Source: Sulfobacillus thermosulfidooxidans DSM 9293 (GTDB taxonomy: Bacteria > Bacillota > Sulfobacillia > Sulfobacillales > Sulfobacillaceae). Taken from it: a stretch of DNA of 64,000 bases. This document shows positions 1 to 64,000 of this stretch, piece after piece. Below the pieces are notes generated by a model. It was not told the origin of the DNA and did no database searches. It saw only the letters and a list, made by a program, of their open reading frames with translations. Within the stretch, counting starts at the first letter, position 1; every line of letters starts with the position of its first letter. The translations under genes were made by a program, and so were the position numbers. The stretch lies in contig NZ_FWWY01000001.1 in the NCBI RefSeq assembly GCF_900176145.1, positions 1,969,819 to 2,033,818 of the forward strand, written 5' to 3'.

Positions 1-71
1 CCGCCAGCACCTTGGGGGCGAATAAATTCGGCGGCTTTGACAATTTCCAGTGGATAACGAGAATCGCTCAT
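1..71 (-). CDS. N-terminal fragment of an unidentified protein (cut by window edge)
   Basis: Reading the minus strand from the ATG at 71 gives an open 23-codon stretch beginning MSDSRYPLEIVKAAEFIRPK, with a purine-rich AAAGGGG ribosome site just upstream. The rest lies beyond the left edge. The pattern of an I..A...I.P start faintly recalls PLP-dependent threonine dehydratases, but 23 residues are too few to name a family. It is divergent from the next gene. Confidence 0.45.
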   Translation of the reverse strand, partial: MSDSRYPLEIVKAAEFIRPQGAG

Positions 72-150
72 GACAATACCCCTTTGGCTCAGAGTCATAT
101 AAAGGCATGGGCTAACATAATCAAGGAAGTATGAAAGGACTGATGGCATA

Positions 151-627
151 ATGGATAAAGGTCGTGAGGAATCGGTAAAAGGTTCCGGGGCTCATAGTGC
201 TGATCATGCCCAAATGGAAAAACGCAGCCCCTTACAAGCCCGGTGGACGTCGTCATTGGACATGGGTCAGGTTGACAAACATAGTGAGCGGCCGGTGGAT
301 GCCAATGACCTTACCGCCTCAACCTCCGCCAGCAAGGACACAGCCTCGGTGAACCCGCCGCCAGCTAGTCATTCCGCGGACAGAAGTGCCAAGACGCCAG
401 ATCCGGACAAAAATACGCCTTTGCACCCGTCTCAGTTAATTCATCAGTTACGAGACGTGGCGGCCTCATTGGTACAGCTGGCTCAAAGCTTAGAACAGTT
501 AGAAAATGTTTTGCACGCTCATTCTGATCCTTTACCACCTAAAGAGCCTTCAGCCTCCAATTTGTCGCAGCTTGTGAAAGATCGCCCTGATTTACAAGCT
601 CTTCTGCGCCAATACCTATTTAAGTGA
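151..627 (+). CDS. Hypothetical protein, disordered N-terminus with C-terminal helix
   Basis: I do not recognise this 158-residue protein. Residues 1-95 are polar and low in hydrophobics, rich in Ser, Asp, Lys, Pro and Ala, and probably disordered. Residues 97-125 form an amphipathic helix with regular leucines (LVQLAQSLEQLENVL), a likely short coiled coil, and the C-terminal 20 residues look like a second helix. There is no signal peptide or membrane segment. The ribosome site is weak (GAAAGGA about 14 nt upstream), so the start is uncertain. It converges with the gene at 719-1120. Confidence 0.5.
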   Translation: MDKGREESVKGSGAHSADHAQMEKRSPLQARWTSSLDMGQVDKHSERPVDANDLTASTSASKDTASVNPPPASHSADRSAKTPDPDKNTPLHPSQLIHQLRDVAASLVQLAQSLEQLENVLHAHSDPLPPKEPSASNLSQLVKDRPDLQALLRQYLFK

Positions 628-652
628 AGAGGGATTCTGTGTGAAATGATCC

Positions 653-709
653 CTGGGGGGAAAGCTAGCCCTTATGGAGGAATTCCTAGGTTCCTAGCCA
701 GCTCCCCAG
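653..709. terminator. Weak hairpin between convergent genes
   Basis: CTGGGG at 653-658 can pair with CCCCAG at 704-709 around an interior containing the palindromes GGAATTCC and CCTAGG. It sits between two converging reading frames, the usual place for a shared terminator, but no T-run follows on either strand. Confidence 0.25.
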
Positions 710-718
710 AGAACGGCA

Positions 719-1120
719 TTACGATTGCGAAGAGAAACGTCCAATCAAGGGTAGGATGCGATCGAAGAAGGGCAGACGGTCAATGCCCACCAGGTTGGAA
801 ATCGGTATGATCACTTGATCGCGGAATCCAAGACTTACACTGCCCGCAATCACGTCGCGCATGACAATAAAGTCACTTGCTACCTGGTATAGATTGCCTA
901 CCAAAGTCGAAGCATTATCGACGGCTGAAGAAAGACTCACGCGAACATAGTCCCCGACCAGCGAGGATAAGTAGGCGTCAAAACTCGACGGAATGCTAGA
1001 TTCTTCCGATTCACTCGATCCAAAGGAATTTTGTTCGCCCAACAAAAATAACAAAGGCAATAAATCACGCCGTTGACCTAATAGTAAAAGCGGCAATAAC
1101 TCTTCCCAGGATGTATTCAC
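719..1120 (-). CDS. Hypothetical protein with leucine-rich N-terminal block
   Basis: A 133-residue protein I cannot assign. It starts at a GTG preceded by GAGGAGG, a strong ribosome site on the minus strand. Residues 8-30 contain two leucine-rich stretches split by GQRRD, then an acidic serine-rich linker (residues 32-46), then an amphipathic C-terminal two-thirds. The pattern of paired Arg, a Leu/Phe block and then GE resembles the two tiny proteins encoded just upstream on the same strand (1277-1564), so the three may be functionally linked. That link is inference from position and composition. Confidence 0.6.
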   Translation of the reverse strand: MNTSWEELLPLLLLGQRRDLLPLLFLLGEQNSFGSSESEESSIPSSFDAYLSSLVGDYVRVSLSSAVDNASTLVGNLYQVASDFIVMRDVIAGSVSLGFRDQVIIPISNLVGIDRLPFFDRILPLIGRFSSQS

Positions 1121-1183
1121 CTACAATTCCTCCTCAATTTCGTATATGCGACATTGTCGGTATGTGACTCCAACGCAACTCGG

Positions 1184-1234
1184 TCCGGACCTCAGGACCC
1201 TAGGACTTTACCGGGTACTGTCCTAAGGTCCGGA
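1184..1234. other. Long hairpin between small genes
   Basis: TCCGGACCTCAGGAC (1184-1198) pairs with GTCCTAAGGTCCGGA (1220-1234): 14 of 15 positions are complementary and the other is G-U compatible on one strand. The loop is 21 nt. It lies between the small gene ending at 1277 and the start of the 133-residue gene, so it could be a processing or attenuation structure. It has no T-run, so it is not a classical terminator. Confidence 0.5.
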
Positions 1235-1276
1235 AATGATGTGACAGGTTCTCTCGCAGGATATGGAGTCGGTGTC

Positions 1277-1411
1277 TTAATAGGAGCAAGAACGCGAACT
1301 GCGGCTGCGAGGAAATTCTCCGACCAATAAGAGTAATAAGACTAAGTCAATCGGGAAATGACGGCGATGATGGTGATGATGATGCGATGAACAACTTTGA
1401 GATGGATTCAT
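1277..1411 (-). CDS. Tiny His-rich leucine-block protein A
   Basis: A 44-residue reading frame beginning MNPSQSCSSHHHHHHRRH, followed by FPIDLVLLLLLVGEFP and a Ser/Arg/Cys tail ending SCSY. An AAGGAGG ribosome site stands about 7 nt before the ATG, which supports translation. Six consecutive histidines plus Cys residues suggest metal binding; the leucine block of about ten residues is short for a full transmembrane helix. The neighbour at 1439-1564 shares the core RRHFPI[DG]L and leucine run, so the two are tandem paralogues. No known family is recognised. Confidence 0.6.
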   Translation of the reverse strand: MNPSQSCSSHHHHHHRRHFPIDLVLLLLLVGEFPRSRSSRSCSY

Positions 1412-1438
1412 GATTGGCGCCTCCTTATGGTATGCCAG

Positions 1439-1564
1439 CTAAACCGTCATACGTGAGCGAGAATACGTGTATGACGAATGACGATGTTCTTCCAATAACA
1501 CCAGCAATAAAAGCAAGCCGATCGGAAAATGCCGGCGACGCCTACAGTGATGCGTGTGGCTCAC
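1439..1564 (-). CDS. Tiny His-rich leucine-block protein B
   Basis: A 41-residue frame starting at GTG (1564) with AGGAGG upstream on the minus strand. The product reads as a His/Arg-rich head (SHTHHCRRRRHFPIG), a leucine block (LLLLLVLLEE) and a Ser/Tyr/Arg tail. It aligns with the product of 1277-1411 over RRHFPIxL and the Leu run, and both tails are Ser/Arg-rich. The tandem arrangement, each copy with its own strong ribosome site, argues that both are real. Function is unknown; the His and Cys residues would suit metal or phosphate binding. Confidence 0.55.
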   Translation of the reverse strand: MSHTHHCRRRRHFPIGLLLLLVLLEEHRHSSYTYSRSRMTV

Positions 1565-1769
1565 CTATGCTACACCTCCTGTCGTAGATCGACTTCACAG
1601 GCATCCTATTCAACAATTTCCTTATGTGACACAAAGTGGAAAAGATTTATGGAATGGCTTTTTGGTGCGATCATCTTCATTGAGACCCTATTGACGAATT
1701 GTCTATTGAAACCCGCATGGGAGGCATGATAATGTAGCAAAAACTCAAAAATCTGAAAGGAGGCCGCCC

Positions 1770-2300
1770 ATGGAATGTTATTTAATTCGGCATGCGGAAA
1801 CTGTACTGAATCGTAAAAAAGTGCTGCAAGGATGGGCTGATGCCCCCTTATCAGATAACGGGATAATCCAGGCTATGAAATTGTCTGGCGTCTTGCCACC
1901 ATGGCCCATTTTTAGCAGTGATTTAAAACGGGCATTACATACCGCAGAACTCTTTGCGGCTCCTGGACAACGCATTCAGCCCGATGCCCGGTTGCGTGAA
2001 ATTCATGTCGGAGTATGGCAAGGACTGTCTAAGGACCGTTTAGGACAGACCTCTTTATGGCAACAATACCAACGGTCCCCTTCGACCTTTCGGTTTCCTG
2101 ACGGTGAGAGTTTAAAAGATTTGCAAAACCGTATTGTCGGAGCTTTTTATGAATATCAAGAACGTCTTGATCGCTTTATTATCGTCTCCCATCGTCTCGC
2201 CATAAAAAGTCTCTTATGCCATTTACAAGGTTGGTCCTTAGACCAAATCCACAGCATCGATCTACCGAATGCGGCTGTTTTGCACATTTATCATGATTAA
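1770..2300 (+). CDS. Histidine phosphatase family protein (phosphoglycerate mutase-like)
   Basis: The 176-residue product begins MECYLIRHAETVLNRKK; the LIRHAET motif (residues 5-11) carries the catalytic histidine of the histidine phosphatase superfamily. The second conserved histidine lies near residue 150 in IIVSHRLAIKSL, and REIHVGVWQGL (about residues 75-85) carries the conserved acidic region. The length fits short phosphatases (GpmB, CobC, PhoE types) rather than full phosphoglycerate mutase. A strong AAAGGAGG precedes the ATG. The substrate cannot be told from sequence and there is no cobalamin context. Confidence 0.85.
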   Translation: MECYLIRHAETVLNRKKVLQGWADAPLSDNGIIQAMKLSGVLPPWPIFSSDLKRALHTAELFAAPGQRIQPDARLREIHVGVWQGLSKDRLGQTSLWQQYQRSPSTFRFPDGESLKDLQNRIVGAFYEYQERLDRFIIVSHRLAIKSLLCHLQGWSLDQIHSIDLPNAAVLHIYHD

Positions 2301-2728
2301 CGCCGGGTAATCAGAACCATCACACAAGAAATGATGATGGGGCTCAGGGTTTAAAGACATTTTGACCGGACAAAAACGACCGTGATATGGTTAACCCACA
2401 ATATATGGGCGGGAGTGCGTTAAACCTAGTGTTTAGTTTCTCTCGCTTCCTCTCGTGATTAAGAGGGTTTTCTCACCCGCCTTATCTTTACGCGTTATGG
2501 GGAAACCATGATCATCCCTTGAGAATAAAATGAGATGAAGCGAGCGGAGCATGGCAGGGTTTTTGAAAAAGGACTCGTGTGCAAAGCCGGATAAATCTTT
2601 TTGATCAGGGTTTAAGATTTGCCACCAGTGTACGTCCTGGTTATATGGATCGGCGCCCAAAAGGATGACGAGATGTTTATTAAGAACACGATGTCCAAAG
2701 TCGATAGAGAAACAAGGAGAAGCCACCA
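2301..2728. other. 428-bp intergenic region
   Basis: No convincing gene. A minus-strand open frame (2433-2978) overlaps the following gene antisense, lacks family features and is discounted. A possible promoter, TTGACC then TATGGT 18 nt later (about 2373-2402), precedes the dehydrogenase, but the match is weak. AAGGAG before 2729 is that gene's ribosome site. Confidence 0.4.
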
Positions 2729-3622
2729 ATGATCGTGATATCGGAAAGGGTACATCCCATAGCGCTAGAAATGCTGTCATCCTATGAGATTTACTATGAT
2801 CCTGACCTGTATTCCCAGCGCGGAGCATTGTTAAGAGTGTTATCCAGGGCGCGCGGTTTAATTGTGCGCAACAAAACTCAAGTCGATGCGGAACTTTTGG
2901 CCCATGCCCCGCATTTGAAAGTGGTGGGACGTTTAGGGGTCGGGCTCGACAATATTCAGACGGATTTGTTATCAGCACAAGGGATTCAGTTAATCGTTCC
3001 CAGGGGTGCCAATGCCGTTTCCGTGGCAGAATATGTACTGGGCATGCTCATTGCCTTTCAACGCCATTTATTGGCTTTGACGCAGCAAGTTCGTCAAGGT
3101 GGGTGGATACGCGACATGTCTGGCTTAGAAATAGATGGAAGAACATTGGCTGTGATCGGATATGGGGCTACGGGGCAAGCGGTGGCACAAAGGGCGCAGG
3201 CGTTTCATATGCGTCTTAGAGTCTACGATCCTTTTGCCCAAGTGCCACAAACATGGGCAACCTCAACATTAGAAGAGGTTTTAGACGGGGCGGATGTGGT
3301 GAGCTTGCACGTGCCTTTGACAGCAAAGACCTTTCACCTGCTCAATGAAAAGACGCTCGCAATCTTACCCCACCACGCGACAGTCATCAACACGGCACGT
3401 GGGGAATTAATTGATGAGTCCCAGTTATTGGCGGCATTGACCAAAAAACAGCTAGGGGGCGCGATTCTTGACGTGCGCGAAGTAGAACCGCCTAAAGCAT
3501 CCGATGAATTACTGGGTCTCGCCAACGTGTGGTGTACACCACATATTGCCGGATTAACCGAGGACAGTCAAATAGCTATCGCACGCTACGTCGCGCAAGG
3601 TCTTATCGGGGTTTTAGGCTAA
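2729..3622 (+). CDS. D-isomer specific 2-hydroxyacid dehydrogenase
   Basis: The 297-residue product has the two-domain layout of the family. HLKVVGRLGVGLDNIQ (about residues 66-81) and GANAVSVAEYVLGMLIA match the catalytic-domain signatures. The NAD-binding fold has GYGATGQAVAQ (about 145-155), then VSLHVPLT, and INTARGELIDESQL with the catalytic Arg region. The late Glu/His pair is in REVEPP and TPHIAGLT (H near residue 272). It is closest in pattern to phosphoglycerate dehydrogenase (SerA) but lacks C-terminal ACT domains, so the physiological substrate is open. AAGGAG precedes the ATG. Confidence 0.88.
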   Translation: MIVISERVHPIALEMLSSYEIYYDPDLYSQRGALLRVLSRARGLIVRNKTQVDAELLAHAPHLKVVGRLGVGLDNIQTDLLSAQGIQLIVPRGANAVSVAEYVLGMLIAFQRHLLALTQQVRQGGWIRDMSGLEIDGRTLAVIGYGATGQAVAQRAQAFHMRLRVYDPFAQVPQTWATSTLEEVLDGADVVSLHVPLTAKTFHLLNEKTLAILPHHATVINTARGELIDESQLLAALTKKQLGGAILDVREVEPPKASDELLGLANVWCTPHIAGLTEDSQIAIARYVAQGLIGVLG

Positions 3623-3685
3623 ACGAGACAACTTTTTTCCTTCTCGGGTTCACGGTAAGATAGATGAAGAGAAAGGAGTATGGGG

Positions 3686-4072
3686 ATGCAATACCGGATG
3701 TTAGCAGCAAAGATTCACCGTGCTCGAGTGACGGAAGCCAATTTGAATTATGTGGGTTCTATTACCATTGATCAGGAGTTACTAGATGCTACGGGTCTTT
3801 TGCCTTATGAAATGGTTCAAATTACGAATTTGTCGAACGGAGAATTGTGGCAAACCTATATCATTCCCGGACCGCCGCATGGGGGAGATATTTGTCTTAA
3901 TGGTCCGCCCGCCCGCTTGTTCCATCCGGGAGATTTGGTGATTATCTTAGGATTTCGATTGTATGATGCCGATGAATTATCGTCTCATCAACCGACGGTG
4001 GTTTTTGTCGATGAAAATAATCACATCACGGAAGTGGTCCGAGAAGAAACTCCCTTTCGTACTAGCCCGTAA
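3686..4072 (+). CDS. panD: Aspartate 1-decarboxylase proenzyme
   Basis: PanD converts L-aspartate to beta-alanine for pantothenate and CoA synthesis. The 128-residue length is typical. The family start MQYRMLAAKIHRARVTEANL is followed by YVGSITID, whose Gly-Ser bond is the self-cleavage site that makes the pyruvoyl cofactor on the Ser. NGPPARLF and the hydrophobic GDLVIILGF are also conserved. The ATG at 3686 is chosen over an in-frame ATG at 3680 because AAAGGAG sits 7 nt before it and directly abuts the earlier one. panB and panC are not adjacent. Confidence 0.95.
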   Translation: MQYRMLAAKIHRARVTEANLNYVGSITIDQELLDATGLLPYEMVQITNLSNGELWQTYIIPGPPHGGDICLNGPPARLFHPGDLVIILGFRLYDADELSSHQPTVVFVDENNHITEVVREETPFRTSP

Positions 4073-4084
4073 GAGGAACGGAAG

Positions 4085-4189
4085 ATACTCGACTTAAGAT
4101 TCTTAGAGTTTTGGTCTCTTTGGGGATGATCCCCAAGGCATATCATTAGGACCAATCTGTTTAAAGAATTCTTAGGTCGAGTATTTTTA
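4085..4189. repeat. Nested palindromic element after panD
   Basis: An imperfect inverted repeat of about 20 nt (ATACTCGACTTAAGATTCTT at 4085-4104, against its near complement at 4164-4184) encloses a second pairing (TTGGTCT with AGGACCAA) and an inner hairpin TTGGGGATGATCCCCAA. A T5 run follows the right arm (4184-4188). It starts 13 nt after the panD stop, so it may end panD transcription. Its size and nested symmetry also suit a small palindromic repeat or structured RNA. No second copy was noticed in the window. Confidence 0.6.
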
Positions 4190-4510
4190 TGGAACCATGC
4201 TCCACGAGCCGAATAGGGACTATTGATGACATCATGGGCCAGAAAGATTCAGCCGCAAAACTTGTCGCCTTCATGGCGACTTGTTTTGTCGCAGCCAATA
4301 GGAAAGATAAGAGGCATAAGACGGATAAGAGGAAAGAGTTCCCCGGTTTTTTTACAACAGATGAGCTCACGAATTAACAAAATGCCGATGTTGATTGCAA
4401 CGATATGATAATTCTTGAACTTCGTGTTGATTAGGATGGCTTTCAAAGAAAAACGGAAAACGAATGAAAGAAAGTAAGAATTGTCGAGAGGACTAGGACG
4501 ATATGGCAAA
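4190..4510. other. Intergenic stretch without a convincing gene
   Basis: Short open frames occur on both strands but none has a ribosome site or family features. A hairpin is visible at 4256-4288, where CAAAAC/GTTTTG and GTCGCC/GGCGAC are separated by a symmetric TT/TT bulge with loop TTCAT. The rest is AT-rich. Confidence 0.4.
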
Positions 4511-4518
4511 AATAATTT

Positions 4519-4556
4519 ACGAACAAAGTAATTTAATAAAATGTTCGTGATATAAT
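4519..4556 (+). promoter_or_regulatory. Promoter -10 with overlapping inverted repeat, lipoate operon
   Basis: A perfect TATAAT (4551-4556) lies 47 nt before the ATG at 4604, with no good -35. Immediately upstream are inverted arms ACGAACA (4519-4525) and TGTTCGT (4542-4548), 16 nt apart, the right arm nearly touching the -10. A weak -35 with such arms suggests an activator or repressor site. The string AAAATGTTCGTGAT here (4538-4551) recurs exactly at 48183-48196 before the cox operon. Confidence 0.6.
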
Positions 4557-4603
4557 TTAAACTTGAATACAATAAATTGAATGACAATTAGCGGGGTGAG
4601 TTA

Positions 4604-5581
4604 ATGCTGCCACTGTATCTGGCTGGCGATGTGAACTGGCTAATGAGTCAAGCATTGTATCATGGTTTACCCGTTTTACATGAGGAAGGCATTATCTTAT
4701 GTTGGCCCAAAGAACCCTATGTCTCGCTTGGTTGTCATCAAGACTGGGATGACTTCGACGAAAATGCTCCAGTCCCTGTTGTTCGACGACGGGTGGGAGG
4801 TTCTTTAGTTTATCTTGATAATCAGCAAGTATTCTTTCAAATTATCCTCGATCCCTCGAAACATCCCCGCTTAAAAACTCCCGATCAGTGGTATCAGTTT
4901 GCACTCACTCCGGTGATTGCCTGTCTAAGTCATCTTGGCTTTAGCGCACAATTTAAACCGCCAGCCGACATCCTTGTTCAGAACCGCAAAATATCTGGAA
5001 ATGCTGGGGGACAAATCGAGGATAGTGTGGTGATTGTGGGCAATGTGTTGTTGAGCTTTTCCCTTGAAATGATGGCCCGTGTTCGAAAAGGCTCGGTGCA
5101 ATTCAAGCAAGCCTTTGCTGAAGCGATGAGCCGGCATTTGGTGACATTAGAAGAATTGACGAGAGGGAGAACATGGACGCCTGATGAGGTGATGCCATTA
5201 TTGGCCCAATTTTTTGTTGCCCAAATGGATGCACACATCATGGATATTCCGTGGGAACGTTGGCAACCCATGCTTGAGGAAGTTGGAGCTCAACTGATAA
5301 AGCCACAGTGGTTACACGCTCCTGGCTATCGTCCCCCTTATCATCAAGTTAAAGTACGCGAAGGGGTCTATTTAAGACAGCCGCGGGATGGTAGTCTGCC
5401 CGATGTGATTGCGGAAGTGGACACCGAGAAGAAATTGTTAACGGCACTATGGAATAGTCCTTTTGACATCCCGTTGCCGTTAACGCAGGAATCTCTTGTC
5501 ACCGAGGTCCCACAAGGGCCGTTTCGTGATGTTCTTTTTGAGTTAATGGACGTAAAGGTTAAAGATTCTTTGTTGTCTTAA
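4604..5581 (+). CDS. Lipoate-protein ligase A family protein
   Basis: A 325-residue member of the BPL/LplA/LipB fold, which activates or transfers lipoyl or octanoyl groups onto carrier lysines. Motifs: RRRVGGSLVYLD (residues 61-72, the RRxGGG-type loop) and the catalytic lysine K129 in NRKISGNAGG, then VIVGNVLLSF. The C-terminal 100 residues form the accessory region. It is the first gene of a tight run with an H-protein-like carrier, a second ligase and two radical SAM proteins. It could be a ligase, an octanoyltransferase (LipM/LipL share this fold) or part of an sLpl-type system. GGGGTG precedes the ATG. Confidence 0.82.
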   Translation: MLPLYLAGDVNWLMSQALYHGLPVLHEEGIILCWPKEPYVSLGCHQDWDDFDENAPVPVVRRRVGGSLVYLDNQQVFFQIILDPSKHPRLKTPDQWYQFALTPVIACLSHLGFSAQFKPPADILVQNRKISGNAGGQIEDSVVIVGNVLLSFSLEMMARVRKGSVQFKQAFAEAMSRHLVTLEELTRGRTWTPDEVMPLLAQFFVAQMDAHIMDIPWERWQPMLEEVGAQLIKPQWLHAPGYRPPYHQVKVREGVYLRQPRDGSLPDVIAEVDTEKKLLTALWNSPFDIPLPLTQESLVTEVPQGPFRDVLFELMDVKVKDSLLS

Positions 5582-5701
5582 TTTTGGGGAAGTGATGAAC
5601 CCTCAAAGTTTCTCGTGATTTATGGCCTGATTCATGATTTGTTGTATCGTCATGGCCGATAGTTTTTGTCAATGATTAAACCTTAAGGGGAGGAAATGAG
5701 G

Positions 5702-6121
5702 ATGGCAACGGAACCGATTCATCGCTGGAAAGTGTTAGCAGACCGGTTATATGATGCCCGACACCAGTGGGTACAAAAAGATGATGTATTGTGGACCATG
5801 GGGATTACCGATTACACCCAAGACACAGCGGGTGACATTTTATATGTTTCGTTGCCCGAACCTGGAACCGTATTGGAACAAGGACAGCCTTTTGGCAGTC
5901 TCGAGTCGGGTAAATGGGTTGGACAACTGTATGCGCCGTTCGATGGAGTCGTAATTGCGGCTAATGATCTGGTGCGGGATAATCCGCAACTGTTAAATCA
6001 AGACCCCTATGGACGGGGATGGCTGATCAAGGCGCGAGCTCAGAACCATGATGAGGCAGTAACACAATTGCTAACCGACACCGAGTACATGCAGTTACTG
6101 GACGAATTGGACGAACGCTAA
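5702..6121 (+). CDS. H-protein-like lipoyl carrier (GcvH/LbpA family)
   Basis: The 139-residue product has the GcvH fold: an N-terminal DDVLWTMGITDYTQDTAGDI strand set, then ESGKWVGQLYAPFDG with K71 as the likely lipoylated lysine (the usual GcvH motif is ESVKA). The late NPQLLNQDPYGRGWLIK matches the family. The ATG at 5702 is used because GGGGAGG is well spaced from it; an in-frame ATG at 5696 is too close. There are no glycine-cleavage genes nearby, and two ligases plus two radical SAM genes follow. This suits an LbpA-type carrier as used with sulfur-oxidising Hdr-like complexes, though no hdr genes are in the window. Confidence 0.85.
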   Translation: MATEPIHRWKVLADRLYDARHQWVQKDDVLWTMGITDYTQDTAGDILYVSLPEPGTVLEQGQPFGSLESGKWVGQLYAPFDGVVIAANDLVRDNPQLLNQDPYGRGWLIKARAQNHDEAVTQLLTDTEYMQLLDELDER

Positions 6122-7200
6122 TGGAACAGTGGCGATTATTGGATCCAGGTCCCTTACCGGCGTGGCAACAAATGGCTCTCGACAAAGTGGTGATCGAAGC
6201 TCGGGCACAGGATGTTGTTCCGAATACCTTGCGATTCATGGAATTTTCTCCGCATACGGCGTTAGTGGGATATCATCAGGCCGTCGATTTGGAAATTAAC
6301 CGTGACGAGGCGCAATTGCTGGGAGTCGACATTAACCGGCGCATTACCGGTGGCGGTGCAATCTATATGGATGAACGGCAGTTAGGTTGGGAGTTGTGTG
6401 TGAAATTTGACGAAGGCAAGCGGGTTCGTCCTGAAACGCTATATCCCAAATTGGCGCAAGTCGTTATTGAATCCTTACGTTCATGGGGCATTACCGCGAA
6501 GTTTCGCCCAGTTAATGATGTAGAGATTGACGGCCGCAAGATTTCAGGCACAGGGGGCGCCGATTATCACGGAGCCGTCATTTATCAAGGAACTTTATTG
6601 TTGGATTTTGATGTTGAGACTATGATCCGGGTCTTACGGCTTCCCATTGAGAAGCTGACCGATAAAGTGATTGATTCTTTTCAAAAACGCCTCGTGACCA
6701 TGCGAGAAATTCTGGGTTATGTGCCTGCCATAAGTGATGTCAAGCGGAGTGTTGAAGAGGCTTTGATGCAGGTCTTGGATGTCAATTTGACCCGTTCTGA
6801 TCTCACCGAGGATGAACGACGCAAGTGGGAACATCTTGCCCCCTCCTATCGCCAATCGAAATGGATTGATTTACGGAAGGTTCCGCAATTTGCTAACTAT
6901 CCACTTCATACTCTCACGCACAAGGCGCCCGGGGGACTGATTCGTTGTTTGATTCAGACCGACCAGCAAATTAAGCATATTAAAAAGGCGTTTATCACGG
7001 GAGACTTTTTTGTCTATCCTGAACGGGCCGTATTAGATTTAGAGGCGGCGTTAAAGGATGCTCCCTTACAACTCACCACATTATCGGCTATTTTACAGGC
7101 TCATTATCAACAGGGATACAACTATATGGGTGTGAGCGTCACCGACTGGTTATCCGCTTTATCTCCATTATGCGATCAAACTGAGGAGGGATCGTTATGA
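6121..7200 (+). CDS. Second lipoate-protein ligase A family protein
   Basis: A 359-residue LplA-fold protein with RRITGGGAIYMDERQLGW (residues 73-90, the lipoyl-AMP loop) and the catalytic lysine K140 in GRKISGTGG. A C-terminal accessory domain covers roughly residues 250-350. Its ATG overlaps the stop of the carrier gene (TAATG), so translation is coupled. It differs clearly from the 4604-5581 paralogue, suggesting divided roles, for example one attaching the acyl group and one transferring it between carriers. That division is inference. Confidence 0.85.
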   Translation: MEQWRLLDPGPLPAWQQMALDKVVIEARAQDVVPNTLRFMEFSPHTALVGYHQAVDLEINRDEAQLLGVDINRRITGGGAIYMDERQLGWELCVKFDEGKRVRPETLYPKLAQVVIESLRSWGITAKFRPVNDVEIDGRKISGTGGADYHGAVIYQGTLLLDFDVETMIRVLRLPIEKLTDKVIDSFQKRLVTMREILGYVPAISDVKRSVEEALMQVLDVNLTRSDLTEDERRKWEHLAPSYRQSKWIDLRKVPQFANYPLHTLTHKAPGGLIRCLIQTDQQIKHIKKAFITGDFFVYPERAVLDLEAALKDAPLQLTTLSAILQAHYQQGYNYMGVSVTDWLSALSPLCDQTEEGSL

Positions 7201-8372
7201 ATCAGGAGAAATTTTCGGAATCGATTGAATTACGCCCGTTGCAAGATGATGACCGGGAAAGCCCAGAATATGTTATGACGTCTTTGGCTGGTGCCATTAC
7301 GTTAGGTTTTGAAAAAGGAAAATTTGCCCGGGAGGAAACCGTATTACGAGGTCTTAATATCTTGATGACTTACAAGGAAAACTGTGTCGCCAATTGTTCA
7401 TATTGCGGAGTTTCTCGGGAACGGCGTGTGCCCAGGGAAGAGACCACATTTATCCGGGTGAAATGGCCCATTATTCCCGTAGAGGAATTAATCGAACGCA
7501 GTGTTCAGGTCCCTCATCAAATGCGCCGTTTATGCGTGGGCATGTTAGCCAACCGCCAATCTTTAGATCATTCCATACAAATTATTCGCCAATTTCATGA
7601 ACGTACTCCGTTATTAATTTCGGGATTAATCACCGCTTCGTTAATTAAAAAACGGGAAGATCTTGAAAGAATTCGTGATGCCGGTGCCGACCGGGTCGAC
7701 ATCGCGATTGATGCCGCGACCCCAGAGTTATTTGAAAAACACCGGGGGCGGCCCGTTAAGGGACCCCACCGCTGGGATCACTTTTGGTGGGTGACAGAAG
7801 AGGCCACTAAAGTGTTCGAACCGGGAGCGGTCGGCATTCATTTAGTCGCAGGGTTGGGAGAAACCGAACAAGAATTGTTGGAGGCTTGTCAAAAAGCTCA
7901 AGATATGAATGTCGTGACGCACTTATTTTCTTTTAATCCGGAACCTTCCACATTACTTGGCGATCATCCTCAGCCCCCCATGGGCCATTACCGTCGTTGC
8001 CAATTAGGCCGGTATTTAATTAATGAATTGGGCATTCATCTTCACCACTTTCGATTTAATGCCCAAGGGCAGGTTATCGACTTTGGACTCGAGCCGTCGG
8101 TATTAGAGAAAATTGTCGAGTCAGGCCGTCCTTTTATGACTTCGGGATGCCCCGATGAACATGGGGAAACGGCGTGTAACCGTCCTTACGGTAATGGCCG
8201 ACCCAGTGAAAAAATCCGAAATTTTGCGTTTTCACCGACTGCTCAAGACATCGAAGACATTCGCCAGCAACTGTGGGCAGATTTAGCCCTAGATGCTCAA
8301 ACAGTTAGCGAAGAAGAAGGTCTGAGCGTAAAAGCATGGGAGGGAGGGAACCTCGCTGAACTGGGAAAATGA
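7197..8372 (+). CDS. Radical SAM protein, LipS-type lipoyl synthase component (probable)
   Basis: A 391-residue protein with the radical SAM motif CVANCSYC (C63, C67, C70) that binds the 4Fe-4S cluster. The TIM-barrel core follows, with GADRVDIAIDAATPELF and GIHLVAGLGETEQELL near the SAM site. The family resembles biotin synthase-like enzymes rather than classical LipA, which has two cluster motifs. Its start overlaps the ligase stop by 4 nt (ATGA). Next to lipoate ligases, a carrier and another radical SAM gene, it is best explained as one half of the two-protein lipoyl synthase LipS1/LipS2. Which half cannot be decided here. Confidence 0.78.
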   Translation: MNQEKFSESIELRPLQDDDRESPEYVMTSLAGAITLGFEKGKFAREETVLRGLNILMTYKENCVANCSYCGVSRERRVPREETTFIRVKWPIIPVEELIERSVQVPHQMRRLCVGMLANRQSLDHSIQIIRQFHERTPLLISGLITASLIKKREDLERIRDAGADRVDIAIDAATPELFEKHRGRPVKGPHRWDHFWWVTEEATKVFEPGAVGIHLVAGLGETEQELLEACQKAQDMNVVTHLFSFNPEPSTLLGDHPQPPMGHYRRCQLGRYLINELGIHLHHFRFNAQGQVIDFGLEPSVLEKIVESGRPFMTSGCPDEHGETACNRPYGNGRPSEKIRNFAFSPTAQDIEDIRQQLWADLALDAQTVSEEEGLSVKAWEGGNLAELGK

Positions 8373-9309
8373 ACCTTTAGATGAATTAATTCACGAAGCC
8401 GCCCGTTTGTCCCGGCAAAATTTTCTTAGAACACTGGTTGTATCCGCTCCCAGTCAAAAGCATTATGATACCGGCATCTACCAAAATCAGCGCAAAACAT
8501 TTATGACACTCAGCGTGACAGGGCAACATTGCGCGTTGATGTGTGAACACTGCGGGACAAAGGTTCTGGAAACCATGGCGGTCGCCAATAGCCCGGCGCG
8601 ATTTCAAGCAGTGGCCGACAACCTGCTGCTTCAAGGAGCCGAAGGTGTCTTGGTGAGTGGGGGCTGTTTAGATGACGGCTCGGTTCCCTTGGAGCGTTTT
8701 GTCGATGACATCGCTCGGTTGAAATCGCAAGGGTTGACGGTTTTGGTACACACCGGCCTCGTCAAAAGATCCGTAGCCCGAGCATTAAAAGAGGCTGGGG
8801 TGGATCAGATTCTGCTTGATATTATTGGAGATGATGAGACCATTTCACAGGTCTACCATCTGGATAAGACGACAGAAGCGTACCGCGAGTCTCTTGCGAT
8901 ATTACGCGAAGAAGGACTAAGCGCGATTCCCCATGTCATTGTCGGTCTTCATTTTGGGCAGTTGCGCGGGGAGTTTCATGCCCTTGAAATGATTCGGGAT
9001 GAGGGCTGTCAGCAACTCGTGATTGTGGCGTTAATGCCGTTGCCCGGCACCAATATGGCTACAGTTCCCCTCACATCGGGTGAGGATGTGGGACGGGTGC
9101 TCGCCAGCGCCAGAATCATGATGCCTCAGACGCCCATTTCTTTAGGATGTGCTAAACCGGCCGGGGCAACCAAGAAACAGATGGAATATTATGCGGTGGA
9201 TGTGGGCGTCCAAAGCATCGCCTATCCCTTGCCAGATACCATTCGATATGCTGAAGAGCAGGGGTATGACATTCGCTATCACGAAAAATGTTGTTCGTTA
9301 TTGGCATAA
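8356..9309 (+). CDS. Second radical SAM protein, LipS-type partner (probable), CTG start
   Basis: The radical SAM motif CALMCEHC is C59, C63 and C66 in the 317-residue form. VSGGCLDDGSVPLE and GLHFGQLRGEFHALEMI follow the biotin synthase-like fold. The first ATG-type start in frame is a TTG at 8407 with no ribosome site. The frame is open further upstream and encodes a family-like N-terminus (LDELIHEAARLSRQNF). GGGAGGG lies 7-8 nt before a CTG at 8356, so CTG initiation inside the previous gene's 3' end is proposed. With the preceding radical SAM protein it would insert the two sulfurs of lipoate into an octanoylated carrier. Confidence 0.72.
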   Translation: MNWENEPLDELIHEAARLSRQNFLRTLVVSAPSQKHYDTGIYQNQRKTFMTLSVTGQHCALMCEHCGTKVLETMAVANSPARFQAVADNLLLQGAEGVLVSGGCLDDGSVPLERFVDDIARLKSQGLTVLVHTGLVKRSVARALKEAGVDQILLDIIGDDETISQVYHLDKTTEAYRESLAILREEGLSAIPHVIVGLHFGQLRGEFHALEMIRDEGCQQLVIVALMPLPGTNMATVPLTSGEDVGRVLASARIMMPQTPISLGCAKPAGATKKQMEYYAVDVGVQSIAYPLPDTIRYAEEQGYDIRYHEKCCSLLA

Positions 9310-9327
9310 AAAAGCGGTCGAGACACG

Positions 9328-9374
9328 AAAGAGCCCCCAGCTGGGGATTTCTTACCCAGCTGGGGGCTCTTTTT
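9328..9374 (+). terminator. Strong intrinsic terminator of the lipoate operon
   Basis: GAGCCCCCAGCTGGG (9331-9345) pairs perfectly with CCCAGCTGGGGGCTC (9355-9369), loop 9 nt, followed by TTTTT. An A-run precedes the left arm, so it could also act on the other strand. It closes the operon 20 nt after the second radical SAM gene. Confidence 0.93.
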
Positions 9375-9478
9375 GAACGGGAAGGGGGGAACATTAGAAC
9401 CAGTGGGAAAGGGCCATTTGACCCATGAAGATGATTTTTGAACCCGGTACACTTAAGGTAATAAAGGAGGGGATCACG

Positions 9479-9751
9479 ATGAAGTGGATGGTCCGGATTG
9501 CCGCGTCTTTGTTAACCAGTATTGGACTTGTATGGATGGTAATGATGGTCTTTCCCCACATGAACTTTACGCTAGGTCAAGGGGCCGCAATTGTGCTAAC
9601 CCTGGGTTATATGATTTGGATCGCCAGTTTAATCACGACAGGAATGTATTGGGCATGGAAACCCGAAACGCGAACATCAGAGGTTGCAATTCATAACGTA
9701 GTGGCATGGCCCATCTTAGGGCATGATACCAAAGGACCTAAGGCATCATAA
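9479..9751 (+). CDS. Small two-helix membrane protein
   Basis: A 90-residue hydrophobic protein with two predicted membrane helices (about residues 5-25 and 32-56) and a polar C-terminal tail ending GHDTKGPKAS. The ATG at 9479 is chosen because AAAGGAGGGG lies directly upstream; the frame extends to an earlier ATG at 9425 without a ribosome site. It stands alone between two terminators. No family is recognised; proximity to the respiratory oxidase genes is only suggestive. Confidence 0.65.
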   Translation: MKWMVRIAASLLTSIGLVWMVMMVFPHMNFTLGQGAAIVLTLGYMIWIASLITTGMYWAWKPETRTSEVAIHNVVAWPILGHDTKGPKAS

Positions 9752-9769
9752 CTTACTTCAATAAGAAAA

Positions 9770-9802
9770 AAAGTTCACAGATGATATTTTTCTGTGAACT
9801 TT
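9770..9802. terminator. Bidirectional terminator
   Basis: AAAGTTCACAG and CTGTGAACTTT form a perfect stem around a short AT-rich loop. An A-run on the left and T residues on the right allow it to end both the small membrane protein gene and the oppositely transcribed qox/hemerythrin operon. Confidence 0.85.
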
Positions 9803-9825
9803 GTCATGAAACTGGTTGCGTGATT

Positions 9826-10287
9826 TCAGAGGGAACCGTCACACTTGGAGAGGACCGGATGAGCTGAAGAGTTTGTCGCGAGCTGATGGTAATGGCGTTT
9901 GAGACATTCTAATTCGTGTTCATGATGGGTGTGAAGAAGTGTCGAGAGAGCTTCTAACCGCATTAAGACTCGGGAAGAGACGACACCGTCTCGATCAAGG
10001 GTGAAGCGGGCTTCATCGACCCAGGTTGCCATTAGTTCGTGATCTCGATGAAAAATCTTTAAACTAGGGATTTCCTCAAACAGAAAAGCTTCTTCAGCTT
10101 GTGCATGCACTAATTCCCGTTCAGTCCAAATATCCAGAAGAACTTCTGCGACTTCATAGGCACTGCTGGCATCATTATTCTTTAAGAAATTGCGTAGTAA
10201 TCGCATTCCAGCCTCCAGATCAGCCGTGACCAGCATGTGCGAGGTAAGGTGTTCGTCAAAATTTTCGAGCCGATGAGTGTGTGGCAT
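9826..10287 (-). CDS. Hemerythrin-like HHE domain protein
   Basis: A 153-residue helical protein with spaced His/Glu residues of the hemerythrin-like (HHE cation-binding) family: HMLVTADLEAGM, the AQAEEAFLFEE helix, IFHRDHELMATWVDEA and HTHHEHELECLKRH. Such proteins bind a di-iron centre and are linked to oxygen, NO or iron handling. The start at 10287 (MPHTHRLENF) follows AAAGGA; the longer open frame runs antisense-free into qoxD but in another frame and is not credible. It is the last gene downstream of the quinol oxidase operon, about 100 nt after qoxD, so a role in oxygen or radical protection is plausible. Confidence 0.8.
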   Translation of the reverse strand: MPHTHRLENFDEHLTSHMLVTADLEAGMRLLRNFLKNNDASSAYEVAEVLLDIWTERELVHAQAEEAFLFEEIPSLKIFHRDHELMATWVDEARFTLDRDGVVSSRVLMRLEALSTLLHTHHEHELECLKRHYHQLATNSSAHPVLSKCDGSL

Positions 10288-10385
10288 GATTTGATGTCCT
10301 TTCCGGTCAAAGTCAAACCGGGTTAACGATTGAAGGGAAGCCTGGGATCTCAACGGGCGGAGATTCCAGGCTTGAGGCAAAGTGA

Positions 10386-10787
10386 TTAGGAGACACCGGA
10401 TTTGAAGGTCATAATCCAAATCGAGAAAATCACAATGCCTATTCCCATAAAAATCGCTAGAGCCAAAGTCACAATCTGCCAGGTTGAACCGCGGCTTTCT
10501 CTTAGGTGCATGAAAATCCCTAATTGCAGTGCCGCCTGTAATACCGCCAAGAACAAGATAAAGGATATCAAGAAGGCGGGAGGCAGCATGTGTTCGACTA
10601 CTGCACCAAAGGCCAATGCCGTTAAAACTAAAGAGGCGATATAGCCAAAGATCTGTTTCCACGGAAAGGTTTCTTCCTCAAAACGAGGGACAAGATAAAC
10701 CGATTCGACTTCATCTCCATGCCCAGTGGGGCCATTAGGGGAGATGGCAATAACATTATGCCGTTTTCGGTTATGTGAAATCGCCAT
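10386..10787 (-). CDS. qoxD: Quinol oxidase subunit IV
   Basis: A 133-residue protein with three membrane helices in the C-terminal 85 residues and the CyoD/QoxD-like segment FILFLAVLQAALQLGIFMHL followed by an external loop. It is an accessory subunit of the aa3-type oxidase in the cytoplasmic membrane. The ATG at 10787 (MAISHN) is preferred because AAAGGAG is 8 nt upstream; an earlier in-frame ATG at 10805 is not supported. It is the fourth gene of the operon, 58 nt after qoxC. Confidence 0.88.
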   Translation of the reverse strand: MAISHNRKRHNVIAISPNGPTGHGDEVESVYLVPRFEEETFPWKQIFGYIASLVLTALAFGAVVEHMLPPAFLISFILFLAVLQAALQLGIFMHLRESRGSTWQIVTLALAIFMGIGIVIFSIWIMTFKSGVS

Positions 10788-10845
10788 GATATTGTCTCCT
10801 TTCATCGATTATGCATCAGTAATCGGTAGGGCCAGATGGGACTCA

Positions 10846-11469
10846 TTAGATGACCTTGCCACTTAAGTAGACCACGGTGAAAATGAAGACCCAGATAATG
10901 TCGAGAAAGTGCCAATACAAGGCGAACATATAGACTTTCCGTGTCGTAATGGTCGTCAAACCCCGTCCTAAGAGCTGGATAATCAGGGTGATGGCCCAAA
11001 TAATGCCGAAGCTTACGTGTGAACCGTGGGTGCCCACCAACGTAAAGAATGCAGAGAGGAAAGCACTGTGATGCCAGGTATCATGCATCGCGATGTCGCC
11101 GAGAAATTCGTTAATTTCGGTAGCGACGAAGGCTGCGCCCAAGAGAATGGTGATGGCTAACCAAATGACAGTGCCTTTAAGGCGGTGATGGCGCATTTCA
11201 TAGACAGCTAAGCCACACGTAAAACTACTGGTTAACAAGGCGACCGTTTCAAATAAGACAGGACCGAGATGGAATAATTGGGCCGGGGTCGGACCCGACA
11301 TACCGACCCGCGACTGATAGACCGCATACACTGCGAACAACGATGAGAAGAGAAGAAAGTCTGTGGCCAAAAAGGCCCAAAATCCGAGGATCTTTAGACT
11401 TTCATGTTGATCGGTAAACTCCAGAGGAACTTGGGTGTTTTGTAATTCGGGCTCTATTGGTACGTTCAT
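10846..11469 (-). CDS. qoxC: Quinol oxidase subunit III
   Basis: A 207-residue integral membrane protein of the CoxC/CyoC family with five predicted helices. Conserved segments are LGFWAFLATDFLLFSSLFA, FVATEINEFL, the central FFTLVGTHGSHVSFGI (histidine-rich family motif) and YWHFLDIIWVFIFTVVYL at the C-terminus. It stabilises the proton-uptake side of subunit I. Its ATG overlaps the qoxB stop by 4 nt, so the two are translationally coupled. Confidence 0.93.
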   Translation of the reverse strand: MNVPIEPELQNTQVPLEFTDQHESLKILGFWAFLATDFLLFSSLFAVYAVYQSRVGMSGPTPAQLFHLGPVLFETVALLTSSFTCGLAVYEMRHHRLKGTVIWLAITILLGAAFVATEINEFLGDIAMHDTWHHSAFLSAFFTLVGTHGSHVSFGIIWAITLIIQLLGRGLTTITTRKVYMFALYWHFLDIIWVFIFTVVYLSGKVI

Positions 11470-13433
11470 CCTTGTAACCTCCCTAAGGACGCCTCGGTGT
11501 GGCGAATAGTTTCAGCGTGGATTTCTTCATGGTCGTTGTAATCGAAGCTTCCGATAATCAACAGGGCTACCACTCCTAATCCTCCGAGAATAGCAACCCA
11601 CCACCATTCGAACACCATGCCAATTCCTCCGACAAAGAATGCCAATCCCATCAAAAAGGGAATTGATGACGATTTCGGCATTTCAATGGGCTGAATATCA
11701 TTGGGATTGAGCTGAACCACATTGGTCTGGTTGTGTTGTTTCATTTCCCACCACGCGTCGCGGTCTGACACGACGGGAATACGAGCGAAATTGTAGGAAG
11801 GTGGGGGAGAGGGTAAGGACCATTCCAGTGTGCGTCCATCCCAGGGATCCCCAGTCAGATCGCGTTCTCCGTGTTTGTAACTGTAGACTATGCTGTAGAC
11901 GAAGACGACGAATCCAGATCCCATCATGAAGGCTCCGATGGTCGATACCAAGTTGGGAAGGCTCCATCCATATCCGGTGGTGTAGGTGTACATTCTCCGC
12001 GTCATACCCATGAAGCCTAAGGCATATTGGGGCATAAAGGTAATCCAAAATCCAATGAAGAACAACCAGAAGAACCAGCGCCCTTGGCGTTCGTCGAGTT
12101 TAAATCCGAATGTCTTGGGCCACCAATAATACATTCCCGCCAACAAGCCGAAGACGGTACCGCCAATTAAGACGTTGTGGAAGTGGGCAATTAAGAAATA
12201 ACTGTTGTGAAATTGGTAGTCGCCTACGACGGCACCTAGCATCACCCCTGTGGCTCCGCCCACCACGAATGTCGGGATGAAGGCTAATGCCCATAGCATT
12301 GCGACCGGAGTTCTTACTCGGCCACCCCACATGGTAAAGATCCAGTTGAAGATTTTGATACCGGTCGGAATGGCAATTAACATGGTGGAAATTCCGAAGA
12401 ATACGTTAACACCGGGACCGGCACCCATCGTAAAGAAGTGATGAACCCAGGTGCCGTAACTGAGTAAGGTAATCGTTATCACTGACCAGACCATCGTGCT
12501 ATAGCCGAAAAGCCGCTTCCTGGAGAAGGTTGCCACCACTTCGGAGAAAATGCCGAAGGAGGGAAGGATTAAAATATAGACTTCGGGATGGCCGAATAAC
12601 CAGAACAAGTTCACATACATCATGGGCATGCCGCCATGGGTAATTGTGAAGAAATCCGTTCCGAATAATCGGTCTAACATGGTCATGGCCAAGGCGACAG
12701 TAAGCGGTGGGAATGCAAACAAGATTAAGGCGGAAGTGACTAGCGATGTCCAGACAAACATAGGCATCCGCATTAAGGTCATTCCTGGCGCTCGCATTTT
12801 TAAGATGGTGACGAGAAAGTTCACACCCGTTGCGATACTGCCAATACCAGAAATCTGAATTGCTAACAGGTAGTAATTTTGCCCGACACCGGGGTTAAAG
12901 GCGAGTTCGGTCAACGGTGGATAGGAAGTCCAACCAGCATTGGGCGAACCGCCGACGACAAAGGAAATGTTAAACATGAACGCCGCGAAGGCGAAAAGCC
13001 AAAAGCTGATAGCGTTTAAGCGGGGAAAGGCGACGTCACGTGCGCCGATCATCAAGGGAATAGCCAAATTAAACATGGCAAAGATGAACGGCATGGACAT
13101 GAAGAAAATCATAATGGTTCCATGCGTGGTAAAAATTTCATCGTAGTGCAAAGGCCCTAGAAAATGATTATTGGGAACGGCTAATTGTCCGCGCATCAAT
13201 AAGGCATCGACACCGCCACGAAACAACATGGTAATCGCGGCAATGAGGTACATGATGCCGATTTTTTTGTGGTCGACCGTTGTTAACCATTCGCGCCAAA
13301 GGTGCCCCCATTTGTGGTAGCGAGTGAGGACATAAATGATGGCGGCGGAGGTGAGAACAATCAGAACGTCAGCACTTAATTCCATACCCCGCGTTGTGGC
13401 GGGCGGAAAAAGTTGCGCTAACAGTGATGACAT
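11466..13433 (-). CDS. qoxB: Menaquinol oxidase subunit I (heme-copper oxidase, A-type)
   Basis: A 655-residue catalytic subunit that reduces O2 at the heme-CuB site and pumps protons. HPEVY carries the CuB histidine and the cross-linked tyrosine; WVHHFF holds the other CuB ligands; AHFHNVLIGG holds the heme ligands; H104 in FTTHGT is the low-spin heme ligand. R72 and D76 in FRGGVDALLMRGQ match the quinol-binding residues of E. coli CyoB, supporting quinol rather than cytochrome c as donor. The ATG at 13433 has AGGTGG upstream and is preferred over GTG at 13445. It lies 38 nt after qoxA. Confidence 0.95.
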   Translation of the reverse strand: MSSLLAQLFPPATTRGMELSADVLIVLTSAAIIYVLTRYHKWGHLWREWLTTVDHKKIGIMYLIAAITMLFRGGVDALLMRGQLAVPNNHFLGPLHYDEIFTTHGTIMIFFMSMPFIFAMFNLAIPLMIGARDVAFPRLNAISFWLFAFAAFMFNISFVVGGSPNAGWTSYPPLTELAFNPGVGQNYYLLAIQISGIGSIATGVNFLVTILKMRAPGMTLMRMPMFVWTSLVTSALILFAFPPLTVALAMTMLDRLFGTDFFTITHGGMPMMYVNLFWLFGHPEVYILILPSFGIFSEVVATFSRKRLFGYSTMVWSVITITLLSYGTWVHHFFTMGAGPGVNVFFGISTMLIAIPTGIKIFNWIFTMWGGRVRTPVAMLWALAFIPTFVVGGATGVMLGAVVGDYQFHNSYFLIAHFHNVLIGGTVFGLLAGMYYWWPKTFGFKLDERQGRWFFWLFFIGFWITFMPQYALGFMGMTRRMYTYTTGYGWSLPNLVSTIGAFMMGSGFVVFVYSIVYSYKHGERDLTGDPWDGRTLEWSLPSPPPSYNFARIPVVSDRDAWWEMKQHNQTNVVQLNPNDIQPIEMPKSSSIPFLMGLAFFVGGIGMVFEWWWVAILGGLGVVALLIIGSFDYNDHEEIHAETIRHTEASLGRLQG

Positions 13434-13471
13434 AATCTTTTCCACCTTTCATCTAGAAACTTCACGAATTC

Positions 13472-14374
13472 CTAGTTCGAAGGCATATTCATGTACATGT
13501 TTTTCATTTGCATATACATGCCACCTTCAAGGGTGAACCCGTGTGTGGTGTTAGGGAAGGTCGAGGCCGGGTAGCTGGAATAGCTTCTGGGGCTAATCCA
13601 ATTGTGTTGGAGCAGTTGATGATAATCTGCTAAGGTCATGGGGCTGGCTGTTTGGCGAACATTTTGTACCCATTGTTGGAATTGTGCCATGGGAACCGCT
13701 TTGACGTTAAACGTCATGTGTACGAAGCCTGTGCCAGAGAATTGACCACTGCGGCCCCAATAGACACCAGGATGGCTTGCCTCAAGCCATAAAGGCAAGA
13801 CTTCGCCGGGCATGGTATATTCCATCCCACCTAATTGCGGAACCCAAAAAGTGTTCATGGGTGAATCGGCCGTCAGTTCAAAGAGTACGGGAACGCCCGA
13901 TGGGATGTCGATGTAGTTAACCGTCGCAATATGTTGCTGGGGATATTCAAACAGCCACTTATAATCAAGGGATGTGACATCAATAACAATCGGATCGGTT
14001 CCTGAAGGAATCTTGTCTAACGCGTAAGTTTTTTGCACGGTGGGAACGCTGATGATGATAACAATGATAAACGAGAGAGCCAGCCAGAATAATTCTAATT
14101 TGCGGTTGTGGTCCCAAAGCGGTCGGTAAGGAGCTTTGTTTCCGGGTTTATCGCGAAAGCGAACAATCACAATCGCAAATAACACCCAAACCAGTAACAC
14201 CATAAATAACATGGCCGCGCCGGAAATATAAATGAGCCCTAATTCACTGGCGGCCACAGGACCAGCAGGATGCAAAAGAACATATTGCTGGCCACAACCG
14301 GATACCAAAAGCCCTACGGCGAGGGCCATCAGGCTTAAATAGCGGAACGCTCGTTTAGAGCGTTTAGGGGCCAT
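13472..14374 (-). CDS. qoxA: Menaquinol oxidase subunit II (lipoprotein, no CuA site)
   Basis: A 300-residue membrane-anchored subunit. The N-terminus ends in the lipobox LVSGC (Cys27), two membrane helices follow (about residues 42-72 and 95-115), then a cupredoxin domain. In place of the two CuA cysteines the sequence reads WGRSGQFSGTGFVHM, so CuA is absent and the enzyme must take electrons from quinol, as in aa3-600 oxidases. A Met-rich tail (MYMQMKNMYMNM) ends the protein. AGAGGTG precedes the ATG. First gene of the operon qoxABCD, with the same order as in Bacillus. Confidence 0.93.
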   Translation of the reverse strand: MAPKRSKRAFRYLSLMALAVGLLVSGCGQQYVLLHPAGPVAASELGLIYISGAAMLFMVLLVWVLFAIVIVRFRDKPGNKAPYRPLWDHNRKLELFWLALSFIIVIIISVPTVQKTYALDKIPSGTDPIVIDVTSLDYKWLFEYPQQHIATVNYIDIPSGVPVLFELTADSPMNTFWVPQLGGMEYTMPGEVLPLWLEASHPGVYWGRSGQFSGTGFVHMTFNVKAVPMAQFQQWVQNVRQTASPMTLADYHQLLQHNWISPRSYSSYPASTFPNTTHGFTLEGGMYMQMKNMYMNMPSN

Positions 14375-15212
14375 GAGGAATCACCTCTTAAGAATGAATT
14401 GTCAAGCAAGTTATACAATTCTGGATAAAATAGCTGCATACACAAGGCGTAAAAGATACCACCTCGCCGTAGGGCGCCAAAATAACTAACCAAAACGACT
14501 TACGTCCTCCGGCACAGTGATTCTGAAAAAGTTGCCGGTGTTGCGCTACCGAACCATCATGCAAATGGTATGAACTTGTGAGAAGTAAATCACGCTTTGA
14601 GTATATTCCAGTTAAATAATGAGATCAATAAGTTTAGAGAAATTACCACGAGAATTACTGCAGAGATGTACCTGATTAATCATCATTCATATTGAAATTT
14701 ATCGATAATATCTCTCAAACTTGACTATGCTTATAGGGTTTTGTTACTTGTCAAGGCAAAATACAAATGACAGAAAACGTTGTGAAATAAGGCGTTTAGG
14801 CAGATGAGCCGTTGCTAGATAAGAAGTTTAAATAGGACGAACAGAGTAGCGCAATGGTGTAGGCATAAATTTAATTTTCGATACAATGCTCGGAAACTCC
14901 TGAGTAATTTGTTCAATTTTTCACATGCTTTGGCATAGTTTCCTGAGACGAAGATCGAAAACGACGAACATCATTTGTGGTCGCCGTGATCTCGCGTTTA
15001 CCAAATTCCAAATAGTCGTTAAACTCAGGTGAAGGAAATTTAATCAATAAAAAATCTCATGTCATGATGGGATTTAATCCACGCCATGTCCATGAGTAAG
15101 AACAGCAAATACTTGTTAAGCCGTGGTAACCAGAAGATGACTGGCAAGAACGTTTTGGTACCGCGCTGTTTCAGAGATAAGAGAACATCAAATCAAAGGA
15201 GAGGCTATTTGG
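14375..15212. other. 838-bp AT-rich intergenic region
   Basis: It separates the qox operon (reading left) from the tail of the aminotransferase gene. Only short unsupported open frames are present, including a 61-codon plus-strand frame (15086-15271) that overlaps the next gene and lacks a ribosome site. No tRNA, strong terminator or clear promoter was recognised, though the qox promoter must lie in the first 100-200 nt. Its AT-richness is above that of the neighbours. Confidence 0.5.
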
Positions 15213-16598
15213 CTATACATGAATGGGAGGGGCTTGTCCCACTTGACGAATGGTGTGAGCCACGCCAGTGACGATCTGTTCTAGTTCGTCGCCGTGAATA
15301 ACGAGCGGAGGGGCAATAATTAAGATATTATTATGCCAAGTTTCGACATCAGTAGCTTTTCCTGCTAAAATGCCTTGCTTAATTAAATGACGTCCTAATA
15401 GGCGCATAAACGCATCACTGGCGGGTGTTTTGGTTTCGGGTTCGGTGACGATTTCGATACCAGCCAAAAGACCTTGAACACGAATATCTCCCACCCATGG
15501 CACATTTTGCAACTGATCAACCAGAAGCTGTTTGAGATATTCTCCTTTCGATTGCGCCTGTTTCACTAATTGGTCTTCTTCGATGATGTTTAGGTTGGCT
15601 ATGGCGGCAGCGCAAGCCACAGGATGTCCCCCAAAGGTGTTCACTTGACGCAGATGCCGTCCTGAATCTGTGGCACCCAAGAAAGTGTGGAATATTTCGT
15701 CACTAACCGCGGTTGCTCCTATAGGCATATACCCACTCGCTAGACCTTTGGCCATCGTCACAATATCCGGTTTTATATTATAGAGCTCATGTCCAAAAAG
15801 AGAACCAGTGCGTCCAAATCCGGTTACCACCTCATCAACGATGAGTTTGACATTATAGTCTTTCGCAATGTGGGCGAGACGAGAAAAATAGCCAGGAGGA
15901 GGTATCAGAACACCTCCTCCTGCAATGATTGGCTCGACGATGATAGCAGCCACGGTATCGGCACCTTCAATTTGGATGCGGCGCTCAAAATCCTCGGCAC
16001 ATTGGATTTGGCATGAAGGATATTGCATGTGAAAAGGACAACGGTAGCAATAGGGGGCACTGACCTGCATAAAATCTGGCGCCATGGGCCCATAATTTCG
16101 TTTCCGTTCAGGTTGTCCCGTCGCCGATAACGCCCCTAAGGTTGAACCATGATAACCCCGAAAGCGCGATATGATTTTAGTTTTATGGGGAAAACCTTGT
16201 TGTTGCCAATACTGGCGGACCATTTTAAATGCGGTCTCATTGGCTTCAGACCCAGAGTTGGAAAAGTAGATGTGGGGGGTAGAAGGAATGTAGCTCGCAA
16301 GACGTGTGGCCAGTTCGATGGCTGCAGGATGGCTCTGAGTCAATGGATAATAAGCTAATTGCTGCATTTGTCTAAGAGCGGCATCAATGAGTTGTTGACG
16401 ACCATAGCCGACATTAACACACCATAACCCCGCCGCAGCATCAAGATAAGATTGTCCATTTATGTCGTAGACTGTCGATTCCAGACCGTGGGTAATGATT
16501 AAGGGATGATTGTGGCTATAATCCTGATGTTGCGTTAAAGGATGCCAAACATGAAGCCTGTCCTGTTCATAAAGGGATTCCGAGTCAAATCCGTCCAT
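15213..16598 (-). CDS. Class III omega-aminotransferase
   Basis: A 461-residue PLP enzyme of aminotransferase class III. HVWHPLTQH at the N-terminus, YFSNSGSEANETAFKM (PLP phosphate binding), RGYHGSTLGALSATG and LIVDEVVTGFGRTGSLF lead to the PLP lysine in MAKGLASGYMPIGA. APYCYRCPFHMQYPSCQ contains a cluster of four cysteines of the kind seen in taurine- and beta-alanine:pyruvate aminotransferases. The donor substrate is not determined. The start follows GGAAAGG about 12 nt upstream. It lies 48 nt after the HisC-like gene and is probably co-transcribed. Confidence 0.87.
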   Translation of the reverse strand: MDGFDSESLYEQDRLHVWHPLTQHQDYSHNHPLIITHGLESTVYDINGQSYLDAAAGLWCVNVGYGRQQLIDAALRQMQQLAYYPLTQSHPAAIELATRLASYIPSTPHIYFSNSGSEANETAFKMVRQYWQQQGFPHKTKIISRFRGYHGSTLGALSATGQPERKRNYGPMAPDFMQVSAPYCYRCPFHMQYPSCQIQCAEDFERRIQIEGADTVAAIIVEPIIAGGGVLIPPPGYFSRLAHIAKDYNVKLIVDEVVTGFGRTGSLFGHELYNIKPDIVTMAKGLASGYMPIGATAVSDEIFHTFLGATDSGRHLRQVNTFGGHPVACAAAIANLNIIEEDQLVKQAQSKGEYLKQLLVDQLQNVPWVGDIRVQGLLAGIEIVTEPETKTPASDAFMRLLGRHLIKQGILAGKATDVETWHNNILIIAPPLVIHGDELEQIVTGVAHTIRQVGQAPPIHV

Positions 16599-16646
16599 AT
16601 TTTCTATTCGCCTTTCCGTATAGATGGGTCATGTGTAAACTGGTAT

Positions 16647-17738
16647 TTAGGAATGTTTGATAGTTGATGCAGGATTTAACGATTCTTCGATTAAATTCAA
16701 TACGCGTTCATTATCATCGGGTTGGCCAATAGTCATGCGTGTATATCCCGCTAACCCCATACCGAGACCAGGCCGAATAGCAATATTGTTTAACGGCAAG
16801 ATCTTTTCGGAATCTTCCCACTGGAACGTTACAAAATTGGTTTGACTGGGAAAGACATCTAATCCTTGTTGCGTTAGCCGCGTCAAGATACGGGTGCGTT
16901 CACGTTGAATCATGCTCCGGTAAATTTTATATACCGACTCGGCTTCTTCACTCAAAGCTGCTGCGCCGGCGGCAAGTGCCAGACGATTAGGCATAACACG
17001 GCTGAGGCGTTGTGAAATGGCATGGCTGACGGATGTGTCTGGGGTTAAAACATATCCCAAACGTATTCCCGCCAGCGCATAAAATTTAGAAAATGTCCGA
17101 CTAATCATGAGGTTGGGATATTTCTTCAGTAAATGAATGCTATCTTGGTCCGGATCATCGTAGGCGTCTGTTAATTCCCAGTATGCTTCATCAAGAAGAA
17201 CAGCCACGTCTTCAGGTACCTTGGATAAGAAGGCATCAATATCGGAGAGGGGAAGATAGCCTCCTGTGGGATTATTGGGATTACAAATAATGATCAAAGC
17301 GGTCTGTTCGCTAAGGTTATCGGCAATGCTATTTAAATTCACGGTACCATTTGAATGAAGCGGTGTTTTGACTATGGTAAATGATATAGATTGCGCAATC
17401 GCCTGATACAAGGGAAATGAGGGATGGGGAATGATTACTTCACGTCCAGGATGAAAAAGACCGCGGATAATATGCTCAATCAAATCGCCCGATCCCGAAC
17501 CCAATACAATCTGTGCAGGATCTACATGATATTTTTTGGCCAGCCGATTTTTTAGCTCCTGTCCCGATGGATCGGGATAGCGGTGAATCTCGTGCATGGA
17601 AGCGCTTATCGCCTGTAAGACGATCTCGGGAGGTGGATAGGGAGATTCATTGGCGTTCAGCCGGATCATTTTGTTGGAAAGACTCAAAGATCCTCGGTCT
17701 AAGGGAACTTCGGTGATAGGACTCCATTTTATGGCCAA
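16647..17738 (-). CDS. hisC: Histidinol-phosphate aminotransferase-like (class I/II)
   Basis: A 363-residue fold-type I PLP enzyme. IRLNANESPYPPPE near the start, GSGSGDLIEHIIRGL, ICNPNNPTGG, VLLDEAYWEL and the PLP lysine in SRTFSKFYALAGIRLGY are all HisC signatures. The frame opens at a GTG (17747) that falls inside the AGAGGTGG ribosome site, so the TTG at 17738 is the more likely start. No other his genes are adjacent, so it may act on aromatic or other amino acids. Confidence 0.85.
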   Translation of the reverse strand: MAIKWSPITEVPLDRGSLSLSNKMIRLNANESPYPPPEIVLQAISASMHEIHRYPDPSGQELKNRLAKKYHVDPAQIVLGSGSGDLIEHIIRGLFHPGREVIIPHPSFPLYQAIAQSISFTIVKTPLHSNGTVNLNSIADNLSEQTALIIICNPNNPTGGYLPLSDIDAFLSKVPEDVAVLLDEAYWELTDAYDDPDQDSIHLLKKYPNLMISRTFSKFYALAGIRLGYVLTPDTSVSHAISQRLSRVMPNRLALAAGAAALSEEAESVYKIYRSMIQRERTRILTRLTQQGLDVFPSQTNFVTFQWEDSEKILPLNNIAIRPGLGMGLAGYTRMTIGQPDDNERVLNLIEESLNPASTIKHS

Positions 17739-17936
17739 CTTATCCACCTCTTGTTAGGACATCATGGTTTGATAGGTTGCATTGTATCAAACCTTTTTCG
17801 GTATCTTCATTGTGTTGTTGACCAAATTTCTTAACTAGAATGGCGAAATACTATTCATCTTCGAAGCAAACCGAGTAGATTGGGATAAATGATGGCCACA
17901 ATGACTCTATCAGTTGATAGGAGGGACAAAAACGCT

Positions 17937-19718
17937 ATGACCTATAATAGTGAAATCAGACGGCAACTGGCTCAAGTGGCTTTAGGGAATCTAGAACCCG
18001 ATTTGGTTATTACCCATGCACAATTGGTCAATGTGCATACCAAAGAAATTGAGCCTGACGTATCTGTTGCGGTGAAGTCGGGATTCATTGCTTATATCGG
18101 AAAGTCTGTTCCTGGCATAAAGGATACGACCAAAGTGATCGACGCGCACCAGCAATATCTGGTGCCGGGACTCATTGATGGGCATATGCATGTCGAGAGT
18201 AGCATGCTCTCGGTTGCCGAGTTTGCGCGCGCTGTTTTGCCGTTCGGAACGACTACTATTTTTATGGATCCCCATGAGATGGCGAATGTCTTTGGGCTTG
18301 AAGGCGTGGCATTAATGATGCACGAGGCAGAACATTTGCCTCTGCGCGTGTTTACCACCGTTCCGTCTTGTGTGCCGGCAGCACCGGGGCTAGAAGATAG
18401 TGGACAATATTTAGGGCCCAATGAAGTGCACAGTGCTTTGAACTTTCCCCGCGTGGCGGGCCTCAGTGAGGTCATGGACTTCCCCGGCGTCGTTAACGGA
18501 AATCCTGAAGTTCTTGAAAAAATTCGATTAACCTATGAAAAACACCAGGTGGTGACAGGGCATCTTCCAACCTCTGATGATCGTGTAATTCAAGCCTACG
18601 CTGCAACGGGGATATTTTCCGACCATGAATCCACGTCCCGAGAAGAAGCGTTAGCCAAGGCCAGGCGCGGGATCACGGTAATGATCCGGGAAGGAACGGC
18701 CTGGAAAGACGTTCATGAATGCATAAAGATTGTTACCGAAGATGGTATTGATCCTCATCAATGTCTTTTAGTCACTGATGATGTGGAGCCAGCGACATTG
18801 GTTCAAGATGGACACCTAAACGTCGTGGTCCGACGAGCTATTGAGGAAGGCGTTGATGCCTTAAGCGCTATTCAAATGGCGACAATTAATACGGCTCGGT
18901 ATTTTCATGTTGAAGACTGGCTCGGAAGTATTGCCCCGGGTCATGTGGCTGATATGCTTTTAATACCGGATCTTATGAATATGCGGCCTAGTGTGGTATT
19001 TGCTGGGGGAGAGATTGTTGCCGAAAATGGTCAATTCGTTGCCGAAATCACAGCCCCTTCTTATCCAGATTATGTTAAAAAATCTGTGCATTTGCCCCGC
19101 GCAGTAACGGCTCAAGATTTCTTTGTAAAGAGTGAATCCTGTTCTCAAGGCGAAGTGACTGTGAGGGCCATAGGAGTCAACAATAACAGCGCGTTAACCC
19201 ATTTGTATACCAGCACGGCACGGGTAGAAGAGGGCGTCATTTTGCCATCGCTTGATAATGATTTAGTGTATGCGGCGGTCTTAGAACGCCATCACGGCTC
19301 AGGACAAATTGGGCGGGGATTTGTGCATGGATTTGGTATTAAACGAGGTGCCGTCGCATCAACGGTGGGTCATGACAGCCACAATTTGATGGTTATGGGA
19401 GTCAATCCCACTGACATGGCCATGGCGGCTAATGCCTTAGCTCAATGTGGTGGAGGTATGGTTGCTGTTTTAGATCAAACCATATTGGCTTTAGTATCTT
19501 TACCCATTGCCGGGTTGATGGCAGAAGAATCCGCGCAGGTCATGGCGGAAAAATTAGAGCGGTTAACAGAGGCATGGCGTCGTCTTGGATGTACACTCCA
19601 TGCTCCTTATATGACCTTTTCCCTGATTGCGTTGCCTGTCATTCCAGAACTGCGGTTGAGCAATAAAGGATTGGTCGATGTGATGTCCATGACACTGGTC
19701 CCGGTGGAGGTTCTTTGA
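17937..19718 (+). CDS. ade: Adenine deaminase
   Basis: A 593-residue amidohydrolase that turns adenine into hypoxanthine and ammonia. PGLIDGHMHVESSML gives metal ligands H83 and H85; MDPHEMANVFG, the central VTGHLP and LLVTDDVEP (metal Asp region) follow, and the C-terminal half is the Ade-specific domain with VGHDSHNL and CGGGMV. The ATG at 17937 has AGGAGGG upstream, so the longer frame from 17889 is not used. It opens a series of nitrogen-recovery genes (urease, PucR regulator, amidase). Confidence 0.95.
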   Translation: MTYNSEIRRQLAQVALGNLEPDLVITHAQLVNVHTKEIEPDVSVAVKSGFIAYIGKSVPGIKDTTKVIDAHQQYLVPGLIDGHMHVESSMLSVAEFARAVLPFGTTTIFMDPHEMANVFGLEGVALMMHEAEHLPLRVFTTVPSCVPAAPGLEDSGQYLGPNEVHSALNFPRVAGLSEVMDFPGVVNGNPEVLEKIRLTYEKHQVVTGHLPTSDDRVIQAYAATGIFSDHESTSREEALAKARRGITVMIREGTAWKDVHECIKIVTEDGIDPHQCLLVTDDVEPATLVQDGHLNVVVRRAIEEGVDALSAIQMATINTARYFHVEDWLGSIAPGHVADMLLIPDLMNMRPSVVFAGGEIVAENGQFVAEITAPSYPDYVKKSVHLPRAVTAQDFFVKSESCSQGEVTVRAIGVNNNSALTHLYTSTARVEEGVILPSLDNDLVYAAVLERHHGSGQIGRGFVHGFGIKRGAVASTVGHDSHNLMVMGVNPTDMAMAANALAQCGGGMVAVLDQTILALVSLPIAGLMAEESAQVMAEKLERLTEAWRRLGCTLHAPYMTFSLIALPVIPELRLSNKGLVDVMSMTLVPVEVL

Positions 19719-19822
19719 TCATCACAGCGCTAGAATTTTTGTTTCGGTCCACTCAATCGACAAGCATTCTAATAAATTATAAACTACGATTAGTAGTTAT
19801 TTTGATTTGTGGAGGGATGGAC

Positions 19823-20215
19823 GTGTCAGCTATTGAGCGAATTGAAGTATCACGTTCTGCAGCGGATTTGGTGAACCAGTTTACCCACTGGTTGGAAGAA
19901 AAACAGATTATTGTTTATGCGGTTGTTCATCATACAGAGGATATGAAAGCGCGGGGCGTTGATCCGCATATGGATGCATGGACCGTAATCTTTGGGAATC
20001 CCGTGCTTGGTGCAGCATTTTTAGAGGAAACTCCTGATGTGGTCGTTGATATTCCCTTGCGCATAGGATTTTACCAACAACAACCTGACAAATCGTTTGT
20101 GGTACGGCGTCATATGGAAGAATTGTTAAGCGATTACCAGTTGCCCGCCTTGGTCGCGAAAAGCCGAAAGGCCGATGGATTATTAGACCAATGGATTGCT
20201 ACATTAAAACAATAG
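19823..20215 (+). CDS. DUF302 domain protein
   Basis: A 130-residue soluble protein matching the DUF302 pattern: an N-terminal repeat-like alpha/beta half with IIVYAVVHHTEDM, then WTVIFGNPVLGAAFLEETPDVVVDIPLRIGFY. No catalytic function is known for the family. The GTG at 19823 is six nt after GGAGGG; an ATG at 19817 abuts the ribosome site, so GTG is preferred. It follows ade by about 100 nt and is closed by a terminator. Confidence 0.85.
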   Translation: MSAIERIEVSRSAADLVNQFTHWLEEKQIIVYAVVHHTEDMKARGVDPHMDAWTVIFGNPVLGAAFLEETPDVVVDIPLRIGFYQQQPDKSFVVRRHMEELLSDYQLPALVAKSRKADGLLDQWIATLKQ

Positions 20216-20230
20216 TATAGAAATTAGGGG

Positions 20231-20272
20231 CAGGCGGAATACGCCATTATGACGTAGATTCCGCCTGTTTTT
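20231..20272 (+). terminator. Intrinsic terminator after the DUF302 gene
   Basis: CAGGCGGAAT (20231-20240) pairs with ATTCCGCCTG (20258-20267), followed by TTTTT. The right half overlaps the 3' end of the convergent small membrane protein gene. Confidence 0.88.
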
Positions 20273-20480
20273 GTGAATACAGTGTCCACCATTTGCGATA
20301 GGCGATAATAGCCCAAATCCCTTCGACGACCCCAAAAGGCCAGGTTCCCGCTAGCCATCCGTAGAGAGATGATCCCGTGCATGCTATGGCAAATGCCAAG
20401 GTGTACCACAAAGACCGCTGTTCTAAGGCATAGAAGATCATCATGAATGTGACAACAACGGCTCCAAATAGGGTTAACAT
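20247..20480 (-). CDS. Small membrane protein (three helices)
   Basis: A 77-residue protein starting MLTLFGAVVVTFMMIFYALE, with three hydrophobic segments (about residues 1-18, 24-43 and 46-63) and a polar tail. AAGGCAGGT precedes the ATG. The pattern of a Trp-rich, Gly-containing middle helix (LYGWLAGTWPFGVVEGIWA) is that of small conserved membrane proteins annotated only as hypothetical. It sits between ade/DUF302 and the urease operon on the opposite strand. Confidence 0.7.
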   Translation of the reverse strand: MLTLFGAVVVTFMMIFYALEQRSLWYTLAFAIACTGSSLYGWLAGTWPFGVVEGIWAIIAYRKWWTLYSQKQAESTS

Positions 20481-20616
20481 GGTTTTACCTGCCTTGTCAG
20501 TATTAGAATGAATTCATTCCCACCTTGCAGGATTTTGAACCCAACGTCAACCGTTTCTTGCTGTGCCGTCTTCCGATTATCTGGGATTGAGCAATGATAC
20601 AGATTTTTGCCATGTT

Positions 20617-20630
20617 TTTGTTCGAACAAA
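20617..20630. promoter_or_regulatory. Perfect 14-bp palindrome upstream of urease
   Basis: TTTGTTCGAACAAA is self-complementary over all 14 bases and lies 56 nt before the ureA start. This is the expected position for an operator. Its TGTTCG half-site also appears in the control regions at 4542 and 48187. No clean -35/-10 pair was recognised next to it. Confidence 0.5.
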
Positions 20631-20685
20631 CAAGAATTATGCTGCCGTACAGGCTATTCTGAAACATAGGATGGAGGGATTTTAG

Positions 20686-21045
20686 GTGTTTTTATCTCCT
20701 AGGGAACAAGAAAAATTACTGATTGTGGTAGCTGGGGATCTGGCTGCCAAACGATTGCAGCGCGGTTTGAAGTTAAATTATCCCGAAGCAGTAGCCTATA
20801 TTGCCGCAGCTCTCATGGAGGGAGCGAGAGATGGGCAGAGTGTTGCCGAGTTAATGAACTATGGGACGACGCTGCTCACCACGGATCAGGTGATGGAGGG
20901 AGTGGAAGAAATGGTGGAGACAGTGCAAATCGAGGCGACATTTCCTGACGGAACCAAATTAGTGACCGTCCATCACCCCATCCGTGAGCCTCAAAATATG
21001 AATCCGGTTGTCCATAGCGTCGTGAAGGATGTGACAGATTCATGA
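20686..21045 (+). CDS. ureA: Urease gamma subunit
   Basis: A 119-residue structural subunit of the nickel urease that hydrolyses urea to ammonia and carbamate. [19 protein letters not shown] and [16 protein letters not shown] near the N-terminus and the VEATFPDG-like [18 protein letters not shown] are family signatures. It is about 20 residues longer than the usual 100, from a C-terminal extension. The start is GTG, seven nt after GGAGGG. It overlaps ureB by 4 nt. Confidence 0.96.
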
Positions 21046-21416
21046 TACCAGGGGAAATCCAGTGTGATGGCGACATGGTGACTATCAATTCTTCGGGTGC
21101 CACTGTGACATTAACGGTGGAGAACACCGGGGACAGACCCGTTCAAGTGGGATCTCATTTTCATTTTTTTGAGGTAAACAAGGCGCTTGACTTTAATCGG
21201 GAGAAAGCCTACGGGATGCGTCTTGACATTCCGGCGGGAACAGCGGTGCGGTTTGAACCCGGAATCCGCCAGACCATCATATTGACACCCATTAAAGGAG
21301 CACGCCGGGTTTATGGGTTAAATGGATTGACAGAAGGTCCTCTAGATAAAGAGGGAAATAAAGAAGCAGCTCTTGAACGTGCCAAACAACGAGGGTTTTG
21401 GAGGCCAGAGTCATGA
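21042..21416 (+). CDS. ureB: Urease beta subunit
   Basis: A 124-residue beta subunit: [11 protein letters not shown] at the start, [21 protein letters not shown] and [24 protein letters not shown]-like segments are diagnostic. The C-terminal residues continue to RGFWRPES and overlap the ureC start by 4 nt. The subunit packs on the alpha chain and helps close the active site. Confidence 0.96.
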
Positions 21417-23128
21417 GTCATTCAATCGATCGCCATCATTATGCGCATTTATTTGGGCCGACTGTGGGAGACAAAATTCGGTTGGCCGACACCGATTTGT
21501 GGGCCATGGTTGAAGAAGACCGAACGCTTTTGGGTGAGGAAGCGAAATTCGGTGGAGGCAAAGTGGTTCGCGACGGCATGGGGCAGGCCAGTTGGCATAG
21601 TTCTAAAGCGGGTGCACCGGATTTAGTCATTACAAATGTGGTCATCATTGATTACTGGGGTATAGTCAAAGCGGATGTTGGCATTAAAGATGGACGAATT
21701 GTTGCGATTGGGAAGGCAGGAAACCCCGATATTATGGACGGGGTCGATCCCCGGTTAATTATCTCTCCCGCTACTGAGGTGATCTCTGCGGAAGGCCTTA
21801 TTCTGACCGCTGGCGGTATTGATTCCCATGTTCACTGGATTACGCCCGATTTAGCTCGACACGCCTTAATGGCGGGTTTAACTACATTGATTGGGGGAGG
21901 AACCGGTCCGGCAACGGGGACCAATGCGACCACGGCCACCCCAGGACCGTGGAATATCACTCGGATGCTGGAAGCCATGAGTTCGATGCCGGTAAACATC
22001 GGCTTAACAGGAAAAGGCAATTCCTCATTTCCTGAGCCTCTAGAAGAACAAATTGCTGCGGGGGCCATTGGTCTCAAACTACATGAAGACTGGGGCACAA
22101 CCCCTAGAGCGATCGATACCTGTTTAAAGGTTGCCGATGAGGCCGACGTCCAGGTGACAATCCATACCGATACCCTGAACGAAGCAGGATTTGTGGAACA
22201 AACCCTAGAAGCCATTGGCGGGCGGACTATTCACACATACCACACCGAAGGTGCCGGTGGCGGTCATGCTCCAGACATTCTTCGTGTGGCATCTTTCGAA
22301 AACGTTTTGCCTTCTTCAACCAATCCCACACGGCCTTATACGATCAATACCCTAGCAGAACATTTGGATATGTTAATGGTCTGTCATCACTTAGATCCAA
22401 AACTTCCTGAAGACGTGGCGTTTGCGGATTCACGCATTCGCGGGGAAACCATAGCGGCAGAAGATGTCTTGCATGATTTAGGCGTCTTGTCGATGATGTC
22501 TTCCGATTCCATGGCCATGGGACGTATTGGCGAAGTGATTATTCGAACATGGCAGACGGCCGATAAAATGAAAAAGGAACGAGGCCATCTGCCCGAAGAT
22601 TCTCCCCGAAATGACAATTGGCGGATTCGCCGGTATGTCGCCAAATACACCATCAATCCCGCAATTACTCATGGAATTTCGCGATTAGTCGGATCTGTTG
22701 AAGTCGGGAAGTGGGCTGATTTAGTGTTATGGAACCCAGCATTCTTTGGAGTTAAACCCTCGATTATCATTAAAGGCGGGATGATCGTAGCAGCGCAAAT
22801 GGGTGATGCTAATGCATCGATTCCTACCGTGGAACCGCAAATGATGCGTGAAATGTTTGGCGCTCAAGGATTTGCCCCGAATGAGCTGTCATGGACTTTT
22901 CTCTCTAAACAAGCCTATGTCTCTGAGCATATTCAGAAGCGGATTAAACGGCGGGTATATCCCGTAGAAAATTGCCGGAGCATTACTAAAAAGTCGATGA
23001 TGCTTAATGACCAAACTCCTCACATCGAAGTGGATCCGGAAACCTACCGGGTTTATGTCGATGGTGAACGGATTACGTCTCGGCCAGCAACAGTTCTTCC
23101 CTTAGCGCAGCGGTACTTCCTCTTTTGA
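21413..23128 (+). CDS. ureC: Urease alpha (catalytic) subunit
   Basis: A 571-residue amidohydrolase with all nickel-site residues: H139 and H141 (DSHVHWI), carbamylated K222 in [10 protein letters not shown]251, H277 and D365 in MSSDSMAMG; the flap C324-H325 lies in MVCHHLDP. Spacing matches the Klebsiella enzyme with a constant offset of five. The ATG at 21413 is preferred over an in-frame TTG at 21398 because GGAGG is well placed before it. Active-site completeness suggests a working enzyme. Confidence 0.97.
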
Positions 23129-23153
23129 TTGATGACAGAAAGGGATCCACGTG

Positions 23154-23276
23154 ATGCAGTATGGAATCAGGAAAAAATTAAGGACAGTAACAGAGTCACT
23201 TGCGTATTGTCGGGAGAATAAAGGGACGGAACATTTGGCAAAGGGAAAGGAGGCAAGGCGTAAAGCTCTTAAGTGA
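23154..23276 (+). CDS. Possible 40-residue basic protein between ureC and ureE
   Basis: The frame encodes MQYGIRKKLRTVTESLAYCR followed by a Lys/Arg/Glu-rich tail. AAAGGG lies 9 nt upstream of the ATG. The gap between ureC and ureE (170 nt) is unusually large for this tight operon and this frame fills most of it. It is not a known urease accessory. Composition is rich in basic residues and could be accidental. Confidence 0.3.
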   Translation: MQYGIRKKLRTVTESLAYCRENKGTEHLAKGKEARRKALK

Positions 23277-23298
23277 CGAGCATTGCGCTTTAATATCA

Positions 23299-23763
23299 AT
23301 GCAGACTCTGACTATCAACCAGGTTCTTAGGAGGTATAATGCCACCACAGATACCAAACTCACTGAATGGATTGACATGGACGTGGATCAATGCGAAAAA
23401 ACCCGGTGGAAAGCCATAACCAATCTCGGACGGGTGGTTATCATAGATTTGCCGCGCCACGTCCGCATATCACACGAAGACGTTGTCTATGAGGATGATG
23501 GCCGGGTGATCGTTGCCCGTGTCAAACCTCACTGGGTTTTGGTTATGAAACCCAAAACATTTCATGAAATGGGATCTTTGTGTTATCACATCGGAAATTT
23601 GCACCAACCCTGCTTGGTTCAAGAACAAGAAGTTTTTACGCCGAATGAGGAATTTCTCAAATCGTTAGCGGATTCGTTATCCGTCTCATATTCTCTTGAA
23701 GAGCGGATTTTACCCCAAGGGTTTGCGACGAAAAGCCGCTCTCAGCACGTGCATCATGTCTAG
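23299..23763 (+). CDS. ureE: Urease accessory protein UreE
   Basis: A 154-residue nickel metallochaperone. VYEDDGRVIVARVKPHWVLVMKP and MGSLCYHIGNLHQPCLVQ carry the conserved central histidine region, and the C-terminus ends HVHHV, a short metal-binding tail. The ATG at 23299 gives a normal length. The frame continues upstream to 23200, where a strong AAGGAGG (23246-23252) has no usable start codon behind it, so the start is not certain. The end overlaps ureF by 8 nt. Confidence 0.88.
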   Translation: MQTLTINQVLRRYNATTDTKLTEWIDMDVDQCEKTRWKAITNLGRVVIIDLPRHVRISHEDVVYEDDGRVIVARVKPHWVLVMKPKTFHEMGSLCYHIGNLHQPCLVQEQEVFTPNEEFLKSLADSLSVSYSLEERILPQGFATKSRSQHVHHV

Positions 23764-24466
23764 TGATAGCATCAAAGTAGGGGAGATGTTGCAATTTCTG
23801 GATGGGTTGTTTCCTTCCGGAGCATTTACTCACTCGTTTGGGCTGGAAACCCTTGTTCAAGAACAGTGGATTACCGATGTGCAATCCTCAGGTTACTGGC
23901 TCAAAGCCATTATCCAGGACAGTTGGGCGACTTCCGATGGATTGGCCGCGTTACTGGTTTTTCAAGCCGTAGAGCAGGGTTCATTTCTCGACCGGGTTGC
24001 GCGCATTGATGGTTATTTAACGGCCAGTCGGACAGCATATGAAAGTCAAAAAGCCTCGTTGACAATTGGACGCCGAATATTGGCGACCGCTGTAGAATTG
24101 TTAGATGAGCCGGATTTGTCTTTATACCAGCAATACACCTTATCGCGTCCCTCGCTCGGTAATCAGACAGTCATCATTGCACTGATTGGAATGCTTCGGC
24201 ATTGGGGATGTGATGCGACCTTACAAGGTATTACCTACTTTACTTTATCGGGCTTTGTGCAAGCACTATTGCGGTTAGTACCACTCGGCCAGCGTGAGGC
24301 ACAGAAGTTATTATTTGAGCTGAAGCCATGGACTATGAATGTACTCAAGAATGTGCTTAAGCAGATTGATTTCTTAACTGTGGAAGATCTCGGTTCGAGT
24401 ATGCCGGTTTATGATATTGCCGTAATGCGCCATAAAGACTTGTATTCCCGGCTTTTCCGATCTTAA
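23756..24466 (+). CDS. ureF: Urease accessory protein UreF
   Basis: A 236-residue all-helical protein. [24 protein letters not shown] near the start and [21 protein letters not shown]-type helices match UreF, which works with UreD and UreG as the nickel-insertion complex. The ATG at 23756 (MSSDSIKVG) is inside the ureE 3' end, so the genes are coupled; the open frame from 23696 is longer than the family needs. Confidence 0.92.
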
Positions 24467-24498
24467 ATCTGAATTTTGAAAGACAGGGGAGAATCACG

Positions 24499-25140
24499 AT
24501 GAAGCCAGTAAGAATTGGCGTGGCTGGGCCCGTCGGTTCGGGTAAAACCACCGTGGTAGAATGGCTTGCCCGGGCACTACGGGACGACTACAGTATTGCG
24601 GTTATTACAAATGACATTTACACACGCGAAGACGAACGCATTCTCGTGAGTAGCCAAGTGTTGCCAGCAGAACGTATTCGGGGAGTCGAAACGGGGGGAT
24701 GCCCGCATACGGCGATTCGCGAAGATGCCTCGGTGAATCTCGATGCATTAGATGAATTATGCGTAACATTTCCGGATCTGGATATCGTGCTTATTGAAAG
24801 TGGCGGTGACAATCTTGCGGCCACTTTTAGTCCTGAGTTGGCCGATTTTGTTATTTATGTGATTGATGTAGCGGCTGGGGAAAAACTTCCGCGGAAAGGA
24901 GGGCCTGGAATTATTAAGTCCGATGTCTTGATTATCAACAAAATTGATCTCGCTCCCTATGTGGGAGCCCGTCTTGAGGTCATGATCCACGATACGGAAC
25001 AAATTCGACAAGGGCCCTATGTCTTAACGAACTTAAAAACTGGCGAAGGCTTTGAACAATTGCTGCAGCTTGTGCGAAGTGAAGCATTATTTGAAGAGAT
25101 GACAAAATCGATCTCAAATGGGGAAAAAGATGGCCATTAG
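24499..25140 (+). CDS. ureG: Urease accessory GTPase UreG
   Basis: A 213-residue SIMIBI GTPase. P-loop [12 protein letters not shown] is at residues 7-18, the metal-binding CPH motif is in [17 protein letters not shown], and [16 protein letters not shown] and [12 protein letters not shown] give switch and base-specificity elements. It powers nickel delivery to UreC. GGGGAG precedes the ATG. Confidence 0.97.
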
Positions 25141-25969
25141 TCGGCAACGTATTCATGTTTATCCGCACCGGATTGATACCTATTTCGAATCCCCGTTGCA
25201 TCTGTTTATACTAAATCATACGTCTCCTTTTCACGTTGTGAGTGCGGAACTCGGAGGAATTTTGGAAGAGGATTTTTTCGAAACGGAAATTATTGTAGAG
25301 CCTCACGCGAGCTTATGGTTGAGTACACAAGAAGCCACCAAACTGTTAGCGATGCCTAGTGGATCGGCGCGTCATGACTGGCATATTATTTTAAAAGATC
25401 ATGCGCAATTGGTTTCGATTCCGCATGCGATCATTCCGTATGCGCAAAGCGATTATACCCAAATAGTCACCTGTGAGTTGGGGCATTATGCGACCTTGAT
25501 TTGGGCAGAAGAATTGGTTGCGGGCCGAATCGCCCATGGAGAACGATTTCAATTTCGCCATTTTCACAGTCGATTGACGGTGATGCAAGGACATTCTCCC
25601 GATCCTGTCTATCACGAAAAAGTATGTTTCAAACCCTTTGAGCAAACGCTTCATCACGATGGGAACTGGGAACAATTCACGGCTTGGGGTTCTTTGTTGG
25701 TTATGGATTCGGAGCACATTGCATCATCACCAGGTATGTTACCACTCGATTATTCGCACGATGTGCGCCGTGCTCCTTACCAATTTGGTCACGAATCTAG
25801 GAGCGACAAGACATCAGAAATGCCACGGCAATATCAGGGAATCTCGCCCATTAGGGGAGGATATTTATGGCGAATGATGTCAGAAGAACCCCAAATAGTT
25901 CATGACTCTCTTCACAAGGCTATTAACCAGCGCAGGGATACTCACACGTCAAATTTGGTTTTTCCTTGA
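25130..25969 (+). CDS. ureD: Urease accessory protein UreD
   Basis: A 279-residue UreD/UreH-type protein, the platform that binds UreF and Ure[22 protein letters not shown] and the strand-rich [22 protein letters not shown] match the family, as does [14 protein letters not shown]-like [18 protein letters not shown]. The ATG at 25130 is next to GGGGA; an in-frame ATG at 25118 has no ribosome site. It overlaps the ureG end. The gene order ABC-EFGD lacks a urea or nickel transporter. Confidence 0.88.
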
Positions 25970-25992
25970 AGGACTCAATTCTCTGAGACGAA

Positions 25993-27627
25993 CTAAATTC
26001 TCGGCTCGTCCTCAACCGGTACCAAATCTAAAGACGGGAGTGTTTCCCACGAAATTTGTCCGGTAACCATAAGGCCAGTCAAAATTTCCCATAGGGACAA
26101 TGGATCATGGATATTCCATCCGGTCAACTCTTCAATTTGTTTCAGTCGGTATTTTAACGTCCCCGGATGAATATATAAGCGAGCGCTGGCTTTTTTAATG
26201 GACATTTGTGAGGTGATGTAAGTTTTTAATGTGGTAAGAAGGTCGGTATGATGCAAGTGGTCTTCCTGTTCCAAAGGCTGTAACAATTTTACGCAATATG
26301 CCTTAAATTCTGGGATCTTGTGGTAATACGGCAATAATCGGATGCCGGGCATGGAGGAAATCGACAGCGGTTTGTTGATTTCATGTTCAAATGCAAATCG
26401 TGCGGATTGAAGCGCCTCATGAAAAGCATAAGGGAAATCTTCGAGATGGGCGACATTTTGGCTGACGCCGATTCCTAGTGGCATAGGTAGACTTTGTCGA
26501 ATAATCTCTGTCCACGGATGCAACACGGACTCGGACAAGGCCTTAGGCATCAATCCTACTAAGACATCTTGAAACCAACCCACCAAAATGAGTGAATGGG
26601 AAGCATGCATCCGAGTATGTTGCTGTAATCTCAACATTGTCATGTCACGATCCCGAGCCTTTACATCGGGATGGTAGCAGACAACAACTTGAGCAGGACA
26701 CAGTGAGGAAAGATGACAGAATTGATTCCAGCGTTCTAATAGCTCATCTTTCTTGTCATAAGCCGGACTCAATAAGATCTTCAACAGTTGCTGACCTTCG
26801 TCCCAACTTACGGGAAGAATTTGCGTTTCAGCCCAACTCATCGCTGTCAATCGTGCTAAAACAGGAAGCCAGCGTACGATATCTTGCGAGTGAGCCGTTT
26901 CAGGTTGAATAAATAGCCTGCCGACGAGTTGATTACGCCAGTAAACAGGATGGCTTAACGCAATATGGGTTTCATGAGGCGCCTTTCCCCATATGGGGCC
27001 ATTGTTGTGTTCTTCTAGCCAAATCGGAGCATTTAAATACGATTCTAATGCTGCTAACAAATCCGGTAGGGACTTGGGGCCATCCGTTAAAAGGGAAGAC
27101 AACTCGGTGGAAAGAGGGAGTGTGGGGAGTTCTTCGGTGCGTTCCCAAAACGCGGCTGAGACCGGTGGGTAATCGGTGGAGGCGACATAGGGAATGGTTA
27201 CAGGACCTGTGGGAGGATGGGTCGTGACCACCAGACGACAGGGTTGATCATCAAGGGCCCAAGTTTGTTCCATACTGACCCAAATAGGTTGACCCGTCAA
27301 AGCCGCTGTTGAACCCAAGACATGGCAGGTTAATAAACATAAACGGGGATTGGCCCGGCTTAAGGCGGCAATAGGACAAGCGTCGATGTTTAGGGTAATT
27401 TGGTCATCATCTTGGGTAATATGAACTTCGGCACCTATGGCTTGCTTGAATTTCGCTACCGCTTGCACGGCCTGAGACAATGTATGCACGGGTAAATGGT
27501 TGTCGGCAATCCACTGTTGCACCCATTTCGCAATACGGTAGGATTTTTCGACCGCCCGCATTTGCCCAGATAATTCAGGTGATGATTTAGCGAGAACACG
27601 CTCTACAAATTCTTCACGCAATGTCAT
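25993..27627 (-). CDS. PucR-type transcriptional regulator
   Basis: A 544-residue regulator convergent with ureD. The C-terminus (about residues 470-530) has the PucR helix-turn-helix: MSIKKASARLYIHPGTLKYR followed by LKQIEELTGWNI. The middle (about residues 280-410) resembles a GGDEF-like/CdaR domain often found with it, and the N-terminal half may be a sensory domain. PucR homologues control purine and allantoin use, which suits neighbouring ade and urease genes. Regulation of these genes is inferred from position, not shown. Confidence 0.82.
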   Translation of the reverse strand: MTLREEFVERVLAKSSPELSGQMRAVEKSYRIAKWVQQWIADNHLPVHTLSQAVQAVAKFKQAIGAEVHITQDDDQITLNIDACPIAALSRANPRLCLLTCHVLGSTAALTGQPIWVSMEQTWALDDQPCRLVVTTHPPTGPVTIPYVASTDYPPVSAAFWERTEELPTLPLSTELSSLLTDGPKSLPDLLAALESYLNAPIWLEEHNNGPIWGKAPHETHIALSHPVYWRNQLVGRLFIQPETAHSQDIVRWLPVLARLTAMSWAETQILPVSWDEGQQLLKILLSPAYDKKDELLERWNQFCHLSSLCPAQVVVCYHPDVKARDRDMTMLRLQQHTRMHASHSLILVGWFQDVLVGLMPKALSESVLHPWTEIIRQSLPMPLGIGVSQNVAHLEDFPYAFHEALQSARFAFEHEINKPLSISSMPGIRLLPYYHKIPEFKAYCVKLLQPLEQEDHLHHTDLLTTLKTYITSQMSIKKASARLYIHPGTLKYRLKQIEELTGWNIHDPLSLWEILTGLMVTGQISWETLPSLDLVPVEDEPRI

Positions 27628-27788
27628 AGGCCACCCTCTTTCTTTGCGAAGCCGGGATGCGTCTTAACGATCCCTTTGACCATATGGACAAAATTCGCAT
27701 GTGAATATGCACTACTTAATCAATGACGTAGTATGAAATGGCTATTAACATTATACATGCATGACCGAAAAGTAAAAGGAGGATGGAA

Positions 27789-28394
27789 ATGCTATACGAA
27801 ACCTTGGATCAACAAATCAAGAATTATGCCGATTGGGTATTACGGCGTCAGCGGGGCATTCCCAATAACCGGCGGTTATTTGTTGTGGCGTGTATGGACG
27901 AAAGATTGCCAGTTGAAGAAGCTCTAGGAATTGACAAGGGTGATGCCCACATTTTTCGCAATGCGGGCGGACTAGTCACCGATGACGTCATTCGTTCCGC
28001 CATGTTGACGACTAATTTTTTTGGTACCGAAGAAATTATTATTGTCAATCACACGGAATGTGGGATGATGTCAGCGAAAACTGAGACATTAGTGCAAGCC
28101 ATGAAGGACAAAGTGGGGAATCTTGAGCAAGTGGCTCTTGATCCCTCGCTTCCCGAATTGACATTGACTGATCCGAATGCCTTTGGACGGTGGATTAAAA
28201 TGTTCGATGACGTGGATGCGATTTCGGAGGCGCAAGTAAAATTTCTGCGAAACCATCCCTTTATTCCGGCTCATGTCAGTATTCACAGTTACGTCTATGA
28301 AGTGGAAACAGGTCGCTTACGTAAACCTCATGAACGTCTGGCAGAACACGTCAATGACGCGCGGACGATGATTGAACATGCCTATTTAGCCTAG
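27789..28394 (+). CDS. Beta-class carbonic anhydrase
   Basis: A 201-residue enzyme for CO2/bicarbonate exchange. Zinc ligands C35 (ACMDERL), H87 and C90 (NHTECGMM) and the D37/R39 dyad are present. HIFRNAGGLVTDDVIRS is characteristic. The ATG at 27789 stands 6 nt after AAAGGAGG; the ATG at 27783 directly abuts it. Next to urease it may convert the CO2/bicarbonate formed by urea hydrolysis, though it has its own terminator and is divergent from pucR. Confidence 0.93.
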   Translation: MLYETLDQQIKNYADWVLRRQRGIPNNRRLFVVACMDERLPVEEALGIDKGDAHIFRNAGGLVTDDVIRSAMLTTNFFGTEEIIIVNHTECGMMSAKTETLVQAMKDKVGNLEQVALDPSLPELTLTDPNAFGRWIKMFDDVDAISEAQVKFLRNHPFIPAHVSIHSYVYEVETGRLRKPHERLAEHVNDARTMIEHAYLA

Positions 28395-28405
28395 CTGTAA
28401 CGATG

Positions 28406-28445
28406 GCCAAAAAACAGGGAAAGAGTGTTTCCCCTGTTTTTTGGC
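28406..28445 (+). terminator. Intrinsic terminator of the carbonic anhydrase gene
   Basis: GCCAAAAAACAGGG (28406-28419) pairs with CCCTGTTTTTTGGC (28432-28445) around a short loop. The T-run is within the right arm, as in A/T-flanked bidirectional terminators. Confidence 0.85.
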
Positions 28446-28580
28446 ATACTTTAAGCCGTCCGCGATTCTTTATTCTAATGAGTTCTGGTCAGTTTTGGTA
28501 AGTTTTGCATAGGTGAACTCTCTTTCTTATGACGGTATAGAGTATAGCAACAACCGTATTGAGAAAGGTGAGGAAAAACC

Positions 28581-29714
28581 ATGCGGATGAACGCACGGGA
28601 CTTCGGTGTCTTTGCTGTGCTGAGCAGTCTCATCGCCTCATTATTAACTGGATGTGGCCAAAACGCTGCCAAAAATAGTGCGCCGACTCCCTCCACAACT
28701 TTAGCCAAAACGGCTATCCATTTCCCGGGGGGAAGCGTTAAACCTTTGGCTCATCCCATCACGGTCTATGTCGCGGATGACAAGGATCCCGCAGGAGCCG
28801 GCATTATGTTAGCGAATGCATTAGGGTATTTTAAGCAACTGGGGATTCGCATCAAATTAGAAACATTTAATTCTGGAGCTGACGAGTTTAACTCCTTGGC
28901 CGCCAATCAAATCGATGTTGCCCGGGGTCTCATCTCGGCGGCGTTTTTCAACTCGTATTCCCAAGGTTTACCGGTCTATTTAGTGGCTGATGGCGGGCAT
29001 AATTTGCCGGGAAGACCGTATTTTGCCCTGGTTTTGCGTAAGAGCTTACAAGGTCGCATTAAAACCTATTCACAGTTAAAAGGACTAAAAATTGGTCTGG
29101 TATCCTTTGGCAATGTCAACCAACTGTATTTAGATCGGGCTTTGGCTAAGGGTCATCTGACCAACCACGATGTACATCTGGTTGTTGTCGACTCGTTTTC
29201 CGATTTAGTCACAGCCATGGGCAATGGGGCGGTAGATGGTGCCATGTTGGTAGAACCTGATATTTACCGTGCGACATCAGAAGGCATTGGCTTTGTGTTT
29301 AAAGACCCAACACAATATGCTCCGCGGGAAGAAGCCTCCACATTGATGTTTTCTTCAAACTTTGTCAAGGATACCCCCGTGGCACGGCGGTTCATTTTAG
29401 CGTATCTGGAAGGGGTCCGGTATTTTGACACGCACTTTGTCTATTCTCATCAGGGAGAAAATACCGTACTGAAAATCATTAGCCAGGATTCCGGGGATCC
29501 GGTATCATTACTCACTCACATCAATCCCGCAGGACTTTCTCCCTACGGCACTTTTTCTGTAGCTCAAGTTCAGCAAGATGAAAATTGGTACCAACAATAT
29601 GGGACGGTGACCCATAATGTTCCTGCCACCAAATTAGTTAATTTAAGTTTTGTCAAATGGGCGGACAAAATTCTTGGGCCATACCATTATCCGAAGCATT
29701 CCCATCAATCATAA
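28581..29714 (+). CDS. ABC transporter substrate-binding lipoprotein (NMT1/SsuA type)
   Basis: A 377-residue extracytoplasmic binding protein. The signal peptide ends in the lipobox LLTGC (Cys about 25), then a Ser/Thr linker. The fold is that of the NMT1/THI5-SsuA-TauA cluster: ITVYVADDKDPAGAGIMLANALGYFKQLGIRI, GLKIGLVSFGNVNQLYLDRAL and DLVTAMGNGAVDGAMLVEPD. Ligands in this cluster include sulfonates, nitrate, amides and pyrimidines. With the permease and ATPase just downstream and an amidase gene next to those, a nitrogen compound is the likeliest ligand (inference). Confidence 0.87.
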   Translation: MRMNARDFGVFAVLSSLIASLLTGCGQNAAKNSAPTPSTTLAKTAIHFPGGSVKPLAHPITVYVADDKDPAGAGIMLANALGYFKQLGIRIKLETFNSGADEFNSLAANQIDVARGLISAAFFNSYSQGLPVYLVADGGHNLPGRPYFALVLRKSLQGRIKTYSQLKGLKIGLVSFGNVNQLYLDRALAKGHLTNHDVHLVVVDSFSDLVTAMGNGAVDGAMLVEPDIYRATSEGIGFVFKDPTQYAPREEASTLMFSSNFVKDTPVARRFILAYLEGVRYFDTHFVYSHQGENTVLKIISQDSGDPVSLLTHINPAGLSPYGTFSVAQVQQDENWYQQYGTVTHNVPATKLVNLSFVKWADKILGPYHYPKHSHQS

Positions 29715-29752
29715 TCTTGGAACCATGGAAAATGTCGCGAGGAGGTATGTTT

Positions 29753-30598
29753 ATGGCCCAAAGTATTAAAACGCAAAATCCTTCAGATAATTTCCAACTC
29801 GTAATGCGTAAGCCTTCTTCAGGTCATAAGTCATGGACATGGGGTTTAAGGCATTCCATGAACAATCGCCTGATCCAACTGGTTTCACCCTTAATTCTTT
29901 TGATTGTCTGGGAAATGATTGTCCTCTTGGGCATGGTGAACGCGAAATTCTTTCCTACACCAACCCAAATCGTCGGATCATTTTGGCATCTGGCGACCAC
30001 TGGATTATTATACCTTGATTTAAAGGCTAGCTTGTACCGGATATTGGCAGGTTTTTTTCTGGGCGCTATTCCCGGCTTGATTCTTGGTTTATTAATGGGA
30101 TTATTTCCTTTCGTCCGGGCGGTTTTAGAGCCGGTGGTTTCGGCTACCTATCCTATTCCTAAATTAGCTCTGCTGCCGTTATTTATGCTGATTTTCGGTA
30201 TTGGTAATCTTGAAATGATTTTGGTTATCGCAACCGGAGCCATTTATCTGGTGTTAATCAATACGGTTTCTGGGGTGTTAGAAATTCCCTCGATATATTG
30301 GGATGTTGCCAGAGATCTCAAAGCGAGTGGGTGGGACCGATTTAAAACGGTGGCTTTGCCTGGAGCGTTGCCACTTATTTTTACCGGTCTACGGTTGTCG
30401 ATGGGAATGGCTGTCCTTTTGATTGTCGCGGCTGAAAGTGATGGAGCCAACCATGGCGTGGGCTTTTTGATTTGGCGAGCCTATGATATCTACAATATCC
30501 GTCAAATGTATGTGGCGTTTGTCCTCTTATCGTTAATGGGGTATCTCTTAACATTGATTATCAACGAAATTGAGCATCTCGTCGTTAAATGGCGGTAA
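29753..30598 (+). CDS. ABC transporter permease (SsuC/TauC type)
   Basis: A 281-residue inner-membrane permease with about six helices. The EAA-type loop is DVARDLKASGWDRFKTVALPGALPLIFTGLR (about residues 185-215), and KFFPTPTQIVGSFW precedes the core as in the SsuC family. The ATG at 29753 is 6 nt after GAGGAGGT; an ATG at 29747 abuts it. It starts 38 nt after the binding-protein stop. Confidence 0.9.
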   Translation: MAQSIKTQNPSDNFQLVMRKPSSGHKSWTWGLRHSMNNRLIQLVSPLILLIVWEMIVLLGMVNAKFFPTPTQIVGSFWHLATTGLLYLDLKASLYRILAGFFLGAIPGLILGLLMGLFPFVRAVLEPVVSATYPIPKLALLPLFMLIFGIGNLEMILVIATGAIYLVLINTVSGVLEIPSIYWDVARDLKASGWDRFKTVALPGALPLIFTGLRLSMGMAVLLIVAAESDGANHGVGFLIWRAYDIYNIRQMYVAFVLLSLMGYLLTLIINEIEHLVVKWR

Positions 30599-30624
30599 GT
30601 CACGATAAAGCCGGAGGGATGATC

Positions 30625-31416
30625 ATGTCTGAGCCTCGCGTAAGCATCGAAGTCAAGCATGTGAGTAAACGATTTAAAAGCCGACAGCAGGAAATGGAGG
30701 CGATCACGGATATTTCGGTGAATGTTATGGCGGGTGAATTTTTTTGTGTGGTAGGTCCTAGCGGGTGTGGGAAAACGACCTTGTTAAGGATTTTGGCGGG
30801 ATTGGAAACACAAACAGCTGGAGAAATTGTCTTGCATTGGCAAGAGGGGGGAAGACCTCTTACCACCATGGTTTTCCAAGAACCATCGGCATTTCCGTGG
30901 ATGACCGTTCAACAAAATGTGGAATATGGACTGAAGCTTCGTAAAGTGCCCAAGAGTGAACGCCAAGCTACAACCCGTCACTGGATTAAGAAAGTGGGCT
31001 TAGAAGGGTTTGAGCATCATTATCCCTCCCAGTTATCAGGAGGAATGAAACAGCGTGTGGCCATTGCCCGCGCTTTTGCTAACGATCCCGAAATTTTGCT
31101 GATGGATGAGCCGTTTGCTAATCTGGATGAACAAACCAAATTAATCATGCAACAAGAACTGATTGAATTATGGGAAGCAAATCGAAAGACCGTGGTTTTC
31201 ATTACCCATTCAATAGACGAAGCCATCGTTCTCGCAGACCGAGTCATGGTATTAACGGCCAGGCCCGGACGAATAAAGCAAATTTTTTCTGTAGATTTCC
31301 CCCGCCCTCGCCAGATTGCCGAGTTGCGTTCTCACCCGAAATTTGCTGCGCTCTTTAGTCAAATTTGGACCCTATTGCGCACCGAAGTGCCCCAAAAACG
31401 TGAGGAAGTCCTATAA
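30625..31416 (+). CDS. ABC transporter ATPase (SsuB/TauB type)
   Basis: A 263-residue nucleotide-binding protein. Walker A GPSGCGKTT (about residues 40-48), the Q-loop FQEPSAFPWMT, signature LSGGMKQR, Walker B ILLMDEP and the switch ITHSIDE. AL.RPG-like LTARPGRIKQIF is typical for nitrate/sulfonate/taurine importers. GGAGGG precedes the ATG at 30625, which falls just after the permease gene. It completes a three-gene importer. Confidence 0.93.
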   Translation: MSEPRVSIEVKHVSKRFKSRQQEMEAITDISVNVMAGEFFCVVGPSGCGKTTLLRILAGLETQTAGEIVLHWQEGGRPLTTMVFQEPSAFPWMTVQQNVEYGLKLRKVPKSERQATTRHWIKKVGLEGFEHHYPSQLSGGMKQRVAIARAFANDPEILLMDEPFANLDEQTKLIMQQELIELWEANRKTVVFITHSIDEAIVLADRVMVLTARPGRIKQIFSVDFPRPRQIAELRSHPKFAALFSQIWTLLRTEVPQKREEVL

Positions 31417-31454
31417 CAACCTGATATCCCCGTGTTCAAAATGCTTGCAATGGC

Positions 31455-32381
31455 TTAAATGCCACCATCAATGATTTGTTTTTCTAGATGCATTGTTACA
31501 ACCCAATTGGGCACATCGACGATTTCCGCAATCTTTAAATCAGCAGCTACACTGGTGAGAAGATAGGCATCTATAGCTGGTAATCCCGTACGGTGACAAA
31601 TTAAAGAAACCATATGGCGTGTGGCTTGGCGAGCGGCTTCAAATAAATCCGGTCCTATACCGGTCGTGACCCACGCGTGGCCATGTCTTTGAGAGTGGGG
31701 AGGAGTTTCGAGTTGCGGTAACGTGACGGAAAAATTCTTTTCTAAATGAACACGAATTGTAACCATCGCGTTAGTTTCGATGGCTGTACCAGCCACTTCC
31801 CCATCCCCCTGGGCCGCATGGGTATCGCCTAGGGATAAGAGCGCACCTTTCACCGCCACGGGTAAATACAGGCGCGATCCAGCGACCAAGTGCCGAATAT
31901 CCATATTGCCGCCCTGTGCGCGAGGGGGAACTAAAGAATGGTCACCGTCTTGTGGAAGAGCCACACCGATAGTGCCAATAAATGGCTGCACAGGAATGCG
32001 TAATCCCGGTAAAAGTTCCGCATACTGGTCCGTGATTTGCGAAATGCGTAAATGAGGATGAGGAAACATGTCCTGTAATAATCCAAAGCCGGGAATATTG
32101 GCGGTCCATCCCCAATTGTCGACATCGACAGCTAAAATGTCTACGACAAGGGTATCCCCCGGTTCGGCATCATCGATATAAATCGGTCCTGTCACGGGAT
32201 TAACCCGGGAGAAATCGAGTTGACGGACGTCCTCAGTTTGTGAGGTAGGGCTAAGTTGACCGCCCGAGGCATTTGTGATCTCAACCTCAATGGTGGCATG
32301 ATTGGGGACATGAAGAACGGGTTCCAAATGATTATTCCAGACAAGATGAGCTTGTGATTTGGATAAATGAAAGGACAGCAC
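31455..32381 (-). CDS. Acetamidase/formamidase family protein
   Basis: A 308-residue FmdA/AmdA-type amidohydrolase that releases ammonia from short amides. VNPVTGPIYIDDAEPGDTL, the GFGLLQDMF region, GGNMDIRHL and LSLGDTHAAQGDGEVAGTAIE are strong family motifs. Start: GTG at 32381 lies 6 nt after GAGGAGG; the frame to 32396 is only a run-on TTG. It converges on the ABC importer operon, 38 nt away, which makes a link between uptake and amide hydrolysis plausible. Confidence 0.9.
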   Translation of the reverse strand: MLSFHLSKSQAHLVWNNHLEPVLHVPNHATIEVEITNASGGQLSPTSQTEDVRQLDFSRVNPVTGPIYIDDAEPGDTLVVDILAVDVDNWGWTANIPGFGLLQDMFPHPHLRISQITDQYAELLPGLRIPVQPFIGTIGVALPQDGDHSLVPPRAQGGNMDIRHLVAGSRLYLPVAVKGALLSLGDTHAAQGDGEVAGTAIETNAMVTIRVHLEKNFSVTLPQLETPPHSQRHGHAWVTTGIGPDLFEAARQATRHMVSLICHRTGLPAIDAYLLTSVAADLKIAEIVDVPNWVVTMHLEKQIIDGGI

Positions 32382-32531
32382 GAAAATCCTCCTCAAGTCA
32401 GCGAAGTGGGTTCATCCAATAATGGATATTGGATTTAGTTAATCACAAGCAGATCTTTCTCGACAAGGGCAGAATAAGAATTGCTCATTCCTGCCCAAGG
32501 TTTCCCAAGGCACTTGACACTTCGTGAAACA

Positions 32532-32999
32532 CTATGGCTCTGGGGTACCGGACGAATGGGATGTGGATTGGGGCAACCGTGCTGTAACATAAGCGGCAAT
32601 CATCCAAATGATAACAAAAACCGCTGTTAAGACACCGCTTTCCCATATCTGTTGAAAGTTGGGGTGGCCTTCCACGGTTAAGAGAACCAAAAGGTGACGA
32701 ACCGAGGCTAAAGAAGCCAACGTGATGATCAATTCCGGGCGAATATGGTGGGTCGATTGCATGACCCTAGCTGTGTGAGCGAGCTCAGCAAAGAGAAAGG
32801 CTAACATTAAGGGGTCGATGCTAGCATGTAAAGCCGTTAATAGATGATGGGCATTGACAATCCACAGCCAAAACGTGTCGGCCAACACCAGTACAGTCGC
32901 GATGGTAAATGCGGCCGTGACGCTACCCCATAGCCAAGATTCAAACATACAACGCTTCGTGGTCATCATCCTTTTATCAAGAATCGTGGTCGCCATCAT
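32532..32999 (-). CDS. PsiE-like membrane protein
   Basis: A 155-residue protein with four predicted helices (about residues 25-45, 58-75, 85-105 and 120-142). The segment SIDPLMLAFLFAELAHTARV followed by ELIITLASLASVRHLLVL matches the phosphate-starvation-inducible PsiE pattern. Its molecular role is unknown. The start is uncertain, as two ATGs (codons 1 and 11) are possible and AAAAGG lies before the second. Confidence 0.62.
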   Translation of the reverse strand: MMATTILDKRMMTTKRCMFESWLWGSVTAAFTIATVLVLADTFWLWIVNAHHLLTALHASIDPLMLAFLFAELAHTARVMQSTHHIRPELIITLASLASVRHLLVLLTVEGHPNFQQIWESGVLTAVFVIIWMIAAYVTARLPQSTSHSSGTPEP

Positions 33000-33156
33000 A
33001 CCATAGAATTCCGATAATGTTCAAGATAATAAAGAATTATTGGACGATGATCTGATATTCCTGAGATTTGTGGAATACAGCATGAACATGAGTGTGGCGC
33101 TCATAATGCGTATTTCTAAAAAATCTGTTAGGGTAACAATATGGAGATCTTCATGG

Positions 33157-33777
33157 ATGACGCAAAAAGGGGGATCGTTTCGGGTGGATCGAGATACCAA
33201 AAAGTTTTGGCAAGAACGAAAACGCCAAATGTTAGCGGGCAACCGTTCTCGACTGGGCCCGAGCGGATGGAATAGCTCTCATCGCGTGACCATCGCGTTG
33301 ATTGCGATCGAAACCGTGGGATGGATACTTGAGTCGTTTTTTCCCGGCTTGGTTTTACATCTATCTGAGTCTTTGGGCCGTATCGCCCTCATCGTGCTGG
33401 CGACCATCATGCCCGGAAGTCTCTTAGGTTTGATTTTTGCGGCGTTCTTTATTTGGATTGTTGGATCGCAATTAGAAATTGTAGCACGGCCATGGCAATA
33501 TCTCTTGGTCTTTTTCGGCTCGGGAATCGTGGGTTCCACCGTGATGACCATTATGGGAGGGCTGGGAGGAGCGTTGGCAGCGTTTGGCTTGGCTGGCGCC
33601 TATGTCTATGCCATGTCCCGTTACAACTATGGCGCTGCGGTACAATGGGCGTTATTTCTCTTGCTGATTAATGTGTTATTGTCGGGATTTCAGCCTGCGA
33701 TTTTGCTCGGAATGGCGGGATCATTTGGCACGGGATTAGGTTTAGCTTGGACCACGGGTATTGGCGAAAGGCGATAA
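33157..33777 (+). CDS. Rhomboid-fold membrane protein lacking catalytic residues
   Basis: A 206-residue protein with six membrane helices. IWIVGSQLEIVARPWQYLLV matches the rhomboid L1/TM2 segment (normally FG..LE...G...FL). GALAAFGLAGAYVYA occupies the position of GxSGAIFGLLGAY, but the catalytic Ser is lost; the TM2 HxxxHLxxN residues and the TM6 His are also absent. It should be a rhomboid pseudoprotease, able to bind but not cut membrane proteins. The start at ATG 33157 is uncertain, GGAG being 10 nt upstream; an upstream in-frame extension exists. Confidence 0.68.
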   Translation: MTQKGGSFRVDRDTKKFWQERKRQMLAGNRSRLGPSGWNSSHRVTIALIAIETVGWILESFFPGLVLHLSESLGRIALIVLATIMPGSLLGLIFAAFFIWIVGSQLEIVARPWQYLLVFFGSGIVGSTVMTIMGGLGGALAAFGLAGAYVYAMSRYNYGAAVQWALFLLLINVLLSGFQPAILLGMAGSFGTGLGLAWTTGIGERR

Positions 33778-33787
33778 TATAATAGTC

Positions 33788-33815
33788 CAGCTCTCCGAAT
33801 TAAATCGGGGAGCTG
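33788..33815. terminator. Hairpin between convergent genes
   Basis: CAGCTCTCCGA (33788-33798) pairs with TCGGGGAGCTG (33805-33815), one G-U, loop 6 nt. It lies between the rhomboid-like gene and the convergent hsp20 gene. No clear T-run is present, so the strength is uncertain. Confidence 0.55.
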
Positions 33816-33829
33816 AATATGACATTCTC

Positions 33830-34306
33830 CTATTCGTTTTCGATGGGTATCGATTTGCTGGTGCGTATCGCTGTCTTAGGAACGGTTACCGTTAACACTC
33901 CATGTTTCAAGGAAGCGCGCATGTGCTCTGTATCGGCATCTTGAGGCAAGGGAATCTCGCGATAAAATTTTCCATAAATCCGTTCGGTTCCATACATACG
34001 TGCGCGGTTGACACGGTGTTCTTCCTGTTTTTCTCCACTTAAAATTAAGGTGTGATCCTCAAGGCTTACGCTCATATCTTTAGCGTCAACACCGGGTACA
34101 TCAAAGCGCACATAATAGTTTGCGTCATCTTCTACCAAGTCGGCTGCTGGGGTGAGCAACGTATCATAGGTCATGCCATCATGAAACCCCCAATTGAAAG
34201 TGCGTGTTAAACTATCGAATAGTTGGTTCATATCATTTTGCAGGCGAATAAACGGATCACGAACGTCGATAGTTTGTTGAGTTCTCCGAATCGGAAACAG
34301 ACTCAT
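33830..34306 (-). CDS. Small heat shock protein (Hsp20 family)
   Basis: A 158-residue alpha-crystallin-domain chaperone that holds unfolding proteins. The domain spans about residues 50-145: PAADLVEDDANYYVRFDVPG, then MSVSLEDHTLILSGEK, YGKFYREIPLP and the terminal GVLTVTVPK motif. The C-terminal IPI-type residues (SIPIEN) provide the oligomer anchor. The ATG at 34306 is 5 nt after GGAGGTGG; the longer frame is not needed. Its promoter carries an inverted repeat. Confidence 0.94.
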   Translation of the reverse strand: MSLFPIRRTQQTIDVRDPFIRLQNDMNQLFDSLTRTFNWGFHDGMTYDTLLTPAADLVEDDANYYVRFDVPGVDAKDMSVSLEDHTLILSGEKQEEHRVNRARMYGTERIYGKFYREIPLPQDADTEHMRASLKHGVLTVTVPKTAIRTSKSIPIENE

Positions 34307-34353
34307 AACAACCACCTCCAATATCTGTCTTTGACTTTAGTTGACCTTTCATC

Positions 34354-34384
34354 TTTATAATAATCGCTTGGAGATTATTGTCAA
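34354..34384 (-). promoter_or_regulatory. hsp20 promoter with inverted-repeat operator
   Basis: On the minus strand TTGACA (34379-34384) is followed after 16-19 nt by TATTAT/TATAAA (34354-34362). AATAATC (34359-34365) and GATTATT (34373-34379), 7 nt apart, form an inverted repeat exactly between the two elements. That is the usual place for a heat-shock repressor, but the sequence is not a CIRCE element. It lies about 50 nt before the ATG. Confidence 0.65.
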
Positions 34385-34404
34385 GAAGGGATGTGAAATT
34401 TTTA

Positions 34405-34900
34405 ATGCCAAATTCTTTGCTTGTTGCTGCGGCTTCGACCATTGAAGATCTCGAATTCCTTCGCGAGAAATTCGCGGACAAACTGGGGTGGTGACGTGAT
34501 GGTTTCGCGCGGTAAAGAGTATCATGTCTCTGATTTGTCTGCATTTGTTGCAAAGCGAGAGGATGAATATGCTGGAGCATTGACCTATCGGGTCGCTGAC
34601 GGAGAATCGGAATGTGTAACACTAAATGCTTTATACAGTTATCAGGGGATTGGCACCGCGTTAGTCTTGGCATGGGAAAATTGGGCCCGGCAACATCATA
34701 TTAAACGGTTGTGGCTCATCACCTCGAACGATAACTTAAACGCGCTGCGCTTTTATCAAAAACGTGGATTCCGGCTTTGTTGCCTATATCCGGGGGCGAT
34801 TGATGTCGCACGTCGTCAAAAACCTTCTATTCCCCTGTGGGGCGATGAAGGAATTCCCATTCACGATGAAATAGAACTCGAAAAATGGCTGATACCATGA
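34405..34900 (+). pseudogene. GNAT acetyltransferase with a +1 frameshift
   Basis: The first frame (34405-34494) encodes TIEDLEFLREKFAD, the second (to 34900) resumes at NWGGDVMVSRGKEYHV and runs through the acetyl-CoA-binding YQGIGTALVLAWENWA to FYQKRGFRLCCLYPGAID and ends WLIP. Together they give a full GNAT protein of about 164 residues; one extra A in the CAAAC at 34479-34483 explains the break. The downstream part alone could start at ATG 34499 but would lack the first strand of the fold. Sequencing error or a recent mutation is possible. Confidence 0.75.
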
Positions 34901-35090
34901 ACAGTCATTATTCAAAGCTTTCTTAGCATTCCTTGTGTTTAGGAAGAAGGGATGATATAAATATCGGTGCATAAAATAAAAATTTTATTCACCTAGTTAA
35001 TAAGCACTATGAAAAGTGATGGCGATATTATAGAATGATCATTATCCAATGCCCGAACATTTTTTATTATCAGACTTGGGGGGGGTTATG

Positions 35091-35312
35091 ATGGCCATTC
35101 TCGTTGTCGTCCTCACCGTAGCTTTTACACCTATTTTCATTGCTCTTTTTGGTCCTGGCCTATGGTCCTTCGTTAAACATCTTGTATGGACGGCTTTAAT
35201 TCATCCCTCAAACCAGGTGATTGTATTACCAGGGGGATGGCGCCGTAAAGCGGCGTGGTTTGTCCGCCCTTCCAAAAAACCACTACCTTCCGAAGAACGA
35301 GATGTTTCCTAA
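35091..35312 (+). CDS. Small single-helix membrane protein
   Basis: A 73-residue protein with one strong N-terminal membrane segment (about residues 2-30, AILVVVLTVAFTPIFIALFG) and a basic tail ending in Lys/Pro/Ser/Glu residues. A G8 run (35078-35085) serves as the ribosome site before ATG 35091 or 35088. No family is recognised. Confidence 0.55.
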   Translation: MAILVVVLTVAFTPIFIALFGPGLWSFVKHLVWTALIHPSNQVIVLPGGWRRKAAWFVRPSKKPLPSEERDVS

Positions 35313-35323
35313 GAACGTCTGTC

Positions 35324-36049
35324 TTATGACTGGGCCCATGACGGCAGGGGAAGCGGAAGCCCTTTATTGGGAGGCATTAAGAGATTGCCTTGTGTTAAAA
35401 AAGACGGCTCGGGATTAATGATGAGATACGTGGGAATCCATTTGCCCTGCCACTGCCAAAGACTTACGAGCTGTATCCACCCTAATGTGCGAGATTTCAC
35501 GAGAATCCCCAGAACGATGGTGTGAGGACGGGTCTGCATGGCCATCATAAACCCTGCCACCAAAGCGTTTGGGGTTTGATTTTGATACCATGAGGAGACA
35601 GATGGCGAAAGACTAACATGGGCGGGTGGGGCTTTACGTTGTATGAAATTACTTGTCCAACTCAGCATCATACGCCATGGCAAGGGTAGTGAACTCATAG
35701 AATGTGATGACGCGGTAATGGGTTGCCATACGATCTGCTTTCCCTGGCTTTGACCAAAATACATCGTCCCATGGATCAAGACAGGCCAGATCCACCATGT
35801 TTGCTGGGGATCTTGTGGGTTAGCAACAATCCACGGGAGCCAGGCTGGTTTCGAAGAAGCTAATACCTTAGGAATTCCGTGTTGAATCCACTGGTGGGTC
35901 CATGGGGTATAGGGATCACTGATGCCTAGAACCTGTTTATGTGCATGAACTTCAACCTGCGGCGGGGTGCGTTGATGTTGATCCCACACCACGATACTGC
36001 TTAGGACACCGATTGTAAAAAAAACTGCTAGAATCCATTTTTTCTTCAT
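35324..36049 (-). CDS. Hypothetical exported or membrane-anchored protein
   Basis: A 241-residue protein with a KKK-start signal anchor (MKKKWILAVFFTIGVLSSIVVW) and a Trp/His/Gln-rich body. The start at 36049 is chosen because the hydrophobic segment begins there; the frame runs upstream to 36136 without a ribosome site, and GGGGAA precedes 36049 only weakly. No catalytic motif is recognised. It ends 11 nt from the converging small membrane gene. Confidence 0.55.
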   Translation of the reverse strand: MKKKWILAVFFTIGVLSSIVVWDQHQRTPPQVEVHAHKQVLGISDPYTPWTHQWIQHGIPKVLASSKPAWLPWIVANPQDPQQTWWIWPVLIHGTMYFGQSQGKQIVWQPITASSHSMSSLPLPWRMMLSWTSNFIQRKAPPAHVSLSPSVSSWYQNQTPNALVAGFMMAMQTRPHTIVLGILVKSRTLGWIQLVSLWQWQGKWIPTYLIINPEPSFLTQGNLLMPPNKGLPLPLPSWAQS

Positions 36050-36183
36050 CGTTCGTTCCCCCAAATGCGACACACTGCGGTCTTGATTATAGTACGAGAC
36101 GTCAGAGGTATTTTGATGGTATGTCGCGCGACCCATTTATGGTATCCATCTGCGATATCCATATGGCTCGAATGATCAGACGA

Positions 36184-36519
36184 TTAAATGAGATGGATGT
36201 AGCGTTCCACAGGCAGAGAGAAGACAATGGCGCCACCCACCAAGACAGTTGTGGGATACGCATAAATATCGGGATGAAGGGTTGTGTAACCTCTTTGTGC
36301 GAGGATCTCACGTTCTTGGCTATGTTGTTCAACGATCGACAAAATGGAAGGGATCGTGGTGTGATCCGTTCCAATCATGAAGGTCGTATTTCCCAGGTTA
36401 AGAAAAGCGCCCCGGCTTGTGATTTGTGTAAAGCGAATATGGTTCTGGGTTAAGGCTTTCGCTACAGCTTGAGCGTCTGGGGATTGGACAATAATAAAGA
36501 GCAAGCGATTGACAATCAT
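36184..36519 (-). CDS. darA: Cyclic di-AMP receptor (DarA/YaaQ family)
   Basis: A 111-residue PII-like protein. The pattern FIIVQSPDAQAVAKALTQNHIRFTQITSRGAFLNLGNTTFMIGTD matches the DUF970/DarA family, in which the trimer binds c-di-AMP between subunits; VGGAIVFSLPVERY near the end is also conserved. The target is unknown. The ATG at 36519 has AGGA about 8 nt upstream; an in-frame ATG at 36528 is also possible. Confidence 0.85.
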   Translation of the reverse strand: MIVNRLLFIIVQSPDAQAVAKALTQNHIRFTQITSRGAFLNLGNTTFMIGTDHTTIPSILSIVEQHSQEREILAQRGYTTLHPDIYAYPTTVLVGGAIVFSLPVERYIHLI

Positions 36520-36707
36520 GATCGTCATCCTGTCTTGTGCATTTGAGCGTTTGATGGTATTACGCCTGATTATAGAAAATAATGACAGTCAATCTGTATC
36601 TATCATAATCGAAACCGTATCAAGGGAATAGGGGAGAAATATCATAGAAATAAGACATTTCGTGTCCCCTGAAATCAAAGGGAAGATATCTTTTTACCCG
36701 TTACCTT

Positions 36708-38486
36708 TTACAATGTTTGCCCCTGTTGCAATAAATACATCTTGTAATAAAGGCCTTGGCGGGCGAGTAACTCCTGGTGTGTTCCTTGTTCCACGATTTC
36801 CCCATGATGTAACACGATGATAAGATCGGCATCTTGGATTGTTGACAGCCGATGGGCAATAGCGATGGTAGTGCGTCCATGACGCATTTGTGTTAGTGCT
36901 TGTTGTATGGCATCTTCTGTTTCGGTATCGACATTGGCCGTCGCTTCATCAAGGGCCAAGATGATCGGACTCATCGCCATCGTTCGGGCAAATGAAAGTA
37001 ATTGGCGCTGGCCGGTTGATAAAGTGGCCCCCCGCTCTCCAATGGGCGCATGATATCCTTCTGGGAGCTGGCGAATAAATCTATCGGCTTGGACAAATTG
37101 TGCTGCTTGGACGACATCATCATCTGAAATGAAGTGATTGCCTAAACGAATATTGGACGTAATATCCCCGAAGAAGAGAAAGGGTTCTTGTAAGACCAAA
37201 CCAATCTTTCGCCGTAATTCCTGCGAAGAGTAGTGGCGTAAATCGACACCATCAATATAAATGTGGCCCCGTTCCACGGGATAAAATCGCATGAGTAAAT
37301 TGATGATAGAACTTTTGCCACTCCCGGTATGCCCTACAATCGCCACCGTTTGACCGGGATGGGCAGTAAAACTGATATGCTTTAGCACATCAGTTTGGCC
37401 GTCATAAGAGAAAGATACATCGTCAAAGACGACTTCACCCTGAGTAATCTGGGGCTGGTCTTGACCGATTTTTCGAGGAGCTAATTCGTCGTGGTCGAGA
37501 ATTTGAAAAACACGTTCAGCTGATACCATCGCCTGTTGAAAGAAATTCAACCGTTGCATCATGTTATTAATGGGTTCAAAAAATCGGCTTAAATATGCCA
37601 CAAATGCATAAAGCACACCGATATTGACAGCGTGTGCAAAAGAGGTGATGCCAAAATACCAGAGAATGAAAATGAGAGTTAAGGAGTAGATGACGTCATT
37701 GAGGGGACGCAACAACAAGCTATTTAATTGCATGTTACGAAATCGTGCCCTGCGGTAAGCATCATTGATTTGTCCAAATTCCCGGCGCATCCTATGCTCC
37801 TGGCGCATGGATTGAATAATTGCCATCCCTTGCAATGACTCATTCAGTTTGGCGTTAAGTAAGGCGAGTTGCTGGCGTGCACGATGAAAGACTGGCGAAC
37901 TAAATTTCCGGTATAGGGCCATAACCCCCATCAAGACAGGCACTAAGATGAGACAGTACAATGCTAAATGGGCATTTAAGGAAAACATGGCGATCAGAAT
38001 GCCGCCTAAGACTGTGATGTTTTGGACAAAGGTCGACAGCACCGTCATGAACATGTCCAAAATGGCTTGGGTATCATTCGTAATCCGAGATACAATGACC
38101 CCAACGGGCGTGCGGTCAAAAAATGACAGGGCAATATCTTGCGCCTTATCAAATAATTCAATACGCAAACGTTGGATAATATCGAGGGCGAGAATTTGAA
38201 ACAGTTGTAACTGGATGATGTTAAGGACAGCGGTGACGATGACAAGGCTCAGATATAATGCCCCCAACTCTGCTAATACGACCCGGGGAAAATGCCGGGG
38301 AATCAGATATTGATCAAGGAAAATCTTAATCAAAATGGGCTGCACCACATCGGTCGCGGTGGCTGCCAACAACACGGAAAACGCGATAAGCAATTTTTGA
38401 CGGTAGGGAAGCAAATACCCTAGCAACCGACGAAACGTTCCTATCGGCACCGTTATGGGTGAAGATTGATCACGTTCGAGGATCAT
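36708..38486 (-). CDS. ABC exporter half-transporter, catalytically complete subunit
   Basis: A 592-residue type IV exporter: six membrane helices in residues 1-310, then the nucleotide domain. Walker A GHTGSGKSS (about 378-386), signature LSTGQRQL, Walker B ILALDEA with the catalytic Glu, and IAHRLST. It partners the gene just upstream, with which it overlaps by 4 nt. The pairing with a subunit having Asp in place of the Walker B Glu is typical of heterodimers such as BmrCD, TM287/288 and TmrAB. Substrates are probably lipophilic drugs or peptides (inference). Confidence 0.9.
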   Translation of the reverse strand: MILERDQSSPITVPIGTFRRLLGYLLPYRQKLLIAFSVLLAATATDVVQPILIKIFLDQYLIPRHFPRVVLAELGALYLSLVIVTAVLNIIQLQLFQILALDIIQRLRIELFDKAQDIALSFFDRTPVGVIVSRITNDTQAILDMFMTVLSTFVQNITVLGGILIAMFSLNAHLALYCLILVPVLMGVMALYRKFSSPVFHRARQQLALLNAKLNESLQGMAIIQSMRQEHRMRREFGQINDAYRRARFRNMQLNSLLLRPLNDVIYSLTLIFILWYFGITSFAHAVNIGVLYAFVAYLSRFFEPINNMMQRLNFFQQAMVSAERVFQILDHDELAPRKIGQDQPQITQGEVVFDDVSFSYDGQTDVLKHISFTAHPGQTVAIVGHTGSGKSSIINLLMRFYPVERGHIYIDGVDLRHYSSQELRRKIGLVLQEPFLFFGDITSNIRLGNHFISDDDVVQAAQFVQADRFIRQLPEGYHAPIGERGATLSTGQRQLLSFARTMAMSPIILALDEATANVDTETEDAIQQALTQMRHGRTTIAIAHRLSTIQDADLIIVLHHGEIVEQGTHQELLARQGLYYKMYLLQQGQTL

Positions 38487-40243
38487 ACCTCAATGCCTCC
38501 TTGCTCGACTTGAGTTTCAAGTTGCTGGCGCCGGTACATGTCCCAATACCGACCCCCAAGAGCCCATAAACTTTCATGCGTTCCGCGTTCGACAATGGTG
38601 CCATTTTCGAGCACAATGATTTGGTCTGCGTGCTCTACCGTTCGCAAGCGGTGGGTGGCGATAATCGTGGTTCGTCCTTGCCGATTCTTTTTAATACTGT
38701 CTAAAATGTGGGTCTCTGTGCGGGCATCGACCGCTGAAAGAGTGTCATCAAGCAACAAGATTTCAGCATTTTGGAGCAGGGCTCGCGCAATGGATATCCG
38801 CTGCTTTTGTCCCCCCGATAAATTCGTTCCGCGTTCGCCTACTACTGTTTCAAATCCTTGAGGAAATTGTTGAACATCCTCAAGAATACTGGCGAGATAG
38901 GCCGCATTCACAATCTCATCATGGGTCGCATCGGGTTTACCAAAGGCAATGTTTTGAGCCACAGTTTCTGAAAAAATGAATGCATCTTGGGGCGCATACG
39001 CAATGCTTTGGCGTAAGGCATCTAATGTGACGTCATAAATCGATACATTGCCTATGAGAATATCGCCTTCGCCAGTCTTCAGATCAAATTCGCGCAGGAG
39101 TAAGCGCATCAATGTGGTTTTCCCTGATCCGGTACGGCCGACAATGCCGAGCGTTTGTCCTTTCTCAATCTCTAAGACGATGTCTTTAAGAACGGGACGA
39201 TCATTTTCTGGATAACAAAAGTGATGGATATCAAAGGCAACCCGGCCCGTCGGCACGACATCCACCGCGTGTGGACGATTTGTCACTGCTGGTGCGATTG
39301 CTAACAAATGTTTAACGCGTTCATATGATGCACTTCCCCGTTCGACGATATTAAATAAGAAACCGAAAGCCAACATAGGCCAGATTAATTGACCGAGATA
39401 GAGTGTAAAAGTTGTTAGGCTCCCTAAATTTAATGATCCATGCACGACAAACCATGCCCCAACCGCAATAGACAAAAAGTACGAGAGTCCCACAATGACC
39501 GAAATGGTTGGGTCGAAGAGGGAGTCGATGCGGGCTACGGCCACACTTTTGTTGACAACATCACGGGAAAGAGCCACGAAATTCTCCCGTTCCCACTGTT
39601 CTTGACCAAATGCACGCACCACGCGAATTCCCGATACATATTCTTGAACCCGGTCATTGATGTCAGAGAACGCGGCTTGCGCCAGATAGAAACGGTTGTG
39701 AAGCATCTTGCCATAGCGGGTGACAGCATAGGCCATGAGGGGCATCGGAAGCAATGAAATTATCGTGAGTTTCCAATTAATAAAAGCCATGGTCGTAATG
39801 ACGACAGTGCCGGTCGTAATGGAATCCACCAATGTGAGTACGCCTTCAGAAGCTGTGTCTTGAATCGCTTGTACATCATTGGTTGAGTGGGCCATCAGAT
39901 CGCCGATGCGTTTATGGTGGTAAAATTCCGGAGACATCAGAGTGAAATGATCATAGAGTCTGGTCCGAAGCTCCGCGCCTAATTGAATGGCTCCCCCAAA
40001 TAGCAAAATGCGCCACAAATACCGAATGACATAGGTGACCAAAGCCGTGATCAAAATAATGAGCAGGTCATCGTAAAGTTTTCCGCGCGTGAGTGTATGA
40101 TGCGTTAAATTGTTAATGATCAGTCCAACAATACGCGGAGGAATCAAGGATAATAGGGCAACCATCATAAGAAGCAAAATGCCCACAATATAGCGAGTCG
40201 GATGACGGCGGAAGAACCACATCAGATCCAAAAAAACGCGCAC
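38483..40243 (-). CDS. ABC exporter half-transporter, degenerate-site subunit
   Basis: A 586-residue partner of the gene above, with the same layout. Walker A GRTGSGKTT (about residue 370), signature LSGGQKQR and Walker B ILLLDDT, where the expected catalytic Glu is Asp, and ATHRLRT. This marks its ATP site as weakly active. GTG at 40243 is chosen because AAAGGA is 8 nt upstream; the frame opens earlier at 40273. The N-terminal 300 residues form the membrane domain. Confidence 0.88.
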   Translation of the reverse strand: MRVFLDLMWFFRRHPTRYIVGILLLMMVALLSLIPPRIVGLIINNLTHHTLTRGKLYDDLLIILITALVTYVIRYLWRILLFGGAIQLGAELRTRLYDHFTLMSPEFYHHKRIGDLMAHSTNDVQAIQDTASEGVLTLVDSITTGTVVITTMAFINWKLTIISLLPMPLMAYAVTRYGKMLHNRFYLAQAAFSDINDRVQEYVSGIRVVRAFGQEQWERENFVALSRDVVNKSVAVARIDSLFDPTISVIVGLSYFLSIAVGAWFVVHGSLNLGSLTTFTLYLGQLIWPMLAFGFLFNIVERGSASYERVKHLLAIAPAVTNRPHAVDVVPTGRVAFDIHHFCYPENDRPVLKDIVLEIEKGQTLGIVGRTGSGKTTLMRLLLREFDLKTGEGDILIGNVSIYDVTLDALRQSIAYAPQDAFIFSETVAQNIAFGKPDATHDEIVNAAYLASILEDVQQFPQGFETVVGERGTNLSGGQKQRISIARALLQNAEILLLDDTLSAVDARTETHILDSIKKNRQGRTTIIATHRLRTVEHADQIIVLENGTIVERGTHESLWALGGRYWDMYRRQQLETQVEQGGIEV

Positions 40244-40794
40244 GACATTTGTCCTTTCTGGTTTTTCAACCACAGGAAAAACACCTAAAGTATTGTCACA
40301 TAACAGCTAGCTTGGACTATCGTCGTCACTATGTTATGAACCCATATCGCCATGCCATATGTTGAGGGTTCATCGATTCCGCGAAAGTTCACTAAACCCC
40401 ATCCAGTGAGAAAGCGAGACATCGATTATTTTATCACTTTGTTGAATCGGATCTGCTAGGATTTAGGGATTCTAAGCCTAAAGACTTAACAAGTTTCTTT
40501 ATTTTTTGGGAAATTGTTCGAGGCCTGTTGAACAAGAATGAAGAGTTTTACAGTAATGACTTACAGTTGACGCCATCAGGATAAGAATTCAATGCCATGT
40601 TAACTAATGAAGTGGGCACAATATATCGGAATAATGTTTATATGAAAATAACATTTATGTAACCAGGCTAAAATGGCGCATAAACGCCTAAATGGCCCCT
40701 AATTCAGTGATGAATAGTACTTGGGCAAGTTAAGTTTATCAAAATATAGCACGATGCATATTCTGGTCTTGAGGCCGGGGACGTTGACAGAGAG
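40244..40794. other. 551-bp AT-rich intergenic region
   Basis: It lies between the divergent-free ends of the exporter operon (reading left from 40243) and the terminator of the next gene. No supported gene, repeat or RNA was seen. The exporter promoter should be in its first 200 nt but no clean hexamers were identified. Several dyad-like short repeats occur (for example GGCGCATAAACGCC near 40675). Confidence 0.45.
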
Positions 40795-40822
40795 AAAAGA
40801 GCCGAGAAAGTCGGCTCTTTTT
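40795..40822 (-). terminator. Intrinsic terminator of the binding-protein gene
   Basis: AAAAGAGCCGA and TCGGCTCTTTT form a perfect 11-bp stem, loop 5 nt. On the minus strand the right arm ends in TTTTCTCTC. It follows the stop of the gene ending at 40849 by 27 nt. Confidence 0.87.
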
Positions 40823-40848
40823 AATTTCGACATCGATGTTTCTTTTGT

Positions 40849-42591
40849 CTAGTGTGAGGAAAACCACCAATGATTTGGCAAAAATACTGCACCTGCGGGA
40901 TCGAAGCTCTTCGCAACACCATGGAGATTTTTACTGTGAACAATGATTTGTGCCGGGTCGGGAATAAATAAAACTGGTAACTGATGGGCTGCGAAATTTT
41001 CATAGCTATACATTCTTTGTAGTGTTTGTGCCGTGGTGCCGGGTTCATAGGTACCTTGGATCAACTGATTCATCTGGAGGCTGGAATAACTCCCCATATT
41101 TTCCGAACCCGTGGAGCTAAAGAGACCACCACCACTGGGATATCCTGTGCCGTATGTCCATCCTCCGACGGATTGATCCCAATCAATCATGGCCCATGAG
41201 GAAGCGTTGGAAGCCCCGTGGCTAACGACCTCATTAAAAGGCTCGGAGACTAAATTGACTTTGATGCCTTCTTGCGCCCAGTCGTTCTTTAGGAGTTCTG
41301 CTAAATCAGTCCCAGCTGTACTTCCTGATGCATATATCAAAGTGAACTGCAGTTTAATGCCGTTTTTAGTCATGACACCATTTTGTTCATGCCATCCGTG
41401 TTGCTCGAGCAAGGTCTTGCCTTTTTGAGGATTAAATGGGTAGGGATTGGTATTTAACGCTGGGTCAAAAAATGGTGTTTTAGGTAAGGGTGCTAGGGTT
41501 GTATCATCCATCACAGCATAACCGTGATAAAAATCTTTGATAATCGCTGGTTGATCAATGCCCATTTGTAGGGCCTGACGTACAGCAAGACTCTGAAAAG
41601 CTTGACCGATGCCACCTGGAGCGTGAGGATTTTGGTTGGGAACGATGTAATTAAATCCGATAACATATTCAGGTATGACGGTATCACCAGTTAATTGGCT
41701 TTTAGCTGACAATAAGGATGGAGGAAGAGAACCAGCATTTAAGGTCCCTGTTTTTAACGCAGTAAATTCGTTGGAGGCAGAGGACTCATATTGATATATC
41801 ACCTTGCTTAAGGACGATTGATGTCCGTCGTAATGCAAATTGGGAACAAACGACCAATAGTTGTTGGGCGCATAACGACTAAAATGATATGGACCATCAA
41901 CGACATCAAACGCTGCATTTGTTGGAGAGTTGGCAATACTCTGGATGTACTGAAGTTCTTTATTCATATTATGAGGATACCTATCCCAGACGGATTTGGG
42001 AGCTGGGATAATTTGCCCCAATCCATTGCGAATGAACCATGCGGGGTTTCTTGGTGAAGAAATTTTTACGATGACAGTATAAGGTCCTTTGGCTGTTACG
42101 CTTTGCCATAAAGTGGGGAAACCGCCAAATCCTTCGCCCCAAAACGTCCAAGGAGCCGAACTTTGACTAGCGGCTTTCATAATTTGCCATGTGAACACGA
42201 CATCTTGGGCTGTTACGGGCTGTCCATTAGACCAGTGCCATTTCGGATTTAAATGGATTGTGTATATGTCGCCAGCCGCATTGGTAGTAATGGACCGAGC
42301 CAAGGACCGTGCATAATCCAATTGATCGTGACCATTGACCGTAATTAAGGGCTTGTACATCATTAATTCTAATTCTTCGTTGGTGACTGTGTCAGTTACT
42401 TGAGAACGGAGAGGGAAAAACCATGTTGGTGATTGCTGAGTTGTTAACGCTATCACCGCCGTTCCACCCTTAGTGGATGTAAGCTTAGCTGAACCTGTCG
42501 GATGAGTGGCAGATGTTGAGTTGCCACAACCGGCCATGATAAGACTCAACATTAACGTCGATGAAAGCAAAGTCGATGATGTCCAACGCAT
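40849..42591 (-). CDS. Oligopeptide-type substrate-binding lipoprotein (family 5)
   Basis: A 580-residue SBP_bac_5 protein. The signal peptide ends in the lipobox LIMAGC (Cys22) and a Ser/Thr-rich linker follows. LYKPLITVNGHDQLDYARSLA-like, HWSNGQPVTAQDVVFTWQ and LAVRQALQMGIDQPAI motifs fit oligopeptide, dipeptide and nickel-binding proteins. No permease or ATPase genes are adjacent, so it is an orphan, next to a secreted protease (42891-44702). AAAGGAG is 13 nt before the ATG. Confidence 0.9.
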   Translation of the reverse strand: MRWTSSTLLSSTLMLSLIMAGCGNSTSATHPTGSAKLTSTKGGTAVIALTTQQSPTWFFPLRSQVTDTVTNEELELMMYKPLITVNGHDQLDYARSLARSITTNAAGDIYTIHLNPKWHWSNGQPVTAQDVVFTWQIMKAASQSSAPWTFWGEGFGGFPTLWQSVTAKGPYTVIVKISSPRNPAWFIRNGLGQIIPAPKSVWDRYPHNMNKELQYIQSIANSPTNAAFDVVDGPYHFSRYAPNNYWSFVPNLHYDGHQSSLSKVIYQYESSASNEFTALKTGTLNAGSLPPSLLSAKSQLTGDTVIPEYVIGFNYIVPNQNPHAPGGIGQAFQSLAVRQALQMGIDQPAIIKDFYHGYAVMDDTTLAPLPKTPFFDPALNTNPYPFNPQKGKTLLEQHGWHEQNGVMTKNGIKLQFTLIYASGSTAGTDLAELLKNDWAQEGIKVNLVSEPFNEVVSHGASNASSWAMIDWDQSVGGWTYGTGYPSGGGLFSSTGSENMGSYSSLQMNQLIQGTYEPGTTAQTLQRMYSYENFAAHQLPVLFIPDPAQIIVHSKNLHGVAKSFDPAGAVFLPNHWWFSSH

Positions 42592-42803
42592 GCGGTATCT
42601 GGATCTCCTTTGACTATATGTTGTGGTGAGTGTAAAGGCGAGAATAAGCTTCGCCCACTAGGAGTTAAATCTGAAGTGTTTGAACTTGGAAATTCGTGTT
42701 TCAGAATGTTAATAAAACAACAAATTAAGCTTATCATATTGTGGCATAAGATTCTGTCGACTTTTGGCTGTTTATCTATAACCGACGTTGGTCATTAAGA
42801 CAT

Positions 42804-42844
42804 GGAGCCAAGTTATTTCCACTATGGGAAATGGGCTTGGCTCC
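42804..42844 (-). terminator. Hairpin after the sedolisin gene
   Basis: GGAGCCAAG...TTTCC pairs with GGAAA...CTTGGCTCC across a short loop, with only the middle bases mismatched. It is 47 nt beyond the sedolisin stop. It lacks a clear T-run, so its action as a terminator is probable rather than certain. Confidence 0.6.
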
Positions 42845-42890
42845 AAACTCATGGATGAACAGCGAAATGGGCATTGCAGCAATTCGATGC

Positions 42891-44702
42891 TTAGTGAGTT
42901 AAGGCTTCAATATCTTGCGTCAAGTTTGCCACATCAGGACTTCCCAATCCCGTAACTCGGTTATATCCTAACTGATCATAGTAGAACCAGTTGTTTCCTT
43001 TGGTAATCGCGTGAAAAGCTGGATATAAAGTGTTTTCAGGGCTTTGGAAGACGGCATAGAAAAGAGGGTTAGCGAATCCAATTTGGGCATGTAGTGCGCT
43101 GTCCATTACGGCAACAATCCCTGCCCATTGTGGAGACGCAAAGGATGTTCCACCTGCTCCATTTATCCACCCTTCGCCATAAGGTGTTCCAGGACTTGTG
43201 TCATAGACGGCATACCCTGTAAAGGGATCGGCGTTAAGAGCGACATCTGGTACATTGCGTCCTACCGTGTCGGGGAATAAGGGTCCGTATTGATAAAAGG
43301 GACGACGGAAAACATCGGATGTTCCCCCGCCTGATCCTATGGGGAAAACGGCTTGAAAGAATTGGGCCTCGGTAGTGTATCCGAAATTCGCGTAATACGG
43401 CAATAAGTAGGACCAACCCCACCCGTGCTCTGTTCGCATGGGAATGGAACCGCCAGGAATGGGCACTTGGCCATTAATGGGCAAGGTGGTCCCACCGGCT
43501 GCCGTAATATAAGGTGACGAGGCTGGAAAATCCACTGAAGGGGCACTGATAATCGGATAGCCGTCATAAGCCCCATAATCTCCTGATGCGCAGAACAAGG
43601 ATTGTCCTTGGGCAGCCCCTTCCATAAAGATATTGTTTATAGAAAAATCATACGCCGGAGTAGCCAATAATTCGTCCTCACCCCAACTGCAGGACATGAT
43701 TTGTGCCTGGTCCTGGCTGACCACGGCATTGAAGAGATCATAAAATCCTTGCGAGGTGTTCGGGGCTTCATAGACTAAGATATTAGCCCGAGGAGCCAAA
43801 GAGCCCGAGCGTTCCACATCCAATGTGGTTTCGATTCTTCCAGAACCTGGACCACTATCCCCAGATGGAAATCCTCCATCAACCGGCACAATGTTTACGG
43901 TCGCTTGCCCCCGGTTAATGTGATAGTACTTCCAAAAATACTGTGCGTCGGATAGCTGGAATGTGGCCAAAGTGGCAATAGCAATTGTCTCGTGTTGCCC
44001 CAGTGCTTTCTTTTGATAGAGTGGGGTGATCTGATACGCTTGAGCAATTTGTTGGGGGCTGTATCCTTCTGGGGTAGTGGTCGAAGTCTGGGACGAGGAT
44101 GAGTGAGTCAGATTAGAAATGGTGCTGAGTGCAGGATGAAATGCATGATAAGTGGTCAGTCCAATGAACCCCGCGATAACATTGGCCACATTAGCGGGCA
44201 AACTGGGGTCTTGAGTATTTGCTGCAAAGACTTGCTTGCCATGGCGGTAGCGCATCATCTGCACATGCAAAGCTTGTTCGATTTGGCCATAGGTTCCACG
44301 AAACGTTAAGGTATTGTGATTGGAAGAAACAGACTGCAAAGCTATGCCAAACTGCGCAAAATATTGTGTGACTTGGTGGATTTGATTCGTTGTGGGTCCA
44401 AATTCTTGGGTGAACTGGGCTGGGCTCAGAAAATGGCGATAATTTGGAGACGAGGGTGAATAGAGAGTTCGAATGAAGTTTTTGAGTTGATTGACATGTT
44501 GCCAATTAAGGGCTACCTCAAAGGTTGTCGTGACCGAAGATGACACTGGTCCTTGTAGAGTCGATTGTTGCAGGAGCTGATGAGCAACATTGTGATGCAT
44601 TACCGAGAGAGTCGGCTTAGACGCGGCAAGGGTTGTGGATGCAAAGAGTAAAACGCTTGCCATAGTCGCTGAAGACAGCATCAAGATTTGGCGTTGTCTC
44701 AT
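42891..44702 (-). CDS. Secreted sedolisin/kumamolisin-type acid protease (S53)
   Basis: A 603-residue secreted proenzyme. A signal peptide (about residues 1-27), the pro-kumamolisin activation domain (about 50-180) and a linker precede the S53 domain. Catalytic residues: E291 and D295 in IETTLDVERSG, D375 in CASGDYGAYD and S520 in GGTSFASPQWAG. The terminal VTGLGSPDV is the calcium-binding region. Such peptidases act at low pH, which fits an acidophile. An ATG with AGGAGG (near 44711) is well placed. Confidence 0.94.
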   Translation of the reverse strand: MRQRQILMLSSATMASVLLFASTTLAASKPTLSVMHHNVAHQLLQQSTLQGPVSSSVTTTFEVALNWQHVNQLKNFIRTLYSPSSPNYRHFLSPAQFTQEFGPTTNQIHQVTQYFAQFGIALQSVSSNHNTLTFRGTYGQIEQALHVQMMRYRHGKQVFAANTQDPSLPANVANVIAGFIGLTTYHAFHPALSTISNLTHSSSSQTSTTTPEGYSPQQIAQAYQITPLYQKKALGQHETIAIATLATFQLSDAQYFWKYYHINRGQATVNIVPVDGGFPSGDSGPGSGRIETTLDVERSGSLAPRANILVYEAPNTSQGFYDLFNAVVSQDQAQIMSCSWGEDELLATPAYDFSINNIFMEGAAQGQSLFCASGDYGAYDGYPIISAPSVDFPASSPYITAAGGTTLPINGQVPIPGGSIPMRTEHGWGWSYLLPYYANFGYTTEAQFFQAVFPIGSGGGTSDVFRRPFYQYGPLFPDTVGRNVPDVALNADPFTGYAVYDTSPGTPYGEGWINGAGGTSFASPQWAGIVAVMDSALHAQIGFANPLFYAVFQSPENTLYPAFHAITKGNNWFYYDQLGYNRVTGLGSPDVANLTQDIEALTH

Positions 44703-44923
44703 GACGAAACCTCCTATCTGAATTGTTCGACGCCGATATCGTGTTATAGAGTTAAAAAGACCGCGAGTTAATAGGGTTTGCCATGCTATCTGAATTCTCA
44801 GTTCGAAGTTCCAATAGGAAGAATTCGTAGTTGGCAGTCATATTCCTTTAGTCCCTACGAATTTTCGTCCGACATTCTCCGACGGATTTTGCGCAATAAA
44901 GAATCTATTCACAGATATGGCGG

Positions 44924-45127
44924 TTACTGGCGCGACTTGGGAGGTTTGGGTTTTCTCAGTGGAGATAAGGTGCCTAAGGCGATAAATGTTCCGATAACAA
45001 GAAAGAGGATGCCTAAGCCCATAATCTTGGCGCGGAATGGGAAAATAGCGGTGGAGATGGTGCCAAATCCTAAAATGCCAAAGACGCTACCTAAGGTAAA
45101 CCGAATGATGGCGAGCCATCGTTTCAT
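44924..45127 (-). CDS. Small two-helix membrane protein
   Basis: A 67-residue protein with two hydrophobic segments (about residues 5-27 and 33-55) and a basic Pro/Lys-rich tail. GAGGAAG lies about 12 nt before the ATG. Plus-strand open frames over the same bases lack any support. No family is recognised. Confidence 0.5.
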   Translation of the reverse strand: MKRWLAIIRFTLGSVFGILGFGTISTAIFPFRAKIMGLGILFLVIGTFIALGTLSPLRKPKPPKSRQ

Positions 45128-45432
45128 TATTTTATCGCTTCCTCATGATACGGTTATTTAATGGCCATGCCGATTTTCGCATGAGTTTCTAAAAATCATG
45201 GTATCACAATAGGGTGTTTCACAGTATACCTCGAATGCAAGACGTGCGCTTTTCCCTTCGTTGGCTAGCTGGAGAGTACGTTAAGTGCTAGATGGTCTTA
45301 GGTTTTTTTGCGGAGCGATTCCTTCGCCATTGCAATAGGGGTATTCCCGTCGAATTGGTAAAATAGAAGAAAGGATGTTGAGATGACGGTAAGACGACTA
45401 CCTGATTCATATGTGATGAAAGGCAGGAACCA
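45128..45432. other. 305-bp intergenic region
   Basis: No gene or clear structure. A T7 run at about 45303-45309 and purine-rich stretches near 45370 are present. GAAAGGCAGG just before 45433 is the next gene's ribosome site. Confidence 0.35.
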
Positions 45433-46389
45433 ATGAAAATGTTCGCTATGGTTATTGATCGCTACGGTCCGCCAGAGGTGTTGCATGGAGCATCGATTAA
45501 GGTAACATCTCTAGGACCTTTTGATGTGCTTATCAAGAATTATGCAACGTCTGTAAACCCTGTCGACTGGAAAGTGCGGCAAGGATTTTTGCAAGCCAGA
45601 CTGTCACTTAAATTTCCCGCTATCCTAGGATGGGACGCGGCAGGGGTCATCGAACAGGTCGGTGCTGGCGTAAGCCGTTTTCAGGTTGGCGACAAAGTAT
45701 TTACCCGCCCAGCCATAGACAGACCCGGAACCTACGCGGAGTATGTTGTAGTCAATGAAAATCTGGTGGCGGAAAAGCCAACATCTTTAAACTTTCTTGA
45801 GGCGGCGTGTGTTCCGCTAGCGGGCCTGACGGCATGGGAAGCCCTAGTGGAACACGCCCATATCCGTTCTGGGCAACGTATCTTGATTCACGGGGGTGCA
45901 GGAGGTGTTGGAGGTTTTGCTATCCAATTAGCCAAGGCCATGGGACTATATGTGTTGACCACGACCCGAAAGGTTAATACCGAGTATGTGACAGCTTTAG
46001 GTGCGGATGATGTGATTGATTATGAGTCACAAGCGTTTGAACGAGTTGTTGAGGATGTTGATGTAGTCCTGGATACTATCGGGGGAACCGTTCAAGAAAA
46101 AAGTTTTGGTGTGCTAAGACCGGGCGGTATTCTGGTGTCGATTGCGCAACCGCCAGATCAAAAGCAAGCCGAAGAGCATCACGTAAAAGCGGTCTGGTTC
46201 TTTCTCGAACCCGATGGGAAGAAATTGCAAGCGCTTGGCCAACTATTTGCCGAAGGCAAGATGAAACCGACGGTCGGGAATGTTTTTGCATTACGTGACA
46301 TTCAAGCTGCCCATGTATTAAGTCAAAGTGGGCATAGCGTGGGTAAAATAGGCATTGTGATTGATCCGGAAATGGCCTATCAACACTAA
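45433..46389 (+). CDS. Zinc-free MDR family NADPH oxidoreductase
   Basis: A 318-residue medium-chain dehydrogenase of the quinone oxidoreductase type. YGPPEVLHGASIKVTSLGPFDVLIK and ATSVNPVDWKVRQG begin the catalytic domain, FPAILGWDAAGVIEQVG follows, and LIHGGAGGVGGFAIQLAKAMG (about residues 147-168) is the nucleotide-binding loop. Zinc ligands are missing. Substrate unknown. GAAAGGCAGG precedes the ATG. Confidence 0.88.
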   Translation: MKMFAMVIDRYGPPEVLHGASIKVTSLGPFDVLIKNYATSVNPVDWKVRQGFLQARLSLKFPAILGWDAAGVIEQVGAGVSRFQVGDKVFTRPAIDRPGTYAEYVVVNENLVAEKPTSLNFLEAACVPLAGLTAWEALVEHAHIRSGQRILIHGGAGGVGGFAIQLAKAMGLYVLTTTRKVNTEYVTALGADDVIDYESQAFERVVEDVDVVLDTIGGTVQEKSFGVLRPGGILVSIAQPPDQKQAEEHHVKAVWFFLEPDGKKLQALGQLFAEGKMKPTVGNVFALRDIQAAHVLSQSGHSVGKIGIVIDPEMAYQH

Positions 46390-46439
46390 CCCGTCATCAG
46401 GTAATGATCCGTCATCACGCAGTAAAAAAAGGAGTCATT

Positions 46440-47147
46440 ATGGCTGTCATTGGACGCGCTTCCACTGTGATTGTCTATCGCCACACATTAAACGGCTATG
46501 AAGTGCTCATGACAAAGCGCTCTAGCCACGTGACATCTTTTCCCGGGTATTGGGTCTTTCCTGGAGGTAAAGAAAGTGCGGAAGATCGTTTGATTGCAGC
46601 CACTCTTCACAAAGCCGTCCAAATGGACTTATTTATTGATCAAGAGGAATTTCAACAATCCATGGGCGACTATTTTCTAAAATCGATCGGTGTGATTCCT
46701 ACACAAGAGAAGCCAAAGAGCTTTCAGTCCTTAGAATGGCTGAGCCTGTTAGTGACAGGACTCAGGGAGTTGTGGGAAGAAACCGGATTGGCATATAGTC
46801 TTCCTTGGCTGACGGACGGTGTTCGACATGCCGTTCAATCTGCGTTGTTAGAAGGTGAATCACTCCATCAATTGATGGCCCGATATCATTATGGCCTAGA
46901 CGTTCAAGCATTCACCGCCATTGGACGGATTACCACACCCAATTTTGGCGAACAGGTGAGACGGTTTGATACGGCGTTCTTTTTAGCACGGGATCTGCAT
47001 CAATCTCCCAGGCTCACGGCTTCTGAGGTGACTCAAGTTGAGTGGGTTGGTCCCCAAGCCGCATTAACACGGTTCAATGGCTTATTAGCCATTCCAACTC
47101 GGTACATTTTGATGCAATTGGCACAAAGGTGGAGAGGCGAATCGTGA
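46440..47147 (+). CDS. Nudix hydrolase with a split Nudix box
   Basis: A 235-residue pyrophosphohydrolase. FPGYWVFPGGKES begins the box at about residues 34-46, and RELWEETGL resumes it near residue 105, so about 60 residues are inserted inside it. That layout recalls the NUDT19/NUDT8 CoA- and acyl-CoA-active branch. AAAAAAGGAG precedes the ATG at 46440. It overlaps the following gene by four nt, so a shared role is likely. Confidence 0.85.
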   Translation: MAVIGRASTVIVYRHTLNGYEVLMTKRSSHVTSFPGYWVFPGGKESAEDRLIAATLHKAVQMDLFIDQEEFQQSMGDYFLKSIGVIPTQEKPKSFQSLEWLSLLVTGLRELWEETGLAYSLPWLTDGVRHAVQSALLEGESLHQLMARYHYGLDVQAFTAIGRITTPNFGEQVRRFDTAFFLARDLHQSPRLTASEVTQVEWVGPQAALTRFNGLLAIPTRYILMQLAQRWRGES

Positions 47148-47974
47148 ACACCACACTGATTTTAGTGGCAGAAGGTGTCTGGCAAACTCCTGTAGCCTCC
47201 AAGACGTTGCCGCCGTACGACCACACCCATTGTTATTGGATAGACACCGGTCAAGGTTTTATCTTAATAGACACGGGAGATGGGGTATTAGGTACCCAAC
47301 AGCTTTACGAAGCCTATGTGGCTTTAGGGAAGCCACCTATGCAGGCTGTGATAATGACTCATGGACATCATGACCATGTCGGCGGGGCAAATTGGGCTTA
47401 TGATCAGTGGCGGACTCCTATCTGGCTGAATTTTAAGGATTGGGAGCTTTTGCCCGAGGTTTTGCAATCTGCTTCTTACTGGCAAGATCTTGGGACCATA
47501 CGTTCTAAAGAATTCTGGGGGATGGAACTCATTGATGCCCCTGGACATACTCCTGGACAAATCAACCTGTTTTTACCGAAACATCGGCTTTTATTTGCTG
47601 GAGATAACCTGTTAGGCAATAGTACGAGTGTCATTACACCGCCCTATGGACACCTGCGCACGTATTTGCGAACTCTTGATCGGTTAGAACAATATGACGC
47701 GCAAGTCGTGCTTCCAGCCCATGGTGATGTCATCACCAATCCAGCGCGTTATATCACACTGTACCGCCGTCACCGCGCAGAACGTCTAGCCCAAATTCGG
47801 CATGCTTTAAAGGCTGGCCCATTATCTGCCCAGGAACTGGCTCAAGAACTCTATCCAGGAACTTTACAAATTTTGGGAGAACGAATGATTTTGTCTCATT
47901 TGCAATATCTTGTGGAAGAGCAAGAAATCATCTTATTAGAAGATGGGATCCACTATCGCCTTATTGCACCCTAA
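47144..47974 (+). CDS. MBL-fold metallohydrolase
   Basis: A 276-residue metallo-beta-lactamase-fold enzyme. THGHHDHVGG gives the HxHxDH zinc motif (about residues 70-75), LIDAPGHTPGQINL the third His region, FAGDNLL the bridging Asp and VLPAHGD the last His. The C-terminal part is helical, like LACTB2-type proteins. The GTG at 47144 overlaps the Nudix stop (GTGA). The long open frame before it is an alternative reading of the Nudix gene. Confidence 0.87.
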   Translation: MNTTLILVAEGVWQTPVASKTLPPYDHTHCYWIDTGQGFILIDTGDGVLGTQQLYEAYVALGKPPMQAVIMTHGHHDHVGGANWAYDQWRTPIWLNFKDWELLPEVLQSASYWQDLGTIRSKEFWGMELIDAPGHTPGQINLFLPKHRLLFAGDNLLGNSTSVITPPYGHLRTYLRTLDRLEQYDAQVVLPAHGDVITNPARYITLYRRHRAERLAQIRHALKAGPLSAQELAQELYPGTLQILGERMILSHLQYLVEEQEIILLEDGIHYRLIAP

Positions 47975-48382
47975 ATTTCTTTCAGCAGGGTTCTCTATGG
48001 ACTTGACCTATAAATATTGCACCAAGACTCACTCCTATTGAACCGCAGGTTTCAGAAAAACCATTTTACGACGATACCAGCTTTCTTCTACCAAATTTCT
48101 ACCAACGTTATGGTAATATATGGGAATTATCACGAATAGGAAAAAGAGAGCCATTTGCTATTAGTAAATGCTTTCGTCAAGAAAAATGTTCGTGATGACT
48201 TGTTGTCCAAAATTTACCATAGTGCTACAATAAATTTGTTATGTTTTAAATAGTCTAATTTACAAGAAATATCAGGTATGAAGCTCAAAGTCCCGCGGTT
48301 AAATGTCAAGAACCGATCAGCTTAGGACAACGACGAACAGGGCCAGGGCAACATAAACCTGCCTAAAAGGAGGTGGTAGATA
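47975..48382. other. 408-bp leader and control region before the IS and cox genes
   Basis: No gene. It holds the promoter at 48203-48231 and inverted arms ATCACGAA (48129-48136) and TTCGTGAT (48189-48196). From there a probable untranslated leader runs to a strong AAAAGGAGGTGG ribosome site at 48367-48378. A short hairpin CGGTT/AACCG occurs in the leader near 48297-48316. Confidence 0.55.
48203..48231 (+). promoter_or_regulatory. Promoter upstream of the interrupted cox operon
   Basis: TTGTCC (48203-48208) is followed by exactly 17 nt and TACAAT (48226-48231), a good vegetative promoter. The motif AAAATGTTCGTGAT (48183-48196), also found before the lipoate operon, ends 6 nt upstream of the -35. 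Confidence 0.6.
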
Positions 48383-48406
48383 ATGGCAAATCAGTTGTCA
48401 ATCCCT
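48383..48406 (+). pseudogene. Start of a gene cut off by the IS element
   Basis: AAAAGGAGGTGG is followed by ATG GCA AAT CAG TTG TCA, a start encoding MANQLS, immediately before the left end of the transposase gene. No continuation of this reading is seen right of the IS, where coxS begins with its own start. It suggests an open reading frame, promoter-proximal to coxS, that lost its body when the element inserted. The boundary and identity are unknown. Confidence 0.35.
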
Positions 48407-49641
48407 TTAGTGCGGCATCAACTTCCTTTCGTCGTAGATTTGGCCCCGGGTCAGCATCCCGTAGACCACGCCGACCAACTTGCGTGCCGTCAAGACCAAC
48501 GCCCGCTTATGTGCGTGGTGCGTGGCTTCGTGGTACTTCTTCTCGTAAAAGGTTTTGAACTGCGGGTCCCGCACCCGGACCCTCTCCGCCGCTTCGATGA
48601 AGTAGTACCGCAAATAGACGTTCCCCGTCCGCGTCAGCGGACGGATGTCGGCATCAAAATTCCCCGATTGATGCGGGCGCCAGGTCAGCCCCGCATATTT
48701 GGCCAAGGCATTTTCCGACGGAAATCGTTCGATGGGACCGATTTCGGCCAAGAGGCCCGCGCCATAGACCGGACCAATCCCCGGAATCGTGGTCAGGGTT
48801 TGGCGAAACGCCTGCATGTCACGGGCAATCACTTTGTCCAGCGCCTGTTGTTGATGTTCCAAGGCCCGGATGGTGTCCAAATGCAGGACCAAGCTTTGGT
48901 GCCGCGCGTCCTGCTCGTCCGGATGCAACCGAAAGGCGCGCCGCGCCAAGCGGTGCAAGGTCTGCGCAATGTCATCGGGCGCTTTCAGCCGTTGGCGACC
49001 GGCCGCCGCGATTTCCGCCACCAGATCCGCCAGCGGGATGGCTGCCAGCGTATCGGGCGTGTAGCGTTCCAACACGGTTTGCGACGCTACCCCAAAGACG
49101 TTCGAGAAAAACGGCTCCTCCGTATGGGCATACTGCCCCCAGACACAAACAATTGCACCAACGCGCGATTTTTTTCTTGGGTGATGAGGTGGCTCAGCTG
49201 CCGACGATGGCGGGTCAAGACCTGCAACGCCGCATAGCGCGGATCCGGCGGGGTCCAGGGCGTGACGCGCCCAAACCGCATGACATCCGCAATCAGGGCG
49301 GCATCCGCTCGGTCGGTTTTGCCCCGATCCACATAGGTCTCTCGGAATTTCTGGACGACTTTCGGATTGAGGACGTACCAGGTGGGTTGCCACCGCTGCA
49401 AGTCGGGGGTTTGCGTCAGCCATTCCATCAGCGGCACATGGTACACGGACGTGGCCTCGACGCCAATGGCCAGCCGCGCGTACGGCGCGGCGTGGGGGTG
49501 CAGCCAGGCGACGAATTGCTCGGCCCCCGCCTGATCGTTGGGGACGGTCGTCCGCGCGACGACCTGGCCATCCGCCGCCATCGCGCAGACGACGTGAGCC
49601 CCGAGACTGGTGTCAATACCGACGTACAACACGCTATCCAT
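48407..49641 (-). pseudogene. IS110-family transposase with a frameshift
   Basis: The N-terminal frame (from 49641) starts MDSVLYVGIDTSLGAHVVCA with the RuvC-like DEDD residues (D10; E63 in GVEATSVYH; KTDRADAALIADV later). The C-terminal frame holds the transposase 20 domain, with TTIPGIGPVYGAGLLAEIG. The frames meet at GTGTCTGG (49139-49146): LFV of the first continues as WGQYAH of the second if one base is missing. The full protein would be about 411 residues. It appears inactive unless the base is a sequencing error. Confidence 0.8.
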
Positions 49642-49985
49642 GGGATTTCACCTCCCTTCGCGGAGGAATGCATCGGGAACGGGATTTCGCCGACGCGCCG
49701 ACGCCTTCGCCGCAACCTCGCTTATAAGCCGTCATCGCCACCCGCGGTGTGCGATAGACCGGTGCCACGGGGGGAGCGGCATCCCGCGCGTTAACTGTGA
49801 CGAAGCGGCGTCGCCGACTCACAGACTTTCGAAGCCGTCAATCCGGCAGGAGGAATGCAGTCTTGAATCGTCCCGATCTTCTTCGAGCATCGCCGACGAA
49901 ACCCGATCTGGCAAGCCTGATCATCCCGAATGCCGATTGCTGCTGGCCGCGAGGCAGGCCTCAAGATAAAGCCTCAGGGTAGCAG
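49642..49985 (-). ncRNA. Candidate IS110 bridge-RNA region
   Basis: IS110-type elements carry, upstream of the recombinase, a noncoding end that produces a guide (bridge) RNA in described cases. Here about 340 bases without a supported gene lie upstream of the transposase. They contain self-complementary stretches, such as GAGGC...GCCTC near 49950, and a direct repeat GGAGGAATGCA (49662-49672 and 49849-49859). The assignment is by position and family only. Confidence 0.35.
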
Positions 49986-50017
49986 AATCAATTTCTTTAT
50001 ACGAGGAGGAGAGTCCT

Positions 50018-50539
50018 ATGGCATCTGAGCGATTTCCTGTGACTCTCACGATAAATGGCCAAAAGATTGTTCGAGATGTCGAGCCTCGAACACTTTTGGT
50101 TCATTTTTTGCGAGATGATCTAGATTTGACCGGGACCCATGTGGGGTGTGACACGTCCCAGTGTGGTACCTGCACGATTCTATTGAATAATCGGGCCGTC
50201 AAATCTTGTACCATTTTAGCTGTCCAAGCCGATGGTGCTGAGATTGTCACCGTGGAAGGATTGGAACAAGACAACTTACATCCCGTTCAACAAGCGTTTT
50301 GGGAAAAACATGGATTACAGTGTGGGTTTTGTACACCTGGAGCCATGATGCTGGCCGCTTATTTACTTAACCAAGCAGAACCGTTAACGGACGAATCCAT
50401 TCGTCATCAACTGGATGGGCTACTCTGCCGCTGCACAGGGTATGAAAATATTGTACGGGCCATCAAACGTGCCAAAGAGATTATCGACGAGCACGACGAA
50501 GAGCGATCCCAAGAGACTGCTCAAAGTACTCGGGGCTAA
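50018..50539 (+). CDS. coxS: Molybdenum hydroxylase small subunit, 2Fe-2S (form II CO dehydrogenase-like)
   Basis: A 173-residue iron-sulfur subunit. Plant-type cluster ligands are C44, C49, C52 and C64 (GCDTSQCGTCTILLNNRAVKSC region); the second cluster uses C102, C105, C137 and C139 (CGFC...CRC). It passes electrons from the molybdenum site to FAD. AGGAGGAG precedes the ATG. First intact gene of the cox operon. Confidence 0.93.
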   Translation: MASERFPVTLTINGQKIVRDVEPRTLLVHFLRDDLDLTGTHVGCDTSQCGTCTILLNNRAVKSCTILAVQADGAEIVTVEGLEQDNLHPVQQAFWEKHGLQCGFCTPGAMMLAAYLLNQAEPLTDESIRHQLDGLLCRCTGYENIVRAIKRAKEIIDEHDEERSQETAQSTRG

Positions 50540-50618
50540 GAACAGACACGTCATAATTTCCAAATACGACGATTGCCTTCTGTCTTCTGTCTTGAATGAT
50601 GAAAAAGAGGTGACTGAA

Positions 50619-52967
50619 ATGGCTCAAGTGATTGGACAACCCCTAAAACGGCAAGAAGATATTCGGTTGATTCGTGGTCAAGGCCAATATACTGATGACA
50701 TCAAATTGCCCGGTATGCTTTATGCGTATATTCTCAGAAGTCCTTATGCGCATGCGAAGATTCTGTCCATCGATACGACAGTGGCCAAGACAATGCCGGG
50801 CGTCGTGGCCCTCTTTACGGGAAATGATTTAAAAGACGAAGTCGGATTGATTCCTACAGCCTGGATTCCACCGGATTCTGATTTGCAAGTCCCACCGCAT
50901 CCAGCCTTGGCATATGACGAAGTGCATTATCAAGGAGATGGAGTCGCCGTTGTCATTGCAGAAAGTCCCTATCAAGCACAAGATGCGGCCTTCAACATTT
51001 CTGTCCAGTATCAACCCTTGCCAGTTGTCACCGATCCTCGTGACGCGGTGCAAGATCAAGCGCCCTTAGTACATCCCGAAATTGCCCATAATATCGCATT
51101 TCATTGGAAAGTGGGGGATAATCTGGATGATATTTTTGCCCAAGCAGACGTCGTGATAAAGCAACAATTTCGCCAGCAACGTTTGATTCCTAGTGCTATG
51201 GAACCCCGTTGTGCTGTCGCTGACTATCATGGGGCAACAGGTGAACTGACGCTATGGGCTACCACCCAAAATCCTCATATCCACCGGCTTCTAATGTCTG
51301 GCATTTTAGGCATCCCAGAACATAAATTGCGCGTCATCGCCATTGACGTGGGGGGAGCATTTGGTAGCAAGATTTCCTGTTACCCCGATGAAGTGATTGT
51401 ATCGTGGGCCAGTAAGAAATTACACCGGCCAGTAAAATGGACAGAAACTCGACAGGAAAATTTTCTTGTCACCACTCATGGCCGCGATCATGTTGAGGAA
51501 GTGGAATTGGCGGGAACGCGAGATGGCCAAATCCAAGCCATTCGGGTGAAAGTTTATGCCAATATGGGGGCTTATCTGTCGACAGCTGCCCCAGGGGTGC
51601 CAACCATCTTATTTGGTTTGATTATTAATGGTGCCTATAAGATCGCTCATGCATCGTCAGAAGTCTTTGGTGTCTTGACGCATACCACACCGGTAGATGC
51701 TTACCGGGGGGCAGGACGTCCTGAAGCGACGTTTTTGATTGAACGTATGGTCGACCTTTATGCTTTAGCCATTCAACGGGATCCTCTTGACGTCCGAAAA
51801 AAGAATCTCATTCAGCCTGACGAATTTCCCTTTACCAATCCTTTTGGTCTCGAATATGATAGCGGCAATTATCAAGCGACACTGGACAAGGCTTTGCAAA
51901 TCTTTAACTATGAGGAGTTTCGGCGGGATCAAGAAAATTTGCGAAAGCAAGGGAAATATATTGGTGTCGGTTTCAGCACATATGTAGAGATGTGTGGCTT
52001 AGGCCCGTCGGAAGTGGCGGGGGCTGTGGGATTTCAGGGAGGATTGTGGGAGAGTGCGACCGTACGGGTTCATCCTACTGGCAAGGTGAGTGTATTTACA
52101 GGAGCGTCGCCTCATGGACAAGGTGAGGAAACGACCTTTGCCCAAATTGTTGCGGAGGAACTCGGGATTGCCATTGACGATATTGAAGTGATTCATGGCG
52201 ATACAGCACAAATTGCGATGGGATGGGGAACTTATGGATCGCGTACTACTGCTGTGGGTGGTGCGGCGATTCATATGGCGAACCAAAAAGTGATTGAGAA
52301 AGCACGCAAGATTGCGGCTCATAAACTCGAAGTCAATGATGATGACGTGGTTTTTGACAAAGGTGTGTTTATGGTCAAGGGATTGCCAGCAAGGAGCATT
52401 CGGTTTCAAGAGGTGGCATTGGAGGCGTATCTGGCTTGGAATTTGCCTCCTGGAATCGAACCCGCATTAGAAGGAACAGCTTTTTATAATCCCAAAAACT
52501 TTACCTATCCGTTTGGAGTCCATATCGCAGTCGTATCCGTCGATACCGATACCGGTGACATTACTCTCATGCGTTATATAGCGGTCGATGACGTTGGCAA
52601 AATTATTAATCCCATGATCGTCGAAGGCCAAGTGCATGGAGGACTCGTTCAGGGAATTGGCCAAGCCTTATGGGAAGGTGCGGAATATGATAACCAGGGT
52701 CAATTAATCACCGGATCATTTTTGGACTATACCGTACCGAAAGCTCGGTTCTTCCCGAATTTCGAGACCGCACACACTGAGACACTCTCACCTCATAATC
52801 CACTAGGGGTTAAAGGTGTCGGAGAAACCGGAGCCATCGCGTCCACGCCAGCGATCGTCAATGCGGTCATGGATGCGCTGAGACCCTTTAACATTCTCGA
52901 TTTGCCGATGCCTTTGACGTCTCGCAAGGTTTGGAATGCGATTCGTCAAGCACAGTTGTCTTCATAA
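50619..52967 (+). CDS. coxL: Molybdenum hydroxylase large subunit, form II CoxL-like
   Basis: A 782-residue molybdopterin-cytosine-dinucleotide subunit. AYRGAGR (residues 361-367) is the active-site loop of form II enzymes; form I CO dehydrogenases have AYxCSFR. GGAFGSKI, GASPHGQGEETTFAQI, and near the end GVGETGAIASTPAIVNAV carry cofactor residues with the base Glu in GETG. CO oxidation is therefore not assured; other hydroxylations are possible. ATG 50619 has GAGGTG upstream; the longer frame runs over coxS. Confidence 0.93.
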   Translation: MAQVIGQPLKRQEDIRLIRGQGQYTDDIKLPGMLYAYILRSPYAHAKILSIDTTVAKTMPGVVALFTGNDLKDEVGLIPTAWIPPDSDLQVPPHPALAYDEVHYQGDGVAVVIAESPYQAQDAAFNISVQYQPLPVVTDPRDAVQDQAPLVHPEIAHNIAFHWKVGDNLDDIFAQADVVIKQQFRQQRLIPSAMEPRCAVADYHGATGELTLWATTQNPHIHRLLMSGILGIPEHKLRVIAIDVGGAFGSKISCYPDEVIVSWASKKLHRPVKWTETRQENFLVTTHGRDHVEEVELAGTRDGQIQAIRVKVYANMGAYLSTAAPGVPTILFGLIINGAYKIAHASSEVFGVLTHTTPVDAYRGAGRPEATFLIERMVDLYALAIQRDPLDVRKKNLIQPDEFPFTNPFGLEYDSGNYQATLDKALQIFNYEEFRRDQENLRKQGKYIGVGFSTYVEMCGLGPSEVAGAVGFQGGLWESATVRVHPTGKVSVFTGASPHGQGEETTFAQIVAEELGIAIDDIEVIHGDTAQIAMGWGTYGSRTTAVGGAAIHMANQKVIEKARKIAAHKLEVNDDDVVFDKGVFMVKGLPARSIRFQEVALEAYLAWNLPPGIEPALEGTAFYNPKNFTYPFGVHIAVVSVDTDTGDITLMRYIAVDDVGKIINPMIVEGQVHGGLVQGIGQALWEGAEYDNQGQLITGSFLDYTVPKARFFPNFETAHTETLSPHNPLGVKGVGETGAIASTPAIVNAVMDALRPFNILDLPMPLTSRKVWNAIRQAQLSS

Positions 52968-53005
52968 TATCGCCATTATCACGCAATGATGGGAGGTTAA
53001 TACAC

Positions 53006-53866
53006 GTGTACACGGCATCATTCGAATACCGGCGAGCACATTCTGTTGATGAAGCATTACATTGGTTACAAGCGGATCCCGAAAACAGCAAGATTTTGGC
53101 GGGAGGTCATAGCTTATTGCCGTTGATGAAACTCATGTTAGCCCAACCTCAAGTTCTTATTGATATTGGGCGTATTAGTTCCCTGCAGGGGATTTGGATG
53201 GAGGATCATGGGCTTCGTATCGGCGCCTATACGACGTATGCAGAAATTGTACACAATCAGGAGATTACCCGGTTTTGTCCCTTGTTGGCGCAAGTGGCTG
53301 CGACCATTGGGGATGTCCAGGTGAGAAATCGGGGAACCATTGGGGGGAGCTTGTGTCATGCTGATCCACAAGCTGACATGCCCGCAGCGGCTTTAGCTTT
53401 AGATGCTGAGCTGGTTATGGAAAGTCCTCGGGGTCAGCGCGTTGAATCGGCAAACGAGTTTTTTCAAGCGCCTTTTATGACCTCATTAGCGGCAGACGAA
53501 ATGCTCACAGCGATACGCATTCCCAAAATGCCAATCCCCGTGTTAAGCACCTATTTGAAACGTCCTCATCCCGCATCCGGTTATCCCGTCATTGGCGTCG
53601 CCCTGTGGTTAAAGATGGACGGAGTCGTCGTCAGGCAATGTCATCTTGCCATTACGGGGATTGCGATGTTACCTTTCCGGGCTTTTAAGGTAGAAGAATA
53701 TGTGCAAGGTCAGAAATTGGATGCCCAAACAATAGCAAGAGCCAGTGCATTGGCCCAAGAAGATGCGGTTCTGGAAGAGGATGAGGATGGATACAAAAGC
53801 TATCTCTTGCAGGTCTATGTAGAGCGTGCCTTTTGGCAGTTACTTCAGTCATCACTAAACGAGTGA
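53006..53866 (+). CDS. coxM: Molybdenum hydroxylase FAD subunit
   Basis: A 286-residue medium subunit. FAD-binding signatures AGGHSLLPLMKLM (about residues 32-44) and the TIGGSLCHADPQAD region (about 110-123) are present. It hands electrons to the respiratory chain. GTG at 53006 is 8 nt after GGGAGG; the frame upstream of it overlaps coxL. Confidence 0.92.
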   Translation: MYTASFEYRRAHSVDEALHWLQADPENSKILAGGHSLLPLMKLMLAQPQVLIDIGRISSLQGIWMEDHGLRIGAYTTYAEIVHNQEITRFCPLLAQVAATIGDVQVRNRGTIGGSLCHADPQADMPAAALALDAELVMESPRGQRVESANEFFQAPFMTSLAADEMLTAIRIPKMPIPVLSTYLKRPHPASGYPVIGVALWLKMDGVVVRQCHLAITGIAMLPFRAFKVEEYVQGQKLDAQTIARASALAQEDAVLEEDEDGYKSYLLQVYVERAFWQLLQSSLNE

Positions 53867-53867
53867 C

Positions 53868-54788
53868 ATGATGGGACAGTGTAACAGTATTGATGAGGTC
53901 TTAACACGTCTTGAGGAACAGCAGTATTTAGCCGATAGGTCTTTAGCCACCGCTATCTTTCTCTGCATCAAATTGGAACGCCCTTTACTTATTGAAGGGG
54001 AACCGGGAGTGGGGAAGACAGCCGTGGCTCAGGCGTTGGCTAAGATATTCGATGTGCCTCTGATTCGGCTACAATGTTATGAAGGCATCGACCGGGAAAG
54101 TGCCTTGTATGAATGGAATTATCCGAAGCAACTGTTGACCATTCGGATGCAGGAAAATTCTTGGCGATCTCATGAGACAATGGAGTTATCGTTATATCAA
54201 GAGGAGTTTTTACTAAGACGGCCCTTATTTGATGCGCTACGTCCAAGGGGACCCGCCCCCGTTTTGTTGATTGATGAAATTGATCGCAGCGATGATGAAT
54301 TCGAAGCGTTTTTGCTGGAAATTTTGTCCGAGTTTCAAATAACCATTCCCGAATTAGGAACCATTAAAGCAAAAGAGAAACCCTTTGTGGTTCTCACGTC
54401 CAATAGGACGCGCGATGTGCACGATGCCTTAAAACGCCGGTGTATCTACCATTGGTTAGACTATCCGAGCTTTGAACGTGAACTGGCCATTGTGCGGATG
54501 AAAGTACCCGGACTCGATGCCCGCTTAGCTGAGGATATCGTCCGCTATGTTGAGGGCCTTCGCCAACATCCTTTTGATAAGCGGCCCGGACTTGCAGAAA
54601 CTTTGGACTGGGCCAAAGCGCTAGAGGTCTTGTTAGTCAATCAGTTAAACGCTCAGCTGATTGAGGAGACCATCGGATGTTTATTAAAAGACCGAGACGA
54701 TCTCATGATGCTGCAATCGGGGAATTCTTTGAATCTTATGGAACGCATTCTCAGGGAGATAGAGGATCATGACGGCGCTAGCACATAA
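53868..54788 (+). CDS. coxD: MoxR-type AAA+ ATPase (CoxD-like)
   Basis: A 306-residue AAA+ ATPase. Walker A GEPGVGKT is residues 44-51, Walker B VLLIDEIDRSD, and LTSNRTRDVHDALKRRC gives sensor-1 and arginine regions. In form I systems CoxD with CoxE is needed for insertion of sulfur and copper into the active site. It starts one base after the coxM stop and overlaps coxE by 20 nt. Confidence 0.9.
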   Translation: MMGQCNSIDEVLTRLEEQQYLADRSLATAIFLCIKLERPLLIEGEPGVGKTAVAQALAKIFDVPLIRLQCYEGIDRESALYEWNYPKQLLTIRMQENSWRSHETMELSLYQEEFLLRRPLFDALRPRGPAPVLLIDEIDRSDDEFEAFLLEILSEFQITIPELGTIKAKEKPFVVLTSNRTRDVHDALKRRCIYHWLDYPSFERELAIVRMKVPGLDARLAEDIVRYVEGLRQHPFDKRPGLAETLDWAKALEVLLVNQLNAQLIEETIGCLLKDRDDLMMLQSGNSLNLMERILREIEDHDGAST

Positions 54789-55872
54789 TTTATGGGCATT
54801 GGCCCGGGCCTTACGACGCTTGGGATTTTCCTTAAATGTGACGGATCTGAAAGATGTGGAAATAGCCCTATCGGTGACTCAGGATTTTTCGGTAAGGGGA
54901 CTGCATGATGTTATAGAACATTTATGGGTAAAATCCCCATGGCAGAAACAGGTTTTCGATCAGGCTTACATGTTATGGATCCAAGCACTATGGGATTTGG
55001 CTCCCACAACTGAGACACCCTCATGGTTTTCCCATTTGCCCGCGGCCCCACCAACCAAACAGGTCACGTGGCTGTCGCAACAAATGGCTCGTTTGAGACT
55101 CATGGCGCCTGAGATTGTGAGACTTCACATTCATACCGCGAGCGACACTGAACGGATTTCCGTGAAGGAACCGCCTACAGCGCATGAACTTCGGGATTTG
55201 CGTAATCAGTTTCTCAAAATGCCGCATCATCATCGCCATGGTTACCGCAAGATGTCGACAACAAGAGGACGGGCTTGGGATTTATCCAAGACGCTCAGAA
55301 AAAGCCTAAGCTCGGGTGAATTGATCCAGTGGTTTTATCATACAAATCGCCCGACAAGACGCAAAACGGTAGTGTTCTGGGATATCAGTCAATCCATGGC
55401 TCCTTTCATACCAGTGTTTTTTCAGTTCTTGTACGGATTGATAAATTCGTCCGAATGTGTTGAGATATGGACATTTAGCACGCGGCTGACCTTTGTGAAT
55501 CCCCTGTTTAATGGGTGTAATGTGGATGGTGCATACCGCGCTTTATTTCATCAGATCCCCGATCTGGGTGGGGGTACGCGGTTAGAAGAAACGCTTTCCA
55601 CCTTAACGATGAAAATCAAGCCCTATCTTCGGCATCACATGGACTTGATTCTTATAACGGACGGGTATGAGGCCGGGGAATGTAAGCATTTAGAGGGGCT
55701 TATTGCTCGGCTTAAACGTCTTACACACCGGCTTACTTGGTGGAATCCATGGCTTGCCGACCCTCAATATGAAATTGTCAGTAAAGCGGGCCGGATTCTT
55801 GAGCAGTATTGTCACTTAGAGCGCGCGGGTTCTCTCCTTGATTGTTTTAACGCCTGGAACCGCTTGGCCTAA
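54769..55872 (+). CDS. coxE: VWA domain protein (CoxE-like)
   Basis: A 367-residue von Willebrand A-domain protein. The MIDAS motif DISQS lies near residue 205 (VVFWDISQSMAPF), followed by GGGTRLEETLSTL and LILITDGYEAGE. The N-terminal half is helical. It works with the AAA+ ATPase as an assembly pair. Overlap with coxD shows coupling. Confidence 0.9.
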   Translation: MTALAHNLWALARALRRLGFSLNVTDLKDVEIALSVTQDFSVRGLHDVIEHLWVKSPWQKQVFDQAYMLWIQALWDLAPTTETPSWFSHLPAAPPTKQVTWLSQQMARLRLMAPEIVRLHIHTASDTERISVKEPPTAHELRDLRNQFLKMPHHHRHGYRKMSTTRGRAWDLSKTLRKSLSSGELIQWFYHTNRPTRRKTVVFWDISQSMAPFIPVFFQFLYGLINSSECVEIWTFSTRLTFVNPLFNGCNVDGAYRALFHQIPDLGGGTRLEETLSTLTMKIKPYLRHHMDLILITDGYEAGECKHLEGLIARLKRLTHRLTWWNPWLADPQYEIVSKAGRILEQYCHLERAGSLLDCFNAWNRLA

Positions 55873-55917
55873 TATCCCTATGTCTTTGGAGAAACTCCAT
55901 CGAAAGGACCGATATCT

Positions 55918-56367
55918 ATGCAATTATCAGGAAGCAAAATCATTCCCGCATCACCCGATAAAGCTTATGCCTTATTGACTAATCCTGAGATATTGATGCG
56001 CACGATGCCAGGCTTAAAACGCCTAACGCCCTCAGAGTCAGGCGGTTATGCTGCGGAGATGGAAATGGGTGTCGCTGCGATCAAAGGAAAGTACCAGGGC
56101 CACATGCAGATTCACGATGAGGTTGTGCCAGAATCGTACCGGTTAGTGCTTGACGGACAGGGGCCTGGGGGATTTGTGTCGGTAAATATGACAGTGGCAT
56201 TTGAACCTCATGAGAACGGCACGCTTGTTCGATATGAGGGAGAAGCCAATGTGGGCGGTACTATTGCCTCTATGGGCCAACGCATGATTCATGGTGTGGC
56301 TAATTACCTGGTTAACCAATTTTTCACGGCCATCGCTAAAGAAGCCGAACGGGATATGGTGTCCTAG
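55918..56367 (+). CDS. coxG: CoxG-like SRPBCC protein
   Basis: A 149-residue helix-grip fold protein: PDKAYALLTNPEILMRTMPGLK, then EMEMGVAAIKGKYQGHMQI and the C-terminal VNQFFTAIAKEA. In form I systems CoxG anchors the enzyme at the membrane. It starts 45 nt after coxE with its own GAAAGGA. Confidence 0.88.
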   Translation: MQLSGSKIIPASPDKAYALLTNPEILMRTMPGLKRLTPSESGGYAAEMEMGVAAIKGKYQGHMQIHDEVVPESYRLVLDGQGPGGFVSVNMTVAFEPHENGTLVRYEGEANVGGTIASMGQRMIHGVANYLVNQFFTAIAKEAERDMVS

Positions 56368-56391
56368 TCGCGGAGAGAAAGGAGAAGAGAA

Positions 56392-57465
56392 ATGTCCTCG
56401 ATTCGTGAGGCTCAAAAGATTTTTGAGGCCATCTTTCGTGCCGAAAATGAGGGACATCGCAGTTGTCTTCTCATGATTACAACGGTCCAAGGGTCCGCAT
56501 ATCGAAGGCCGGGAGCAAAAATGATGATGGCGGATGATGGGCGCATGGTCGGAACCTTGAGCGGAGGATGTCTTGAAGGAGATTTGTACCACTATGCGGA
56601 GAAAGTGATGAAGACCCAGGTTCCAACGATGCATCATTACAACTTAGTAGAGGATGAAATGTGGGGATTGGGAATTGGCTGCAAGGGCGAAATTGATGTG
56701 TTAATCGAACCCATTTGGGTAAACTCTTCTTTTTGGCTAGAATTTTTTCAAGCGATCAATCAAGAAGAACCTCTTCTTCTGGGCTTGCAACTGCCCCAAG
56801 GCGAGCGGTTTTACCACAGTGCTTCAGGTGAGAAGGCGAGCTCACTGTCTTCTCAGTCCAAGACCTGGGTCCCCGAATTTAGCTATTCCGCGCGCACCAT
56901 TGTGAAAGATGGTGTACTTTTGGATTACCTTATGCCCCCTCCGAAGCTCATTGTAGCGGGGGCGGGACATGATGCGAAGCCTGTTGTTGAACTGGCCAAG
57001 CGCGTGGGATTTGATGTGTATATTCTTGATCGCCGTGCCCTGTTTAATAATGCGCGGGAGTTTCCTTGGGCCTCTGAATGGATTGTCGATGAGAGTGGGC
57101 TGTCTAATCGTCGTGAATTATACGGCGCCTACTGGCTAATTATGAATCATCATCAAGCACGTGATGAGGCTGCTTTATTCCAGGCGATGCAAAGTTACCC
57201 TCGCTATATTGGCGTTCTGGGGCCTTTAGCGAGAACCCAGGACATGCTGAAAAATATACAAAAGACTCATGTAGAGGATTTGCCCATCTTTGCCCCAGTG
57301 GGACTGGATTTAGGGGCAGAAACTCCAGAGGAAGTGGCTATTAGTATTGTGAGCGAATTATTGATGATCCGTCAGCAAACTCTAGGGGGGCATCTAAATG
57401 GGCGTGACAGGATCCATTTGCCACCAGGGAATACAAACGCGTCAACACATCCCTTAGCGCAATAA
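56392..57465 (+). CDS. XdhC/CoxI-family cofactor-maturation protein
   Basis: A 357-residue protein with the XdhC N-terminal domain (MITTVQGSAYRRPGAKM, TLSGGCLEGDLYHYA) and a Rossmann C-terminal domain (LIVAGAGHDAKPVVELAKRVGF, then YIGVLGPLARTQDM). Such proteins bind molybdenum cofactor and support its sulfuration before insertion. AGAAAGGAGAAG precedes the ATG. It closes the operon. Confidence 0.88.
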   Translation: MSSIREAQKIFEAIFRAENEGHRSCLLMITTVQGSAYRRPGAKMMMADDGRMVGTLSGGCLEGDLYHYAEKVMKTQVPTMHHYNLVEDEMWGLGIGCKGEIDVLIEPIWVNSSFWLEFFQAINQEEPLLLGLQLPQGERFYHSASGEKASSLSSQSKTWVPEFSYSARTIVKDGVLLDYLMPPPKLIVAGAGHDAKPVVELAKRVGFDVYILDRRALFNNAREFPWASEWIVDESGLSNRRELYGAYWLIMNHHQARDEAALFQAMQSYPRYIGVLGPLARTQDMLKNIQKTHVEDLPIFAPVGLDLGAETPEEVAISIVSELLMIRQQTLGGHLNGRDRIHLPPGNTNASTHPLAQ

Positions 57466-57633
57466 AGAATAGATCCAGAACGATAAATCAGTTAAAAGTT
57501 CAAGGGGATGGCCGGGAAAGGACCATTTCATAATCAGGCCTAGCGATAACGTAGCGGAGAAAAAGTGAATAAACGACAATGGCCGTGCACTATGCGTCGC
57601 CCGTGATGATGTTATCCAACGAGATAAAACCAT
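57454..57633 (-). CDS. Possible 59-residue small protein with a strong ribosome site
   Basis: The minus-strand ATG at 57633 is 7 nt after CAGGAGG. The frame encodes MVLSRWITSSRATHSARPLS, then a hydrophobic segment FIHFFSATLSLGLIMKW and a Leu-rich end. It converges with and overlaps the XdhC-like gene by 12 nt. No family is recognised. Ribosome-site quality is the chief support. Confidence 0.4.
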   Translation of the reverse strand: MVLSRWITSSRATHSARPLSFIHFFSATLSLGLIMKWSFPGHPLELLTDLSFWIYSLLR

Positions 57634-57788
57634 AGACGTGCCTCCTGCTATCAAGAACCGTTACATAAAGGGACGCTGGGCTATACTGGATGCAGATTCG
57701 TTCTTTTTCTTGGTATAACGCTCCCCAAGGGAAAAAGTTTCGTCTTCTAAGATTTTTATCCAGATGATTTTGAGAGTCGTCATCTTAA

Positions 57789-58739
57789 TTAAGGCAATGG
57801 TTTTAACATGGGGAGTTTTTGGGGAATCACCTGGCAATCCAGCATTTGGGCTTGATAGTCTTCCCCATCAATGTCGATATCCATGATATTCTCACACGCC
57901 ATGGTAATTTGTTGAGCCCGGATCACATGGACTCCTTGAAGATGAATGTGACGGCCTTGGTATACTTCCACAAAATGACGCAAGAAAAAGGAACGCGCTA
58001 CCTGATCCACAATAACCACATCGAGGAAACCATCTGTGGGACTTGCTTGCGGAGCAATTTTCATTCCGCCTCCAAAATAGGCTCCATTAGCCATCGCGAT
58101 GACGAGGGGAGATAGGCTTTGCGAGTGACCATCAATGGTTAAGGTGACGGGCCGAGGTTGAAAAAGCGTATAGGCTTCGAGAGACCCAGCAATAAATGAC
58201 ATGCGGCCTCCAAGGTATTTGGAGCGATTATTCACCAGTCGTGCCGTTAATCGCCCTAAACCGCAATCGGCAACATTGATAAAATATCGCGAAATAGCAC
58301 TTTGTGGTGTGACTAATTGCAGATAACCTACATCCATCATGACAGGCTGCATGGAAAAGACTTGCGACCAAAATTTTTCGGGCGCAAAGTGAAATGGGGT
58401 TAAGACATTGACTGTTCGGTTAAAATCGCTTCCCGTGCCGAGCGGAACGAGAATGATTAGAGGCAAAGGACCTTGTGTGCGAAGAAGGCCATTAACCACT
58501 TCATTGAGGGTGCCATCCCCGCCCACCACAAATACAGCCGAAGCATGTTCGTCGACGGCCTGGCGCGCCAAATTTTCCGCATCTTTAGGGGAGGTGGTGA
58601 CCCAATTTTCTATAGAGAATCCCCATGACGTTACAAAATGCACTAAATTATACCATTTTTTGCTGGCCCGGTCTCTTCCTGCGTAGGGATTGATTATGGC
58701 GCGTAACGGGCCTTGTGCCCATGCCGGGACATTCATCAT
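57789..58739 (-). CDS. Diacylglycerol kinase catalytic domain protein (YegS/BmrU type)
   Basis: A 316-residue lipid-kinase-family protein. IINPYAGRDRASKKW at the N-terminus and VFVVGGDGTLNEVVNGLL (the GGDGT nucleotide motif, about residues 72-78) are diagnostic; LGTGSDFNRTV is the next conserved loop. The C-terminal half is the beta-sandwich lipid domain. No ribosome site precedes the start, which overlaps a 22-codon leader frame ending at 58736, so it is likely translated by coupling. Confidence 0.88.
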   Translation of the reverse strand: MMNVPAWAQGPLRAIINPYAGRDRASKKWYNLVHFVTSWGFSIENWVTTSPKDAENLARQAVDEHASAVFVVGGDGTLNEVVNGLLRTQGPLPLIILVPLGTGSDFNRTVNVLTPFHFAPEKFWSQVFSMQPVMMDVGYLQLVTPQSAISRYFINVADCGLGRLTARLVNNRSKYLGGRMSFIAGSLEAYTLFQPRPVTLTIDGHSQSLSPLVIAMANGAYFGGGMKIAPQASPTDGFLDVVIVDQVARSFFLRHFVEVYQGRHIHLQGVHVIRAQQITMACENIMDIDIDGEDYQAQMLDCQVIPQKLPMLKPLP

Positions 58740-58804
58740 GGATGCTTAACAAATAGGAAGGGGGAATGAATCCCTTTCAAAAACTTCACGCTGAAATCCG
58801 GCAC
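58736..58804 (-). CDS. 22-residue leader peptide coupled to the lipid kinase gene
   Basis: GTG at 58804, nine nt after GGGAGG (58814-58819), opens a frame encoding MPDFSVKFLKGIHSPFLFVK plus HP. Its TGA overlaps the kinase ATG in the ATGATG at 58739-58734. Because the kinase has no ribosome site of its own, this frame could deliver ribosomes to it. Confidence 0.5.
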   Translation of the reverse strand: MPDFSVKFLKGIHSPFLFVKHP

Positions 58805-59040
58805 TGCGTCTATCCTCCCTAACGTCTCCACTATCAGATTGGGTTTAGTATAGCATGAGTCTTTCAGTTTGATATCACAGTGGGCATTAGCAATTGGTGA
58901 AATTTTACCCGTATTAAAAGGCATTCATTTTCTGACTTCCGTATCGTGACGGTACACAATGCGATAAGGTAAAAGAAGGAGATGGCATAAGCTCTATGTT
59001 GTGTGAAGAATGTCTGACAACAGGAGAAGGAGATGAACCG

Positions 59041-60840
59041 ATGGCACATCCTTCGTTTTACGGATTTTTATCGAACAGTTATACGTCTGCCCTGGTTTCA
59101 CCTGATGGCGTGATTGAATGGTTTCCCTGTCCTCGATTTGATAGTCATGCTATTTTTTGTCGGCTACTCGACCAGTCACGAGGGGGATTTTTTAGTATTC
59201 AACCTTCTATACCCTTTCACAGCCGCCAAACTTACGATGACAATACAAACATTGTCATTACGACTTTCCAAACCGAGCACGGTATCGCCGAAGTTAAAGA
59301 TTTTTTACCCATTGGTCGAGTGGCCATTTGGAGACGGGTTAAAACCGAAATTCCACTCGAATTAGTCTGCCGTCCAACGTTTTCGTTTGGTGCGGCCGGT
59401 GCTGCTTATAATATCACGGATGATGGAGCCCTTTTTTCTCATCCCGGTGGAGGAGAAGCCGTCAAATTAATTATTCATGGCCCGATGAGAAAACTCGAGC
59501 ACCGGGATCACTGGGAAATTGGTCCCGGAGAGGTTACAGTCGTCTTGCGTTATGCCCGTGATTACCAAAGCGAACAACAGATGTTAGATGAGCCACTGAC
59601 AGATCCCCATTGCGTGGAAGAAGGAACCCGTCATTTTTGGCAGCGCAGCCTTCTACCGTATGAGGGCCCTTATCAAGACGCTTTTAACCGGAGCATGTTG
59701 GTTATTCGGGGCTTGACGTACCGGACCAATGGTGCTTTACTGGCAGCGGCGACAACCTCATTACCCGAAGTGGTGGGAGAAACCAGACAGTGGGACTACC
59801 GTTTTGTCTGGGTGCGTGATGCATCCTATGCAGCAGAAGCTTTGTTACTGGCCGGTGACCCTGTGGCCTGCCGGCGCTTCATCGAATTTATGCTGAATAC
59901 CGTGGATTTAGCCGGAAAACCTTATGCATCTCCCTTTTACAAAGTGGACGGGACACAAAGTTCTGGCGAAAGAGAATTATTATGGCTTGCCGGCTATAAA
60001 AATTCTCGCCCTGTTCGCGTTGGCAATGCAGCCAGTGATCAAACGCAAATGGATATTGAAGGAGACTTATTGTGGGTTGTTCTCTTGTACTGGCAAACAA
60101 CGCATGATGATACCTTTATTAAAGAATATTGGTGGGCCATTGATACATTAGTCTCATGGGTTGCCGAGAATTGGAATACGCCCGACGCATCCTTATGGGA
60201 ATTTCGAGAGGATAATGATATTTACTTACATTCTCAGGTCATGTGCTGGGTTTCGTTACACGTGGGCTATATTCTTGCCGAAGAGGTTATGCATCTCGAC
60301 CGTTTAGCCCAGTCATGGAAGAATGTCGCGGATATTATTGCCCAACATATCTGGGACGACCAAAAAGAGAGTGACTTGCCTTATTTAACGCAAGGTCGTC
60401 GCCACCGGCAGGTGGATGCGGCTTTATTAACATTACCATTATATGGATTTGTTGAGCCTAATCATCCGGTATTTGCGAAAACTTTGGAACGGATTGAAGC
60501 CGTGTTAGTAGAAAACGATTTTGTCTACCGTTATCGTGAAGACAATATGGGAACCGCACGATATCCTTTTACCTTAGCAGGATTCTGGTTAGCGCGGGTT
60601 TATCTGCGGTTAGGCAATCTCAAGCGAGCTGATGAATTGATCGCGCAGCAACTGCAATGTGCTACGGATTTGGGATTATTTGCGGAACATGTTGATCCGA
60701 AAACATTCGAACCTCATGGCAATTTTCCTCAACTGTTTCCTCATGCTGCACTGATCACCACACTGATTGAGCGCCAAAGGCTCAGTGAAGACGTAATATC
60801 CCCGGGTCAACACCCGCAAGCCATGACGCCATCATCGTAA
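59041..60840 (+). CDS. Glycoside hydrolase family 15 (glucoamylase/trehalase-like)
   Basis: A 599-residue (alpha/alpha)6-barrel hydrolase with an N-terminal beta domain. SALVSPDGVIEWFPCPRFDS is the usual start, QWDYRFVWVRDASYAAEAL (W251-D260) lies in the active site, E387 in SLWEFRED is the likely general acid and E549 in AEHVDP the base. No signal peptide, so cytoplasmic; trehalose, glucoamylase or dextran substrates are possible. GGAGAAGGAGA precedes ATG 59041. It stands just upstream of zwf. Confidence 0.9.
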   Translation: MAHPSFYGFLSNSYTSALVSPDGVIEWFPCPRFDSHAIFCRLLDQSRGGFFSIQPSIPFHSRQTYDDNTNIVITTFQTEHGIAEVKDFLPIGRVAIWRRVKTEIPLELVCRPTFSFGAAGAAYNITDDGALFSHPGGGEAVKLIIHGPMRKLEHRDHWEIGPGEVTVVLRYARDYQSEQQMLDEPLTDPHCVEEGTRHFWQRSLLPYEGPYQDAFNRSMLVIRGLTYRTNGALLAAATTSLPEVVGETRQWDYRFVWVRDASYAAEALLLAGDPVACRRFIEFMLNTVDLAGKPYASPFYKVDGTQSSGERELLWLAGYKNSRPVRVGNAASDQTQMDIEGDLLWVVLLYWQTTHDDTFIKEYWWAIDTLVSWVAENWNTPDASLWEFREDNDIYLHSQVMCWVSLHVGYILAEEVMHLDRLAQSWKNVADIIAQHIWDDQKESDLPYLTQGRRHRQVDAALLTLPLYGFVEPNHPVFAKTLERIEAVLVENDFVYRYREDNMGTARYPFTLAGFWLARVYLRLGNLKRADELIAQQLQCATDLGLFAEHVDPKTFEPHGNFPQLFPHAALITTLIERQRLSEDVISPGQHPQAMTPSS

Positions 60841-60913
60841 TCTTGTGAGATATCACCGTGTCAGCTATCAAAATTCATGGGAAGATAAACGATAACGAAT
60901 AGGAGGACGACCA

Positions 60914-62350
60914 ATGAATCAGACAGGATCGACCTTTGTGATTTTAGGGGCGACCGGAGATTTAACCCGGCGATTATTATTCCCGGCGATTTACCGGTTA
61001 TTTGTCCAAGGAGAATGGAATGCGGGACAGATTGTGGGCTATGCCATGGAAAATTGGGACCGGAACCGATTTCTGCAACATCTCGAAACCAATTTAAAGA
61101 CCTTTGTAGCAGATTTTGATCCCGAACAGTGGGCAAAGTTGCAAACGCGAATTGCGTATCAGTCAGGAGATTTAACGGCCAAAAGTTTGTCTGCATTGAA
61201 AACCTATGTGACTCAGGACGCGATCTTTTACTTAGGGCTTCCCCCACAGCTTTTTGCCGAAGCGGCACAGGGTCTAGGTCAAGCAGGACTTCATCAGCCG
61301 CCCTCATCGACTGGGTTTAGGCGGCTTGTGATCGAAAAGCCCTTTGGTTGGGATCTAGCATCCGCCAAGCAATTGGGAAGCGCCTTAGCGCCGTGGTGGG
61401 CGGAAAGTCAAGTCTTTCGCATTGATCACTTTTTAGGAAAAGACACCGTGCAAAACGTGCTTGTCTTTCGCTTTATCAACCGCTTGCTCGCCTCGATCTG
61501 GGACAGCCAACACATAGCCCAAGTGCAAATTACCTATGCGGAAACATTAGGTTTAGAAGGGCGTTGGCAGTATTATGACAAGGCGGGAGCACTGCGGGAC
61601 ATGTTGCAAAATCATTTGATGCAGCTATTCACTCTTGTGGCTATGGAACCGCCCAGTGAATGGGATGCTGATATTTTACATAATCACAAAGCCGAAGTTT
61701 TGCGAGCGGTACGATCGATTCCCCTCGACCAGGTAGCCGATTTTGCCGTGGCTGGACAATATACAGCGGGAAAAGTCAATTCCCAGGCAGTGCCGGGATA
61801 TCGTCAGGAGGACGGTATTCGCGCGGACTCGATGACCGAAACCTATGCGGCCTTGAAACTATATGTGGATAATTGGCGTTGGCATGGAGTTCCCTTCTAT
61901 TTACGCAGTGGTAAACGTATGGCGGCGGACTATGCGGAAATTGCGGTGCAGTTAAAATCCGTTCCAGCCAAACTCTTTGGTGCAGGATTATCCAATTGGT
62001 TAGTATTTCGCATGAAACCGGAAGAAGCAATTGATTTGGTCATGTGGGCCAAAAAACCGGGAATGGATGTAGACACCGAGCAACTTATTCTGACCGCACC
62101 CTATAAAAAAAGCCAGGAAAGTGATTATTCGGCTTATGAACAATTGCTCCTTGATGTGCTAAGAGGCGACCAAAGCGCGTTTCCGCGCTTTGATGAGGTA
62201 GAAGAAGCATGGCGGATTGTCGATCCGGTGTTACAGACATGGGCTAATCAAAAGCCGGAGGAATATCCTGCGGGTTCTGAGGGACCTGCAGGACAAAACC
62301 GGTTGATGGATGGGGCATTCACATGGCGGCCGCTTAAGGCATTCTCTTGA
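60914..62350 (+). CDS. zwf: Glucose-6-phosphate 1-dehydrogenase
   Basis: A 478-residue enzyme, first step of the oxidative pentose phosphate pathway. GATGDL (residues 12-17) binds NADP, RIDHFLGKDTVQN (169-181) is the active-site signature with the catalytic His region, and FYLRSGKRM is a typical late motif. AGGAGGA precedes the ATG. It lies 73 nt after the GH15 gene; glucose released there could be phosphorylated and enter here. Confidence 0.96.
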   Translation: MNQTGSTFVILGATGDLTRRLLFPAIYRLFVQGEWNAGQIVGYAMENWDRNRFLQHLETNLKTFVADFDPEQWAKLQTRIAYQSGDLTAKSLSALKTYVTQDAIFYLGLPPQLFAEAAQGLGQAGLHQPPSSTGFRRLVIEKPFGWDLASAKQLGSALAPWWAESQVFRIDHFLGKDTVQNVLVFRFINRLLASIWDSQHIAQVQITYAETLGLEGRWQYYDKAGALRDMLQNHLMQLFTLVAMEPPSEWDADILHNHKAEVLRAVRSIPLDQVADFAVAGQYTAGKVNSQAVPGYRQEDGIRADSMTETYAALKLYVDNWRWHGVPFYLRSGKRMAADYAEIAVQLKSVPAKLFGAGLSNWLVFRMKPEEAIDLVMWAKKPGMDVDTEQLILTAPYKKSQESDYSAYEQLLLDVLRGDQSAFPRFDEVEEAWRIVDPVLQTWANQKPEEYPAGSEGPAGQNRLMDGAFTWRPLKAFS

Positions 62351-62361
62351 GGAGTCTGCTC

Positions 62362-63117
62362 TTGAAGGTCTTATTCTTGGGTTTTTCAGAATTTGTTGGG
62401 ACCTTTCTGTTAATTGCCGTGGGCTGTTCGTTTGTTGTTGTCGACTTTGCTGCCTCTAGCCCTGTGGTTCACTGGATTCCTGATGCGGGCTTGCGGCGTG
62501 CCCTGACCGGATTTTTGTTTGGATGCACTGGTGGCCTGATTGCGCTGTCCTGGGTGGGTAAATGGAGTGGGGCTCATATTAATCCCGTGGTTACGGTGGC
62601 ATTTTGGTGGCGTAAAAAAATAGCCTGGCCCACGGCGCTCATCTATATTGTGGCGCAATGTGCAGGCGCGATCGGGGGAGCGTGGACCCTAAGAATTTGG
62701 GGTGCTTGGGCCAAGATGACTCAAGATGCTATCACAGTGCCAGGACGCCTAGGGCCAATTATTGCGGCCCTGGGAGAACTGGGAGCGACCTTTTGCTTAA
62801 TTGTCGGTCTCTTTGTGTTTTTAGGGCACAAACCCTTAAGGCGTTTCACTCCTGGGCTTTTTCCTCTTCTCTATGCCTTTTTGGTTTACATCGAGGCTCC
62901 ATTGTCTGGAACAAGCACGAATCCTGCCCGCACGCTCGGACCCGAAATCATCGCCCATGACTTTAGCGGGTGGTGGGTTTATTGGATTGGTCCCCTATTC
63001 GGATGTGTTGTGGGGCTCTTTGTGCTGGATAGGCTCTTGCCTTACCTGAGTCAGGAAATATTGACCGCCAAAATCTCTTATATTCATCACGATCCTCATA
63101 GGATGTTGTCGGGATGA
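62362..63117 (+). CDS. MIP family channel (aquaporin/glycerol facilitator type)
   Basis: A 251-residue six-helix channel. The first half-helix motif is GAHINPVVTVA, where NPA is replaced by NPV; the second is GTSTNPARTLGPE, a normal NPA. SEFVGTFLLIAVGCS starts the first helix. TTG at 62362 is chosen since GAGGA is 8 nt upstream; the frame opens at TTG 62347, which overlaps the zwf stop. Solute unknown. Confidence 0.87.
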   Translation: MKVLFLGFSEFVGTFLLIAVGCSFVVVDFAASSPVVHWIPDAGLRRALTGFLFGCTGGLIALSWVGKWSGAHINPVVTVAFWWRKKIAWPTALIYIVAQCAGAIGGAWTLRIWGAWAKMTQDAITVPGRLGPIIAALGELGATFCLIVGLFVFLGHKPLRRFTPGLFPLLYAFLVYIEAPLSGTSTNPARTLGPEIIAHDFSGWWVYWIGPLFGCVVGLFVLDRLLPYLSQEILTAKISYIHHDPHRMLSG

Positions 63118-63154
63118 TACGACGAATATTCTTGTGACGAGATCTGACACTTTG

Positions 63155-63191
63155 AGACATTCGGCATGCATCCTAAGCAAGTCGAATGTCT
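63155..63191 (+). terminator. Hairpin after the channel gene
   Basis: AGACATTCG (63155-63163) pairs perfectly with CGAATGTCT (63183-63191), loop 19 nt, followed by TTGTTGT. A moderately convincing terminator for zwf and the channel gene. Confidence 0.6.
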
Positions 63192-63358
63192 TTGTTGTCT
63201 CAACATCTATTCCTATTTTGTCATAAATGACAAAAAAACATGACAAAGAATCAGATAAATTGAGGATAATGCTATGATTATTTTGTGATATATCGAGAAA
63301 AATATGACACGTTCATTAAGTGGTTGTGAGATGTTCAATAGCAAAGGGAGAGATGTGG

Positions 63359-64000
63359 ATGGCTGAGACATTGGCGTCAGATTTGCAACGTCACCAAAGC
63401 CCAAATGAAGGACTCGCCAAAGATCTAACTTGGTTATCGGTCATCGGATTAGGCGTTTCCAGTGAAGTGGGGGCTGGGGTCTTTTATCTAACCGCCCAGG
63501 TTCAAGGCGTGGTACCCGGGATTGGGCCTCATGTTCCTCTCGTGTTGATAGTGGATGCCATATTGGCTGCCGTGTTAGCGGTTACCTATTGGTTTTTTTC
63601 TCATTCTATTGCGGGAGCTGGCGGTGAGTATCTTTTTGTTTCGCGCAGTCTGGGTCCTCAAGTCGGATTTGTGATTCATGTGGTGTCGTGGTTTGGAGCC
63701 ACGGCGAGCATTGGATTTTTGGCGTATACGGCCCCATCATTTATTGCTCAGGCCTTGATGTTGGTGCAAAAAGGGGCTGGGCTGTGGATGAGTTCCACAA
63801 TTGGGACGCTGGTGACGGGGCTCTTTTTGATTTGGCTTGCTTGGGGAATTCATGTGCGCGGAATCAAACATGTGGGAACCCTCGTGAAAATTGCCATGGT
63901 GGTTATTTTCCTGGCTGCATTGAGCGTGATTATTATCGGTTTTACTCATAATGGTACGGAATTAGCGCAAAAGCTGGCAACCCACGATCAATTATCTGCG
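63359..64000 (+). CDS. APC superfamily permease (cut by window edge)
   Basis: The first 214 codons of an amino acid/polyamine-type permease. A soluble N-terminus ends at GLAKDLTWLSVIGLGVSSEVGAGVF, which is the family's first helix with the G-x-G substrate loop; five or more helices follow, with HSIAGAGGEYLFVSRSLGPQ and RGIKHVGTLVKIAM. AAAGGGA precedes ATG 63359. It continues past the right edge. Confidence 0.88.
   Translation, partial: MAETLASDLQRHQSPNEGLAKDLTWLSVIGLGVSSEVGAGVFYLTAQVQGVVPGIGPHVPLVLIVDAILAAVLAVTYWFFSHSIAGAGGEYLFVSRSLGPQVGFVIHVVSWFGATASIGFLAYTAPSFIAQALMLVQKGAGLWMSSTIGTLVTGLFLIWLAWGIHVRGIKHVGTLVKIAMVVIFLAALSVIIIGFTHNGTELAQKLATHDQLSA

Follow-up and report, generated by a model that had tools for sequence, protein, structure and literature searches.

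A LipS1/LipS2 operon of Sulfobacillus thermosulfidooxidans with a separate GcvH-like carrier and a degenerate ligase, possibly a lipoyl relay serving sulfur oxidation

Introduction

Why does one lipoate assembly operon hold two LplA-like genes and a single carrier gene? The question is raised by five genes at positions 4604-9309 of the window, the whole 64,000-nucleotide stretch of DNA from Sulfobacillus thermosulfidooxidans DSM 9293 that was analysed. A preliminary description had read them as an alternative lipoate assembly operon of an acidophilic sulfur oxidiser, in which two diverged ligases surround a putative LbpA and two radical SAM proteins replace LipA. The setting holds, the organism being a Sulfobacillus-type acidophile; the identity of the carrier, the nature of the second ligase and the relation to LipA were analysed as follows.

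Results

Gene order and operon structure

All five open reading frames of the operon were found at the positions and on the strand listed here, together with a sixth that several genomes of the genus keep next to lipS1.

lplAa, 4604..5581, + strand: LplA-like protein of clade B of the Lpl family, with degenerate ligase residues and a proposed role in lipoyl transfer (PF21948, 88.9 bits)
carrier, 5696..6121, + strand: GcvH-fold protein with the motif ESGKWVG, neither LbpA nor the GcvH of the gcv operon by sequence (GCV_H, 130.1 bits)
lplAb, 6121..7200, + strand: predicted intact sLpl(AB)-type lipoate/octanoate-protein ligase (PF21948, 143.7 bits)
lipS2, 7197..8372, + strand: radical SAM protein, predicted first sulfur insertion at C8 (NF053743 as best-scoring family, cysteines, context)
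lipS1, 8407..9309, + strand: radical SAM protein, predicted second sulfur insertion at C6 (NF053742, cysteines)
small membrane-type ORF, 9425..9751, + strand: candidate neighbour of the operon

The carrier, lplAb and lipS2 genes overlap one another by 1-4 bases, lipS2 and lipS1 are separated by 34 bases, and a gap of 114 bases lies between lplAa and the carrier gene. Gene order in relatives was established by tblastn; the five-gene order was kept in about 14 further Bacillota genomes, with identity down to 39-53% in the relative L059, so that a chance arrangement is excluded. A scan for promoters and terminators over positions 3900-9900 gave no more matches than chance, and the operon is therefore called from overlaps and conserved order, not from signals. 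L089, L091, L092 and L093 have a counterpart of the ORF at 9425-9751 in the same position (45-82% identity). The ORF matched nothing in Pfam or NCBIfam and is a candidate neighbour by sequence, not an established member.

The two radical SAM proteins

Radical_SAM domains were found in LipS2 and LipS1 (Pfam, 51.5 and 42.3 bits). LipS1, a single copy in the genome, scored 230.3 bits, barely above the cut-off of 230 of the NCBIfam LipS1 equivalog (NF053742), and contains the radical SAM (CX3CX2C) cysteines as well as those of the auxiliary cluster (reference residues C230, C276 and C277 of T. kodakarensis), each kept in 82-84 of 84 homologs. LipS2 scored 206 bits with its best-scoring family, the LipS2 equivalog (NF053743), under the cut-off of 270, and was therefore named from its cysteines and gene context: C63, C67 and C70 (CX3CX2C) and C113, C318 and C327 (auxiliary) are kept in 69-70 of 70 homologs and agree with the cluster ligands mapped in T. 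kodakarensis, and the gene adjoins lipS1. Family models and cysteines thus agree on the LipS1/LipS2 pair that had been proposed. The further proposal that this pair replaces LipA is wrong for this genome and was ruled out by a canonical lipA-lipB pair, which adjoins PDH genes elsewhere. Separately, a LipL-like protein was noted at L019:4923-5765 (NF053589, 71.7 bits, cut-off 400), which may serve a canonical relay.

The carrier

Counted from the ATG at 5696, the lysine of the ESGKWVG motif is residue 73; with the ATG at 5702 it becomes residue 71. The closest orthologs start at the position matching ATG 5702, the start that fits the numbering K71 used before. LbpAs were recognised by two strictly conserved cysteines, one N-terminal and one C-terminal, and the S. 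thermosulfidooxidans carrier has neither. The N-terminal cysteine was present in none of 16 sequences (carrier and 15 orthologs) and none of 33 carriers of other phyla, as against 51/51 LbpAs; the C-terminal one was found in 1/16 and 0/33, respectively, as against 49/51. In the best tree the carrier was placed outside the LbpA clade of 51 rows (support 100/99) and nearest to GcvH (99/92). AU tests, made on an alignment with too few columns (139) to settle the deep position of the carrier, did not reject one clade of carrier and LbpA (p 0.18), nor one clade of this carrier and those of other LipS operons (p 0.06). Sequence scoring alone would name the protein GcvH (119.1 bits, NCBIfam gcvH cut-off 115.85), but its gene is not linked to gcvT or gcvP, and a gcvT-H-PA-PB-glyA operon elsewhere (L017) has its own gcvH. 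By these criteria the carrier is neither LbpA nor the gcv-operon GcvH. The suggestion of an LbpA was rejected on the missing cysteines; of the two findings that, taken together, had been named beforehand as counting against the earlier description, canonical lipA/lipB does exist, but the carrier is not a gcv-linked GcvH.

The two Lpl proteins

In the Lpl tree lplAb was placed in clade A with proteobacterial sLpl(AB). Every ligase residue examined is retained, including the catalytic lysine, the adenylate-loop lysines and RRxxGGG, in keeping with a retention of 81-100% across clade A. The AF2 model superposed on two-domain LplA over 312 residues (Z 34.6), and the C-terminal LplB-like domain scored 47.8 bits, under the model cut-off of 65. 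Judged by residues and predicted fold, lplAb is an intact ligase of the sLpl(AB) type, with ATP-dependent ligation as its predicted activity.

The other protein, lplAa, belongs to the second clade, clade B. Relative to lplAb (lplAb numbering) it carries the replacements G79S, N132A, K178Q, K182A, R190H and E232W and has lost the GD motif; N132, K178, K182, R190 and E232 are kept at 0% in lplAa and its 14 orthologs. K178 and K182 are kept at only 3-6% in operon-borne clade B proteins of other phyla, and both at 100% in shdr-linked clade B proteins of Sulfobacillales. The AF2 model (pLDDT 95) could be overlaid on ligases over about 220 residues only, mostly of the N-terminal domain; a similar match, mainly of the N-terminal domain, has been described for LIPT1 and LplA (PMC7253636). 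The RRxxGG loop and the catalytic lysine are retained. A search across clade B for a cysteine that could act as acyl-enzyme nucleophile found none conserved across the subgroups; this lack of a standout cysteine and the retained lysine speak against a relay. Residues and model together suggest a degenerate Lpl without the residues for ATP activation, for which an amidotransferase role of the LIPT1/LipL type is proposed. The phrase 'two diverged ligases' thus fits lplAb and is misleading for lplAa.

Distribution and sulfur-oxidation context

LipS operons of several other phyla likewise combine a single carrier with one ligase and one degenerate Lpl, so that the arrangement around one carrier, previously called unusual, is only partly so. 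Among LipS1 loci with full flanks (n=51), 27 had both carrier and clade B Lpl and 19 had neither; the carrier trait changes only about four times on the LipS1 tree (3-4 independent pairs), too few for significance against clade B. Assembly enzymes accompanied the carrier at every locus examined, and, with the genes of this genome as queries, no additional enzyme gene was found to accompany the operon from phylum to phylum.

The search for shdr genes that had been recommended found two sulfur-oxidation clusters with four true LbpAs, and the proposed link of LipS1/LipS2 with sHdr holds in that both occur in one genome. The operon lies about 0.9 Mb from both clusters here and adjoins shdr genes in the relatives L059/L108, L060, L095, L096 and L097. 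Of 42 genomes of the order, 13 have an lplAa ortholog; LipS1 occurs in exactly these 13, and each of them also has sHdrB1. In L137, L160 and L172, some of which may be incomplete genomes, sHdrB1 was not found despite an operon of this type, which weighs against a relay for sulfur oxidation. LipT (FAD oxidoreductase) is absent from the S. thermosulfidooxidans LipS operon, and a search of the genome gave no convincing lipT gene, the best match being 29% identical and outside the operon; L059 has a geranylgeranyl-reductase-like FAD oxidoreductase at the place of lipT.

Discussion

The reading preferred here, to which a probability of roughly 45% is given, is that the operon assembles lipoate by LipS1/LipS2 and works as a lipoyl relay in the service of sulfur oxidation. 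It starts from the gene identities and their conservation, the loss of ligase residues, a carrier without the LbpA cysteines, and LbpA and shdr genes elsewhere in the genome. The individual reaction steps, the transfer direction and the acceptor we infer as follows: lplAb would couple octanoate (or lipoate), at the expense of ATP, to the attachment lysine of the operon's GcvH-like carrier; LipS2 would insert sulfur at C8 and then LipS1 at C6 while the chain is still on the carrier; and lplAa, which would be unable to activate free lipoate, having kept the fold and lost the adenylate-loop lysines, would take the lipoyl group off the carrier and pass it to the LbpAs that the two shdr clusters encode. 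Transfer from GcvH has precedents in human LIPT1 and B. subtilis LipL. Against the relay, 17 of the 29 genomes of the order without LipS1 have sHdrB1 and the shdr-linked clade B Lpls look near-intact as ligases, so that direct loading of LbpA is conceivable.

Several known systems come close to this scheme. Sulfur oxidisers with sLpl(AB)-LipS1/S2 assembly (Tanabe et al. 2023, PMC10332631; Cao et al. 2018, PMC6067878) likewise have one operon for LipS1, LipS2 and an sLpl(AB)-type ligase, with shdr and LbpA in the genome, and canonical LipA co-occurs as it does here, a combination called common in bacteria (PMC10332631); in contrast to them, the present operon includes two extra genes, for a carrier distinct from both LbpA and GcvH and for a second, degenerate Lpl, and has no lipT. 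With the LipM-GcvH-LipA-LipL relay of B. subtilis and the human LIPT2-GCSH-LIAS-LIPT1 relay (PMC7253636) the proposed one would share a GcvH-type hub, sulfur insertion on that hub and an LplA-fold protein without the full set of ligase parts, but octanoate would enter through an ATP-dependent ligase, sulfur through LipS1/S2, the target would be LbpA, and the hub is a protein other than the GcvH of the gcv operon. The LplA2/GcvH-L pair in SirTM operons of S. aureus and S. pyogenes (PMC4518038) also combines a non-gcv GcvH-like protein and its own ligase in one operon, but lacks sulfur-insertion enzymes and a second Lpl and is linked to ADP-ribosylation. The hdr clusters I and II described for Sulfobacillus (Justice et al. 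2014, PMC4378227), which include gcsh (LbpA) and lpl genes, correspond to the two shdr clusters found here; the matching passages of that paper do not mention a separate LipS operon.

Somewhat unlikely, in our judgement, is that the carrier is a client and not a hub, i.e. a third swinging-arm protein with a lipoyl group, which may take part in the sHdr reaction or belong to an unknown enzyme; lplAb would load it and LipS1/S2 finish it, while lplAa would act as its chaperone or partial ligase. Its ESGKWVG is identical to the motif of many LbpAs, all 13 LipS1 genomes of the order have sHdr, and the SirTM pairs show that dedicated ligase-carrier couples occur; the carrier lacks, however, the cysteines to which sulfur binding in LbpA is ascribed, and is accompanied across phyla by assembly enzymes and, with the queries used, by no extra enzyme gene. 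Plain redundancy, with lplAa and lplAb as ligases of different specificity that load LbpA, the carrier and others directly, is regarded as unlikely. Proteobacterial sLpl(AB) does load LbpA directly (PMC6067878, PMC10332631), and the loop and lysine retained in lplAa would suit a ligase; yet both adenylate-loop lysines, and the D of the small-domain GD motif, are missing from lplAa and from almost every operon-borne clade B protein, and most of the C-terminal domain of lplAa does not superpose with ligases. That the carrier is itself an LbpA, so that the operon would simply mature LbpA for the sHdr system, as first described, is very improbable: the motif, the shdr linkage in several relatives and the unrejected common clade are in its favour, against which stand both absent cysteines, the position in the best tree and the four true LbpAs already held by the shdr clusters.

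Beyond this genome, it is possible, as a tentative generalisation of the relay, that such a relay for sulfur oxidation, built on a dedicated GcvH-like hub and an amidotransferase that descends from LplA and lost ATP activation in parallel to mitochondrial LIPT1, has reached LipS1/S2 operons in several phyla, its proteins likely being recorded so far under the names glycine cleavage H protein and lipoate ligase. The relay reading gives clean predictions for purified proteins. The carrier would be a third class of GcvH-fold carriers, called GcvH by sequence scoring. In the published bacterial LipS1/S2 pathway the ligase loads LbpA directly; if the relay is true, the recurring carrier and degenerate Lpl would mean an indirect route in many bacteria and would explain why there are two Lpl genes per operon.

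Genes of the operon and the radical SAM pair

All five genes named in the preliminary description were found, and domain searches returned an LplA-type catalytic domain for genes 1 and 3, a glycine cleavage H domain for gene 2 and a radical SAM domain for genes 4 and 5.

4604–5581 (+), lplAa
5696–6121 (+), carrier with the motif ESGKWVG
6121–7200 (+), lplAb
7197–8372 (+), lipS2
8407–9309 (+), lipS1

The proposal that the radical SAM genes correspond to LipS2 and LipS1 was borne out by NCBIfam names and cluster-ligand cysteines: gene 5 was named LipS1 with a score just over the cut-off (230.3 versus 230) and gene 4 LipS2 with a score below it (206; cut-off 270). Likely cluster ligands in T. kodakarensis are CX3CX2C with C230, C276 and C277 for LipS1, and CX3CX2C with C85, C276 and C279 for LipS2 (PMC9585515); the window proteins carry cysteines in matching order, which were kept in nearly all collected homologs. 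No second LipS1 copy was found in the genome, and further LipS2-model matches were weak (maximum 42.7 bits).

Directly upstream of the operon, at 2729–4072, lie panD and a phosphoglycerate dehydrogenase-type 2-hydroxyacid dehydrogenase; next to lipS1, several genomes of the genus keep a small ORF of membrane type (9425–9751 in the window) that belongs to no known family. Elsewhere, the window holds a urease alpha subunit and a UreG/HypB-type GTPase (21398–25137), which probably belong to a urease cluster, and an acid-type protease with pro-kumamolisin activation and subtilase domains (42891–44702), consistent with an acidophile.

Lipoate and shdr genes in the genome

The genome (3.86 Mb, two contigs) contains six H-type carriers and six Lpl-type genes in total, spread over the window operon and the loci below. 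The suggested search for shdr genes outside the window yielded two clusters.

L017, gcvT-gcvH-gcvPA-gcvPB-glyA operon
L018, lipA-lipB pair adjoining PDH E1/E2 genes
L015:5143–14679, shdr cluster, including a pair of LbpAs and a single Lpl
L016:68–10528, second shdr cluster, of shdr/Etf type, likewise including a pair of LbpAs and a single Lpl, also EtfAB and a membrane HdrD-like fusion
L019:4923–5765, lone LipL-like octanoyl/lipoyl transferase, best NCBIfam match far under cut-off, not in any lipoate operon

The LipL-like gene is perhaps part of a canonical GcvH-to-E2 relay. Hdr clusters I and II of Sulfobacillus (Justice et al. 2014, PMC4378227) are the counterparts of the two shdr clusters.

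Identity of the carrier

The carrier had been proposed to be an LbpA, an assignment that was not upheld. Cao et al. 2018 (PMC6067878) characterise LbpA through two strictly conserved cysteines absent from GcvH. These were present in 51/51 and 49/51 of the LbpAs collected here; the window carrier contains no cysteine, its group (n = 16) has the N-terminal one in 0/16 and the C-terminal one in 1/16, and carriers from LipS operons of other phyla (n = 33) have neither. A single LbpA clade (100/99) excluded the window carrier, whose nearest neighbour was GcvH, with alternative deep placements not rejected by AU tests. The carrier scored above the NCBIfam gcvH cut-off, so that automatic annotation would label it GcvH, yet it is located outside the gcv operon. 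Of the refuting condition foreseen earlier, a canonical lipA-lipB pair together with a carrier that is the GcvH of gcv genes, the first half applies and the second does not.

The two LplA-like proteins

When 124 Lpl proteins from these loci were placed in a tree by a quick method without bootstrap, they fell into two clades (clade B, SH-aLRT 98). Clade A, which retained the ligase residues, united lplAb with sLpl(AB)-type proteins of Proteobacteria, LplA of archaea and classical LplA references. Clade B contained lplAa together with Lpls encoded beside LbpA in shdr clusters; it also took in the second Lpl found in LipS operons of Actinomycetota, Acidobacteriota, Chloroflexota, Calditrichota, Planctomycetota, Ignavibacteriota and Myxococcota, among others.

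The adenylate-loop lysines, which serve the adenylate in LplA structures, are conserved in LplA references. They were kept in only 0–6% of operon-borne clade B proteins, where the small-domain GD was mostly gone. In Sulfobacillales, clade B Lpls linked to shdr retained the ligase residues except for R190Y (lplAb numbering), and each shdr cluster of the window genome has its own such Lpl.

The AF2 model of lplAb (pLDDT 91) aligned with two-domain ligases across 312 residues (Z 34.6); that of lplAa (pLDDT 95) matched ligases over only about 220 residues (Z 24). This partial match resembles the reported case of LIPT1, in which the N-terminal portion overlays LplA, the C-terminal domain is positioned differently and lipoyl-AMP synthesis has been lost (PMC7253636).

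Conservation and recurrence

Sulfobacillus species share the gene order with Alicyclobacillus tolerans (L105) and with two Bacillota bins at a greater distance (L059/L108 and L060, the L060 contig stopping within lplAb). In L059 the operon directly follows shdr and LbpA genes, and a geranylgeranyl-reductase-type FAD oxidoreductase (L059:7711–8817, minus strand) lies between lplAb and lipS2; it matches lipT in place and kind, whereas the Sulfobacillus operon lacks it. Of the 42 Sulfobacillales genomes, 13 carried LipS1, and lplAa orthologs were found in exactly these 13; sHdrB1 was present in 13/13 of these and in 17/29 of the remainder.

Of the LipS1 loci, 51 had flanks of 4 kb or more on both sides; the carrier and the clade B Lpl occurred together in 27 of these, were jointly missing from 19 and disagreed in 5. 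This is a pattern rather than a significance test because the LipS1 tree shows only about four changes of the carrier trait. For carrier genomes whose fetched flanks lacked shdr genes, sHdrB1 was found elsewhere in L131, L138, L139, L154, L167 and L168, and was not found in L137, L157, L160, L172, L110 and L111. In two Burkholderiales LipS loci (L174:15262, L177:15451), lipS2 is followed by a highly divergent clade B-like Lpl, and there is no extra carrier.

A proposed lipoyl relay

The LipS1/S2 pathway is already known, as are LbpA and sHdr; for LipS operons, neither a third GcvH-fold carrier nor a degenerate second Lpl is described in the accessible text of the literature on these systems. 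The main rival reading makes the carrier a client itself. That Sulfobacillus strictly needs a relay is opposed most strongly by the near-intact ligase appearance of the shdr-linked Lpls, as judged from their residues. The best-supported reading of the operon is a lipoyl relay, all reaction steps of which we infer: lplAb would load the carrier, LipS2 and LipS1 would add sulfur on it, and lplAa would move the lipoyl group to LbpA.
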